The notes under the pieces were generated by a model that had not been told where the DNA came from, ran no database searches, and was given only the letters and a program-made list of their open reading frames with translations. This document shows, one piece after another, positions 1 to 45,700 of a stretch of DNA of 45,700 bases. The translations under genes were made by a program, and so were the position numbers. Origin of the DNA: an uncultured Clostridia bacterium (GTDB taxonomy: Bacteria; Bacillota; Clostridia; Christensenellales; UBA1242); NCBI GenBank assembly GCA_944349895.1, contig CALVNQ010000006.1:1-45700 (forward strand). The letters are read 5' to 3'. Each line of letters opens with the position of its first letter. Position 1 is the first letter of the stretch.

Positions 1-224
1 CAGTATTTTTTTATGGGATTATAATCCATTTCCTTATTACTTAAATCAATTGCGATAGCTATTAATTCAAAATTTGAATTGAAATATTTTTTGTATTCGT
101 GAAGAGCTTTTAAAAGCAATAAACTGTCTTTACCCCCTGAAACCCCAACAGCTATTTTATCGCCGTTTTTTATTAATTCCTGTTCTTCTATTAATTTTCT
201 CATTTTTGATAAAATGCGTCTCAT
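1..224 (-). CDS. TtcA-like tRNA thiolation PP-loop ATPase (partial)
   Basis: The first 74 residues of a protein on the minus strand are visible; the rest lies beyond the window start. The N-terminus begins MRRILSKMRKLIEEQELI and carries the PP-loop motif SGGKDS at residues 29-34 (GVSGGKDSLLLLKAL), followed by a beta strand FELIAIAIDL. The sequence around the motif is typical of the TtcA family, whose members activate a tRNA base with ATP and add sulfur (2-thiocytidine at position 32 in the founding member). The related TilS family is less likely given the spacing between start and motif. The ATG at 222-224 is preceded by AAAGGGA, a fair ribosome site. The CxxC cysteines that would confirm a sulfur-transfer role lie outside the window, so the exact target base is not known. 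Confidence 0.8.
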   Translation of the reverse strand, partial: MRRILSKMRKLIEEQELIKNGDKIAVGVSGGKDSLLLLKALHEYKKYFNSNFELIAIAIDLSNKEMDYNPIKKY

Positions 225-256
225 TTTTGTCCCTTTTCTTTATTTATTTACAACTA

Positions 257-283
257 ATTATATCAAAAAATTATTTTTTTCAA
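257..283 (-). promoter_or_regulatory. Promoter of the TtcA-like gene
   Basis: Reading on the minus strand, TTGAAA (278-283) and TATAAT (257-262) are 15 bases apart. The -10 box has the extended form TGA-TATAAT, which can make up for a poor -35. It would give a leader of roughly 30 bases with a ribosome site. Confidence 0.45.
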
Positions 284-307
284 TACATTTTTTCAGTAGA
301 TTTTTAT

Positions 308-337
308 TTGACATAAATCCACTAATTGTTTTATAAT
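308..337 (+). promoter_or_regulatory. Consensus promoter for the first giant lipoprotein gene
   Basis: TTGACA at 308-313 and TATAAT at 332-337 are both perfect consensus boxes, 18 bases apart. The start codon is 84 bases downstream of the -10, leaving an untranslated leader of about 77 bases. A second TATAAT at 397-402 lacks a usable -35. Confidence 0.7.
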
Positions 338-421
338 TTTCTATATATATTTAAATATTTTTTTCTTGTGACAAAATGATTAAAATTTCTTTATTTTATA
401 ATAATAAATGAGGAGGAAGTT

Positions 422-3400
422 TTGAAAAATAAACTAAATAAGATTTTGTTAGCTTTTCTAAGCGTTTTCCTGATTTTTGGAGGCGTGATTTTTTCTGCTT
501 GTGGAAATGAAGTGAAAAAAGCAACAATTTCTGTTTCTTCTCAAGATTTTGTCGCTCAGGATTATATCGAGATTGATATAGGCTCTGCCAAGACATCTGC
601 TCAAATTATTGCAACAGTGCAAGGCGTTGATTCGGGTAGAGTTACTGTAAACAATGATTATCAAAGTATTGTGTCAACTTCACCTATTTATAACGCTTCT
701 TCCAACAGCACAACGATTAATATTTCCGCTGTAAGCGAGGGAAAGGCTTCCATCATGCTTTTATCAGAAGAAGGTGAGGGACAAAAAATGATAGATGTTT
801 TTGTTTATAGCGATATATTGTCTTTAGAACAAAAACAAGATGATGGGGCTATTACTCAATACATTGTTAAGGGTGAACCAACCATTTTAGAGACAGACAG
901 ATTTTTGAATATGACTTCCAGAGAAGGTGGAGAAAGCAACCGTAAAGATGTGCGCTGGTCTTTGATTACTCAAGATGATGATATTACCCTAGAAAATAAT
1001 ATTTTAACTGTAAGTGATAATTATGATGGAGAGGCACAAATAGAATTAAGGGCAGATTCGGTTTATACCGATCTTTATACCAATGTTGTTTTACAGGTTA
1101 TTTCTCCGTTGCCTGATATTTCAAGTTCATATTCAAGAAATTCCGACAGTGATTATAACATTTTCGAAAATAATGATATATCTTTTAACTTAGTAAAAAA
1201 TGACGATTCGAATGTAGATTCAAAGCTTTTTATAAAGCTTTCTGTCCCTGTTGACAATGCCCTTACAGTTACACCGATAGTGATGAATAATGGTATAGCT
1301 AATTCCGAACTCCTTGACATTACAAAATTTAATGAAAGTCAAAACGATGGTAATACTGTAATAATTTATCAAATTAAAACCAAGAACCATAATGTTTCAG
1401 CAGAGAAAGTTTCGGTTTATTTTGATGTTGCTTATTCACAATTTGATTATAAAAAAGAATCAGCTCATTTTGTTGTCAATATTGTTGATGTTATTAATAA
1501 AATTGAGGTTTCATCTGATGGAGAAATAATAACTCAAAATGAGATTGTAAATATTTACGATAGCTACGATAACGATTCATCTACTCAGTTTGGAAAACCT
1601 TTTTTCATTGCTTTGGGACCTGATAGTGTTTCTAACGATAATTCAAAATTCTACATAAGTTTAAATTTAACTCAGGACATTCCTGTAACAAATTATCTTA
1701 GGTTTTACGATGAAAGAGGCCAAGAAATTTCTTTCAATAAAGTTGATCAGCAAATTAATAATGGATACTACAATTATGTTAGTGATTTAATCAATAATAA
1801 ATCAACAATCTATATAATTGCTTCTTCTAACTTCACCAATGGAGAGGAGATCGAATGTAGTTTTATTTCTCAGCAATCTCCTAAAAATGTTTTTATAGAT
1901 ATGGTTTTGAAGTGTTTTAAATCTCCAAAAAGTGATTTTAGTATTGGCGATGGATATGAATATTTTTTGTCAACCTTAACTTTGAATTCAATTGACATTT
2001 CTCTTAATGCATCTAGTTTAATTGGTATAACAGAAGGTATAAAACCAGATGTTTCAAACAATCCAGATATGCAAGTATCTGATTTCGTTTTTGATTCATT
2101 AACAGGAGACATTAGTTTCAAGGTTTCAAATGTTAATACCAACGTTTATAATTCGAAAATTGAAATAATGATTATTCATGAAAATGGATTTAAATCTTAC
2201 GAAAGCATTACTGTTGAAGCCTTTATTCCTATTACTCAAGCATCAGTATCTTTCCAGGGTCAATCCACCGATTCCGTTTCTTATTCAAGTTATTGTTATC
2301 AAAATTATCCGTCTGAAATTGGTATAACTAATTCTAGTTTAGAAAGTTTAATTATGAAATTTGGAAGTTCTATAACATTGAATGTGAGCTCAAATTTTGC
2401 GCTTTCAAGTTCTTTTAAATTTGTAGAAAATATACCAGGTTATGATGATTTATCATCTAATAGCGCTTTATGGCCTGAAAATTTAACAGAGATTCTTTTA
2501 AATTTAGATGACTCATATTTTTCTAAGGATATTATTTTTGATTATTACACGGGTAGGTTAACCTTGCCTTCCAGAGCTTTTAAAGGTTTAGCCTTCGTTA
2601 CATTTACTGGTTACGATCAATCCCATGAATTAGTTAACATTTATAGAATATTTTATTTAGAAAGTTATATTGCTCCAAGCAGACTTACTTCCAATCCAAC
2701 TAATCTTAGCTTAATAGCTCAAGATTCTGTTTCTATGTTTGAAAGCGAGTTAGGTAAGGATTCATTGAGAATAGAATTTAGACTTGATGGCAACAGTATT
2801 ACTTATTATGACCAAAGTATGGTAAAGATATATTCTTTAAATGATTATCTAACTACAAAAAATAAAACTTCATTGTTAAACAGGGACAACTATTATTATC
2901 ATATTGAAAATTTGAATATCGATGGTGATTCTATTACTTTTGATGTTATCGCTGACACAACAGACGGGTATAGCAACTTGGTAGATCAAATTGTTGTTGA
3001 ATATACTGTATTTAACACCACCTATCCAAAAGAAATAGATATTTTAATAAAAAATGCTCAAAGAGTTGAAAATATAATTTGGGATAATACAACTTCTGAC
3101 GGAACAATTTATTTGGATCTTTACGGGGATTCAATTAATGAAAAAACTTTTAGTTTGATTTCAACAATCCAACCAAGTCAAGCATACAATCAGTCGCTTT
3201 ATTATACTTTTGTCGCTGATGTTGGAACAAGTTCTGATTTGGTTTCGATAAATGATTTAGGAATCGTAAGTTTCGATGACAAAGCTATTAAAGGTGGAAC
3301 GGGGTATATTTACATTTTGCCTCGAGATGCTATACGTAATGATCAAGGAACGGAAGCCATATATTATTATGTTGATGTTAATGGTGTTCGTCAACAAAAG

Positions 3401-6400
3401 ACTTGTTCACTTAGTTCTATAAGCAAGAATTATGACGAACTTGTCAGTACGGCATATTATTATAAACGTGATGGCGAAAATACCGTCAAAGTTTATTATT
3501 CAGATTTGATCTTAAAAATTAAAGTAACTGTTGCAGATGGTTTAAGTGAAGCAACTGCAACAAGAATTTATAATGCAGAACAATTTGCAGATATCGATCC
3601 TCAGAAACATTATATTTTGATGTCTTCAATTACTTTGAATGATTGGATTAGTTTTGGTGATGATTTGAGTGGATCATTGAAGGGATATGATCAAAATATC
3701 ACCATCACTTTGTTCGGCCAACCAATTTTTAGTGCTATTTCTTCATCGGGAAAAGTTGAAAACCTTAATTTCGTCGGCAGTGTTAATGGATCCGATCAAA
3801 ATGGTGGAGGATTTGTCGCTGTTATTAATAATGGTTTGATTAATAATGTTAATGTTCAAGTTTATAATGATGGCACAATTATAAAAGTTAGCGAGATAAA
3901 TTCTGCTTACAATGATGGCGTTTTACTTTATGCGGGTGCAGTTGTTGCCATCAATAATAACCTTATTTCTAATGTTTCGGTTGAAGGCGTTAACATTTTA
4001 TTAGATAAAGACACTAATAGTTTCGTTGGTGGTGTCGCAGGTAAAAATACTGGCAATATAGAATATGCTAAGGTAGAATTCTATGTTGTCGCAGATGATG
4101 GTGTCGCTCAACAATCCAACAGGTTTGTTGGTAATTATGTGGGGGCTATTGTTGGAAGAAGCGAAGATGGATATATTGAGAATTCTTATGCTTATAATTA
4201 TTCATCAGCTCAACCTATCGATGCAAATTTTGCGGGAGCTTTTGTTGGATTTTCCAGCTATACACAAATTAAAACATCATTTGCTTTGGTAGGGGTTGAC
4301 CGTATTTCTGGAAGTGGATTAGTTGATCGTGAAGATATTTATTACACAATTGATAGGTTGGAAAACGAAATTTACCAAGATAGTAATTGGGTTATGCCAG
4401 GCGATCCTGACTTTAAAGAATACGTTAGGAATGGAAATCCTCACTTAAAAATTTATCAGCCACAATCTGTCGCAGATTTAACGAATATTTCTATTATTAA
4501 TAGTGATAAAGCGATAAAAGTCAATGATTCTAACGGTATTATTTATTATTATAGTCTTCAAAGCTCTTTAAATTTGAGCGAAAGAGAGCAGACAGATCTT
4601 CAAAATTTAAACACAGTGTTATTGTCAGAGTTATTGGGAGAGGGCGCAGATACTTTAATTGCTGTTTCATCAGATTCAAAAATAGCTCAAATAATCGGCA
4701 ACTCAATCATTGTCAAAGGAATTGGCACTTTTGATTTGGTTATTTCTTCAAAACAAAACCACACTTTGTCTAGGACTTTTACTTTTAAAACACTTTATGT
4801 TATAAGCGATTTTAATATTACACATAATGGTATTATAACTTCAGGATTTGATATTCAAGAAGGCAAGACTGATTCGGTTATTTTTAACTTGAAGAACTCT
4901 GTTTATTTAGGCAATAATCCAGAAGCATTTAAACTAAACCAAAATCCTATTTCCATAGAAACTTCTGTCGCCGATTCAAACTTAGACGGTTATGTTAATT
5001 TCGTCGCAAATGGTTTGGTTGGTAGTTTAACTGTTGGTAAAGGTGTAAAAGATTTGCTAGATAATAATAATGAAGATTCTTTCATTGTTAGCGCAAATGT
5101 TTCAGTAAATAATTTAGAAGATTTTTATAATAATGTTATTAAAACCAATTATGTAAAAAGTCTTGATATAAGACCATTTGAAGGAGCAAACAAAATTTAT
5201 GTTAACAATGATTCTTTGAAAATTGATCCTTCTACTTATGGAAACTTACAGGTGGTTTTAAATACTGATTCTGATGCCGATCATATCCTTATTTCAATTG
5301 AAAGAAATGGCATTGCTTTATCTCAAAGCCAAGATAATGATTTATATTCAGTCTTTAGTTTCGGGGAAGAAGATATATTTAAAGTTTATCTTTCTTCTAA
5401 AGATTACTCTAATTCCCAAATTGAATATTCCATCACTATTTTGATCAATGAAACATATAAGTCTAAAATTAATGAGAATGAAAATTATAAAGTTTACATA
5501 TCTTCTTCTTCGGGAACCGCTGAAAATGAACCCGTTGTTGTTGATTTAACTTTAGTTAAACAAGAAATTAATTATATTGATGTTGCTAATTATGAATTAA
5601 AAGAAACCAATTATGTTAATGGAAAGGTTGTTTATTCTAGAACCGATACTGCCATATCTGTTTTGTCGCCAGGTAGATCTTCCATTATGAATGTTATCAT
5701 TGATCCAACTTATGCTTATTATGAATATATGACGTTAACTTATGAGAATATTGACGGCGCTGTTTTAGGTATCACTAAATTGGATCAAAATTCCGATTAT
5801 AAGTATTCAGTCGATTATTCTTCTGAAGTTACTCAAATAACAAATGGTTTAAAAATAACTAGAAATGAATCCGGGGTCTTTTCTTTTAAAATTTATGTTG
5901 CCGGCAATATTAGTTCTGACACTAAATTTAATATTATAGCTTCATTTAAAGATGCCAACGGCATGAATGTTATCACTCCGGCTAATTATGAATTATATGT
6001 TTCTTATTTGCCAGAAGCAGAGATTACAATTAATGGAGATAAGACTGCTGTTGTCGCAAAAGGTGGAAGCCTTAAGCTTCAAGTTTTATTAAAATCAGAT
6101 CAAAAAATTGAAACTCTTGTTCCAACAGGGGCCAAGGGAATATCTTTTGACGCAGAAAGAAATTGGATTGAAACCGACAATGGTAATGGCACAAAAACCA
6201 TCAGCATAAATCTTTACGCAAGTCTTGATGCTGGCGTTTTGGTTGATGGCCAATATGTTAATGGAGAATTTGAAATTGTTTCTACAGTTTCTAGAATTTT
6301 TAACGGTGTTAGAGAGGCTAAAACTTCAAAGGCTTATGTAACCATCGTTGATTTTTGGCCGACCCAGGCGAATATTTATGGTTCGGTTTATGACGAAATT

Positions 6401-9400
6401 AGAGGCATTGAGGTTTTTGATTCTTATATCGGGATTTCTAACTTAATTGATATTGATTATTCTTTTCTTCCTGAATCTTATGCTTATGATATGTCAAATC
6501 AAAACCAAATTGAAATGGTAAAAAATTTACTTAAAGCAAGAAGCGATTTCAATAAAAATAACTATTATCAAGATGTAAACAACAGTGGTTTTTCAATTAA
6601 TTATGATGCTGAAGAAGGGAAAATTATTCCTATTTATGAAAGACTCTATATTGGGGATCAAAAATTAAAATTTACTGAGAATGATAACACTTGGGTATAT
6701 TCAAATTCAAAATTTAGACTTTCATACAATGAAGGAACAGGACTTTCTGTTTTAGGATTAGTTTCAACCTCTGAACCAGTGGTTATTACATTAAAAGATG
6801 AAATTAAACTTAAGAGTGCTGGGAAAAATATAACATATACCATTGAATCTGATTTTGGCATTAACGTTATTGTTTATTCAGATCAGGATTTACCTTTAAT
6901 GATAGAAAATGAAGAAGATTTTCTTCAAGTTGCAAATGAAGGGACAGCACAAAACTATATTTTAATGAACGATATTACTCTTAGAAACTATAAGCCAATT
7001 TCTGCTGCTATGTTTAAGAGTTTAGATGGAAATGGATATAATATTAATATCGAAAGTTTTAATTTGGCTGGTTCGGGAACTTTAAATTTAGCTTTATTTA
7101 CAGATATTCCTTCTTCATCTTTAATTAAAAATCTTAATGTTAATTATTATAATGGTGGTGACATTGTTGTAGACACAACTTCTGCTGGGTATTCTAATAT
7201 AAACGTTGCAGGTTTGGCTATTAATAATAGTGGAACAATCACAAACGTTAACATAGTGGCATTTGCTAATAAAGATGCAGATAAAGTCAACAATGGCGAT
7301 TTAGGTATTAAAGTCAAGCTTGTACGAGGATCAACAAATTACTATATTGATGAAAATTCTAGTGTTCAAAGCAGGATTGCTGGTTTTGTTATTTCAAATT
7401 CCGGGAGTATCACAAACTCAAAAGTTGGAGGAGATGAAATAATTGTTATTGGGGAACAAATCGCAGATAATTATACTTCTTATACAGTTTCTCAACTTTC
7501 AACTTTTGTTCTTTTTGGCCAAGGAAATATAGCTGGTTTTGTTCTTGAAAATTCAGGGGATATTGCTTCTAGTGGGGTGAGCAGAATTCAAATCACAAAT
7601 GATTCCACTTCCACTGCTTTTAAAACTTCGGGTTTTGCAGGAGCAAATAACGGGAATATAAGAGTTTCATATGTTGAAGGCGTCGAAAATGAAGATGACG
7701 GAAGTGGTATGGTTGATAACTATCATTTGAAAGGTTCAAATATCTCTTCTAAAGGTGTTGTTTCGGGTTTTGTTGCTGAAAATCGTACTAATGGTGTCAT
7801 TTCTGATTGTTATTCAAATATTTTTATATCAAGTGAAAATGAACAAAAGAGTAAAACAAGCGCAGGCTTTGTTTATAGCAATGAGGGCAAAATTTCAAAA
7901 TCTTATTCTGCCTCTTTGGTTGAAAAATCAAATTTAACTCAGATTAACTTTTCTGGTGTTGATTCTAACGGTAACAGTTTAAATGTTGGTAAAATTGAAC
8001 TATGTTATTATTATATTAAAGATTACGATGGAGACTATGTCAGCGATGTTCAAAATTCTGTAAGTAACCAAGCGACTTTGGTTTATAGAGAAGAGGTTGA
8101 AAATGTTGATTCTTACTATGGTTTTATTTTCAATAGCAGTGAAGACACTTCAAACGGAATTTGGAGAATGGTTGAGAATAAAGGTGTCGAACTCATTTGT
8201 TCAAATTTAGTAACCTTAAGTCATCGTTATTATGTTCCAATTTCTGCTGATGAATATGCTTTGCCTTACGCAATTTTAGAGAATCCAAATGATTCTTCTA
8301 TGCCAAAATATAACACTGCTTACGGGAATGAAGTAAATCCTATCTTAATTACCAGTGCAAGTGATTTTAAGGAAGCAATGGGAGAATCAAAGTCAACATA
8401 TATCAGTAGATTCTTTAACGACACTGAAATTTTTGGTGCTTATAGATTTGTGGCAGATATTGATCTTTCTATTTTAAATAATGAATTAGGTAATGCAGAT
8501 ATTAAATCTGTTGATAAAATTTTTAGTGGATTCATTGATGGTAACGGATTTTCTATCAGCAACATTTCTTTGAAAAGTTCTAATGAATCGGTAGGTTTAT
8601 TTAGCGAAATTGATAATGGTTTTGTTCAAAATATTAAATTAGAAATAGATAATATTACAGCATCAAACTCTTATGTTGTTGGTTCTTTAGCCGGAATAGT
8701 TTCAGATTCTTATATAATTAATGTTGAAGTGTCACAAAAAGTTGTCACTGGATCAAGTTCGGGGAAAGGCGTTTTAGGAAAGAATTTAACAGGTGGAATA
8801 TTCGGAGCGGTTTTTGGTGAAACTTATTTAACTGGTTTAACTGCTAATGATATTATTGTTCAATCTTCTTATTATTCTGATAGTGTTTCTGATAGTGTTT
8901 ATGGTTACTATAGGAAATTTAACCCAGTTGATGTTAGAAAAAATGAAAGACAAAACAGATCGATTTTCTTCTCTTCAGACGACGAAGGAGGAGGAGTTGG
9001 AACGTTATCTTTTGCTGGGGGAATAGTTGGTTATCTTGATACTTATAATTCGCTGGAAATTAACCATACTGGTTTTATTTACAATGAAGCTTTATCTTCT
9101 TCAAATGATTATTTAACCAAAAAAGTGCTTGTTTCTGGTTCAATTGATATCAGAGGTGAGGTTGTTGGTGGTGTGTTTGGATACACTGGTTACCAAACCA
9201 AAGCACAAGATATTGGAATTGTTTTGACGAAAACTGAATCTTCTTACAATAAAATTTTGTCTTATAACTTCTATGCCGGGGGAATCGCTGGTTTTGCTAA
9301 TGGCCAATTTTATCAAATTTATGCAGAACACGATCAAAAAACTCAAGACCTTATTGAATCCTCAACATCAAAATATTATAAATCTGGAGATTCAACTGCC

Positions 9401-12400
9401 GAACGTGGCATTTTGGACCTTTTCAAATATAGTGGTTCAACGAGTGCAACTTACAGCTATGATCCTATTTCTGTTGGGGGATTGATGGGCGTTGTTAGTT
9501 CAGCTTCCATCGAAGTCGCTTATAGCAAACTTAACGCAATTAATTATACCCTTGACAATACTTCAAGCACTCAAGATGATTTATCGCCTGTTGCTGGTGG
9601 AATTGCAGGAACTGTGATTGCCGGAGATGAATACTTAAAAACCATATCTAGCGCTGGAGCAACTCAGCCAACAACTCTTTATTTAAATGAAGTTTATACA
9701 ACTTCTGATGTTTACGCTGAAAAATATTTCGGTGGAATATTTGGTCGCTTAAAAGGAAATGTTAAGCTTACTCTAGCTTCGGTTAACGCAGTAAACCATT
9801 ATGGTATTTTGAATGAATTCTACACTAATAACAAGGTAATCTATACTATTGGAGATGGGGCTTCTGAGGATAATGTTGTTGTTTTCCCAGCTTCAATTGC
9901 TAAGGCTGGTATCGATGAGAGTGACCAGACCCAGCTTGGAGCTGTCAAATCGTTCGGTTATATGCAGACATATACCTCTGGGGATATTACTGTCACAGTT
10001 AAACCATACTACGACGAAGACGAAGACTTTACAAAACCAAAAGATTATTATTTCAAAATTTCTTCTGTTTCTAATTTTACTTCCCCTTCTAATGGATATA
10101 CCGAAACCAATGGGGCATTTATCAATTCAAAAGGGTGGAGCAGTGACAATTGGATCCATTTGAGCACTTCTCTTTACCCTTCTATCAATTTCATAAATAT
10201 GAATTATTACGTTTACTTAGATCAGTATAACGTTGACTCTGTTGTTGCCCGAATGACAAATTCTTCGATAGAAGTTAGAGTGAGAGGTGAAACAGCTGTG
10301 GGGTCTAACATCTATGATAATGTTGACCTTAGTGGCAAGCAAATAATTGGCTTTTCAGGAAGAATCGTTGGTGGTTCTTTTGGTGTGGAATGGGGAGATA
10401 ACTTTGGACCTATTGAGTCAAACGATTTCTTTGGACAAAGTCAATTCCCAGGAATTATTATTAATGGGACTTTGTTCACTTCCACAAGAGCAAGTGCTAG
10501 ATTTATTAATTTAAATGTAATCGTTAAATCTGAAGGGGATAGTGATAAGCTTTCTGTTAATTCAGGGCTCCTTGTTGGCTCCGAGGTAACTGATGCCAAG
10601 TTTGATGTGGTAAATCTTTACTTGCATAACAAAATCACAATCATCGCAGAAAACGGTAGCGCCGGCTTGTTTGCCCCAAGCGCAGTTAATTCATCTATAA
10701 CAAACAGTGCAATTTATCTCAAAGATGGCGTTGTCAGTGGCTCTGGAGGCGCTTTCGTCACAATTGAGACCCCAAATTCAACTGCTGATAACCCAAATTC
10801 AACTGCGAGTGAATTAAACGCAGGTTTATTTGCTGGGAAAATTGTGCAAGCTTCGAAATATGAAACAATAAAAGTTCAAAATAATTTTATTTCTCATAAA
10901 AATTTTGGTTCCAATGAATTGGCTTTAAATGTTGAAAATCACAAAAAGGAAACTTACATAAATGCGGGCTTATACGTCGGGCTTATAGGAAATCTTGGAA
11001 GTGACGGAACTTCTTCGTTGTCTGTCGCAGGGATTAATGTGAGCGTTAGAGCTTCTGAATCCTTGCCAAATTCAGAGGGTGAAACAGAACACAATTCTGG
11101 CATATCGGTTAGTAATATGGCAGGAAGTGGAGTAAAAGGACTTTCATTAGGTGGTTATTTTGGAGCTATCACGGCATCAAACACATCTCTATCAATTGTT
11201 AAGACAAAGGATATTAAACAAACACTTTTAATCAATGTCGCTGTAGATGTTGATGAAAGTGTTAGTGCCGATATTGGTGGCATAGTCGGAGAAATAAGCT
11301 CACTTCAAGAGTTGACTCTTGTTTCAGATATAGATTCTACAGACAAAGGATATATAAACACTAAGTTTAATGTTACAAAAAGCCTAGGGAATGTGAATCT
11401 TGGTGGCTTGTTTGGTTCTGTAAGTGGAAGTTTTAACATTTATGAATCTTATGGTAAAATCTCAACTCAAATTGTAACAGCAGAAACAGCTGCTATTTCT
11501 GGAAATGTTGGAGGAGTTGCAGGGTTAAATAAAGCAACAGTTTCAATTTCTGATTTAAAATTATCTGTGTGTTCTGCAACTAAAAAAACCTTGAGTAAAA
11601 ATGCTTTCACATGGGATACTTCTAATGACAACCGTGACAACTTTATAAAAACAGGCACAGGTTTAAACTTTGGTGGAATTTTTGGCCAAAATGCTGGCTC
11701 GGTTTATTTAAAAAAAGAAGAAAACAAAGAAATATTTGTTAATCGAGACAATGAAGATGGAGAGATTATAATTTGCGGAAGTAACTCAAAGGAAACTGTT
11801 CGTTATGGAGATATCATAGGACTACAAACAGGAACTTTGAAAGTTGATAAATTTCATGCAAATTCGATTACTCAAATTAGTGGAATTGATACTCTATACA
11901 TTGGAGGACTTGTCGGTGACGCTGATGTTGTTGAATCTGCAATAACAGTAGGTGGTGACTCTGGGGACAATGTAGGTGATAATTCTGGGGACGATTTGGA
12001 GATATCAAATTTGTCAAATTATTTTATTAACGCGACAAAGGTTAGTGCTGGTGGAATTGTCGGAAAGCTTGAGGTGAAAAATGACGATACCATTAGCAAT
12101 ACCATTAGCAATACTGGGACAGAAGATAGTAATACCATTAGCAATACGCTGTTTGGAGGAGCATTTAAATTCACCGTCAATTCTAATGATGGAACACATA
12201 AAGTTGGTGGGATCATTGGTTACGTGGGCTATGTATCAAATAGCTTAAAAATTAGCAACACTTACAACTACGGTGATGCTATTTACACATATGTGGATAA
12301 CGACACTCTTAGCTCGTATAAATTTGGGGGCCTAATAGGTTATGTTTCGTTCGAAAGTGAAGATGCAACTTGTGATAAAATTGAAGCCACAGGCAATGTT

Positions 12401-15400
12401 ATAGCTTTCACTAATAATAACCCTCGTTTGGCAGGCAAGGCAGAGGCAGGGGATTCAATGTCTGATGCAGCAGTGGATTCAATGTCTGATGCAATTGTTG
12501 GGAATGGCGCAAAAATATTAACTGATGGTGATGGCAAAAATTATTATTCATCTCAGGTTGTTTTGGCTGTGGATAATGCTAACTGTGAAAACGTTTTTGA
12601 TGTCGGCTACGCCAAAAATTCAGCCAAAGGCTATAATAATAACAGGTCTGGCGAGACAAATATTAGAGGATTGTTCGAGGGCAAGGGGAAATTTAATCCT
12701 GGTTCTAAACTAAAGCCAATTGGAATTAGTGACAATGGAGGAGAAGGTACTGGAACTATTAGTGACAATGGAGGAGAAGGTACTGGAACTATTAGTGACA
12801 ATGAAGATGGAACTAACGGTATAGTTTATTATACTGGGGAGTATCCAGATACTGAGAAGTATCCAGAGTTATATGATAACCCTTTTGCTTTCATTGGGGA
12901 TTTTGAAGTGCAGGAAAAGAGCATAACAAAAATAAGCAAGAATGGTTTTATATCTGGCGTGGTTGTTAATAATAATTTCTCAGACACAACAGATACCTAT
13001 AATGAAGCTAATAATGTCGGTGGTGTTGTTAATGAATTAACAGGTGGTATTGTTTTTGCTTGCACATCAAAAGGAACTCTTTCTGTTGGTGGAAATGGAA
13101 GTAAAAACATAGGTGGAATTGTTGGACTAATGCAAGGTGGATTGGTTGCAGAAAGCTATTCGGCAGTCAATATCGTTTATCGTGCAGGAAAAGGTGATTC
13201 AGAATTAGGTATAGCATCAGGTATAGCTACGACAACGGGAAGCATAGCTACGACAACGGGAAACAATGAACAACAAGTAAAAAATTATTTTGACAGGACA
13301 TACTCTATTGGTGCTGTTGAGTCATACATAAGTGCAGATCTTTACGCATTTACAAACGGTGTTAGCTCGGTGGTAAGAGATTCTTACACAATTTCCAGAG
13401 TTGTTTTAAACGATTATACCATAGCTGATGACGCATCGGGAATCAGAGGCGACTATGGTGATGATGCGACTAAGCAAGGAGTTTATTATGATGACAATGC
13501 AACTGAATTAGGGAAAAGAGCTACTCTGATTCCTCTTGAATATAATGAAAAGCCTGAGAACACAACTGGTTATTCCGCTTGGACTTGGAATTGTGATCAT
13601 AATTATGGCTACCCATATAGGAACTTTGGCGCTTTTGTTTATAAAACTACAATAGAGGATCCAACAACAAAGCAGACGTATTATTTAATCCCAAATGCAA
13701 CAAAGCTCAACCAAATTGATAATGGAAACAGAAATTATAGGCTGGTTCAGGACATAGATTTAAGTTTGACGGGATTGTTAAATGCAAGCACAAATGAAAG
13801 CACAGATGCAAGCACAAATGAAAGCACAGATGCAAGCACAGGTAATAGAACGGCTAATGAGTTTGATGGCAATGGAAAAACCATTAATGGTTTGGGAGTA
13901 AGGTTGCTGGATTCAGTTGCCACAATAAAAAATTTAAGGATAACCGATTGTGTTGTTACAAGCAATGCTGTTGTGGCAGGTGAATTAACAGGTTCAGCAG
14001 AAAATGTAATTGCCACAGGAACATTGCAATATAATACATCGAATACATCGACAAGCATTGCCACAGGAACATTGACAGATGATTCCAAATCGACAAGCGT
14101 TGGTGGATTGTTTGCAACAGCTTCGGGTAGTGGCATAGAAAATTGTAAAAACTATGTAAAAATTGATGTAGATTCAGCAAACACAGATTTTGTTGGTGGG
14201 ATTGTCGGGAAAACAACCTGCAAGGTAAGTTCTTGTTTTAATTATGCTCCAATAAACGTCAATGTTGTCGGTTCAAAAGTTGGTGGGATTGTTGGGTCAA
14301 CTTCAGCTGAAATTTCTAAATGTGGTAACGAAAACACAGTTTTCAATGGTTATGAAAGTAATAAAACAGGTGGTAATTATTATGCTGGTGGTATTGCTGG
14401 TGAATCAAGTGTTGATGAATCAAGTGTTGTAGTTAGTAATTGTTATAACACCTCAATGATTAAAGCCGGGAACAGCGGAATTAATGCAAATGGTGAAGGG
14501 GTGGCTTACGCTGCTGGGATATTGGCATCAGGGACCGGAACGGTGACAAATTGTTATAACACAGGTTATATTGAAGCGCTCGGAAGTACTGCAAATATTT
14601 TGAATTATTTTACAAAACCAAACTCATATAATGATAATTCAGAGAATTTTAAGGCTACCATTTCTTATAAATGTGAAAAAGGGAATATTGAGGCATATGC
14701 CATAGGAAAAAACTTCGAAGGAAACTACAATTCGGGGACAATTTTCAAAAATGGAATCATTACAGGAGAATTTGAGTGGGATATCGAAAGCTCATTTAAT
14801 GATAATAGCGATGGTGAAATTCCAGGAACAAGTAATCGGGCAAAATTCTATAAAATGAAAGTTTCGATAAGTAGCACATATGAGTTGTATTGGGCTAGTT
14901 TAGATTATATGGGTGCTCCACTACAAATAGGGATTGCAGAAACAAGAACCTTGACTTATTCTTCACGAAAATATCCTAATTTAACAAACTCAAATGAAGA
15001 AATTAAAACAGAGAGAACCCAAACAAGATTTTTAGAAACACAAACATTGGACGAGCCGTATTTTCAAAAGGCATTTTCAACGGGGACCTCTTCATCAGAC
15101 ATAACTAGCGAAATTTTAGCTAATTTAGTATCGAATAATGATGATACCAAGGAAACAGCGAATAATGGTGCTACTGAGATCAAAATAGCAGGAAATGTGT
15201 ATGCATTTGTTCAAGATGAAGAGCAATTTAAAGATGTGGTGTCTGCATTAAGACATGAGGTTTCAGGGGGCACATTTGCTGGCGAAATAGGAGGGAAGTC
15301 TATTGAAGCACTGTATAATGCTGGTTATAGTTTTAGCGTTGTAATTTCATCAGATGCGCCTTGTTCTGATTTTACAGGAGAGGCAAGATATAATAATGGT

Positions 15401-18400
15401 GGCCTTGACATAACTTTCTATTATTCGGGTTACTTAAATAAGAATATAACAACTGTAGGCTATAAGATCCAAGCTTCTAAAGATGACGAAACACAAACTG
15501 TTACCCTTGATTCAAGCAATCTTTTCGAAGAAAACGGAGAAATTATTATTAAACCTGGAAAAGATTTGGTTGATGGCAAGACCTTCACAGTTAGCATTAA
15601 TGGAAAAGGATATAATTTTACTTATAAAACTGACAAAGGTGGACTTGTTTATACAGACGACGAAAAGTTAATTGTTAATAATTTGGACGGCCAAAAAGCA
15701 TCAATTAATCTAAATGAGGGAAAGTATATTTCTGAAATCATTGATGTTGCTATAGAACCAAAATATATTTATAACTTATTTGATAATAGAGATATTCAAG
15801 TTGAAATATCCTCTCAATTAGAAAATCCTAAGACCATTAGAAGAAATTTTTTGCAGACAACATACGACGGTGAATATATCTTAAGTTCATCATACGATAC
15901 TAATTATCAAAGCACAGAAGATCAAAAGTTGGTTTATAGAGAGATAACGCAAGAAATTAAAGGAAAAATTAAGTCGATTTCTTTTTCGGGTGATGTTTGT
16001 GATGAGGTTGGGTTAAATGATAAAGAATTTGAGTTAACATATGATAATATTGAGAACCCTACAGAGATATTTATTTCTAAAAGGCCATGGATACAGACGA
16101 CCGACACAGACGATTATTGGATGTTATACGTTGGAAGTCAGTATAATGAGGATAATGGGACAACAAAAATTTGCTATAAAATAGAATTTACCGGTACTAA
16201 TGCACAGGATAATTACGAATATTTTCTTCTGAGTTCTTTGCTAAAGTCTTGGTATATATATTATAATTTTGCAGAAGAATTTTACACTAATACGGGCAAC
16301 AAAATTATTTCCAGTGAAGATAATAGTATTGAGATGACCTATAAATTTGATAAAATATCTTCAAACACACAATATACAGATTTTACAAATGCAGAAGGGG
16401 AAACCTGTGGGACTTTGGGATTCCCTGTCGCAACATACAAATTATCGAAAATTGTTGTCGATAACTCTGATGACACTGATAAAAAAGATTTGTTTATTTC
16501 TTATGGTTCAGAAGAAGTGAAAGGCACTGTAGATGAAGGGGCTGGAAAGGTAATATTTGAAAATTTAGATGAAATTAAAGAAACTCAAGTAAAACTTTAT
16601 TCTAAGAGAAGAGAAACCAAATTTACTGCAAGCGTGTCGCAGAGCATTGATCAAGAGAACAGCAGTGCTTCCATAATTGAGCTAAATCCAGAATGGTGGT
16701 TAAACGTGGGGCCGTATACCGTTTCATCGGATAGTGAAGATAGAACAATAAATTTCAATGGTACTAATTATACAGTTAGTTCTATTGAGGTTGATGATAA
16801 TGGCAACCCAACGTTAAAATTATTAAGCCATGATAATGAAACCATAACATCTGAAAACGGATATATAATGATTGATGGAATAAATTATCTTTTGAGTATT
16901 ACATATGACTCTGCTTCAGCTGAATACAATTTAGTACTCTCTAAAACTTTTACTGGAACAGATGGTAAACTTGTGCTGGATGAAGGCAAAACTGTTTTCT
17001 ATTTAGTTTCTGAGAATGGAGAGCTGGTTTACTATGATGAAAATTTACAACCGTATTCTAGCACGCAAGATAGCGACGGAAATTTTAAGATAACAATTGA
17101 CGGGAAAGATTATTTGCCTTTTTATCAAGAAAAAATTGTAAAAATCGACGGTGTTACCGATGAAAATGGGAAAATTTTGGATAACTTGCTTGACTATTCA
17201 GAAAATGGAAAAGTTTCCTATACGGGTAGTTTGGGATGGAACCAATTTGTTAGGTTTGAATTAGCCACAGCACTTGAGAGCGACGATTATAAGTTTTCAT
17301 TAAGCCATAATACATTGGACTTAACAGTTTACCAGGAAGCCGATGCAGACAAAACCAGTGTCTATGTTAATGGTGCTTTAACAGAGATAGACATCAACGA
17401 TACAGAGAGTATTGGACCTTTTGAAGATGATAAGATAGTTGAATTTGTGCATGAGTATTCTAAGTCCTCAGAAGTGACAAGTGCAGAAATAACACTGTCA
17501 GAAGACGATGGAAAAACAATGTATAGCGGTTTGGTATTAACTAATGATATAAACTTAGGTGGCCTAAATGAAGACTATGGCTATGCTTTATCAATTTTGT
17601 TAACAAGCAAAAATCAAAATGTGATCAATTATTTAACTTCGAACGGGGGGTTATTTACTAGTGGATCAGGTTCAATTAAGAACACTTCTTTTGCTGGTTC
17701 TGTAACTGTTTATGTAAATGATCATTATTATTCAGGTTTGATTTTTGCACAAGCAACAGAAAAGAATAAATTAAATGGTGTTCAGACCTATGGAACTATA
17801 TATACCACAAGTGGAACGGAAGGTTTAAAAGCTGGAGGAATGATTGGATCTGCGAGTGGAATGGTTACATTAAAAGATTCGAAGAATTTTGTTTCATTCT
17901 CAAATGCCGAATACTCTAATAATATGGCTGGAATGGTTTGGAATGGGAAAGTAACGTTAAAAGGCTCTTTAACTAATTATGGAACCATAATTGGGATTAG
18001 GGGCTCTGATGGAAGTGGTTATAATGAGGAAACCGGAGAAGGCAATAAAGGAGAAAAAGGACAAGACGTTTATGTTATTACAGCGGGCTTAGTTTTAAAG
18101 GATGAGACCCCAACCTTATCTAATGAAGGCTTAGTTAAGGCTGGAGATGGTGGAAATGGTGCTAGAGGTAAAGATGGTAAAGGTGGGGCCGACAGCACAA
18201 GTAGTAAAATAGCTCCAACAAATGGGATAACAGGGGGAGCTGGTGGTTCCGTAGGGGAGTGCGGTACTGTTTATTTAAGCAATGGAAAAAATGCTGACAA
18301 GAAGACTTATTTGCCATCTTCTTCTGGGGCCAAAGGTCCACAAGGTAACGACGGCTGGGGTGGATTGAATTTGAATTTAATTCAAATCGAGACTGGCGAA

Positions 18401-18847
18401 GATAAATATTCGGATACGGACAGATTGCAAATGGCTACAGCAACTTATAGAAACGGCAATCGTGATGGTGAAGTTAGTAAAATTGATGTTGGTTTGCTTC
18501 TAACGAAAGGGAGTGCAGTTAAGCCACAGAAATTTAGAAAAAATTCTCATGAGTCTTTGTTCTGGATTGAAAGTGGTATAGACACAATGGTATCTCCACC
18601 TGACGGAGTTTATCAGGATCTATATAATTCTGAAGACAATTTAGTTTATTATTTATATCTAGATTTTTACGCGTATTCAGGCAATTTGTATTGGGATCTT
18701 AATGTCAGAGTAAAGTTACATTTATCCTTTTGTCAATGTTATGCATATGTTGTTGGAGGAATAACATCTGCTGTAATAAATAATTATAACTCAATTAGTC
18801 AGGCACCAGTGGTCACTGAAGACCAAACTGTCAATGAGGCAGCATAA
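422..18847 (+). CDS. Giant GLUG-type surface lipoprotein, 6141 residues
   Basis: A TTG start is placed by the strong ribosome site GAGGAGGAAG at 410-419. Residues 1-27 are a lipoprotein signal peptide: basic KNKLNK, a hydrophobic core, and the lipobox FSAC with Cys27. The mature protein should be lipid-anchored on the outer face of the membrane. Residues about 28-1040 and 1400-2150 are beta-rich and Ig-like. GLUG-type modules of the form 'ED-F-x-Y-L-x-D-I' followed by 'N-V-GG-x-G-x-N-G-I' begin near residues 1043, 2157, 2640, 4419 and 5693; such repeats are thought to fold as beta helices. Residues about 5860-5980 are glycine-rich and collagen-like. Short in-frame tandem duplications cluster at residues 2818-4669. 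No C-terminal sortase motif or membrane segment is visible. Adhesin or matrix function is inferred from architecture. The size is extreme and the frame is unbroken. The gene stands alone between its own promoter and terminator. Confidence 0.93.
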   Translation: MKNKLNKILLAFLSVFLIFGGVIFSACGNEVKKATISVSSQDFVAQDYIEIDIGSAKTSAQIIATVQGVDSGRVTVNNDYQSIVSTSPIYNASSNSTTINISAVSEGKASIMLLSEEGEGQKMIDVFVYSDILSLEQKQDDGAITQYIVKGEPTILETDRFLNMTSREGGESNRKDVRWSLITQDDDITLENNILTVSDNYDGEAQIELRADSVYTDLYTNVVLQVISPLPDISSSYSRNSDSDYNIFENNDISFNLVKNDDSNVDSKLFIKLSVPVDNALTVTPIVMNNGIANSELLDITKFNESQNDGNTVIIYQIKTKNHNVSAEKVSVYFDVAYSQFDYKKESAHFVVNIVDVINKIEVSSDGEIITQNEIVNIYDSYDNDSSTQFGKPFFIALGPDSVSNDNSKFYISLNLTQDIPVTNYLRFYDERGQEISFNKVDQQINNGYYNYVSDLINNKSTIYIIASSNFTNGEEIECSFISQQSPKNVFIDMVLKCFKSPKSDFSIGDGYEYFLSTLTLNSIDISLNASSLIGITEGIKPDVSNNPDMQVSDFVFDSLTGDISFKVSNVNTNVYNSKIEIMIIHENGFKSYESITVEAFIPITQASVSFQGQSTDSVSYSSYCYQNYPSEIGITNSSLESLIMKFGSSITLNVSSNFALSSSFKFVENIPGYDDLSSNSALWPENLTEILLNLDDSYFSKDIIFDYYTGRLTLPSRAFKGLAFVTFTGYDQSHELVNIYRIFYLESYIAPSRLTSNPTNLSLIAQDSVSMFESELGKDSLRIEFRLDGNSITYYDQSMVKIYSLNDYLTTKNKTSLLNRDNYYYHIENLNIDGDSITFDVIADTTDGYSNLVDQIVVEYTVFNTTYPKEIDILIKNAQRVENIIWDNTTSDGTIYLDLYGDSINEKTFSLISTIQPSQAYNQSLYYTFVADVGTSSDLVSINDLGIVSFDDKAIKGGTGYIYILPRDAIRNDQGTEAIYYYVDVNGVRQQKTCSLSSISKNYDELVSTAYYYKRDGENTVKVYYSDLILKIKVTVADGLSEATATRIYNAEQFADIDPQKHYILMSSITLNDWISFGDDLSGSLKGYDQNITITLFGQPIFSAISSSGKVENLNFVGSVNGSDQNGGGFVAVINNGLINNVNVQVYNDGTIIKVSEINSAYNDGVLLYAGAVVAINNNLISNVSVEGVNILLDKDTNSFVGGVAGKNTGNIEYAKVEFYVVADDGVAQQSNRFVGNYVGAIVGRSEDGYIENSYAYNYSSAQPIDANFAGAFVGFSSYTQIKTSFALVGVDRISGSGLVDREDIYYTIDRLENEIYQDSNWVMPGDPDFKEYVRNGNPHLKIYQPQSVADLTNISIINSDKAIKVNDSNGIIYYYSLQSSLNLSEREQTDLQNLNTVLLSELLGEGADTLIAVSSDSKIAQIIGNSIIVKGIGTFDLVISSKQNHTLSRTFTFKTLYVISDFNITHNGIITSGFDIQEGKTDSVIFNLKNSVYLGNNPEAFKLNQNPISIETSVADSNLDGYVNFVANGLVGSLTVGKGVKDLLDNNNEDSFIVSANVSVNNLEDFYNNVIKTNYVKSLDIRPFEGANKIYVNNDSLKIDPSTYGNLQVVLNTDSDADHILISIERNGIALSQSQDNDLYSVFSFGEEDIFKVYLSSKDYSNSQIEYSITILINETYKSKINENENYKVYISSSSGTAENEPVVVDLTLVKQEINYIDVANYELKETNYVNGKVVYSRTDTAISVLSPGRSSIMNVIIDPTYAYYEYMTLTYENIDGAVLGITKLDQNSDYKYSVDYSSEVTQITNGLKITRNESGVFSFKIYVAGNISSDTKFNIIASFKDANGMNVITPANYELYVSYLPEAEITINGDKTAVVAKGGSLKLQVLLKSDQKIETLVPTGAKGISFDAERNWIETDNGNGTKTISINLYASLDAGVLVDGQYVNGEFEIVSTVSRIFNGVREAKTSKAYVTIVDFWPTQANIYGSVYDEIRGIEVFDSYIGISNLIDIDYSFLPESYAYDMSNQNQIEMVKNLLKARSDFNKNNYYQDVNNSGFSINYDAEEGKIIPIYERLYIGDQKLKFTENDNTWVYSNSKFRLSYNEGTGLSVLGLVSTSEPVVITLKDEIKLKSAGKNITYTIESDFGINVIVYSDQDLPLMIENEEDFLQVANEGTAQNYILMNDITLRNYKPISAAMFKSLDGNGYNINIESFNLAGSGTLNLALFTDIPSSSLIKNLNVNYYNGGDIVVDTTSAGYSNINVAGLAINNSGTITNVNIVAFANKDADKVNNGDLGIKVKLVRGSTNYYIDENSSVQSRIAGFVISNSGSITNSKVGGDEIIVIGEQIADNYTSYTVSQLSTFVLFGQGNIAGFVLENSGDIASSGVSRIQITNDSTSTAFKTSGFAGANNGNIRVSYVEGVENEDDGSGMVDNYHLKGSNISSKGVVSGFVAENRTNGVISDCYSNIFISSENEQKSKTSAGFVYSNEGKISKSYSASLVEKSNLTQINFSGVDSNGNSLNVGKIELCYYYIKDYDGDYVSDVQNSVSNQATLVYREEVENVDSYYGFIFNSSEDTSNGIWRMVENKGVELICSNLVTLSHRYYVPISADEYALPYAILENPNDSSMPKYNTAYGNEVNPILITSASDFKEAMGESKSTYISRFFNDTEIFGAYRFVADIDLSILNNELGNADIKSVDKIFSGFIDGNGFSISNISLKSSNESVGLFSEIDNGFVQNIKLEIDNITASNSYVVGSLAGIVSDSYIINVEVSQKVVTGSSSGKGVLGKNLTGGIFGAVFGETYLTGLTANDIIVQSSYYSDSVSDSVYGYYRKFNPVDVRKNERQNRSIFFSSDDEGGGVGTLSFAGGIVGYLDTYNSLEINHTGFIYNEALSSSNDYLTKKVLVSGSIDIRGEVVGGVFGYTGYQTKAQDIGIVLTKTESSYNKILSYNFYAGGIAGFANGQFYQIYAEHDQKTQDLIESSTSKYYKSGDSTAERGILDLFKYSGSTSATYSYDPISVGGLMGVVSSASIEVAYSKLNAINYTLDNTSSTQDDLSPVAGGIAGTVIAGDEYLKTISSAGATQPTTLYLNEVYTTSDVYAEKYFGGIFGRLKGNVKLTLASVNAVNHYGILNEFYTNNKVIYTIGDGASEDNVVVFPASIAKAGIDESDQTQLGAVKSFGYMQTYTSGDITVTVKPYYDEDEDFTKPKDYYFKISSVSNFTSPSNGYTETNGAFINSKGWSSDNWIHLSTSLYPSINFINMNYYVYLDQYNVDSVVARMTNSSIEVRVRGETAVGSNIYDNVDLSGKQIIGFSGRIVGGSFGVEWGDNFGPIESNDFFGQSQFPGIIINGTLFTSTRASARFINLNVIVKSEGDSDKLSVNSGLLVGSEVTDAKFDVVNLYLHNKITIIAENGSAGLFAPSAVNSSITNSAIYLKDGVVSGSGGAFVTIETPNSTADNPNSTASELNAGLFAGKIVQASKYETIKVQNNFISHKNFGSNELALNVENHKKETYINAGLYVGLIGNLGSDGTSSLSVAGINVSVRASESLPNSEGETEHNSGISVSNMAGSGVKGLSLGGYFGAITASNTSLSIVKTKDIKQTLLINVAVDVDESVSADIGGIVGEISSLQELTLVSDIDSTDKGYINTKFNVTKSLGNVNLGGLFGSVSGSFNIYESYGKISTQIVTAETAAISGNVGGVAGLNKATVSISDLKLSVCSATKKTLSKNAFTWDTSNDNRDNFIKTGTGLNFGGIFGQNAGSVYLKKEENKEIFVNRDNEDGEIIICGSNSKETVRYGDIIGLQTGTLKVDKFHANSITQISGIDTLYIGGLVGDADVVESAITVGGDSGDNVGDNSGDDLEISNLSNYFINATKVSAGGIVGKLEVKNDDTISNTISNTGTEDSNTISNTLFGGAFKFTVNSNDGTHKVGGIIGYVGYVSNSLKISNTYNYGDAIYTYVDNDTLSSYKFGGLIGYVSFESEDATCDKIEATGNVIAFTNNNPRLAGKAEAGDSMSDAAVDSMSDAIVGNGAKILTDGDGKNYYSSQVVLAVDNANCENVFDVGYAKNSAKGYNNNRSGETNIRGLFEGKGKFNPGSKLKPIGISDNGGEGTGTISDNGGEGTGTISDNEDGTNGIVYYTGEYPDTEKYPELYDNPFAFIGDFEVQEKSITKISKNGFISGVVVNNNFSDTTDTYNEANNVGGVVNELTGGIVFACTSKGTLSVGGNGSKNIGGIVGLMQGGLVAESYSAVNIVYRAGKGDSELGIASGIATTTGSIATTTGNNEQQVKNYFDRTYSIGAVESYISADLYAFTNGVSSVVRDSYTISRVVLNDYTIADDASGIRGDYGDDATKQGVYYDDNATELGKRATLIPLEYNEKPENTTGYSAWTWNCDHNYGYPYRNFGAFVYKTTIEDPTTKQTYYLIPNATKLNQIDNGNRNYRLVQDIDLSLTGLLNASTNESTDASTNESTDASTGNRTANEFDGNGKTINGLGVRLLDSVATIKNLRITDCVVTSNAVVAGELTGSAENVIATGTLQYNTSNTSTSIATGTLTDDSKSTSVGGLFATASGSGIENCKNYVKIDVDSANTDFVGGIVGKTTCKVSSCFNYAPINVNVVGSKVGGIVGSTSAEISKCGNENTVFNGYESNKTGGNYYAGGIAGESSVDESSVVVSNCYNTSMIKAGNSGINANGEGVAYAAGILASGTGTVTNCYNTGYIEALGSTANILNYFTKPNSYNDNSENFKATISYKCEKGNIEAYAIGKNFEGNYNSGTIFKNGIITGEFEWDIESSFNDNSDGEIPGTSNRAKFYKMKVSISSTYELYWASLDYMGAPLQIGIAETRTLTYSSRKYPNLTNSNEEIKTERTQTRFLETQTLDEPYFQKAFSTGTSSSDITSEILANLVSNNDDTKETANNGATEIKIAGNVYAFVQDEEQFKDVVSALRHEVSGGTFAGEIGGKSIEALYNAGYSFSVVISSDAPCSDFTGEARYNNGGLDITFYYSGYLNKNITTVGYKIQASKDDETQTVTLDSSNLFEENGEIIIKPGKDLVDGKTFTVSINGKGYNFTYKTDKGGLVYTDDEKLIVNNLDGQKASINLNEGKYISEIIDVAIEPKYIYNLFDNRDIQVEISSQLENPKTIRRNFLQTTYDGEYILSSSYDTNYQSTEDQKLVYREITQEIKGKIKSISFSGDVCDEVGLNDKEFELTYDNIENPTEIFISKRPWIQTTDTDDYWMLYVGSQYNEDNGTTKICYKIEFTGTNAQDNYEYFLLSSLLKSWYIYYNFAEEFYTNTGNKIISSEDNSIEMTYKFDKISSNTQYTDFTNAEGETCGTLGFPVATYKLSKIVVDNSDDTDKKDLFISYGSEEVKGTVDEGAGKVIFENLDEIKETQVKLYSKRRETKFTASVSQSIDQENSSASIIELNPEWWLNVGPYTVSSDSEDRTINFNGTNYTVSSIEVDDNGNPTLKLLSHDNETITSENGYIMIDGINYLLSITYDSASAEYNLVLSKTFTGTDGKLVLDEGKTVFYLVSENGELVYYDENLQPYSSTQDSDGNFKITIDGKDYLPFYQEKIVKIDGVTDENGKILDNLLDYSENGKVSYTGSLGWNQFVRFELATALESDDYKFSLSHNTLDLTVYQEADADKTSVYVNGALTEIDINDTESIGPFEDDKIVEFVHEYSKSSEVTSAEITLSEDDGKTMYSGLVLTNDINLGGLNEDYGYALSILLTSKNQNVINYLTSNGGLFTSGSGSIKNTSFAGSVTVYVNDHYYSGLIFAQATEKNKLNGVQTYGTIYTTSGTEGLKAGGMIGSASGMVTLKDSKNFVSFSNAEYSNNMAGMVWNGKVTLKGSLTNYGTIIGIRGSDGSGYNEETGEGNKGEKGQDVYVITAGLVLKDETPTLSNEGLVKAGDGGNGARGKDGKGGADSTSSKIAPTNGITGGAGGSVGECGTVYLSNGKNADKKTYLPSSSGAKGPQGNDGWGGLNLNLIQIETGEDKYSDTDRLQMATATYRNGNRDGEVSKIDVGLLLTKGSAVKPQKFRKNSHESLFWIESGIDTMVSPPDGVYQDLYNSEDNLVYYLYLDFYAYSGNLYWDLNVRVKLHLSFCQCYAYVVGGITSAVINNYNSISQAPVVTEDQTVNEAA
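8876..8899 (+). repeat. 12-bp tandem duplication in giant gene 1
   Basis: TCTGATAGTGTT occurs twice back to back (8876-8887 and 8888-8899), giving SDSVSDSV in the protein. The unit is a multiple of three, so the frame is kept. Confidence 0.85.
10771..10806 (+). repeat. In-frame duplication, 21-base offset
   Basis: CCCAAATTCAACTGC is at 10771-10785 and again at 10792-10806. The protein reads PNSTADNPNSTA, two copies of a seven-residue unit. Confidence 0.85.
11954..11992 (+). repeat. In-frame duplication, 24-base offset
   Basis: TCTGGGGAC recurs at 11960-11968 and 11984-11992 within a longer imperfect unit that starts GGTGA. The protein reads GDSGDNVGDNSGDD, an acidic Gly-Asp stretch. Confidence 0.75.
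12089..12145 (+). repeat. Three copies of a 12-bp unit
   Basis: ACCATTAGCAAT occurs at 12089-12100, 12101-12112 and 12134-12145. The offsets of 12 and 33 bases keep the frame and encode TISN repeated three times. Confidence 0.9.
12451..12493 (+). repeat. In-frame duplication, 24-base offset
   Basis: A 19-base identical block (GGATTCAATG through TCTGATGCA) is at 12451-12469 and 12475-12493. The protein reads DSMSDAAVDSMSDAIV. Confidence 0.9.
12725..12803 (+). repeat. 33-bp tandem repeat, 2.4 copies
   Basis: A 33-base unit beginning ATTAGTGACAATGGAGGAG is repeated exactly at 12725 and 12758, with a 13-base partial third copy at 12791-12803. It encodes ISDNGGEGTGT, an 11-residue unit. The identity between copies suggests a recent event. 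Confidence 0.95.
13208..13262 (+). repeat. Nested 12- and 21-base in-frame duplications
   Basis: GGTATAGC recurs at an offset of 12 (13208, 13220). ATAGCTACGACAACGGGAA is at 13223-13241 and 13244-13262, an offset of 21. The protein reads GIASGIATTTGSIATTTG. Confidence 0.9.
13784..13840 (+). repeat. 24-bp tandem repeat, 2.4 copies
   Basis: A 24-base unit beginning GCAAGCACAAATGAAAGC is at 13784 and 13808, with a 9-base partial copy at 13832. It encodes ASTNESTD repeated, a Ser/Thr-rich linker inside the GLUG module that starts near residue 4419. Confidence 0.95.
14009..14098 (+). repeat. Interleaved in-frame duplications (9, 42 and 48 bases)
   Basis: ATTGCCACAGGAACATTG is at 14009-14026 and 14057-14074. 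AATACATCG is at 14033 and 14042. TCGACAAGC is at 14048 and 14090. All offsets are multiples of three. The protein contains IATGTL twice and NTSNTSTS. Confidence 0.85.
14401..14429 (+). repeat. In-frame duplication, 15-base offset
   Basis: TGAATCAAGTGTTG is at 14401-14414 and 14416-14429, encoding ESSVDESSV. Confidence 0.85.
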
Positions 18848-18873
18848 AAAAAACGGCTTTTGCCGTTTTTTTT
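18846..18873 (+). terminator. Terminator of giant gene 1
   Basis: A hairpin with stem AAAAAACGGC and GCCGTTTTTT around a TTTT loop runs directly into a T tract. It begins within the TAA stop codon. It should isolate the giant gene from radC. Confidence 0.9.
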
Positions 18874-18893
18874 GTTTTAAAAACTTTATTCGT

Positions 18894-18922
18894 TTGTGGT
18901 TTTGATCAAATAGTGTTATAAT
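18894..18922 (+). promoter_or_regulatory. radC promoter
   Basis: TTGTGG at 18894-18899 and TATAAT at 18917-18922 are 17 bases apart. The block around the -10, AAATAGTGTTATAAT (18908-18922), is matched at 14 of 15 positions by the block at the walJ promoter (26038-26052). Confidence 0.6.
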
Positions 18923-18952
18923 TTATTATATTTATTTTTAAAAGGATTTTTT

Positions 18953-19660
18953 ATGGCAGATTTACCAAAGAAAAAGCATAATCATGGTGGACATCGACAA
19001 AGACTGCTTTCAACTGTTATGGAGGCTGGACTCGATAAAGTTAGTGATGTCGTTGCCCTCGAGTTTATTTTGACTTATGTTATTCCACGTTGTGATACTA
19101 ATGATCTTGCTCATAGACTTTTGGATAGATTTGGTAGCACCGCAAATGTTTTGAACACAGATTGGAATTTGATTAAAGAAGTTGAAGGTATGGGCGAAAC
19201 TTCTGCCAAAAAACTTCATTGTCTTATTGATATTTTTGATTATTATACCGATCAATTGCTCGATAAAAAGTACGTTTTTGAATATAGATCAGATATTTCT
19301 GATTTCTTTGAAGAATTGCTTAGGTTTAAAAACATTGAAACAAGTTACATTATTGGTGTTGATGCGTCAAACAGGGTTAAATCTAAACATAAACTCTCTG
19401 TCGGTGGTGTTTTAAGTGTGGGAGTTAGCACTCATGATGTGGCAAAATTTATCACAAGTGTTAAACCTGCTTATGTCTTTTTGGCTCATAATCATCCTCA
19501 GGGCAAAGCGATCCCATCCAAAGGCGATATCGAAGGGACCAGATTAATTGAGAATTTGTTGAATAGTTTGGGTGTGCCTTTGGTGGATCATGTTATTGTC
19601 GGTATTGATGGTATTTTTAGTATGAAAGAAAATAGCTTTTATCGAGAATTCAAAAAATAA
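18953..19660 (+). CDS. radC: RadC-family JAB/MPN-domain protein
   Basis: The 235-residue length and domain order match the RadC family. A helix-hairpin-helix region near residues 70-90 (EVEGMGETSAKKL) is followed by a JAB-type domain with the metal site H179-N-H181-P and D192 (AHNHPQGKAIPSKGDIEGT), ending DHVIVGIDGIFSM. The name comes from an old link to DNA repair. Its biochemical role in bacteria is still unsettled, with suggested links to recombination and natural transformation. The ATG follows AAAAGGA. It has its own promoter and a terminator overlapping its stop. Its closeness to uvrBA is suggestive, but a convergent minus-strand gene separates them. Confidence 0.92.
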   Translation: MADLPKKKHNHGGHRQRLLSTVMEAGLDKVSDVVALEFILTYVIPRCDTNDLAHRLLDRFGSTANVLNTDWNLIKEVEGMGETSAKKLHCLIDIFDYYTDQLLDKKYVFEYRSDISDFFEELLRFKNIETSYIIGVDASNRVKSKHKLSVGGVLSVGVSTHDVAKFITSVKPAYVFLAHNHPQGKAIPSKGDIEGTRLIENLLNSLGVPLVDHVIVGIDGIFSMKENSFYREFKK

Positions 19661-19683
19661 GATGGCAATCATCTTATTTTTTT
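19652..19683. terminator. Bidirectional terminator between convergent genes
   Basis: AAAAAATAAGATG (19652-19664) pairs with CATCTTATTTTTT around the loop GCAAT. The radC stop TAA lies inside the stem, and the minus-strand gene ends at its far edge. A-tracts and T-tracts flank both sides, so it can serve either direction. Confidence 0.85.
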
Positions 19684-20044
19684 AAAATTTTATTAAATGC
19701 GAAATTATGCTTCCTATTATGCCACCAAGCAATGCTGAGATAAATGTTAGTATTATAATTGTAAAATTTTTATTTTTCTTTTTTTTGTCAGCTTTGTCAT
19801 TTTCATTTATTTGTTCTCCATATGGGAGTATACATAAACAGTATACATTTTCATCATCGTATTTTACATGTATGCATTCGCTTCTTTCTAGATAAGTTAT
19901 TATGTGATCTAGCCCTTCTTCGCTCACCCTGTATTTTACAGGTAAAGCATATATTATGTCAGTTTTCTCTATTATTTTATATTCCTGACCGTGACATTCT
20001 TTTTTTAGTATCTTTAACACCAGGTTTGATTTTATATCCAACAT
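19682..20044 (-). CDS. Membrane-tethered winged-helix-like protein A
   Basis: This 120-residue protein is not a family I can name. Residues 1-80 look like a small winged-helix domain: helix-rich start, then VSEEGLDHIITYLERSECIHVKY and a beta hairpin ENVYCLCILPYGEQI. A lysine-rich linker (KADKKKKNKN) leads into one C-terminal membrane helix, about residues 93-117 (FTIIILTFISALLGGIIGSIISHLI). That predicts a cytoplasmic DNA- or protein-binding domain tethered by its tail. It shares order and residues with the protein at 20812-21171. The ATG is the first after an in-frame stop and has no clear ribosome site. A pair of direct repeats lies about 40 bases upstream. Confidence 0.75.
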   Translation of the reverse strand: MLDIKSNLVLKILKKECHGQEYKIIEKTDIIYALPVKYRVSEEGLDHIITYLERSECIHVKYDDENVYCLCILPYGEQINENDKADKKKKNKNFTIIILTFISALLGGIIGSIISHLIKF

Positions 20045-20083
20045 AATTTATTATTCGCAGTCATTTCATTATCATTCTTTATA

Positions 20084-20102
20084 TTTTAGACATTTTTAGA
20101 CA
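20084..20102. repeat. Direct repeat TTTTAGACA x2, possible operator
   Basis: TTTTAGACA is at 20084-20092 and 20094-20102, ten bases apart or one helical turn. It sits in the 130-base divergent gap between the minus-strand winged-helix-like gene and the 20175 gene. This is the usual place for a regulator site, but binding is inference. Confidence 0.5.
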
Positions 20103-20118
20103 AAATAATTCTTATATA

Positions 20119-20147
20119 TTGACTTATGTGCAACTTTATAGTAAAAT
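20119..20147 (+). promoter_or_regulatory. Promoter of the 20175 gene
   Basis: TTGACT at 20119-20124 and TAAAAT at 20142-20147 are 17 bases apart. The leader would be about 20 bases with a strong GGGAGGGG ribosome site at 20160-20166. Confidence 0.7.
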
Positions 20148-20174
20148 AAAAGCGTATTTGGGAGGGGTTGTTAT

Positions 20175-20744
20175 ATGGGAAAAGGGATGCCTGGTAGTTT
20201 TGGTAATATTGAGGATCTGATTGGAGGGCTTGAAGATTGTCCTAATGAACAATTTTCTGTTATTGAACAACAGTTGGAAAGTTTTTTTAAATATTATTTC
20301 GCCGGAGATTTTATTTATTGTAGAAAGAGATTGGCTGACGGTTTACAAAAGGTTGATACCAGTTTTATTCAGAATTTTTCGCCTTCTTTACAAGATGATT
20401 CTTTCTTGGAATATCTTAGTAAAAGTTTTGATATTGGTAAAGAATTTTTAGGATGCTATTTGAAGAAGGTTGCAGAAAAGGACTCAGATTATAACAAAAA
20501 AATTCGATCAATTTGTTGGGATATACGCGCTGCAGAAGATGAAATTGACAGCCCTTATAATTTTGATAATCGAAATGATGCGATTAGCCGTTGCATTAAA
20601 CTTGAAGAAGAAAGGGATAAACTTTACGATGAACAGGAAAATAGCAGAAGAACTGTAGATGAATTAAAATATGAGTACGAAAATTCATTAAAGCAAGCGA
20701 AAAAATCTCGGTTGAAGAAAAGCCCTAGTGAAGCCAGTTTATAA
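20175..20744 (+). CDS. Unknown soluble protein with C-terminal coiled coil
   Basis: A 189-residue protein I do not recognise. It has no signal peptide or membrane segment. The first 100 residues are mixed and rather acidic, with a Gly-rich start (MGKGMPGSFGNIEDLIGGL). Residues about 120-180 are a strongly charged helix with heptad-like spacing (AISRCIKLEEERDKLYDEQ continuing to KYEYENSLKQ), likely a coiled coil. The tail KKSRLKKSP is basic. The start is fixed by GGGAGGGG nine bases upstream. It has its own promoter and a terminator that contains its stop codon, so read-through to the next genes should be partial at most. It lies just before the winged-helix-like/uvrBA operon, but no functional link is shown. 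Confidence 0.75.
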   Translation: MGKGMPGSFGNIEDLIGGLEDCPNEQFSVIEQQLESFFKYYFAGDFIYCRKRLADGLQKVDTSFIQNFSPSLQDDSFLEYLSKSFDIGKEFLGCYLKKVAEKDSDYNKKIRSICWDIRAAEDEIDSPYNFDNRNDAISRCIKLEEERDKLYDEQENSRRTVDELKYEYENSLKQAKKSRLKKSPSEASL

Positions 20745-20757
20745 CTGGCTTTTTTTG
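20731..20757 (+). terminator. Terminator overlapping the stop codon of the 20175 gene
   Basis: AGCCAGTT (20732-20739) pairs with AACTGGCT (20743-20750) around a three-base loop and is followed by seven T. The TAA stop at 20742-20744 lies in the loop and stem, so translating ribosomes may cover the hairpin. Confidence 0.85.
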
Positions 20758-20811
20758 TGTAAAACTTTTATTTTTTGTTAATAAATTTTTATACCTTTTT
20801 GAGGTGGATTT

Positions 20812-21171
20812 TTGACGCGTAAAGAAAAGCTTGTTATGTTATATCTGGCTAAGGTTTGTCCTAAAAAAAGGACATGCCTTGTTTCGCCGGGTGAAATTGC
20901 TGCCGCTTTGTCTAAAAAATTTGTTTTATCTGTTGCCGAACTTGATGAAATTATGTGTGAACTTTCAAATGAAAACTATATTGATTTTGTTGTTTCTGAA
21001 AGCAAAATGGGGTATTATTATTGTGTAACTTTAAAAAAAAGAGGGCAATCCTTTGAAACAGATTCAAAAAGGCAAAAAAAATCATTTGGTTTGCTTATTT
21101 TGAGAAGTTTATTTCTTGCCACGGTCAGCTTTATTTTCGGTATTGTTTTGAAAATGATTTTTAAGGGTTAA
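20812..21171 (+). CDS. Membrane-tethered winged-helix-like protein B, first gene of the uvrBA operon
   Basis: This 119-residue protein uses a TTG start fixed by GAGGTGG at 20801-20807. Residues 1-80 look like a winged-helix domain: [16 protein letters not shown], then [13 protein letters not shown], then [19 protein letters not shown] and a hairpin [16 protein letters not shown] basic linker (KRQKKS) precedes one C-terminal membrane helix, about residues 93-116. It aligns by eye with the minus-strand protein at 19682-20044 (LD-x-I, then L, then I, then YC-x-x-L). uvrB starts two bases after its stop, so it is almost surely co-transcribed and perhaps translationally coupled with uvrB. A role sensing or regulating repair is an inference from context. 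I found no convincing promoter in the 54 bases after the preceding terminator hairpin. Confidence 0.8.
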
Positions 21172-21173
21172 CT

Positions 21174-23132
21174 ATGGATAAATTTAAGTTAAAAGCTCCT
21201 TTTTCTGCATCTGGCGATCAACCTCAAGCTATCCAAAAACTTGTGGAAGGTTTTAACATTGGGTTGAAAGAGCAAGTTTTGCTTGGTGTTACTGGCAGTG
21301 GCAAAACCTTTACTATGGCTAATATTATCGCAGAACTAAATAAACCAACTCTTGTTATTGCTCATAACAAAACTTTGGCAGCGCAACTTTGTAATGAGTT
21401 TAGAGAGTTTTTCCCTGAAAATCGTGTTGAATATTTTGTTTCTTATTATGATTACTATCAGCCAGAAGCTTATATTGTTTCAACCGACACTTATATTGAA
21501 AAAGATATGTCTATAAACGATGAAATCGATAAACTTCGCTCTTCTGCCACGTCTTCTTTGTTGGAAAGAAAGGATACTATCGTTGTTGCATCAGTTTCGT
21601 GTATTTATGGTTTGGGTAGCCCTGAGGAATATTATAACCTTCACATTTCATTAAGAAAAGGTGATATTGTTGATAGGGACGATATTATAAAACGGCTTAT
21701 TGACATTCAGTACACAAGGAATGAAATGGATTTTAAACGCTCAACTTTTAGAGCGAAAGGCGATACTTTGGATATCTTTCCAGCTAACCAATCTGAAATG
21801 GCAATCAGAGTTCGTTTCTTTGGTGATGAAATTGAAAAAATTTATGAGTTTGACCCAATAACAGGCAATATGCTTAACGAGGTGAGTTATGCGGCCATTT
21901 ATCCTGCAACTCATTATGCTGTTGGCAACGAAAGGTTAAAAAGAGCAATAGCGCAGATTAGCGAAGATAGAGAAAAAGCCATTAAAAAATTTAATGACGA
22001 AGGCAAACCTTTGGAAGCGGAGAGAATAGGACAGCGAGTAGCGTATGACCTTGAAATGATGAGTGAACTTGGATATTGCAACGGTATTGAAAATTATTCA
22101 AGATATTTTGACGGAAGACAACCGGGTGAACCACCATTTACCTTGCTAGATTATTTCCCAAAAGGATTTTTAACAATTATTGATGAAAGTCATATGACTT
22201 TACCTCAAATTCGGGCAATGTATAATGGTGATAAGGCTAGAAAAGATAATCTGGTTGAGTATGGTTTTAGATTAGAGGCAGCGAGGGATAACAGACCTTT
22301 AAAATTTGATGAATTTAATGAAAGATTGGGACAAACCCTTTATGTTTCTGCAACACCTGCAAAATATGAATTGTCCCGTGCAGGGCAAGTGGTAGAACAG
22401 TTGCTTAGGCCAACTGGTCTTTTAGACCCAACCATAGAAGTAAGACCTTCAAAAGGGCAGATTGACGATTTGATAAGTGAAATCAACAAAACAATTTCAC
22501 GCAATGCCAGGGTGCTTGTTACAACATTAACCAAAAAAATGGCTGAAAGTTTGACAACTTACCTGGGCGATAGAAAGTTCAAGGTGAAATATCTTCATTC
22601 CGAAATTGACACTATGGAAAGAGTGGAGATTATAAATGGTTTAAGAAGTGGAGAGTTTGATGTTCTTGTGGGCATAAATCTTTTGCGTGAAGGTTTGGAT
22701 ATGCCAGAAGTGGAACTTGTTGCAATTTTAGATGCGGATAAAGAGGGTTTTTTGCGAAGCGAAGGTGCTTTAATTCAAACTATTGGCAGAGTTGCCAGAA
22801 ATGAAAACGGCAGAGCGATTATGTATGCAGATGAAATAACCGACTCTATGAGGCGTGCAATTGATGAAACACAGCGTAGGCGTGAAATTCAAATGCAATA
22901 TAACAAAGAGCACAACATCTCGCCAAAAACTATTAAAAAACTTGTTAAAAACACTTTGGAAATTACCAAGAAACTTGATGGTGAAGACATTCCTAAAAAG
23001 GATATTCCTGCCGAAATTGAAAGACTTACTTCGATGATGAAGTTGGCGTCGAACTCTCTTGATTTTGAAAGAGCAATTGAAATAAGGAATAAAATACTAA
23101 ATTTAAAGAAAAAATTGGGTAAAAAGGGTTAA
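21174..23132 (+). CDS. uvrB: Excinuclease ABC subunit B
   Basis: UvrB is the damage-verifying helicase-like subunit of nucleotide excision repair; UvrA loads it onto lesions and it then recruits UvrC. At 652 residues it is close to the normal family length. The Walker A motif GVTGSGKT is at residues 38-45. The beta-hairpin region [11 protein letters not shown] that clamps the DNA strand follows. The DEAD-type motif is [11 protein letters not shown], helicase motif VI is [19 protein letters not shown], and a C-terminal UVR domain ([19 protein letters not shown]) binds UvrC or UvrA. It starts two bases after the winged-helix-like gene and ends two bases before uvrA, which is a tight three-gene operon. 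uvrC is not in the window. Confidence 0.98.
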
Positions 23133-23134
23133 AA

Positions 23135-25984
23135 ATGGAAGAAAATATTAAAATTATTGGAGCAAAAGAAAATAATTTAAAAAACATCAGTTTAACTATT
23201 CCAAGAGAAAAGTTAATTGTTTTTACTGGTGTGAGTGGCTCAGGTAAAACTTCTCTTGCTTTTGGAACTATTTTTGCAGAAGGGCAAAGAAGATATATTG
23301 AAAGCCTTTCTTCATATGCGAGAATGTTTTTGGGGCAAGCACAAAAACCTGATGTGGAAGCAATTGAAGGATTGTCGCCAGCCATTTCTATTGACCAAAA
23401 AACCACAAACCATAACCCTCGTTCCACTGTGGGAACGGTAACTGAAATTTACGATTATTTAAGGTTATTGTTTGCAAGAGTGGGAGAAGCGTATTGCCCA
23501 AATTGCCACAAGGCTATTTCAAGGCAAACAATTGACCAAATTGTTGATGATGTTATGTCGCACCCAGAGGGCGAAAAACTTACAATTTTAAGCCCTGTTG
23601 TTAGAACCGAAAAAGGTGCCTTTGCAAAACTTTTTGATTCGCTTAGAAAAAGCGGATATGTTCGTGTGCTGGTTGACGGCATTATGTATACGCTAGATGA
23701 AGAAATAAATCTTGACAAAAACATTAAGCACGAAATAAAAGTTGTAATTGACAGACTTATTTTAAAAGAAGGAATTCAAGCAAGATTAACCGAAAGTTTG
23801 GAAACTGCAATTAAACTTGCCGAAGGGCTTGCAGTTGTTGATTTTGATGGTCAAGAAGAACTTTACTCTACAAACTATTCATGCCCAACGTGTGGTTGGA
23901 CTTTGGAAGAGATCTCGCCAAGATTATTTTCTTTTAATGCGCCATTCGGCGCTTGTCCAAATTGTTCGGGTTTAGGAGAAATTGCGGATATAGATGAATC
24001 GCTTGTGCTCAAAAATTCACATTTAACAATTGTACAAGGGGCATTTAACATAACTGGTTGGAAATACGAACAGGGAAGCATGGCAAAACTTTATTTTGAT
24101 GCGCTCAGTGAAAAATACGGAATTGCTCTTGACAAGCCTGTAAAAGATTTGTCAAAAAAGGATATTCAAATTCTTTTATATGGAAACAATGGGGAAAAAC
24201 TAGATATTTTTAAAAGCGAGCATAGAAATAAAATGGAGGAGCGTTTTAGGGGTTCGCATGCGCTAAGTTTTGAAGGGCTTATAAACAACCTTAAACGCAG
24301 GCTTGCTGAAACTAAAAGTGAATTCATGCGCTTTGAAATCGGTAAGTTTTTAAGAAATCAAACTTGTAAGGTTTGCCACGGGAAAAGACTAAATGAATCG
24401 GCACTTTCAATAAAAATAAGTGGAAAAGATATTATTGATATTTGTGATATGCCTGTAAGCGAACTTTTGCCGTATATGCAAAACCTTAAACTTGCAAAGT
24501 ATAAAATGGTGGTGGCTGAAAGCATTTTAAAAGAAATAATTGCAAGGCTTAAATTTCTTTCTGATGTTGGGCTTGGTTATCTTACTCTTTCACGTTCGGC
24601 CGAAACCTTGTCTGGTGGGGAAGCGCAGAGAATCAGACTTGCCACACAAATAGGTTCAGGACTTGTTGGTGTTTTGTATATTTTAGATGAGCCAAGCATA
24701 GGTTTACACCAGCGAGATAATGAAAAATTGCTTGCCACTTTAAAAAATCTGCGTGATTTAGGAAATACTTTGATTGTGGTTGAACATGACGAAGACACTA
24801 TGCGTGAGGCAGATTGGATTGTTGATGTAGGGCCTTATGCAGGTGTGCATGGTGGAGAAATTGTGGCAAACGGTCCACTACAAGAAGTTCTTAAAAGTCC
24901 AAATTCTGTAACTGCAAAATTTTTGCGGGGTGAGGAGAAAATTGAAATTCCATCTTCACGCAAACAACCTTCTGGATTTTTGAAAGTGCGTGGTGCGGCT
25001 GAAAATAACTTAAAAAAGATGAATGTAGATATTCCGCTTGGTGTTCTTACAGTTGTTACAGGTGTTTCGGGAAGTGGGAAGTCTAGTTTAATCAATGAAG
25101 TTATTTATCCATATTTATCAAATTCTTTAAACGCAAGCAAGTTGGAACTTGGCAAATTTGATAAAATTGAGGGAGTTGAGCAACTTGACAAAGTAATTTG
25201 TATAGACCAAGCACCTATTGGCAGAACTCCACGAAGTAATCCTGCAACATATACGGGTGTGTTTACTCCAATAAGAGAACTTTTTGCTTCAACACCTGAT
25301 GCAAAAATGAGGGGATTTACTGCAAGCAGGTTTTCATTTAATGTGCATGGCGGAAGATGTGAAGCGTGTGATGGCGCAGGAGTAAAAGAAATTGAAATGT
25401 ATTTCTTGCCAGACATATCTGTTCCATGTGAAGTATGTAAGGGTAAAAGATACAACCGTGAAACTTTGGAAGTTAAGTATAAGGGAAAAACTATTACCGA
25501 TGTTTTAGACATGACAGTTGAAGAGGCTCTTGCGTTTTTTGCTTCTATTCCAAGTATTAAAAATAAATTGCAGGCGCTTTATGATGTTGGGCTTTCTTAC
25601 ATTAAACTTGGTCAGCCTGCCACAACTCTCTCAGGTGGTGAGGCGCAAAGAGTCAAACTTGCGACTGAACTTGCTAAACGAGAAACTGGCAAAACTTTTT
25701 ATATTTTAGATGAGCCAACAACCGGACTTCATATGTATGATGTTAAAAAACTTGTTAACATTTTAAACAGGCTTGTTGGCAACGGAAACACGGTTGTTGT
25801 TATTGAGCATAACTTAGACGTGATTAAGTGTGCCGACCAGATAATTGATTTAGGACCAGAGGGAGGTTCTGGCGGAGGCGAAGTTGTCGCCACAGGAACA
25901 CCTGAAGAAGTCGCAGAAATTTCTGCATCTTATACCGGCCAGTTTTTAAAAAAAATTTTGAAATATAAGAAAAAAAATGATTAA
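23135..25984 (+). CDS. uvrA: Excinuclease ABC subunit A
   Basis: UvrA is the dimeric ABC-type ATPase that scans DNA for lesions and delivers UvrB. At 949 residues it has the usual length. Two ATPase halves are visible. The first has Walker A GVSGSGKT at residues 32-39 and signature [16 protein letters not shown]. The second has [14 protein letters not shown] and signature [18 protein letters not shown]. Walker B-like strands read [15 protein letters not shown] and [15 protein letters not shown]. Zinc-binding CxxC pairs are seen in CPTCGW with CPNCSGLGE, in CKVCHGKR, and in CEACDGAG with [10 protein letters not shown]. All key motifs are intact. The stop codon lies inside the operon terminator. 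Confidence 0.98.
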
Positions 25985-26010
25985 AGTTTTAACTTTTATC
26001 ATTTTTTTTT
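25971..26010 (+). terminator. Terminator of the uvrBA operon
   Basis: ATGATTAAAGTT and AACTTTTATCAT form a stem with one mismatch, flanked by A and T tracts. The uvrA stop codon is within the stem. Confidence 0.8.
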
Positions 26011-26023
26011 AGCTTTTTGATAC

Positions 26024-26052
26024 TTGCAAAATTGTATAAATAGTGTTAAAAT
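26024..26052 (+). promoter_or_regulatory. walJ promoter, predicts a leaderless mRNA
   Basis: TTGCAA (26024-26029) and TAAAAT (26047-26052) are 17 bases apart. The ATG starts six bases after the -10, at the expected transcription start. No ribosome site precedes the ATG. Confidence 0.65.
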
Positions 26053-26058
26053 ATTTTC

Positions 26059-26841
26059 ATGAAAATTATAAATTTAGCTTCTGGTAGCGACGGAAATATG
26101 ACATATCTTGAAAGTGAAAAAGTCAAAATTTTAATCGATATTGGCATATCTTGTGCCGAGGCTGTTAAAAGATTGGCTTTAATTAATGTTAAGCCAAATG
26201 ATATCGATGTCATACTTGTTACTCATGAGCATAATGATCATATAAAAGGTGTTGACGCTTTTTCGTTCAAATTTGATAAACCAGTTTTTGCGCATAGAAC
26301 TGTTTGGGAAAACTTAAAATTTAAATTAATAAAAACTCCTAGCAAAAATAGAAGGTTTTTTGAAACAGGTTCTTTTCAGTTAAGAGATATTTCGGTAAAT
26401 GCTGTGGCAGTTCCCCATGATGTGCCTTGTTTTGGTTATAGCTTTGAAAATGACGGCAGAAAAATTAGTATTTTAACAGATGTTGGACATACTAATGAAA
26501 GGATACTTGATAGTATTCGTGGGAGTCAATTAGTTTACCTTGAAGCTAATTACGATAAAACGTTGTTGAAAGAAGGCACAAAATATCCTTTGGCATTAAA
26601 AAGAAGAATTTCTGGAGGTTCAGGTCATCTTTCTAATGATGAATCTGTGTCGTTAATTCGTTACTTGGTCCAAAACGGAAGCAGACAAATTGTTTTGTCT
26701 CATTTAAGCAGAGAAAACAACTCACCTGATTTAGCTTATTCTTACATTTCAAATAAACTTTTAGAGTTTGGCATTGTTGAAGGTGTCCATGTTAAAATTG
26801 ATGTAGCAACAAATCGACCAGGGACGTTATTTAAACTTTAA
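26059..26841 (+). CDS. walJ: WalJ/YycJ-type metallo-beta-lactamase-fold hydrolase
   Basis: A 260-residue metallo-beta-lactamase-fold protein with the metal motif H56-E-H58-N-D60-H61 and later ligand regions (VPHDVPCFGYSF, ILTDVGHT, LSHLSREN). The start MKIINLASGSDGNMTYLE and the segment GSGHLSNDES are typical of the YycJ/WalJ family. In Bacillus this gene lies in the WalRK operon beside htrC. It affects cell-wall and DNA metabolism there, and related enzymes have exonuclease activity. Here the walJ-htrA pairing is kept, but WalR and WalK are absent from the window. The following htrA-type gene starts 35 bases later and is probably co-transcribed. The ATG has no ribosome site and seems to sit at the mRNA 5' end. 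Confidence 0.9.
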   Translation: MKIINLASGSDGNMTYLESEKVKILIDIGISCAEAVKRLALINVKPNDIDVILVTHEHNDHIKGVDAFSFKFDKPVFAHRTVWENLKFKLIKTPSKNRRFFETGSFQLRDISVNAVAVPHDVPCFGYSFENDGRKISILTDVGHTNERILDSIRGSQLVYLEANYDKTLLKEGTKYPLALKRRISGGSGHLSNDESVSLIRYLVQNGSRQIVLSHLSRENNSPDLAYSYISNKLLEFGIVEGVHVKIDVATNRPGTLFKL

Positions 26842-26846
26842 GGTTT

Positions 26847-26872
26847 CTTTGTAAACTCCCGTTACAAGGAGG
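26847..26872 (+). promoter_or_regulatory. Possible hairpin masking the htrA ribosome site
   Basis: CTTTGTAA (26847-26854) can pair with TTACAAGG (26862-26869), seven Watson-Crick pairs plus one G-T wobble, around a seven-base loop. The right arm overlaps the AAGGAGG ribosome site (26866-26872). An alternative pairing of CTCC (26856-26859) with GGAG (26868-26871) would also cover it. Regulation is inferred. Confidence 0.4.
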
Positions 26873-26876
26873 TTTT

Positions 26877-27890
26877 ATGAAGAAATTTTTTTATAGCATT
26901 ACGGTATTGCTTGTTTCGGTTATGTTTATTTTGACAGGTTGCTCTGTTTATAACGAAAATCCAGATGAATCTGTTAATATGAGTGTAAGGCGTATTGCCA
27001 CTGAAAATTCTTCCACTTTAAGCGAAATGTTAACTGAAGCCAGAAGTGCTGTGGTTGGTATAGCTGTAGATATGCAAGATGGTTATGCTATAGGCAGTGG
27101 AGTTGCCATTTCAGACGGTGGTTTAATTATTACAAATAATCATGTGATTGAAGGAGGCAATAATATAACTTTGTATTATGCTGATAAAACAACTGGGTCA
27201 GCCAGAGTTTTATGGACTGACTCGGGCCTGGATTTAGCTGTGATTCTTTCTTCAAGAGAAATCCCATATTTAGGTACTGATATCGGGGATATTGAAATAG
27301 GCGAAGAAGTATATGCTTTGGGTACGCCCTTGACTTTAGAGTTTAAACATACGGTAACTCATGGCATTGTGAGTGCCGTTAATAGAACTTTAGAAACGGA
27401 GCGTTTTTCCGGGCCTAGTTTTTTGCAGAGTTTGATTCAGCACGATGCGGCTATAAATCCGGGAAATTCTGGTGGCCCGCTTATCAATAGTAAAGGCCAA
27501 GTTATTGGCATTAATACGGTAAAAGCATCAGAAGGAGAAGGTATTGGATTCGCAATCCCAATTGAAATAGCTAAAATTGTAATCGAAAAGTTAAAAGATA
27601 ACCCAGATTTTGTATCGCCATATTTAGGAGTCTTTGGTTTTGATAGTGACATTGCTTTAGCATACGGTGAAGTTATATCTCAAAAAGGGGTTTACGTTAT
27701 TTCATGTGATGGGCCAGCAAAAGATGCAGGCCTGAGTAAAGGAGATCTTGTTTTTAAATTAGGGGATTTTCAAGTTGACACTCTTTTATCTTTGAGAAAA
27801 GCCATTTTGTCTTATAATTCTGGTGACAGTGTGCTGATTAGTTATATAAGAAATGGTCAAAAATATGAAAAATTAATAACTTTAGAATAA
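26877..27890 (+). CDS. HtrA/DegP-type serine protease, lipid-anchored
   Basis: HtrA proteases degrade misfolded proteins outside the membrane. This one is 337 residues. Residues 1-22 are a lipoprotein signal ending in the lipobox LTGC (Cys22), which is unusual because most Gram-positive HtrA proteins carry an N-terminal membrane helix instead. The trypsin-like domain has the full triad: H89 (TNNHVIEGG), D119 (DSGLDLAVI) and S198 (INPGNSGGPLIN). One PDZ domain follows (GVYVISCDGPAKDAGLSKGD, then FKLGDFQV). ACAAGGAGG gives a strong start. It lies behind walJ, matching the walJ-htrA order in other Bacillota. It may process or quality-control the large secreted lipoproteins coded nearby; that is inference. 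Confidence 0.94.
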   Translation: MKKFFYSITVLLVSVMFILTGCSVYNENPDESVNMSVRRIATENSSTLSEMLTEARSAVVGIAVDMQDGYAIGSGVAISDGGLIITNNHVIEGGNNITLYYADKTTGSARVLWTDSGLDLAVILSSREIPYLGTDIGDIEIGEEVYALGTPLTLEFKHTVTHGIVSAVNRTLETERFSGPSFLQSLIQHDAAINPGNSGGPLINSKGQVIGINTVKASEGEGIGFAIPIEIAKIVIEKLKDNPDFVSPYLGVFGFDSDIALAYGEVISQKGVYVISCDGPAKDAGLSKGDLVFKLGDFQVDTLLSLRKAILSYNSGDSVLISYIRNGQKYEKLITLE

Positions 27891-27901
27891 TATTTAACAT
27901 C

Positions 27902-27930
27902 TTGTATTTTCTTTCTTAATATGATATAAT
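27902..27930 (+). promoter_or_regulatory. Promoter of the 27954 gene
   Basis: TTGTAT at 27902-27907 and TATAAT at 27925-27930 are 17 bases apart, followed by an AAGGAGA ribosome site. Confidence 0.65.
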
Positions 27931-27953
27931 AAGTTATATAAGGAGAAAATAAA

Positions 27954-29741
27954 ATGTCCGATAACAATTATTTATCAAAGTTAATATTAAATCATTTCAC
28001 ACGTAACACACCTTTGAATGCAAATTATTTAAAAAAAGCATGCGCAACCACTTTTTCCAATACTCAATATAATTTTAGTCCAATTGAAAAATATATAATG
28101 TCTCCATTTATTGCTTTTTCGTTTAAAATGAAAAAGGATAAAGACGAAAGTTATAGCCCCGTTATAGAAGAAAGGACTATTGACAAAGTTTCAAAAGACT
28201 TATACCAATTTCTGACAAAAGGTGTGTTGGGAGGTGTTGCATCAAAAAATTTTGAAAAATCAAAAGAATACTATAAAAAAGGCGAAAAAGAATACGGAGG
28301 CCCTTTTTCTCTCCTTGAAGGATCGGAGAAAAAAGGATTGAAGGAAAGACCTTTTGCAGCTTCAGGGAAAAAATATTTTGAAGTATTAAAAACCTTAAAT
28401 GAGTTTGATGTTTCAAAGGACTCGGGAAAAGATATTTATGATTTCAAATCTAAAATAAAAAAGAGATATTCTTTCGATAGCATTGAAAAAAGCAACGCAG
28501 TTATAAGCTCACTTGTTGACTATTTCGATAAAAGTTATGATAAATCAAAAGCAGATCCATCTTTGAAAAATTCTGTTGTTTTACTTGCGACACTTTTGTC
28601 TTTAAAAGAAATTGACATTGAAAAAAATGGTTCTGAAATGGAAGAGGCAATTAAAGAGGTGGTTCCACATTTATATGGTTCACTTTTAACCATACCTAAT
28701 AAGGAAGTTAGAAAGATTTCTGAGATAACGGATAAGGCAGTTGAATTAGCAGAGCAAAGAATTAAGTCACTAAATGAGAAATTGCCAGATGATAACAAAT
28801 ATGCTTGTCAGATTAAAAATTATTTCCATGACTTATCCATTTCAAATGAACTTGACGCTCAAATCGTTAAATTCAATGATTTGCATGTTTCTTTTAATGA
28901 CAAAGGGTCTAATTATAAATTTTCTTATGTTGATAATGAAGGGAAAGTGTGCTATATTGATGATGCCTCTAAAATATTTGTCAGTCAAGAAAAAAAATTA
29001 CATGAAGTTGTTCGGTCGCTTTACTTATTTGATAAATCTTATGCAAAATTAAAGGGCAAAAACATTGATACCTTTGGTGAGACAGCTGAAATTTTACTTT
29101 TAAACCTGCTGATTATTGATAATACCAAAAGTAAGATTGACGAATCGATAAAGAAAAAACTCCAGGAGATTTTTGCAGTTCCTTTGCTTAAATGTTATCA
29201 AAACATGGGAAAAGATGAAATTAAAACAGCCAATAAAAATGCAATTGAAGGTTTGAAAGAGATCGCAGAATTACGCAAAAGTTTAATAAATGAAGAAGAT
29301 GTAGATAAGCTAACATGTAATTATGGTAAGAAAGAAGTTTTGCTTGAAGACGAGATGAAAAGATTTATTAAATTTTTTATCGAAAAATGCGATATATATC
29401 TTCAATCTAAAGGTTTGCTAAATAAAGAAAGCGTAAGCGAAGAGGACGAAACTAGAAAGGCTTTAGGGCTTGTGGTGGGCCATTTGAATCTTAGTTTCCC
29501 TGATAATAATTATATTTATGGTAAAGATAAATCAAAAGACATATCGACAAAAGAGATACAAGATAATGAAATTGCTAAAGCTGCCTATACAAAATTGTTT
29601 GAAGTTGCTGATGCAACAAAAAAATATCTCGAAAAGAATGGTGGAAACGTTGATGAGAAGGAAATGAAAGATTTTAGGAAAGAAGTTGGGTTAACTAAAA
29701 AAAATGCGAAAAAAATAGTAGAAGGAATAGTAAAAAAATAG
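27954..29741 (+). CDS. Unknown 595-residue helical cytoplasmic protein
   Basis: I do not recognise a family. The protein is rich in Lys, Glu and Asp, looks almost wholly alpha-helical, and has no signal peptide or clear membrane segment. The N-terminus (MSDNNYLSKLILNHFTRNTP, then ANYLKKACATTF) is polar. The C-terminus is strongly basic (KKNAKKIVEGIVKK). No nucleotide-binding or metal motif stands out. There are repeated-looking helical segments around residues 130-270 and 360-460, but I could not align them convincingly. It has its own promoter, a good AAGGAGA ribosome site and a bidirectional terminator, so it is a single-gene unit. It could be a lineage-specific structural or phage-derived protein; the sequence does not decide. 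Confidence 0.8.
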   Translation: MSDNNYLSKLILNHFTRNTPLNANYLKKACATTFSNTQYNFSPIEKYIMSPFIAFSFKMKKDKDESYSPVIEERTIDKVSKDLYQFLTKGVLGGVASKNFEKSKEYYKKGEKEYGGPFSLLEGSEKKGLKERPFAASGKKYFEVLKTLNEFDVSKDSGKDIYDFKSKIKKRYSFDSIEKSNAVISSLVDYFDKSYDKSKADPSLKNSVVLLATLLSLKEIDIEKNGSEMEEAIKEVVPHLYGSLLTIPNKEVRKISEITDKAVELAEQRIKSLNEKLPDDNKYACQIKNYFHDLSISNELDAQIVKFNDLHVSFNDKGSNYKFSYVDNEGKVCYIDDASKIFVSQEKKLHEVVRSLYLFDKSYAKLKGKNIDTFGETAEILLLNLLIIDNTKSKIDESIKKKLQEIFAVPLLKCYQNMGKDEIKTANKNAIEGLKEIAELRKSLINEEDVDKLTCNYGKKEVLLEDEMKRFIKFFIEKCDIYLQSKGLLNKESVSEEDETRKALGLVVGHLNLSFPDNNYIYGKDKSKDISTKEIQDNEIAKAAYTKLFEVADATKKYLEKNGGNVDEKEMKDFRKEVGLTKKNAKKIVEGIVKK

Positions 29742-29752
29742 AGAAAAATAAT

Positions 29753-29775
29753 AAAAAAGCCGAAAGGCTTTTTTT
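29753..29775. terminator. Bidirectional terminator between the 27954 gene and fba
   Basis: AAAAAAGCC (29753-29761) and GGCTTTTTT (29766-29774) form a stem with a GAAA tetraloop, one of the most stable loop types. The fba stop codon abuts it on the other strand. Confidence 0.9.
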
Positions 29776-30695
29776 CATGCTTTATTTGAGGAATTTAATA
29801 GATTCTTCATTTTATTTTTTACTACATTTTTTACAGCAGTTTGAGCTTCTTTTATATAAACTCTAGGGTCAAAATTAGAAGGGTTGTTTTTTAATGATCT
29901 CATTATGGCTTCTGTGTATGCTATCCTTAAATCTGTGTCCATATTTATTTTTACTATATTATATTTTGTTACAGCTATTTTTATTAAATTTTCATCGACG
30001 CCAACGGCATTGTTAATTTTTCCACCTAATTTATTTATATTTTTGACCAGTTCTTGATTAACCGAAGAGGCGCCATGTAAAACTAAAGGGAAATCTTTTA
30101 ATTGTTTCTGAATGTTTGAAAGTATGTCGAATTTTAATTCACTTTTACCTTTGTATTTGTAGGCTCCGTGGCTTGTGCCGATTGCTATTGCTAAAGAGTC
30201 AACATTGGTTTTTTCTACAAAAATTTTGGCTTGTATTGGATCAGTGAAATGATTGTTTTCAACAGAAATTTCATCTTCTATTCCTTTTATTTGACCCAAT
30301 TCAGCTTCAACATAAACTTCTTTTTTGTGAGCATAATTAACCACTTTTTTTGTCACTTCTATGTTTTTATCAAAAGATAAGTCGCTTGCATCAATCATTA
30401 CAGAATCGAAACCTAAGTCTACTGCTTTTTTGCAAATTTCAAAGCTTTTGCCATGGTCTAAATGTAAAAAAATTGGCGCTTTATATTCTTTTTTTGCTTG
30501 ATTTACTATGGGAAAGATATATCCTTCACCCAAAAATTTTAAAGCGCCTTCACTAATTGCAACTATTACAGGGCTTTTTTCTTCTTCAGCTGCTGAACAT
30601 ATTGCTTTTAATGTTTCTAAGTTTGAAAAATTAAAAGCACCGAGAGCAAATCCTTTTTTAATCGCTTTTTTATAAAAATACATTAAATCTTTCAT
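29775..30695 (-). CDS. fba: Class II fructose-bisphosphate aldolase
   Basis: The enzyme splits fructose 1,6-bisphosphate into dihydroxyacetone phosphate and glyceraldehyde 3-phosphate using zinc. The 306-residue form starting MKDLMYFYKKAIKKG is preferred over a longer form that starts nine codons earlier, because the promoter -10 box lies between the two ATGs. Key residues are in place: D80 and zinc ligand H81 (LHLDHGKS), E132 (EAELGQIKG), H176 (GTSHGAYK), H207 (LHGASS), and the phosphate-binding tail motif NMDTDLR. The DTDLR form favours fructose- over tagatose-bisphosphate. It is a monocistronic minus-strand gene ending at a bidirectional terminator. No ribosome site precedes the chosen start. 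Confidence 0.93.
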   Translation of the reverse strand: MKDLMYFYKKAIKKGFALGAFNFSNLETLKAICSAAEEEKSPVIVAISEGALKFLGEGYIFPIVNQAKKEYKAPIFLHLDHGKSFEICKKAVDLGFDSVMIDASDLSFDKNIEVTKKVVNYAHKKEVYVEAELGQIKGIEDEISVENNHFTDPIQAKIFVEKTNVDSLAIAIGTSHGAYKYKGKSELKFDILSNIQKQLKDFPLVLHGASSVNQELVKNINKLGGKINNAVGVDENLIKIAVTKYNIVKINMDTDLRIAYTEAIMRSLKNNPSNFDPRVYIKEAQTAVKNVVKNKMKNLLNSSNKA

Positions 30696-30731
30696 GTGAC
30701 AAATTATATCACATTTTCGCATTTATCAAAA
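30694..30731 (-). promoter_or_regulatory. fba promoter with overlapping palindrome
   Basis: On the minus strand TTTTGA (30726-30731) and TATAAT (30703-30708) are 17 bases apart, with an extended TGA before the -10. The ATG follows seven bases later, so the mRNA should be leaderless. A palindrome ATGTGA-N9-TCACAT (30694-30714) spans the -10 and the start codon and could be an operator. Confidence 0.6.
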
Positions 30732-30757
30732 CATAAATTAAACAAAAGGAGATAATA

Positions 30758-31432
30758 ATGAAAAAAATTTTATTTTTAATAGTCATATGTATTATTCCAA
30801 TGTTAACTTTTTTTGGTTGTGGACAAGTTGATTGCATTTCTTTAATAGAAAAAAATATGTCTGAAAGAAGTGATGTTTATTTTTATTCAGATGGTGATGA
30901 TATGCAAATATCTATTTGTTCTGGCCAAAGGGAGGAGCCTTATGCGTATGATGGCGTAAGCAATCAAAAGCTGGATTTTGCTTTAATAACTGCTGAAATT
31001 AACAGCACCGAACCAGAGATTATCATGATAGAGATTGATGACCAAAATGAAGAGGTATTGTTAGAATATAATTATTTAACTGGTAAGCATATGGCAGATT
31101 TGGAGAGAAAACTGTCTGGAGAAGAATATATAAAAATTTTTTATTTAGATAAAGAAATTTCTATGGTTTGCAAATCAAATGATTTTCAAATTTCTTCTAA
31201 GGAGGCTATAAAATTAGGTTTTAATGCCCTTAACGCTATAATTGAACCACTGTGTGATGGTGATATTTTTAATGGAGAGTGCTATTTAAAAATATTAGAC
31301 AAACTTTCAGGTGATTTTAATGATATTTTCTGGTTATTTTCAGTTTTGGATAAAGACGGAAACATCAACAATGTGATTATTTCAACCAATGAACCATATG
31401 TGTTTGCAGATAATCAAAATAATATGATATAA
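30758..31432 (+). CDS. Small unknown lipoprotein
   Basis: A 224-residue protein with a clear lipoprotein signal: MKKILFLIVICIIPMLTF and then the lipobox FFGC with Cys21. The mature part is acidic and shows alternating strands and helices, with YFYSDGDDMQISICSGQREE near the start. Three or four further cysteines (in VDCISL, SICSG, MVCKS, LCDGD) could form disulfides. I do not recognise a family. AAAAGGAGA fixes the start. The hflX promoter lies within its last codons, and its own promoter is not clear in the gap shared with fba. Confidence 0.85.
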   Translation: MKKILFLIVICIIPMLTFFGCGQVDCISLIEKNMSERSDVYFYSDGDDMQISICSGQREEPYAYDGVSNQKLDFALITAEINSTEPEIIMIEIDDQNEEVLLEYNYLTGKHMADLERKLSGEEYIKIFYLDKEISMVCKSNDFQISSKEAIKLGFNALNAIIEPLCDGDIFNGECYLKILDKLSGDFNDIFWLFSVLDKDGNINNVIISTNEPYVFADNQNNMI

Positions 31433-31433
31433 T
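31404..31433 (+). promoter_or_regulatory. hflX promoter, predicts a leaderless mRNA
   Basis: TTGCAG (31404-31409) and TATAAT (31428-31433) are 18 bases apart. The -10 overlaps the stop codon of the preceding gene, and the hflX ATG begins six bases after it. Confidence 0.65.
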
Positions 31434-31439
31434 GAGCTT

Positions 31440-32540
31440 ATGCAGAAAACATTTTCAACAGCTGAAGAAAAGGAACGAGCTTTATTGGTTGTGGTTTTAA
31501 CCAAAAAAGGCGAAAGTAAAAATAGAAAATGCGATGAAATAACTCGTTTAGCTCTTTCTACCGATTTGGAAGTGGATAAAATTTTTTCACAAACTATAAA
31601 AGAATTTAATAAAGCCACAGTAATTGGAAGTGGAAAAGTTGAAGAAATTAAAGATTATTTACGCAATAATCCTGTTGACTTAATTGTAATAGATTATAAA
31701 TTGACTGGCTCTCAAATTAGAAATCTTTCTACTCTGTTTGGAGTCAGAGTTATAGATAGAGTAGGTTTAATATTAGACATTTTTGCAAAAAATGCAAAAA
31801 CTAATGAAGCTAAACTTCAAGTAAGGCTTGCTCAAAACATTTATAATTTGCCTAAACTTGCCGATTTGAAAGGTTCTAATGGGAGATTTGGTGGAGCAGG
31901 TGTGGGTATGAGAGGACCTGGTGAAAGCAAATTAGAATTAGACCGAAGAAAGTTGGAAAAAGAGATTGATAATTTAAAAAAAGATATACAAAAAATTAAA
32001 GAAAGAAGGGAAATTAACAGGAGAGAAAGAAACAAAAATCAAATTAAGAAAATAGCTTTGGTTGGTTATACTAATGCAGGGAAAAGCAGTTTGCTCAATA
32101 CTCTAACTAAGGAAAATGTTTATACCGAAGATAAGTATTTTGCCACTCTTGACACAACAAGCAGAAAAATTTTTCTTGGTGATCAAATAGCGTTGATTAC
32201 CGATACAGTAGGTTTTATTTCTGACTTGCCACATGAATTAGTTGATGCTTTTGCATCTACTTTGGAGGAGGCAAAAGATGCAGATTTAATTTTGCATATT
32301 GTTGATCCGACAGCGACTTCTTTGACAGATGATAAAGAACTTTATTATCTTGAATCGATGCGAATAACTAACGAGGTTTTGGATAAAATTGGGGCAACAA
32401 AAAATAGATTGGTTGTGTTTAATAAAGTTGATTTATTAGATCACAACTTTATAATTGGCGAAAATCAGATTGGTGTTTCTGCAAAGACAAAAGAAGGTAT
32501 TGATAAATTGAAAGAGGAAATAAAAAAGTTACTAAATTAA
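31440..32540 (+). CDS. hflX: Ribosome-associated GTPase HflX
   Basis: HflX is a GTPase that binds the large ribosomal subunit and splits stalled or inactive ribosomes, notably under heat stress. The 366-residue protein has the N-terminal HflX domain with the glycine-rich signature GRFGGAGVGMRGPGESKLE, then a coiled-coil linker of charged residues (KKDIQKIKERREINRRERNK), then the GTPase domain. GTPase motifs are G1 GYTNAGKSS at residues 209-217, G3 DTVGF at 255-259 and G4 NKVD at 328-331. All are intact. The ATG at 31440 has no ribosome site and sits where transcription should start. A terminator shared with the convergent DUF1858 gene follows. Confidence 0.96.
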   Translation: MQKTFSTAEEKERALLVVVLTKKGESKNRKCDEITRLALSTDLEVDKIFSQTIKEFNKATVIGSGKVEEIKDYLRNNPVDLIVIDYKLTGSQIRNLSTLFGVRVIDRVGLILDIFAKNAKTNEAKLQVRLAQNIYNLPKLADLKGSNGRFGGAGVGMRGPGESKLELDRRKLEKEIDNLKKDIQKIKERREINRRERNKNQIKKIALVGYTNAGKSSLLNTLTKENVYTEDKYFATLDTTSRKIFLGDQIALITDTVGFISDLPHELVDAFASTLEEAKDADLILHIVDPTATSLTDDKELYYLESMRITNEVLDKIGATKNRLVVFNKVDLLDHNFIIGENQIGVSAKTKEGIDKLKEEIKKLLN

Positions 32541-32576
32541 AAAATAAGTTGTAATTACTTTTTATGATTAATGTAT

Positions 32577-32608
32577 AAAAAAGTGGCAAGTTAATTGCCA
32601 CTTTTATT
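32577..32608. terminator. Bidirectional terminator after hflX and the DUF1858 gene
   Basis: AAAAGTGGCAA (32579-32589) and TTGCCACTTTT (32595-32605) form an 11-bp stem with loop GTTAA. The stop codon of the minus-strand gene (32591-32593) is in the loop. Confidence 0.9.
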
Positions 32609-32812
32609 TTCATTTAGTTTTCTAATTAAAAAATCTATGTCGATTTCATGCACTTTCGCAGCCTCTTCAAGTGTTTCCATTTGGCTCATAGGACAATAGA
32701 TGCAATGCATACCAAAACCCATTAATACATCTGCTAAGGATTCATCTATTTCTAAAACTGTTTTTATCGTCATAGATTTAGTTATTTCTTGCGTTTGTTT
32801 GTTCTTTTTCAT
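32591..32812 (-). CDS. DUF1858-type small CxxC protein
   Basis: A 73-residue protein with the DUF1858 pattern: MTIKTVLEIDESLADVLMGF followed by GMHCIYCPMSQMETLEEAA and VHEIDIDFLIRKLN. The two cysteines C37-x-x-C40 are conserved in the family and suggest metal binding or redox chemistry. The fold is related to the N-terminal domain of the iron-sulfur repair protein ScdA. The exact role is unknown. There is no ribosome site: the -10 box ends six bases before the ATG, so translation should start at the mRNA 5' end. It converges with hflX on a shared terminator. Confidence 0.9.
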   Translation of the reverse strand: MKKNKQTQEITKSMTIKTVLEIDESLADVLMGFGMHCIYCPMSQMETLEEAAKVHEIDIDFLIRKLNENKSGN

Positions 32813-32818
32813 ATTTAA

Positions 32819-32847
32819 ATAATAGTTTCATTTACAAATTTTGTCAA
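32819..32847 (-). promoter_or_regulatory. Promoter of the DUF1858 gene, predicts a leaderless mRNA
   Basis: On the minus strand TTGACA (32842-32847) is a perfect -35 box, 17 bases from TATTAT (32819-32824). Six bases separate the -10 from the ATG. Confidence 0.75.
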
Positions 32848-32884
32848 TAAAAAATATAAAAAAGTTTATTTTTTTTGACTTTTT

Positions 32885-32913
32885 TTGTCTTTTTTTTTGA
32901 ATTTCTCATAATT
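32885..32913 (+). promoter_or_regulatory. Promoter of the PRC-barrel-like gene
   Basis: TTGTCT (32885-32890) and CATAAT (32908-32913) are 17 bases apart, in a T-rich tract. The leader would be about 19 bases. Confidence 0.5.
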
Positions 32914-32938
32914 ATTTTTATTTTAAATAAATTGTGGT

Positions 32939-33637
32939 ATGGAAAAATTGTCTGAACTGATTTCAAAAAAAGTTTTTGCACTTGATACTGGTGAATGCGT
33001 AGGCTATGTTATAAATGTTATGCTTGACAAAAATTTTTCGATTGTTGAAAAATTGTTAATTGTTGATGATGAAAGTGAATATGAGTGTGAAGCGTTAACC
33101 AAAAATGTAATTTTTAAAGGCGATGATGTCTTTATTAAATCCTCTAAATTTATTTCTTACGAACACGGGCTTCTTATGGATAGATTATTGGGCAAGTATG
33201 TTTTTACTCAAGAGGCTTCAAGCTGTGGTTTACTAAATGATATTTATTTAGATAATTTTTATATAATTTCTTTTGTAACCAACAAGTGCTCTTTTTCATA
33301 TAAACAAATTAGTTTAATTGGTAGAGATTGTATTATTATTGGGAAAAGAAAAAAGATAAAAAATAAGCAAAATTTTTTCGATGAAAAAAAATCAAATATT
33401 CCTTCTGCCCCTGACCAACTGGTTTCAATTTCTTCGGTTGGAGAAAAAGTTGGACAAGCTGTTCCTTATCGCGCTTCAAGTGATTTTAAATCTTTGATTG
33501 GCAAAATCGCAACTAAGGACATATTTGGATTTAATAATGAATTACTTGTTAAAAAATTTGAAGTTATAACTCAAAAAAAATTAAATGATGTAAAAAAACA
33601 CGGTAAATTATCTATACTATATTATAATTGTAAATAG
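32939..33637 (+). CDS. PRC-barrel-like protein
   Basis: The 232-residue protein starts MEKLSELISKKVFALDTGEC, then VGYVINVMLDKNFSIVEKLLI, the pattern of a PRC-barrel domain (compare YlmC/YmxH proteins). Two later segments repeat it weakly: residues about 80-135 (LLGKYVFTQEASSCGLLNDI) and about 180-215 (LIGKIATKDIFGFNNELLVK). A basic linker (GKRKKIKNKQ) separates them. There is no signal peptide or membrane segment. PRC-barrels bind RNA or proteins in many settings and the target cannot be read here. No canonical ribosome site is seen, only GTGG just before the ATG. It precedes the VirB4-like gene by 62 bases, with a separate promoter between. The assignment is by pattern, and the second and third repeats are uncertain. 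Confidence 0.65.
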   Translation: MEKLSELISKKVFALDTGECVGYVINVMLDKNFSIVEKLLIVDDESEYECEALTKNVIFKGDDVFIKSSKFISYEHGLLMDRLLGKYVFTQEASSCGLLNDIYLDNFYIISFVTNKCSFSYKQISLIGRDCIIIGKRKKIKNKQNFFDEKKSNIPSAPDQLVSISSVGEKVGQAVPYRASSDFKSLIGKIATKDIFGFNNELLVKKFEVITQKKLNDVKKHGKLSILYYNCK

Positions 33638-33647
33638 CTTAAAACGT

Positions 33648-33677
33648 TTGTATTTTTCGCCTTGTTTGTAGTAAAAT
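33648..33677 (+). promoter_or_regulatory. Promoter of the VirB4-like/giant lipoprotein operon
   Basis: TTGTAT (33648-33653) and TAAAAT (33672-33677) are 18 bases apart, followed by an ACAAGGAGA ribosome site at about 33682-33690. Confidence 0.55.
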
Positions 33678-33699
33678 ATTTACAAGGAGATTTTTAGGT

Positions 33700-36426
33700 A
33701 TGCAACGTATTATTCCTAGGAGAACCAAAGTAAAACTTGAGTTCATGAGAGGGGTTACAAGTCTAGATTTAATTTTAGCTGTTATTGGGGTGGCTATAGC
33801 TGTTGTTTTATTTGCTTCAAATTTTGAAGGGCATTTTTGGATTGCTGCAGTTTTTACAATTTTATACGCTGCTATGTTTATTAAAATTGCAGATGAAGAA
33901 AGACTTTACGTTACTTGTGCCTATATTTTTAGGTTTATGGCCCAGAAGAAAAAATTTTCATCAGATGTAAGCAAGGGGAAGAAATCGGACATTAGTGAAA
34001 TGATTCCTTTTGAAAATGTTTATCAAGATAGATTTATTAATTTTGGTACATATTACGGGCAAGTTATTGAAATAAAACCTGTTTTATTTGGACTGCTAAC
34101 TGAATATACTCAAGACAATGTTATCGAAAGTTTTGCTAATGCTTTGCGAAGATTAACTCCTGAACAAACTTGTTCAATTATTAAGTTAAATTTAGCTATG
34201 ATTTTGGACAATTATATTTATAACGAAAATAAAAAATATGAATTGCTACTTGAAATGCAATATGAGGGGCAGGTATCAGAACAAGAGGTTGATACAAGAA
34301 GCCCGATCTTTGAAGAACGTGTCTCTTTTATGGAAAACTTAAACAGAAAAAATAAGGTTTATAAGGACCATTTTTATGTTATCGTTTATGATAAAGATTT
34401 GGATTTGCTCGAAAATACAGTAAACGGTATGATTAATTCTTTGGCTTCCTCATTGGCTCCTATGAGTGCAAAAAGGCTTTATGGTTCTGAGTTAACGATT
34501 TTTCTTAAAGCTAATTATGGAAGAGAATTCGATCAAAGAGAGTTAGAAAGTATACCTCTTGCTCAACATGTGGAATGGGCGAAACCTAAAAAGATAAGGT
34601 TTAAAGCTGCAAGATATTTCATTGACAACAATGCTTTCAGAACTTTTACAATTACAGACTATCCTTTAAATGTGGGGAATGCATGGGGCTCGGATATATT
34701 CCTTTTAGACAGGACTAAAGTTATTATGAAATTTAATCAAGTCCCAAAATATAATGCAGAACGTTCAATAGATAAAGCCATAATGGATATGGAAAGCAAA
34801 CTTTATCGTACAGGCCGTTCTTCGAGTCAAATTGAACTTCAAACCCATGTTGAGACTTTAAGAGATTTGCTCATTAATTTAAAAAATAATAACCAACAAC
34901 TTTATGATGTTAATACTTTTATAACTTGTGAAGATGCAGCTAAAAGAGATGTTAAAGCTATGCTTAAACAAAGTGGTTTTAAATTTAGTGAAATGTTTGC
35001 ACGTCAGCAAGATGCTTTTATCAGTTCAAGTATTTCAAGAAGGGATAGCATTAAAAATTCTCGTCGTGGTATACCAACATCAACTTTGGCAGCAGTTTTT
35101 CCATTTATTTCAAGTGCTTTGCAAGACGAAACGGGTATTTATATAGGAGACAATGAATATCCTGTCTTTGTTGATTTTTTTACAAGAGATACCACTCGTG
35201 TCAATTCTAATATGATGGTTATAGGTAAATCAGGATCGGGAAAAAGTTATGCTACAAAAACTTTGCTTGCTAACCTCGCAGCCGATAACTGTAAGATTTT
35301 TATTTTAGACCCTGAAAAAGAATATGCCAAACTGTCAGAATCGTTGGGAGGAAAGTACATTGATGTTGGTTCATCGCTTCATGGTATTATTAATCCCTTC
35401 CATATTATTTCATCTCTTGATGAAAGCGATGATGAAACGTCAGATGATGATGACGAAAATGATGAAAATTTTGATTCATTTAAGAAACCAAAGAAAACCA
35501 GGGAAATCCCAAAAGTTAATGATTCTTATTCTCAACATTTGCAATTTTTAGAGCAATTCTTTAGGAGCATATTAGAAGGAATAAATTCAGATGCTTTCGA
35601 GTTGTTAAATTCACTTATCGTTGATGTTTATAAAAAGAAAGGTATTGATGAAAATACTTATGTAAATGGTTTAAAACCAGAAGATTATCCAATTTTTGAT
35701 GATTTGTATGATTTAATTTTACAAAGAATTAAAACTTGTAAAGATGAATTTACAATGCGTAATTTGATGACTATAGAAACTTATATTAAAAAGTTCGCTT
35801 CAGGTGGTAGAAATAGTAAGCTTTGGAATGGCCCTACTTCTATTGAGACTAACGAAAATTTTGTGTGTTTCAACTTTCAATCTTTGATTGCAAACAATAA
35901 CTCTTTGTTGACAAACGCACAAATGCTTTTGGTTTTTAGATATCTTAATAATGAAATTATTAATAATAAAGATTTTAATGCTAAGTATCATAAAGGAGAT
36001 AAGAAGAATAATCGTAAAATTATTATTGCCGTTGATGAAGCCCATGTCTTTATTAACCCTAAATATCCTATTGCTCTCGATTTTATGGCACAAATGGCAA
36101 AACGTATACGTAAATATTGGGGGATGCAAATAGTTATTACTCAGAATATTGCCGACTTTGTAGGAAGTGAAGAAATTCAAAGACAATCAACAGCAGTTAT
36201 CAATGCTTGTCAGTATTCGCTTATTTTTTCGTTGGCTCCTAATGATATTAATGACTTGGTCGAGCTCTATAAAAAATCTGGGGGAATTAATGAAGAAGAA
36301 CAAAATGCTATTGTTACAGCTGGGCTCGGACAAGCATTTCTGATAACCGGACCGACAAACAGAACTATGATACAGATTGTTGCTCAAGAGTATATTCAAT
36401 CTATTTTCTCGAATGCAAACGAATAA
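33700..36426 (+). CDS. VirB4-family secretion ATPase with PrgI-like N-terminus
   Basis: VirB4 ATPases power type IV secretion and conjugation. The 908-residue protein begins with a PrgI-like part: residues about 20-65 form two membrane helices (LDLILAVIGVAIAVVLFA and FWIAAVFTILYAAMFIKI). A VirB4/CagE-type N-terminal domain follows, then the RecA-like motor with Walker A GKSGSGKS at residues 509-516, Walker B IIIAVDEAH with D779 and E780, and the downstream motif ITQNIADF. An Asp/Glu-rich insert near residues 574-590 (DESDDETSDDDDENDEN) looks unusual for the family. PrgI fused to VirB4 resembles Gram-positive conjugation systems, yet no relaxase, VirD4 or other type IV gene is near. The next gene, a giant lipoprotein, starts 14 bases later. 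ATG is preceded by AAGGAGA at a slightly long distance. Confidence 0.93.
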   Translation: MQRIIPRRTKVKLEFMRGVTSLDLILAVIGVAIAVVLFASNFEGHFWIAAVFTILYAAMFIKIADEERLYVTCAYIFRFMAQKKKFSSDVSKGKKSDISEMIPFENVYQDRFINFGTYYGQVIEIKPVLFGLLTEYTQDNVIESFANALRRLTPEQTCSIIKLNLAMILDNYIYNENKKYELLLEMQYEGQVSEQEVDTRSPIFEERVSFMENLNRKNKVYKDHFYVIVYDKDLDLLENTVNGMINSLASSLAPMSAKRLYGSELTIFLKANYGREFDQRELESIPLAQHVEWAKPKKIRFKAARYFIDNNAFRTFTITDYPLNVGNAWGSDIFLLDRTKVIMKFNQVPKYNAERSIDKAIMDMESKLYRTGRSSSQIELQTHVETLRDLLINLKNNNQQLYDVNTFITCEDAAKRDVKAMLKQSGFKFSEMFARQQDAFISSSISRRDSIKNSRRGIPTSTLAAVFPFISSALQDETGIYIGDNEYPVFVDFFTRDTTRVNSNMMVIGKSGSGKSYATKTLLANLAADNCKIFILDPEKEYAKLSESLGGKYIDVGSSLHGIINPFHIISSLDESDDETSDDDDENDENFDSFKKPKKTREIPKVNDSYSQHLQFLEQFFRSILEGINSDAFELLNSLIVDVYKKKGIDENTYVNGLKPEDYPIFDDLYDLILQRIKTCKDEFTMRNLMTIETYIKKFASGGRNSKLWNGPTSIETNENFVCFNFQSLIANNNSLLTNAQMLLVFRYLNNEIINNKDFNAKYHKGDKKNNRKIIIAVDEAHVFINPKYPIALDFMAQMAKRIRKYWGMQIVITQNIADFVGSEEIQRQSTAVINACQYSLIFSLAPNDINDLVELYKKSGGINEEEQNAIVTAGLGQAFLITGPTNRTMIQIVAQEYIQSIFSNANE

Positions 36427-36440
36427 ATAAAAGGGAGATA

Positions 36441-39400
36441 ATGCAAAAGGTTAAGTTTAACTTAAAAAAACTTGTCGCAGTGTTAAGCCTAGGAGTGATT
36501 TTCTTGCTCTCAGGCCTCTTTTTTGTCGGTTGTGGAGAAAACGTTGCTTCTAAACTTACTCTTAATGCAGACAAATCCTCTATAACCATTTTTGCAAACG
36601 AAAGTGAAAACATAACCTTTACCGTTGGGAATGTTTCTGATGGAGTTGATTCAAGCTTAAGTTTTTCACTTGTTGACAGTACTGTTTCTTCTACTCAAAG
36701 TGAGCATGTTAGTTTAGAAGTTTTAAGTGTCCAAAATAACAAAACCGTTGTTCAGGTAACCGGCATAAGTGGAGGGGAAACCTCTTTAATTGCCAGGACT
36801 GTTGAAGGTGATAAACAATTTGTTGTTGAAATCAATGTGCGCCAATATTCATCTAGTGTTAATTTTAAAGATGATGTTTTGCTTTATGTTTCCAATAATA
36901 CTAATTTTATCCCAAATGAAAGTTTTTTTAATTTTGATGGAACAGCTACCGAGCGCAAATTAAGTTTTTATAGAACCGAAATTCCTGATGAAGCAAGCAT
37001 TAACAACGAATTCGTAAGCGTTAGATTGCAAGAAGATGACTTGGAAGGAAATACTTTAATTTATACAAGATCAGATGGATCAACTTTTGAAGAAAACTTT
37101 GTACAAGACGGTCAGGAGATTAATTTTGTTACAATTTATAACAATTTTCAAACTGATAAAATTATTTCAGTTCTAAACCATTTTAATGTTTTGGTAGGAT
37201 TTGAAAATGATAAACAGATTAAAATATTAGAAAATGGAGAGCCTTTAAATGAAATAGTTTTGGTGGCAAATGATACTGGAGATTGGAGAATATCAAATTT
37301 TGAAGTTATTGTGCCTTACAGTGATTTTATAAAATTTGAACATGTCGAAAGTGAATTAAATTTGCTTTCCATTGAAAAAGAGTTGGTTAATATTGATCAA
37401 GTTAATGGGACAGCTACATATAATTTTTCTGTCGCAAGCACTACAATGGTCTCTTCTTCAACAGAACTAGCTTTCTATTTGTATTATCAAATAGGGGATA
37501 TAAGTTATAAAAATTCTCAAGATTTTTCGATATCTCAAAAAGTGCAGATACCTGTTCAAATTAAGGTTTCGCCTAATTCGATAACTATTAACAGTGTGGA
37601 AGAATCTTCAGTTGATAATCATTATAAATTTTATAACAATTATGATGGAGATTATGGTTGGAAAGAATTCAAAATTGACGTTTATGCTAACGACAGCAGT
37701 TTTGACTATATTTTAATGACATTCGATAATGATTTGGTTGTTAGATATAAAAAAGAAATTGTTTCTTCTCCTTTTAAGATTTATGACTTGACAGCTCCTG
37801 TGTATATTAGAGGAGCATCTACTGCTGTTGTAACATCATTAGAAAAACAGTTCACTTTTGATGTTGTAAGCGATTACTTAAGACCTGATGAAACAGTGAG
37901 TTATGTTTGTAATTATTCTATCTTGACTGGTGCGACTTTGCTTAGCTTTGATGACGTAAGCTATGAATATAATCCTTTGCAGGAGAACACCGGCATTTAT
38001 ATTTCATTGTCAAGCGGGGCTGTCCAATTTGACCATTTAATTGTTGATTATGCTTTTGAAAATGCTTCTCTAGTTTTTCAAGATGGGGATTCGTCTGTTG
38101 CGCGAGTGTCTTTCTCTGGCATTATTGATGAAGATGAAAATTTAGTTTCGTTATCAATAATTCCTCAAAAGGTCGGTTTAGTTACTTATAAGTTGGTGCT
38201 CGATAACGGGGTTAGTAAACTGTTAACTTTTAGGGTAGTGGAAACTTTTGATAATTTAAGTATTGATATCTCGGGAACAGGCAATGATGGAGTTCAAAGT
38301 TCAGAGAAAATTGAAAATGTTGAAGACCCAAATATCGGAACAATCGAGGAGCAAATTAATATTGTAATCCAAAATAATTCTACCGAAGACGTAGTAATGT
38401 ATGGCAAAAAGGCATCAGTGGAATTAAGCTCTTTCGCGGGTGTATCCATTTTCTCCGATATTAGCTATTCTTTCAGCCAACAAGGTATTGTTCAAATAAC
38501 GGAAAACGGCGTTGGGAAATTTGTTTTTTCTACTAATAATTATGGCGATGTTAATGTAGATTTTGTTGTTACCGGAATCTTTGTTGAAGATTTTAAAATA
38601 ACTCAAATCGAAAGAATTGCAAGAGCATATATTGTAAGTTTTAATCCTGTTTCCAAGTTAAATGTATATCAAAATATAGATGGCAAACAGGTATCTGCCA
38701 ACAACGTTTCTTTATATGTTGGAGATCTTGTAAGTGATTCTTCTCTTCAAGTTTCAACATTCTATGCTTCCATAAATCCTTCTTCTTCTTTTGGATTTTA
38801 TGATCCTTTGGATGATAAAATGGAGAATGCACTTTTTGATGATCAGTATATTTATTGGACAATTTCAGGAACTAATATTTATTTGCAAGATAATATCGCT
38901 GACAGAATGATTTATGGTAAAGTTTATAAAATAGGAAATTCTTCTGTTGATTTCTTTGGAACTTTTGACACAACAACTATGACTTTTACGGTAAATAGAA
39001 ATAGAAATGAAGCTTTTAGTTTCACCATGCTTGCCTCGGTTAGACAATATGGGGTTTCAAAGTATTTTCCTGTCAATATCGAGGGTAAACTTTATAGTAA
39101 TGTTGAGCAAATCTATACAAATTTAGATCAAAGTAATCAAATTGTTTTTACTCCTTCAAAAACAAGTTTTAAGATTGGTGTTTATTTGAACCCTTCTACT
39201 GCTACCGATACTGATATTGTTTTTGATTTTGTTTCTCAAAACACAAATGATTCCGATCCAATTTTGATAAATAAAAAAGAGATATCTAAAACTTATGTTA
39301 ATAAAGGTATATATATTGTTACAGTTAATTTAAATAGTCAAGTTGCTAATGTAATAAAAAATGGAACTTTGCAAGGTGTTTTGCAAATAATACCTAATGC

Positions 39401-42400
39401 TTGGTATGTTGATGGTAGAATCGCTTCCGGATATGAAAATGCAATTTTGAAAGTTAATTGCAGTTATGCTGATGGAACTGAACAAAATAGATTTATAATT
39501 CAAACGGCAGAAGATCTTATCGCTATTGGTAATAGTTCTCAGGCGATGAGTTCTCATTATAAGATCGCTACTTCCGTCGACATCTCGGCTTTTGTTTCAA
39601 AATTGCCATTAGGAGCAGGATTAGATTTTTCAGGATCAATTGTTGGAGAGAACGACGCTGAAATTACTGGTGTTATTGTTTCCAAAGGTTATAGTAAAAA
39701 CTATGGACTGTTTTCTACCATTTCAGGTTATATTGAAAATGTTTCTTTTAGTGGTTATTTTGATGTAGATGATAATCAAAGCGATTTAAATGTTGGGCTT
39801 CTTGCTGGTTTATTAACGGGGAGATTAGAAAATATTGATGTTTATATTTCGTCTAGTTCTGTAGATATTGGAAGTGGAAATATTGGTGGTTTAGTTGGTA
39901 ATAACTCCGGGTTGATTTATGAAATGTCAGTTATTTTCGAAGATTATCTCAACTTAATTGTTGTAAAAGAGAGTTATCTTGGAGGATTGACAGGAATATC
40001 TTCAGGGGATATTATTGGCAGAAGTGACATATCTGACCGTTTTGGTTATTCGGCTTATTCTGTTTACGCATTATTGAATTGTGCTAATGACAATGGTTTT
40101 TACGATGTTAATGCTGGCGCAGTAGCCGGACAAGTTGAAGATTCATTAGTTTATAATATTTTAGCTGGTGGGGAAATTTTTGCTGAAAATGCTGCTGGTT
40201 TAGTTTGTACTATTATTGCTAATTCTGATCAGGGCGCCGGATTATATGATTGCACTTCAAGAACTTCGGTAAGAGGAAATAATATAGCGCTTTTGACTTT
40301 AAATATTGTCGGTAATGTTTTATTGCAAAACCCTGATAATATTTCGTCAAGCAAATCTTTTATTGTTCAAGCTACTGATGATGGTTTAAAAACCGGCGTT
40401 TATGCTTCAATTGGTATCCTGTTTATTTCGGGGAGCTCAGCTACTTCTCCTATTACAACTGCAAATTATTTAAATTATATAGCTTTTGGTCAAAACAATG
40501 TCAATGCTATTAATTATGTAGATTTTTCTTCTTATGTTGACAGAACTTATATTGATTCTAATAACATTATTGATAATGTTTTTACTAAAGATGAATATTA
40601 TGGTGATTATATTGTCGTTAATTTAACAACTCGTAAAGTCATTGATAGTTATAATTTCGATAAAAGAAATACAACATTTGCGATTTCTGCAAATGAAGAA
40701 TACGGCTTTAGACAGCTTAATTCAGATTCTGAAAACAACCCTAAAGTTATTTTTGCTTATTATTTTGAACCTTCGGGTTATTATCAAAATGGAGAATTTG
40801 TTACAAGTAATTTAGGGCAAGCACAAGAACTTTTGGATAAACTTAATAGAGTAGGAATGTACAGCAATCTTTATCCGTTGAAAATTGATGGAGCTGACAT
40901 CACCATTACTTCGGACGACCCAATTTTGGAAATTTCTGCATCAGGAGAAATTTATATTAAAGGTGTCGGCAATGCCGAATTGCAAATTAAGAGTATTTTA
41001 AATCAAAAACAAACTGAAAAAGTTTATTTATATATTGTAAATTATTTCGACATTGGTTCTTATATTGATGGCACTGAAACCGGAATTTTTACTCTTGGTG
41101 GTATGACTTTAGGAGAAGGTACAAAATTTAAAGTCTATTCTAATTCGGGAGTTGATATTTTGATTTCGCCATCTTATGCTTATGGCGACCCAGAAATCGA
41201 TCAAGTTTATGTTCAAAGAGACGGTTTTGTTTATTTAGATGGCAAATCTATTAAGTTAAAAAATAATTATTCTGTTTCTGCAAATGTTTCGGGAGAACTT
41301 TTAAGTGGAGATTATGTTCCTTCTCGTGATGGAATAACTTTTGTTAAAAAATACGGCATCATTACTGAAAGCACTGATACAATTGATTTGATAGCAGTTA
41401 TGAATTGTGAGATTTCTGATATTAATTATACTTTAGAAATTACTAGGTTAGAAGATGTTGTTATTGAATATAGAGAAGGGGCTTCAAACATAATTACAGG
41501 TTGGGATAATTATGTTATTTCCTCTTCAATTCCTGTTGTTGACAGTTATAAAATTATTACAGATGATGAAACAGACGGATTGTTATGTGAAATCGTTGAC
41601 GAAGGTGGAGATCCAGTCGATTTATTCGATATCGATATTGATATCAACAAGGGACTTATTTCAATTTCAGTAGATAAAAGCTCGGCTGAATTTCAAAATA
41701 GATTTAATGAAAATATTTATAAAACTTACTACTTAAATTTGAGCGCAAAATCTAATCAGAGTAATATTTTAAAAATTATTGAGATTAGTTTGATTAAAGA
41801 AAATGTTGATGTTATTTCTGTTACAAATTATCCAAATAAAGAAGACCTGGAAAGTGGAGAATCGCAGATGGTGATTCCTGGTAAAGATGGTTTGCTTTCT
41901 ATAACCCTTTCTCCTATTGATGCAGATTTTGATTATGTTGAAATTAAAAATGCTGATATAAACTATCTAGATGGCTCGAGTCAAGCTTCTTTCGTTATAG
42001 GGTATCTTGCTATAAATGATGAGGAGAATTTTAGAAGAGAGTTTGTGCCTATAACTGGAGCAGAATTAACAGAAAATGGCATAAAAATTTCTAAGAGCAT
42101 TTTAGAACAAAACTTACTAAATTATCAAGGTCAATTTTATGTTAAGTATCTATTTTCTAACATTGACGTTGTTGACAAAACACCTGTTGGAATTGAAGTG
42201 ATTGTCACTCAAGATGGTGGGCAATTTGAAAAAATTCTTAATTACAATATCTATAAAGATGATTCGGTTTATATTGGTTTAGCAGGATATTCTGATACGA
42301 AAGATCAAGTTGCTCGTGGTTTAGAATATGAACTTAACATAAAAGCTGTTGGTTATGAACAAGATTTAATTAGTGTGACTTCTTCAAATCCTCAATTAGC

Positions 42401-45400
42401 ACAAATTATTGAACGCGATGGTAAGTATTATCTAAATGTTACAAACGAGGTTATTGATTATAATTCAGGTAATTCTAAATTTAGCATTATTCTCGAAGCT
42501 TCAAAAGTTAATGAGTTTGGCGAGCTTATATCTATATCAGTTTCAAAAGAATTAGAAATTTTAGAATATGTTATTAATTACGAATATTCTGTGGGAAATA
42601 ATTTGGATATAATCGGGGGAATGAATGATGGAGTTATAAATGCTGCTATTGGAGACAGAATTAATCTTTCCATTAATTTGGAAGAGTTTTTAGAATATAA
42701 CAAAGAAAATACTTCAGTGGTTGCATTAATAAATGGATTCATATCTTCTTTAACGTCTGATGGTAAATGGATTTTATATACAGACTTAAATTCTAATACT
42801 CCAGAAGGGGTTCCTATTCATCCTGTGCCTTTGAAAGAAGATAAGGCTACATCTTCAGAAATAAATGCTCTATCAAATATTTCGACTCCTTATTTAAGCT
42901 TGTCTGGTTTATCATTTGTCGCTTACATTGCTCACCAACCTGAAAGTAAACATTATTTTATCACTTATGAAAACTCTTTTATAATTTCGAATGGTAGATA
43001 TGAAGTAAGCAACAATCCTGAAGGCGCTAAACAAATTTATACTGAATTAACAGTTTACGCTTATTTAAGAGGCTCTGAAGCAAGCCCTAATCCTGTTTTT
43101 ACTTATCAAGAATTTCTTGATATGGACGAAAATGGTTTTTATATTTTGATGAATGATATTATAGTTCCTTCAGATGAATTTGTTCCTCTTAATACAAAAA
43201 TAAACTATTTTGACGGCAATAATTATAAATTTATCTTTACTGATGAAGTTTATAATGTGGGAGAATTATCTTCGGTAGGTCTTTTTGGAACTGTTGACAG
43301 TAATACAATTATTAAAAACCTTTCTATTCAATTTGGATCAGAAAATGTTAAAGCTGTTTCATTCAATTCATCTTCAAAAACCGCTGTTGTTTTTGGTTCA
43401 GTGGCGGGGACTAATAATGGTTCAATAACAAATGCAAAAGTTTCCACATATGAGGGTTCGAGTGTACATTTGACTTTTGTTAATACCCCTGCTTCACAAG
43501 GATATTATTTTGGTGGAATTGTTGGACAGAATTCAGGTTATATAACTAATTCAAAAGTTTCAGCTAATTTGCAAAGTTTGGTAAGCATGGGTGGTATAGC
43601 AGGTGTTAACCAAAATATTATTTCTTCGAGTGTTTTTGCTCAAGGAAATTTAATTTGTACTTCAATTTATAACGATGTCTATAAGGTGGGGGGGATTGTT
43701 GCAGAAAATTCGGAAAATGGAATTATTTCAACAAGTTATTCTTCCGGAATTGTTTCTTCTAGCAAGCCTTATTCAGATAGTGAAAATAGCAAGATAAATT
43801 CAAGTGTGCAGGTTGGTGGTTTCGTTCATTCCAATAATGGAACTATCTATGATTGTTATTCAAATATTCCTATAACAACGACATCTAGAAGTGCTGGATT
43901 TGTATTTACTAATAATGGTAATATTGTCAGATGTTTTTCGACAAGTAAGATTTACGGGGATAATAGTGCGACCAACTTCTATTTCGCAGGTGAAGGTGAT
44001 GGAACTTTTTCAGATTGTTATTATATAAAAGGGGATAAGATCAATGTAACTCTCACACCTTTAGTTCATGAAGGAGTGAACGCTTTGATTTATAATGAAT
44101 TAAATAATGTCAAAAATGATTTTGAGAATTTAGCACAATATTTTTCTAATTATGCTTATTCGGCTACACCATCTTATAATTCGGTTTGGTTCTATAGTGA
44201 TGGAAGCACGAGCGATAGCTTTAACTATGCGCAGTTTGCTGGTGGAAGGCTTGAACTAGTTGCACCAAATATAAATGCTATAAGCCAAAAGGAAAATGTT
44301 GGAACAACTGTTGATTCCTACGGAGTTGTTACTTATCAATATGCAACTGTTGAAGGGACTCCAGAAGACGGTAGCGTTTTTAATCCTTATGTTATTTATT
44401 CACCAGAGACTTTGGAAAATTATTGTTCTTCACCAAATAATATTGTTAGCGGTTATTTCCGTTTAATCAATGATATTGATTACTCAACAGTTGCATCGGA
44501 TTTTTCTAAAACGTATAGGGTGGAGTTTAAGGGTAATTTTGAAGGCAATAACATGACTATCAAAGGTATACAACTTGTTTCTAATGAAATTGTTGAATCG
44601 GCAGGACTTTTTGGTAAAATCAATGGAGCTTCTAATAATTATTCCTCGGTTATGAATTTAAAAATTATCCCAAAAGAAGTTAATTTCTCCAATGCTAAAA
44701 TCGTTGGTACTTTAGCCGGAACTATACAAAATGCTAATATATATAATATCAAATTATATGGTTCTACTTCAGGTGTTGATACAAGTGAAACCGATTCTAT
44801 TGTTACTGTTACGGGTAATAATATTGTCGGAGGCTTGATTGGTTTGGCTGATGGAGATTATTCTATAAAAAATATAAACTCTTTTATTGGCGCTTTTGCT
44901 ACAAAAGTTTCGTCAGGTGAGGTCGAGATTGATTATGAATCTGACAATCTTAATGATTTGTCATATGCGGGAGGTGTTGTTGGCTATTTAGCCGGTAGAG
45001 GTAAAATTGAAAATATTACAATGTCTTTGGGCGCTGTTAATGTTTTAGGCGCAAAAGTAGGATTTATTTTCGGAGGTATTGCTAACGGTACCACTGCACA
45101 AAATATTTATCTCTCATTAAATCCTTCCATGGTTTTAAAGCCTTACCGTTATGGTGGTATTATTGCCGGAGATGTCAAAGGCAAACTATATAATGCTTAT
45201 GTTTATGGTTATGAATCAAGTGGAGAAATTTTTACATTGAATCCTTTTGTTGCAGAGGCTGTTGGAGGTATAGCAGGTATCGTAAGAAATGGAGCTGAAC
45301 TTAATGGGCTGTATATGAGCCAGAGCTTCTTTGTTGCCAATGCGCCAACGGCATCGGTTGAAATTAACACCATTAATTATATTGGTGGAATTGTCGGAGT

Positions 45401-45700
45401 TGTTCAAGGCCCTAATAATAGCATTTCTAATGTCGTTGTGGACGCAGATATATCGGCAAAAGGGGCGCTAGGTGGTGTTGTTGGTTATGTAGATCGTTCA
45501 ACAGGGCTGACGATTTCCCAAAGTGCTGTCAAAGATGCTATACTGAAAATTGATGGACAAAATGCTTCTCCATCAATCGGTGGGATTATCGGTGTTATTG
45601 ATCAAGATTCAATTGTTTCGATTGACGATTCTTACAGTTGGGCCAATATCGAAATTGAAACTTACAGTTATTCCACATTAATTAATGCAAATTATGGTGG
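36441..45700 (+). CDS. Second giant GLUG-type surface lipoprotein (partial)
   Basis: The ATG follows AAAGGGAG and the frame stays open to the window edge, giving at least 3086 residues. I checked the frame at several points, including the last codons. Residues 1-31 are a lipoprotein signal ending in the lipobox FVGC (Cys31). Residues about 32-1010 are beta-rich and Ig-like (LTLNADKSSITIFANESENI). GLUG modules start near residues 1016 (FIIQTAEDLIAIGN), 2223 (YQEFLDMDENGFYILMNDI) and 2647 (YSPETLENYC, then YFRLINDIDY), with many GGIVG or GGLVG turns between. Architecture matches the first giant gene, so they are probably paralogs or one family. It sits 14 bases after the VirB4-like gene in an apparent operon. 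Adhesive or matrix function is inferred; the C-terminus is unseen. Confidence 0.9.
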   Translation, partial: MQKVKFNLKKLVAVLSLGVIFLLSGLFFVGCGENVASKLTLNADKSSITIFANESENITFTVGNVSDGVDSSLSFSLVDSTVSSTQSEHVSLEVLSVQNNKTVVQVTGISGGETSLIARTVEGDKQFVVEINVRQYSSSVNFKDDVLLYVSNNTNFIPNESFFNFDGTATERKLSFYRTEIPDEASINNEFVSVRLQEDDLEGNTLIYTRSDGSTFEENFVQDGQEINFVTIYNNFQTDKIISVLNHFNVLVGFENDKQIKILENGEPLNEIVLVANDTGDWRISNFEVIVPYSDFIKFEHVESELNLLSIEKELVNIDQVNGTATYNFSVASTTMVSSSTELAFYLYYQIGDISYKNSQDFSISQKVQIPVQIKVSPNSITINSVEESSVDNHYKFYNNYDGDYGWKEFKIDVYANDSSFDYILMTFDNDLVVRYKKEIVSSPFKIYDLTAPVYIRGASTAVVTSLEKQFTFDVVSDYLRPDETVSYVCNYSILTGATLLSFDDVSYEYNPLQENTGIYISLSSGAVQFDHLIVDYAFENASLVFQDGDSSVARVSFSGIIDEDENLVSLSIIPQKVGLVTYKLVLDNGVSKLLTFRVVETFDNLSIDISGTGNDGVQSSEKIENVEDPNIGTIEEQINIVIQNNSTEDVVMYGKKASVELSSFAGVSIFSDISYSFSQQGIVQITENGVGKFVFSTNNYGDVNVDFVVTGIFVEDFKITQIERIARAYIVSFNPVSKLNVYQNIDGKQVSANNVSLYVGDLVSDSSLQVSTFYASINPSSSFGFYDPLDDKMENALFDDQYIYWTISGTNIYLQDNIADRMIYGKVYKIGNSSVDFFGTFDTTTMTFTVNRNRNEAFSFTMLASVRQYGVSKYFPVNIEGKLYSNVEQIYTNLDQSNQIVFTPSKTSFKIGVYLNPSTATDTDIVFDFVSQNTNDSDPILINKKEISKTYVNKGIYIVTVNLNSQVANVIKNGTLQGVLQIIPNAWYVDGRIASGYENAILKVNCSYADGTEQNRFIIQTAEDLIAIGNSSQAMSSHYKIATSVDISAFVSKLPLGAGLDFSGSIVGENDAEITGVIVSKGYSKNYGLFSTISGYIENVSFSGYFDVDDNQSDLNVGLLAGLLTGRLENIDVYISSSSVDIGSGNIGGLVGNNSGLIYEMSVIFEDYLNLIVVKESYLGGLTGISSGDIIGRSDISDRFGYSAYSVYALLNCANDNGFYDVNAGAVAGQVEDSLVYNILAGGEIFAENAAGLVCTIIANSDQGAGLYDCTSRTSVRGNNIALLTLNIVGNVLLQNPDNISSSKSFIVQATDDGLKTGVYASIGILFISGSSATSPITTANYLNYIAFGQNNVNAINYVDFSSYVDRTYIDSNNIIDNVFTKDEYYGDYIVVNLTTRKVIDSYNFDKRNTTFAISANEEYGFRQLNSDSENNPKVIFAYYFEPSGYYQNGEFVTSNLGQAQELLDKLNRVGMYSNLYPLKIDGADITITSDDPILEISASGEIYIKGVGNAELQIKSILNQKQTEKVYLYIVNYFDIGSYIDGTETGIFTLGGMTLGEGTKFKVYSNSGVDILISPSYAYGDPEIDQVYVQRDGFVYLDGKSIKLKNNYSVSANVSGELLSGDYVPSRDGITFVKKYGIITESTDTIDLIAVMNCEISDINYTLEITRLEDVVIEYREGASNIITGWDNYVISSSIPVVDSYKIITDDETDGLLCEIVDEGGDPVDLFDIDIDINKGLISISVDKSSAEFQNRFNENIYKTYYLNLSAKSNQSNILKIIEISLIKENVDVISVTNYPNKEDLESGESQMVIPGKDGLLSITLSPIDADFDYVEIKNADINYLDGSSQASFVIGYLAINDEENFRREFVPITGAELTENGIKISKSILEQNLLNYQGQFYVKYLFSNIDVVDKTPVGIEVIVTQDGGQFEKILNYNIYKDDSVYIGLAGYSDTKDQVARGLEYELNIKAVGYEQDLISVTSSNPQLAQIIERDGKYYLNVTNEVIDYNSGNSKFSIILEASKVNEFGELISISVSKELEILEYVINYEYSVGNNLDIIGGMNDGVINAAIGDRINLSINLEEFLEYNKENTSVVALINGFISSLTSDGKWILYTDLNSNTPEGVPIHPVPLKEDKATSSEINALSNISTPYLSLSGLSFVAYIAHQPESKHYFITYENSFIISNGRYEVSNNPEGAKQIYTELTVYAYLRGSEASPNPVFTYQEFLDMDENGFYILMNDIIVPSDEFVPLNTKINYFDGNNYKFIFTDEVYNVGELSSVGLFGTVDSNTIIKNLSIQFGSENVKAVSFNSSSKTAVVFGSVAGTNNGSITNAKVSTYEGSSVHLTFVNTPASQGYYFGGIVGQNSGYITNSKVSANLQSLVSMGGIAGVNQNIISSSVFAQGNLICTSIYNDVYKVGGIVAENSENGIISTSYSSGIVSSSKPYSDSENSKINSSVQVGGFVHSNNGTIYDCYSNIPITTTSRSAGFVFTNNGNIVRCFSTSKIYGDNSATNFYFAGEGDGTFSDCYYIKGDKINVTLTPLVHEGVNALIYNELNNVKNDFENLAQYFSNYAYSATPSYNSVWFYSDGSTSDSFNYAQFAGGRLELVAPNINAISQKENVGTTVDSYGVVTYQYATVEGTPEDGSVFNPYVIYSPETLENYCSSPNNIVSGYFRLINDIDYSTVASDFSKTYRVEFKGNFEGNNMTIKGIQLVSNEIVESAGLFGKINGASNNYSSVMNLKIIPKEVNFSNAKIVGTLAGTIQNANIYNIKLYGSTSGVDTSETDSIVTVTGNNIVGGLIGLADGDYSIKNINSFIGAFATKVSSGEVEIDYESDNLNDLSYAGGVVGYLAGRGKIENITMSLGAVNVLGAKVGFIFGGIANGTTAQNIYLSLNPSMVLKPYRYGGIIAGDVKGKLYNAYVYGYESSGEIFTLNPFVAEAVGGIAGIVRNGAELNGLYMSQSFFVANAPTASVEINTINYIGGIVGVVQGPNNSISNVVVDADISAKGALGGVVGYVDRSTGLTISQSAVKDAILKIDGQNASPSIGGIIGVIDQDSIVSIDDSYSWANIEIETYSYSTLINANYG

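Follow-up and report, generated by a model that had tools for sequence, protein, structure and literature searches.

A VirB4 ATPase gene paired with a giant lipoprotein gene, and a candidate family-wide type IV secretion system, in genome-reduced gut Clostridia

What is the role of a VirB4-type ATPase whose gene directly precedes that of a giant surface lipoprotein, with no other conjugation gene in the vicinity? The question is raised by a 45,700-bp stretch of DNA from an uncultured Clostridia bacterium (the window). It makes up the whole of contig C6 in an assembly of 834 kb and 23 contigs with a completeness rating of 100%. Of the proteins discussed here, VirB4 and VirD4 act as ATPases, VirB6 is a membrane channel part, and members of the PF18895 family are pilin-like. 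A preliminary description of the locus reported a VirB4-type gene 14 nt upstream of the lipoprotein gene, no terminator between the two, and a neighbourhood free of genes for a relaxase, VirD4, VirB6 or a pilin. These statements stand: none of the four kinds of gene was found within the 45,700-bp window. The 14-nt gap (ataaaagggagata) contains a Shine-Dalgarno sequence and no terminator-like site, the sole one in the scanned stretch lying on the far side of the unit (Table 1).

Table 1. Features of the window and type IV secretion genes on other contigs of the same genome
Feature	Position	Strand	Basis and remarks
Second giant lipoprotein, 6,141 aa	422..18847	+	TTG start, AGGAGG upstream, lipobox FSAC
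Block: 595-aa protein - fba(-) - lipoprotein - hflX	27954..32540	.	Gene order, 5' of virB4
hflX, conserved chromosomal neighbour	31440..32540	+	Pfam; gene order in relatives
Terminator-like hairpin, 3' of hflX and 5' of PRC-VirB4-giant unit	32579..32605	+	Terminator scan
PRC-barrel protein, immediately 5' of virB4	32939..33637	+	Pfam; conserved neighbour within genus
VirB4 ATPase, 908 aa, N-terminal hydrophobic (probable VirB3/PrgI-like) segment	33700..36426	+	ORF, profiles, alignment, structure; family-wide
VirB4 membrane segment, residues 15-65	33742..33894	+	Hydropathy; predicted helices 21-39 and 45-58; probable fused VirB3/PrgI part
Walker A GKSGSGKS, residues 509-516	35224..35247	+	Kept in alignment of 11 relatives
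Walker B region IIIAVDEAH, residues 774-782	36019..36045	+	D779, E780, A781, H782 invariant in alignment
Shine-Dalgarno AAGGGAG in the 14-nt gap, virB4 to giant gene	36431..36437	+	Sequence
Giant lipoprotein gene, 3' end cut by contig end	36441..45700	+	3,086 aa visible
Lipobox cysteine C31 (FFVGC|G; N-terminus LSGLFFVGC|G)	36531..36533	+	Sequence; lipobox in most relatives
GLUG-like repeat region, predicted beta-solenoid then Ig-like strands	43101..44930	+	Structure model, pLDDT 88.9, pTM 0.91
VirD4	contig C12, L003 4424-6427		PF02534, E=4e-41; NF045973 above cut-off
T4SS pilin	contig C12, L003 19385-19747		PF18895 and NF045849, both above cut-offs
Three tandem VirB6-like proteins, 848, 736 and 802 aa	contig C9, L107 8034-15279		NF045848 above cut-off, all three

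The ATPase is an intact VirB4 protein in the general sense, as indicated by a match to the Pfam P-loop_TraG profile (67.8 bits against a cut-off of 25.8) and by its AlphaFold model, which is of moderate confidence and resembles VirB4/TrwK structures (4ag6, E=1e-19), namely Thermoanaerobacter VirB4 and R388 TrwK/VirB4. Against NCBIfam NF045975, the Mbov_0397 VirB4 of mycoplasma ICEs, it scores 564.5 bits over 892 residues (E=3e-169), which falls below the cut-off of 590; on these scores it is best placed as a close sister of the Mbov_0397 family, not a strict member. The ATPase had been credited with a PrgI-like membrane part of its own. The hydrophobic stretch is present at its N-terminus, but no PrgI domain reaches the Pfam threshold; the hydrophobic hairpin would fit a fused VirB3/PrgI head.

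The same description treated the ATPase as an orphan that could act with few partners, and here the rest of the genome tells against it. VirD4, a T4SS pilin and a triplet of VirB6-like proteins are encoded on two other contigs (Table 1), and the genome thus holds VirB4, VirB6 and VirD4 together, the minimal set for a Gram-positive T4SS, with VirB6 and VirD4 recognised by NCBIfam cut-offs and VirB4 by those of Pfam. Pilin, VirB6 and VirB4 correspond by family to Mbov_0395, Mbov_0396 and Mbov_0397 of mycoplasma ICEs, respectively. VirB6 found no counterpart in a search of the PDB. The VirB6 triplet is immediately followed by the gene for a 2,078-aa GLUG surface protein (L107 1623-7859); it was considered as a second T4SS-linked giant and dropped, being absent from this position in the sister species inspected.

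The same components recur throughout the genus, where VirD4 is present in 40 of 41 genomes and VirB6 and the pilin in 38 of 41 each. One genus member (G036) has VirD4 and VirB6 and no close VirB4 (best identity 28%), reflecting an assembly gap or a real loss. At the level of the family, whose genomes measure 0.5-2 Mb, VirB4 was found in 138/147 genomes and 42/42 genera, VirB6 in 77/78 and 42/42, VirD4 in 75/78 and 42/42, and the pilin in 72/78 and 41/42. We infer that the sampled family is GTDB UBA1242, because Christensenella sp. UBA1242 and UBA5489 appear as record names among the relatives, the latter being classed as a genus of that family in a published list.

A patchy distribution, of the kind expected of a mobile gene, is not seen for VirB4 in these family genomes, and within the genus the gene is fixed beside rpoBC. 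Its p-distances track those of RpoB (means 0.29 and 0.25, Pearson r 0.95, 36 pairs) and its dN is 0.07, with dS near saturation. Sequence comparison thus indicates strong, RpoB-like constraint on VirB4. The idea that the gene is a decaying relic was ruled out by this constraint together with the conserved motifs.

The pairing with a giant gene is not confined to this genome. Among 79 named VirB4 loci of uncultured gut Clostridia, 61 have a large surface-protein ORF directly 3' of the gene, and the adjacency exceeds chance. The first downstream ATG occurs 8-541 nt past VirB4, with a median of 58 nt, across the 74 loci that have a downstream ORF, giant or not, some of the starts being uncertain. 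A PRC-barrel gene lies 5' of VirB4 in almost all cases, and in 12 genomes with long contigs the giant gene is followed by rpoB and then, where the stretch reaches, by rpoC; the order PRC-VirB4-giant-rpoB is fixed as a whole in the genomes inspected. The 18 loci with no giant beside VirB4 carry VirB4 proteins that are mostly 60-64% identical to the one described here. Since the giant is missing beside VirB4 in related genera, it cannot be a general requirement of the machine. Several related-genus loci have the order VirB4, a gene of about 600 aa, fba, lipoprotein and hflX, the same order as the block upstream of virB4 in the window, the likeness of the ~600-aa gene to the window's 595-aa gene being one of order and size. 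The window's fba encodes a class II fructose-bisphosphate aldolase (29775-30722; PF01116, E=9e-95), an enzyme that UBA1242 genomes are stated to lack (PMC12306168).

Gene order in more distant relatives suggests how this arrangement may have come about. Where VirB4 is less than 60% identical to the present one, VirB6 is found no more than 10 kb away from it in 42/45 genomes; where the identity exceeds 60%, this holds for 0/16. These counts come from a chosen subset with rounded coordinates and from related genomes that are not independent. Several distant genera have an intact cluster in which VirD4 is divergent from pilin(s)-VirB6-VirB4, and some distant clusters encode a lipoprotein between the pilin and VirB6. 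The simplest history would be that one ancestral cluster was broken up in the ancestor of the window's subclade, and that in this genus VirB4 then came to precede the giant lipoprotein gene and rpoBC.

VirB6 itself varies in number and in size. It is triplicated in this species and its close relatives (L107, L109, L110, L111 and L116) and single in other genus members (L112, L114 and L122), and the two forms adjoin different genes, ksgA/tatD and uvrC respectively (named by eye). Giant VirB6-like proteins occur in other genera, at L204 5177-13540 (2,787 aa), L205 5984-18304 (4,106 aa), L206 1505-9304 and 12119-18259, and in L212. Those of L204 and L205 have about 930-1,430 aa between two membrane clusters, in addition to long C-termini.

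The giant lipoprotein, truncated here, measures 3,382-3,872 aa in intact relatives from the 12 genomes with long contigs. The Sec-type lipobox ascribed to it is present. No Pfam domain, including the polymer adhesin domain, was matched in the protein, and no LPxTG anchor occurs in the displayed C-terminal ends of the intact relatives. Its repeat region found no PDB match by Foldseek at E<=0.001; the best local likenesses, which fall below significance, are to beta-solenoid enzymes, tailspikes and a bacterial IgA1 protease. The protein diverges rapidly, with a mean p-distance of 0.68 against the VirB4 and RpoB values given above, and in comparison with one genus member (G025) VirB4 is 90% identical and the giant 52%. 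Fast divergence at a near-fixed length would suit an adhesin facing a variable partner, and the giant is a genus-specific addition, probably with this role. The window encodes a second giant lipoprotein, which is homologous to the first (25.6% identity over 853 aa, E=5e-25) and adjoins no T4SS gene there; together the two giants occupy about 61% of the contig.

Profile searches for the MobL and PF03432 relaxase families found neither in this genome, and hence none linked to the T4SS as in an ICE. Within the genus MobL is present in 9 of 41 genomes, and PF03432 exceeds its cut-off in 2 of 41. Three genus members (G002, G029 and G035) hold additional, ICE-type copies of a T4SS (L047, L048 and L052). 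The only one inspected in full, L047, has the order MobL relaxase, VirD4, a 1,481-aa surface protein, pilin, a 177-aa protein, VirB6 and VirB4. Its surface protein (L047 3222-7667) is Ig-like, with a C-terminal membrane anchor, and lies between VirD4 and the pilin; mobile versions of the T4SS thus also bring a large surface protein. In a tree the ICE-type VirB4s form a clade apart from the core copies. That VirB4 might sit within a full conjugative element with a relaxase in related genomes, as the preliminary description had allowed, is not borne out for this gene: membership of an ICE was ruled out, since in relatives the gene adjoins rpoBC or other core genes and the ICE copies are a separate clade. 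As judged from sequence, the virB4-giant pair is real, operon-like, conserved and outside any conjugative element. Two genus members, G020 and G064, for which the core T4SS is the only one, carry a MobL relaxase and an integrase-like gene with no T4SS genes nearby (L216, G020:C1:1-13000; L217, G064:C8:6000-22000); these elements could use the core T4SS.

We lean towards the reading that the core T4SS is a domesticated, usually relaxase-free machine for contact with partner cells, derived from a conjugative module of the Mbov_0395-0397 type. VirB4 would serve as the ATPase for assembly and secretion in a complete, minimal and vertically inherited T4SS composed of VirB3-like/VirB4, VirB6, VirD4 and pilin, whose ancestral module would have become fixed across a family of genome-reduced gut Clostridia, usually without a relaxase. 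VirB4 and VirD4 may drive the passage of a substrate through VirB6 and a surface structure built of pilin, either into a partner cell or out of one, and the cargo might be protein, DNA or metabolites, passing in either direction. Movement of cargo across a cell contact is suggested because no MobL or PF03432 relaxase was found and because the metabolism is probably partner-dependent: UBA1242-type bacteria inhabit animal guts, those of chicken and rabbit included, are unable to synthesise most building blocks, nucleotides among them, lack standard transporters, and are thought to depend on partner cells, with feeding by contact suspected and no machine named (PMC12306168). The giant lipoprotein of this genus, presumably cotranscribed with virB4, might be a lipid-anchored beta-solenoid/Ig adhesin that grips the partner, a part of the proposal that is weaker; its route to the cell surface would be Sec with signal peptidase II and would bypass the T4SS. 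A tentative extension, which we hold at somewhat less than even confidence, is that gut Clostridia of this family independently turned a conjugation machine into an obligatory organelle for partner contact, the partner-gripping parts being an Anaplasma-like giant VirB6 in some genera and the putatively VirB4-cotranscribed giant lipoprotein in this one.

A different reading is that the core T4SS is a standing conjugation machine, still moving DNA (IMEs with a relaxase, or chromosome pieces) and kept since gene exchange helps small genomes. Mycoplasma ICEs mediate chromosomal transfer between cells, the components here derive from a conjugative module, VirD4 is retained almost everywhere, and the MobL elements of G020 and G064, which have no second T4SS, leave room for DNA transfer by the core machine and so count against a role in partner contact. 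We nevertheless regard it as unlikely, since this genome and most others in the genus lack both relaxases, and since near-universal retention with RpoB-like constraint suggests a need of the cell over occasional use by elements. The conserved VirD4, a coupling protein typical of export systems, likewise speaks against a machine that takes DNA or nutrients from neighbours in the manner of H. pylori ComB or archaeal Ced. The missing nucleotide synthesis and standard transporters of UBA1242 (PMC12306168) would fit such import, but Saccharibacteria remain viable after loss of comEC whereas their T4SS is essential (PMC12857230), and we consider import improbable, more so than conjugation. For the contact reading itself, an unfavourable point is that a distant VirD4-like gene of the Saccharibacterium ML1 is not essential (PMC12102498).

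The giant gene calls for a separate judgement. The preliminary description had proposed that a simplified motor helps in the export, display or assembly of the giant protein. The short gap with its Shine-Dalgarno sequence and no terminator-like site, and an adjacency kept through the genus, are what such a link would produce; yet genera with no neighbouring giant keep VirB4, distant genera have VirB6 beside it instead, the giant bears its own Sec/lipobox signal, and its homologue in the window has no adjacent T4SS gene. We therefore regard this role as very improbable. Much harder to set aside is the view that position is all there is, the adjacency having arisen once and persisted by stable gene order, with the giant an unrelated surface protein; this we judge nearly as credible as not. 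It would account for the block that is fixed from the PRC gene to rpoB, for the abundance of giants on this contig and for the inconstancy of the GLUG protein beside VirB6. Against it, VirB6 moved within the genus and the virB4-giant pair did not, the giant stays at 3.4-3.9 kaa despite fast sequence drift, and some T4SS clusters of other genera hold a lipoprotein between pilin and VirB6. The case for a possible functional tie of the giant to VirB4 is one of gene order, for which local stability of the arrangement could also account.

No report of a T4SS in UBA1242 was found in the open-access literature, the scope of the search, and for Christensenellales the search yielded one incidental paper. 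Feeding of UBA1242 through cell contacts has been suspected, and a pilin-bearing T4SS present across the family offers a concrete candidate for it; the idea of partner contact is open to microscopy and metatranscriptomics.

Among known systems, the Mbov_0395-0396-0397 module of mycoplasma ICEs (ICEA/ICEB type) shares a homologous pilin-like protein, a VirB6-like membrane protein and a VirB4 ATPase with the present one. No VirB1 or VirB8 is reported from mycoplasma ICEs (PMC12857230). Unlike in those elements, the genes here are scattered or at a fixed chromosomal locus, no MobL or PF03432 relaxase accompanies them, and VirB6 is multiplied and enlarged. In these last respects the system recalls the rvh T4SS of Rickettsiales, likewise found in small genomes with scattered loci and tandem VirB6 genes (three here, five in Rickettsia), and the giant VirB6 proteins of the family's other genera (2,787 and 4,106 aa) recall those of Anaplasma (4,322-9,935 aa) (PMC2653234, PMC7648143). 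Scattered loci with multiplied and extended VirB6 are a resemblance in how the systems may work: the organisms are unrelated, the set found here is much smaller, and the extra VirB6 length lies partly between membrane clusters, not only at the C-terminus. The giant VirB6 would be convergent with Anaplasma VirB6-4, common descent not being claimed. PrgB/aggregation substance offers a parallel for the giant lipoprotein: it too is large, located at the surface and encoded alongside a T4SS, and it is proposed to hold cells together. PrgB has an LPxTG anchor and a polymer adhesin domain, whereas the present giant is lipid-anchored through its lipobox and has a predicted GLUG beta-solenoid and Ig-like strands, with no polymer adhesin match.

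The nearest functional parallel, with no common origin claimed, appears to be the FATA-derived T4SS of Patescibacteria/Saccharimonadia. In both cases the cells are genome-reduced and probably partner-dependent, VirB4 is chromosomal, vertically kept and near core genes, with VirD4 often far from it, the relaxase is mostly absent, and VirB2-like PF18895 pilins are present, often several; a chromosomal, family-wide, relaxase-poor T4SS with pilins is what was found here. There are differences: Patescibacteria belong to another phylum than Clostridia, no VirB3-VirB4 fusion was found in them (PMC12102498) whereas the present VirB4 appears to carry a VirB3-like head, VirB6 is universal here and scarce or absent in some of their classes, and the giant surface lipoprotein beside VirB4 is a feature of the present system. 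One Saccharibacterial species depends on a relaxase-poor, pilin-bearing T4SS to grow on its host (PMC12102498, PMC12857230). A 2025 review singles out Patescibacteria among bacteria with Gram-positive T4SSs, both as the only ones to have VirB2 pilins and as the first whose survival requires the T4SS (PMC12857230). If the partner-contact reading is right, UBA1242 would be the second such case of Gram-positive type after Patescibacteria, and conjugation machines would repeatedly have been put to use for a life on other cells.
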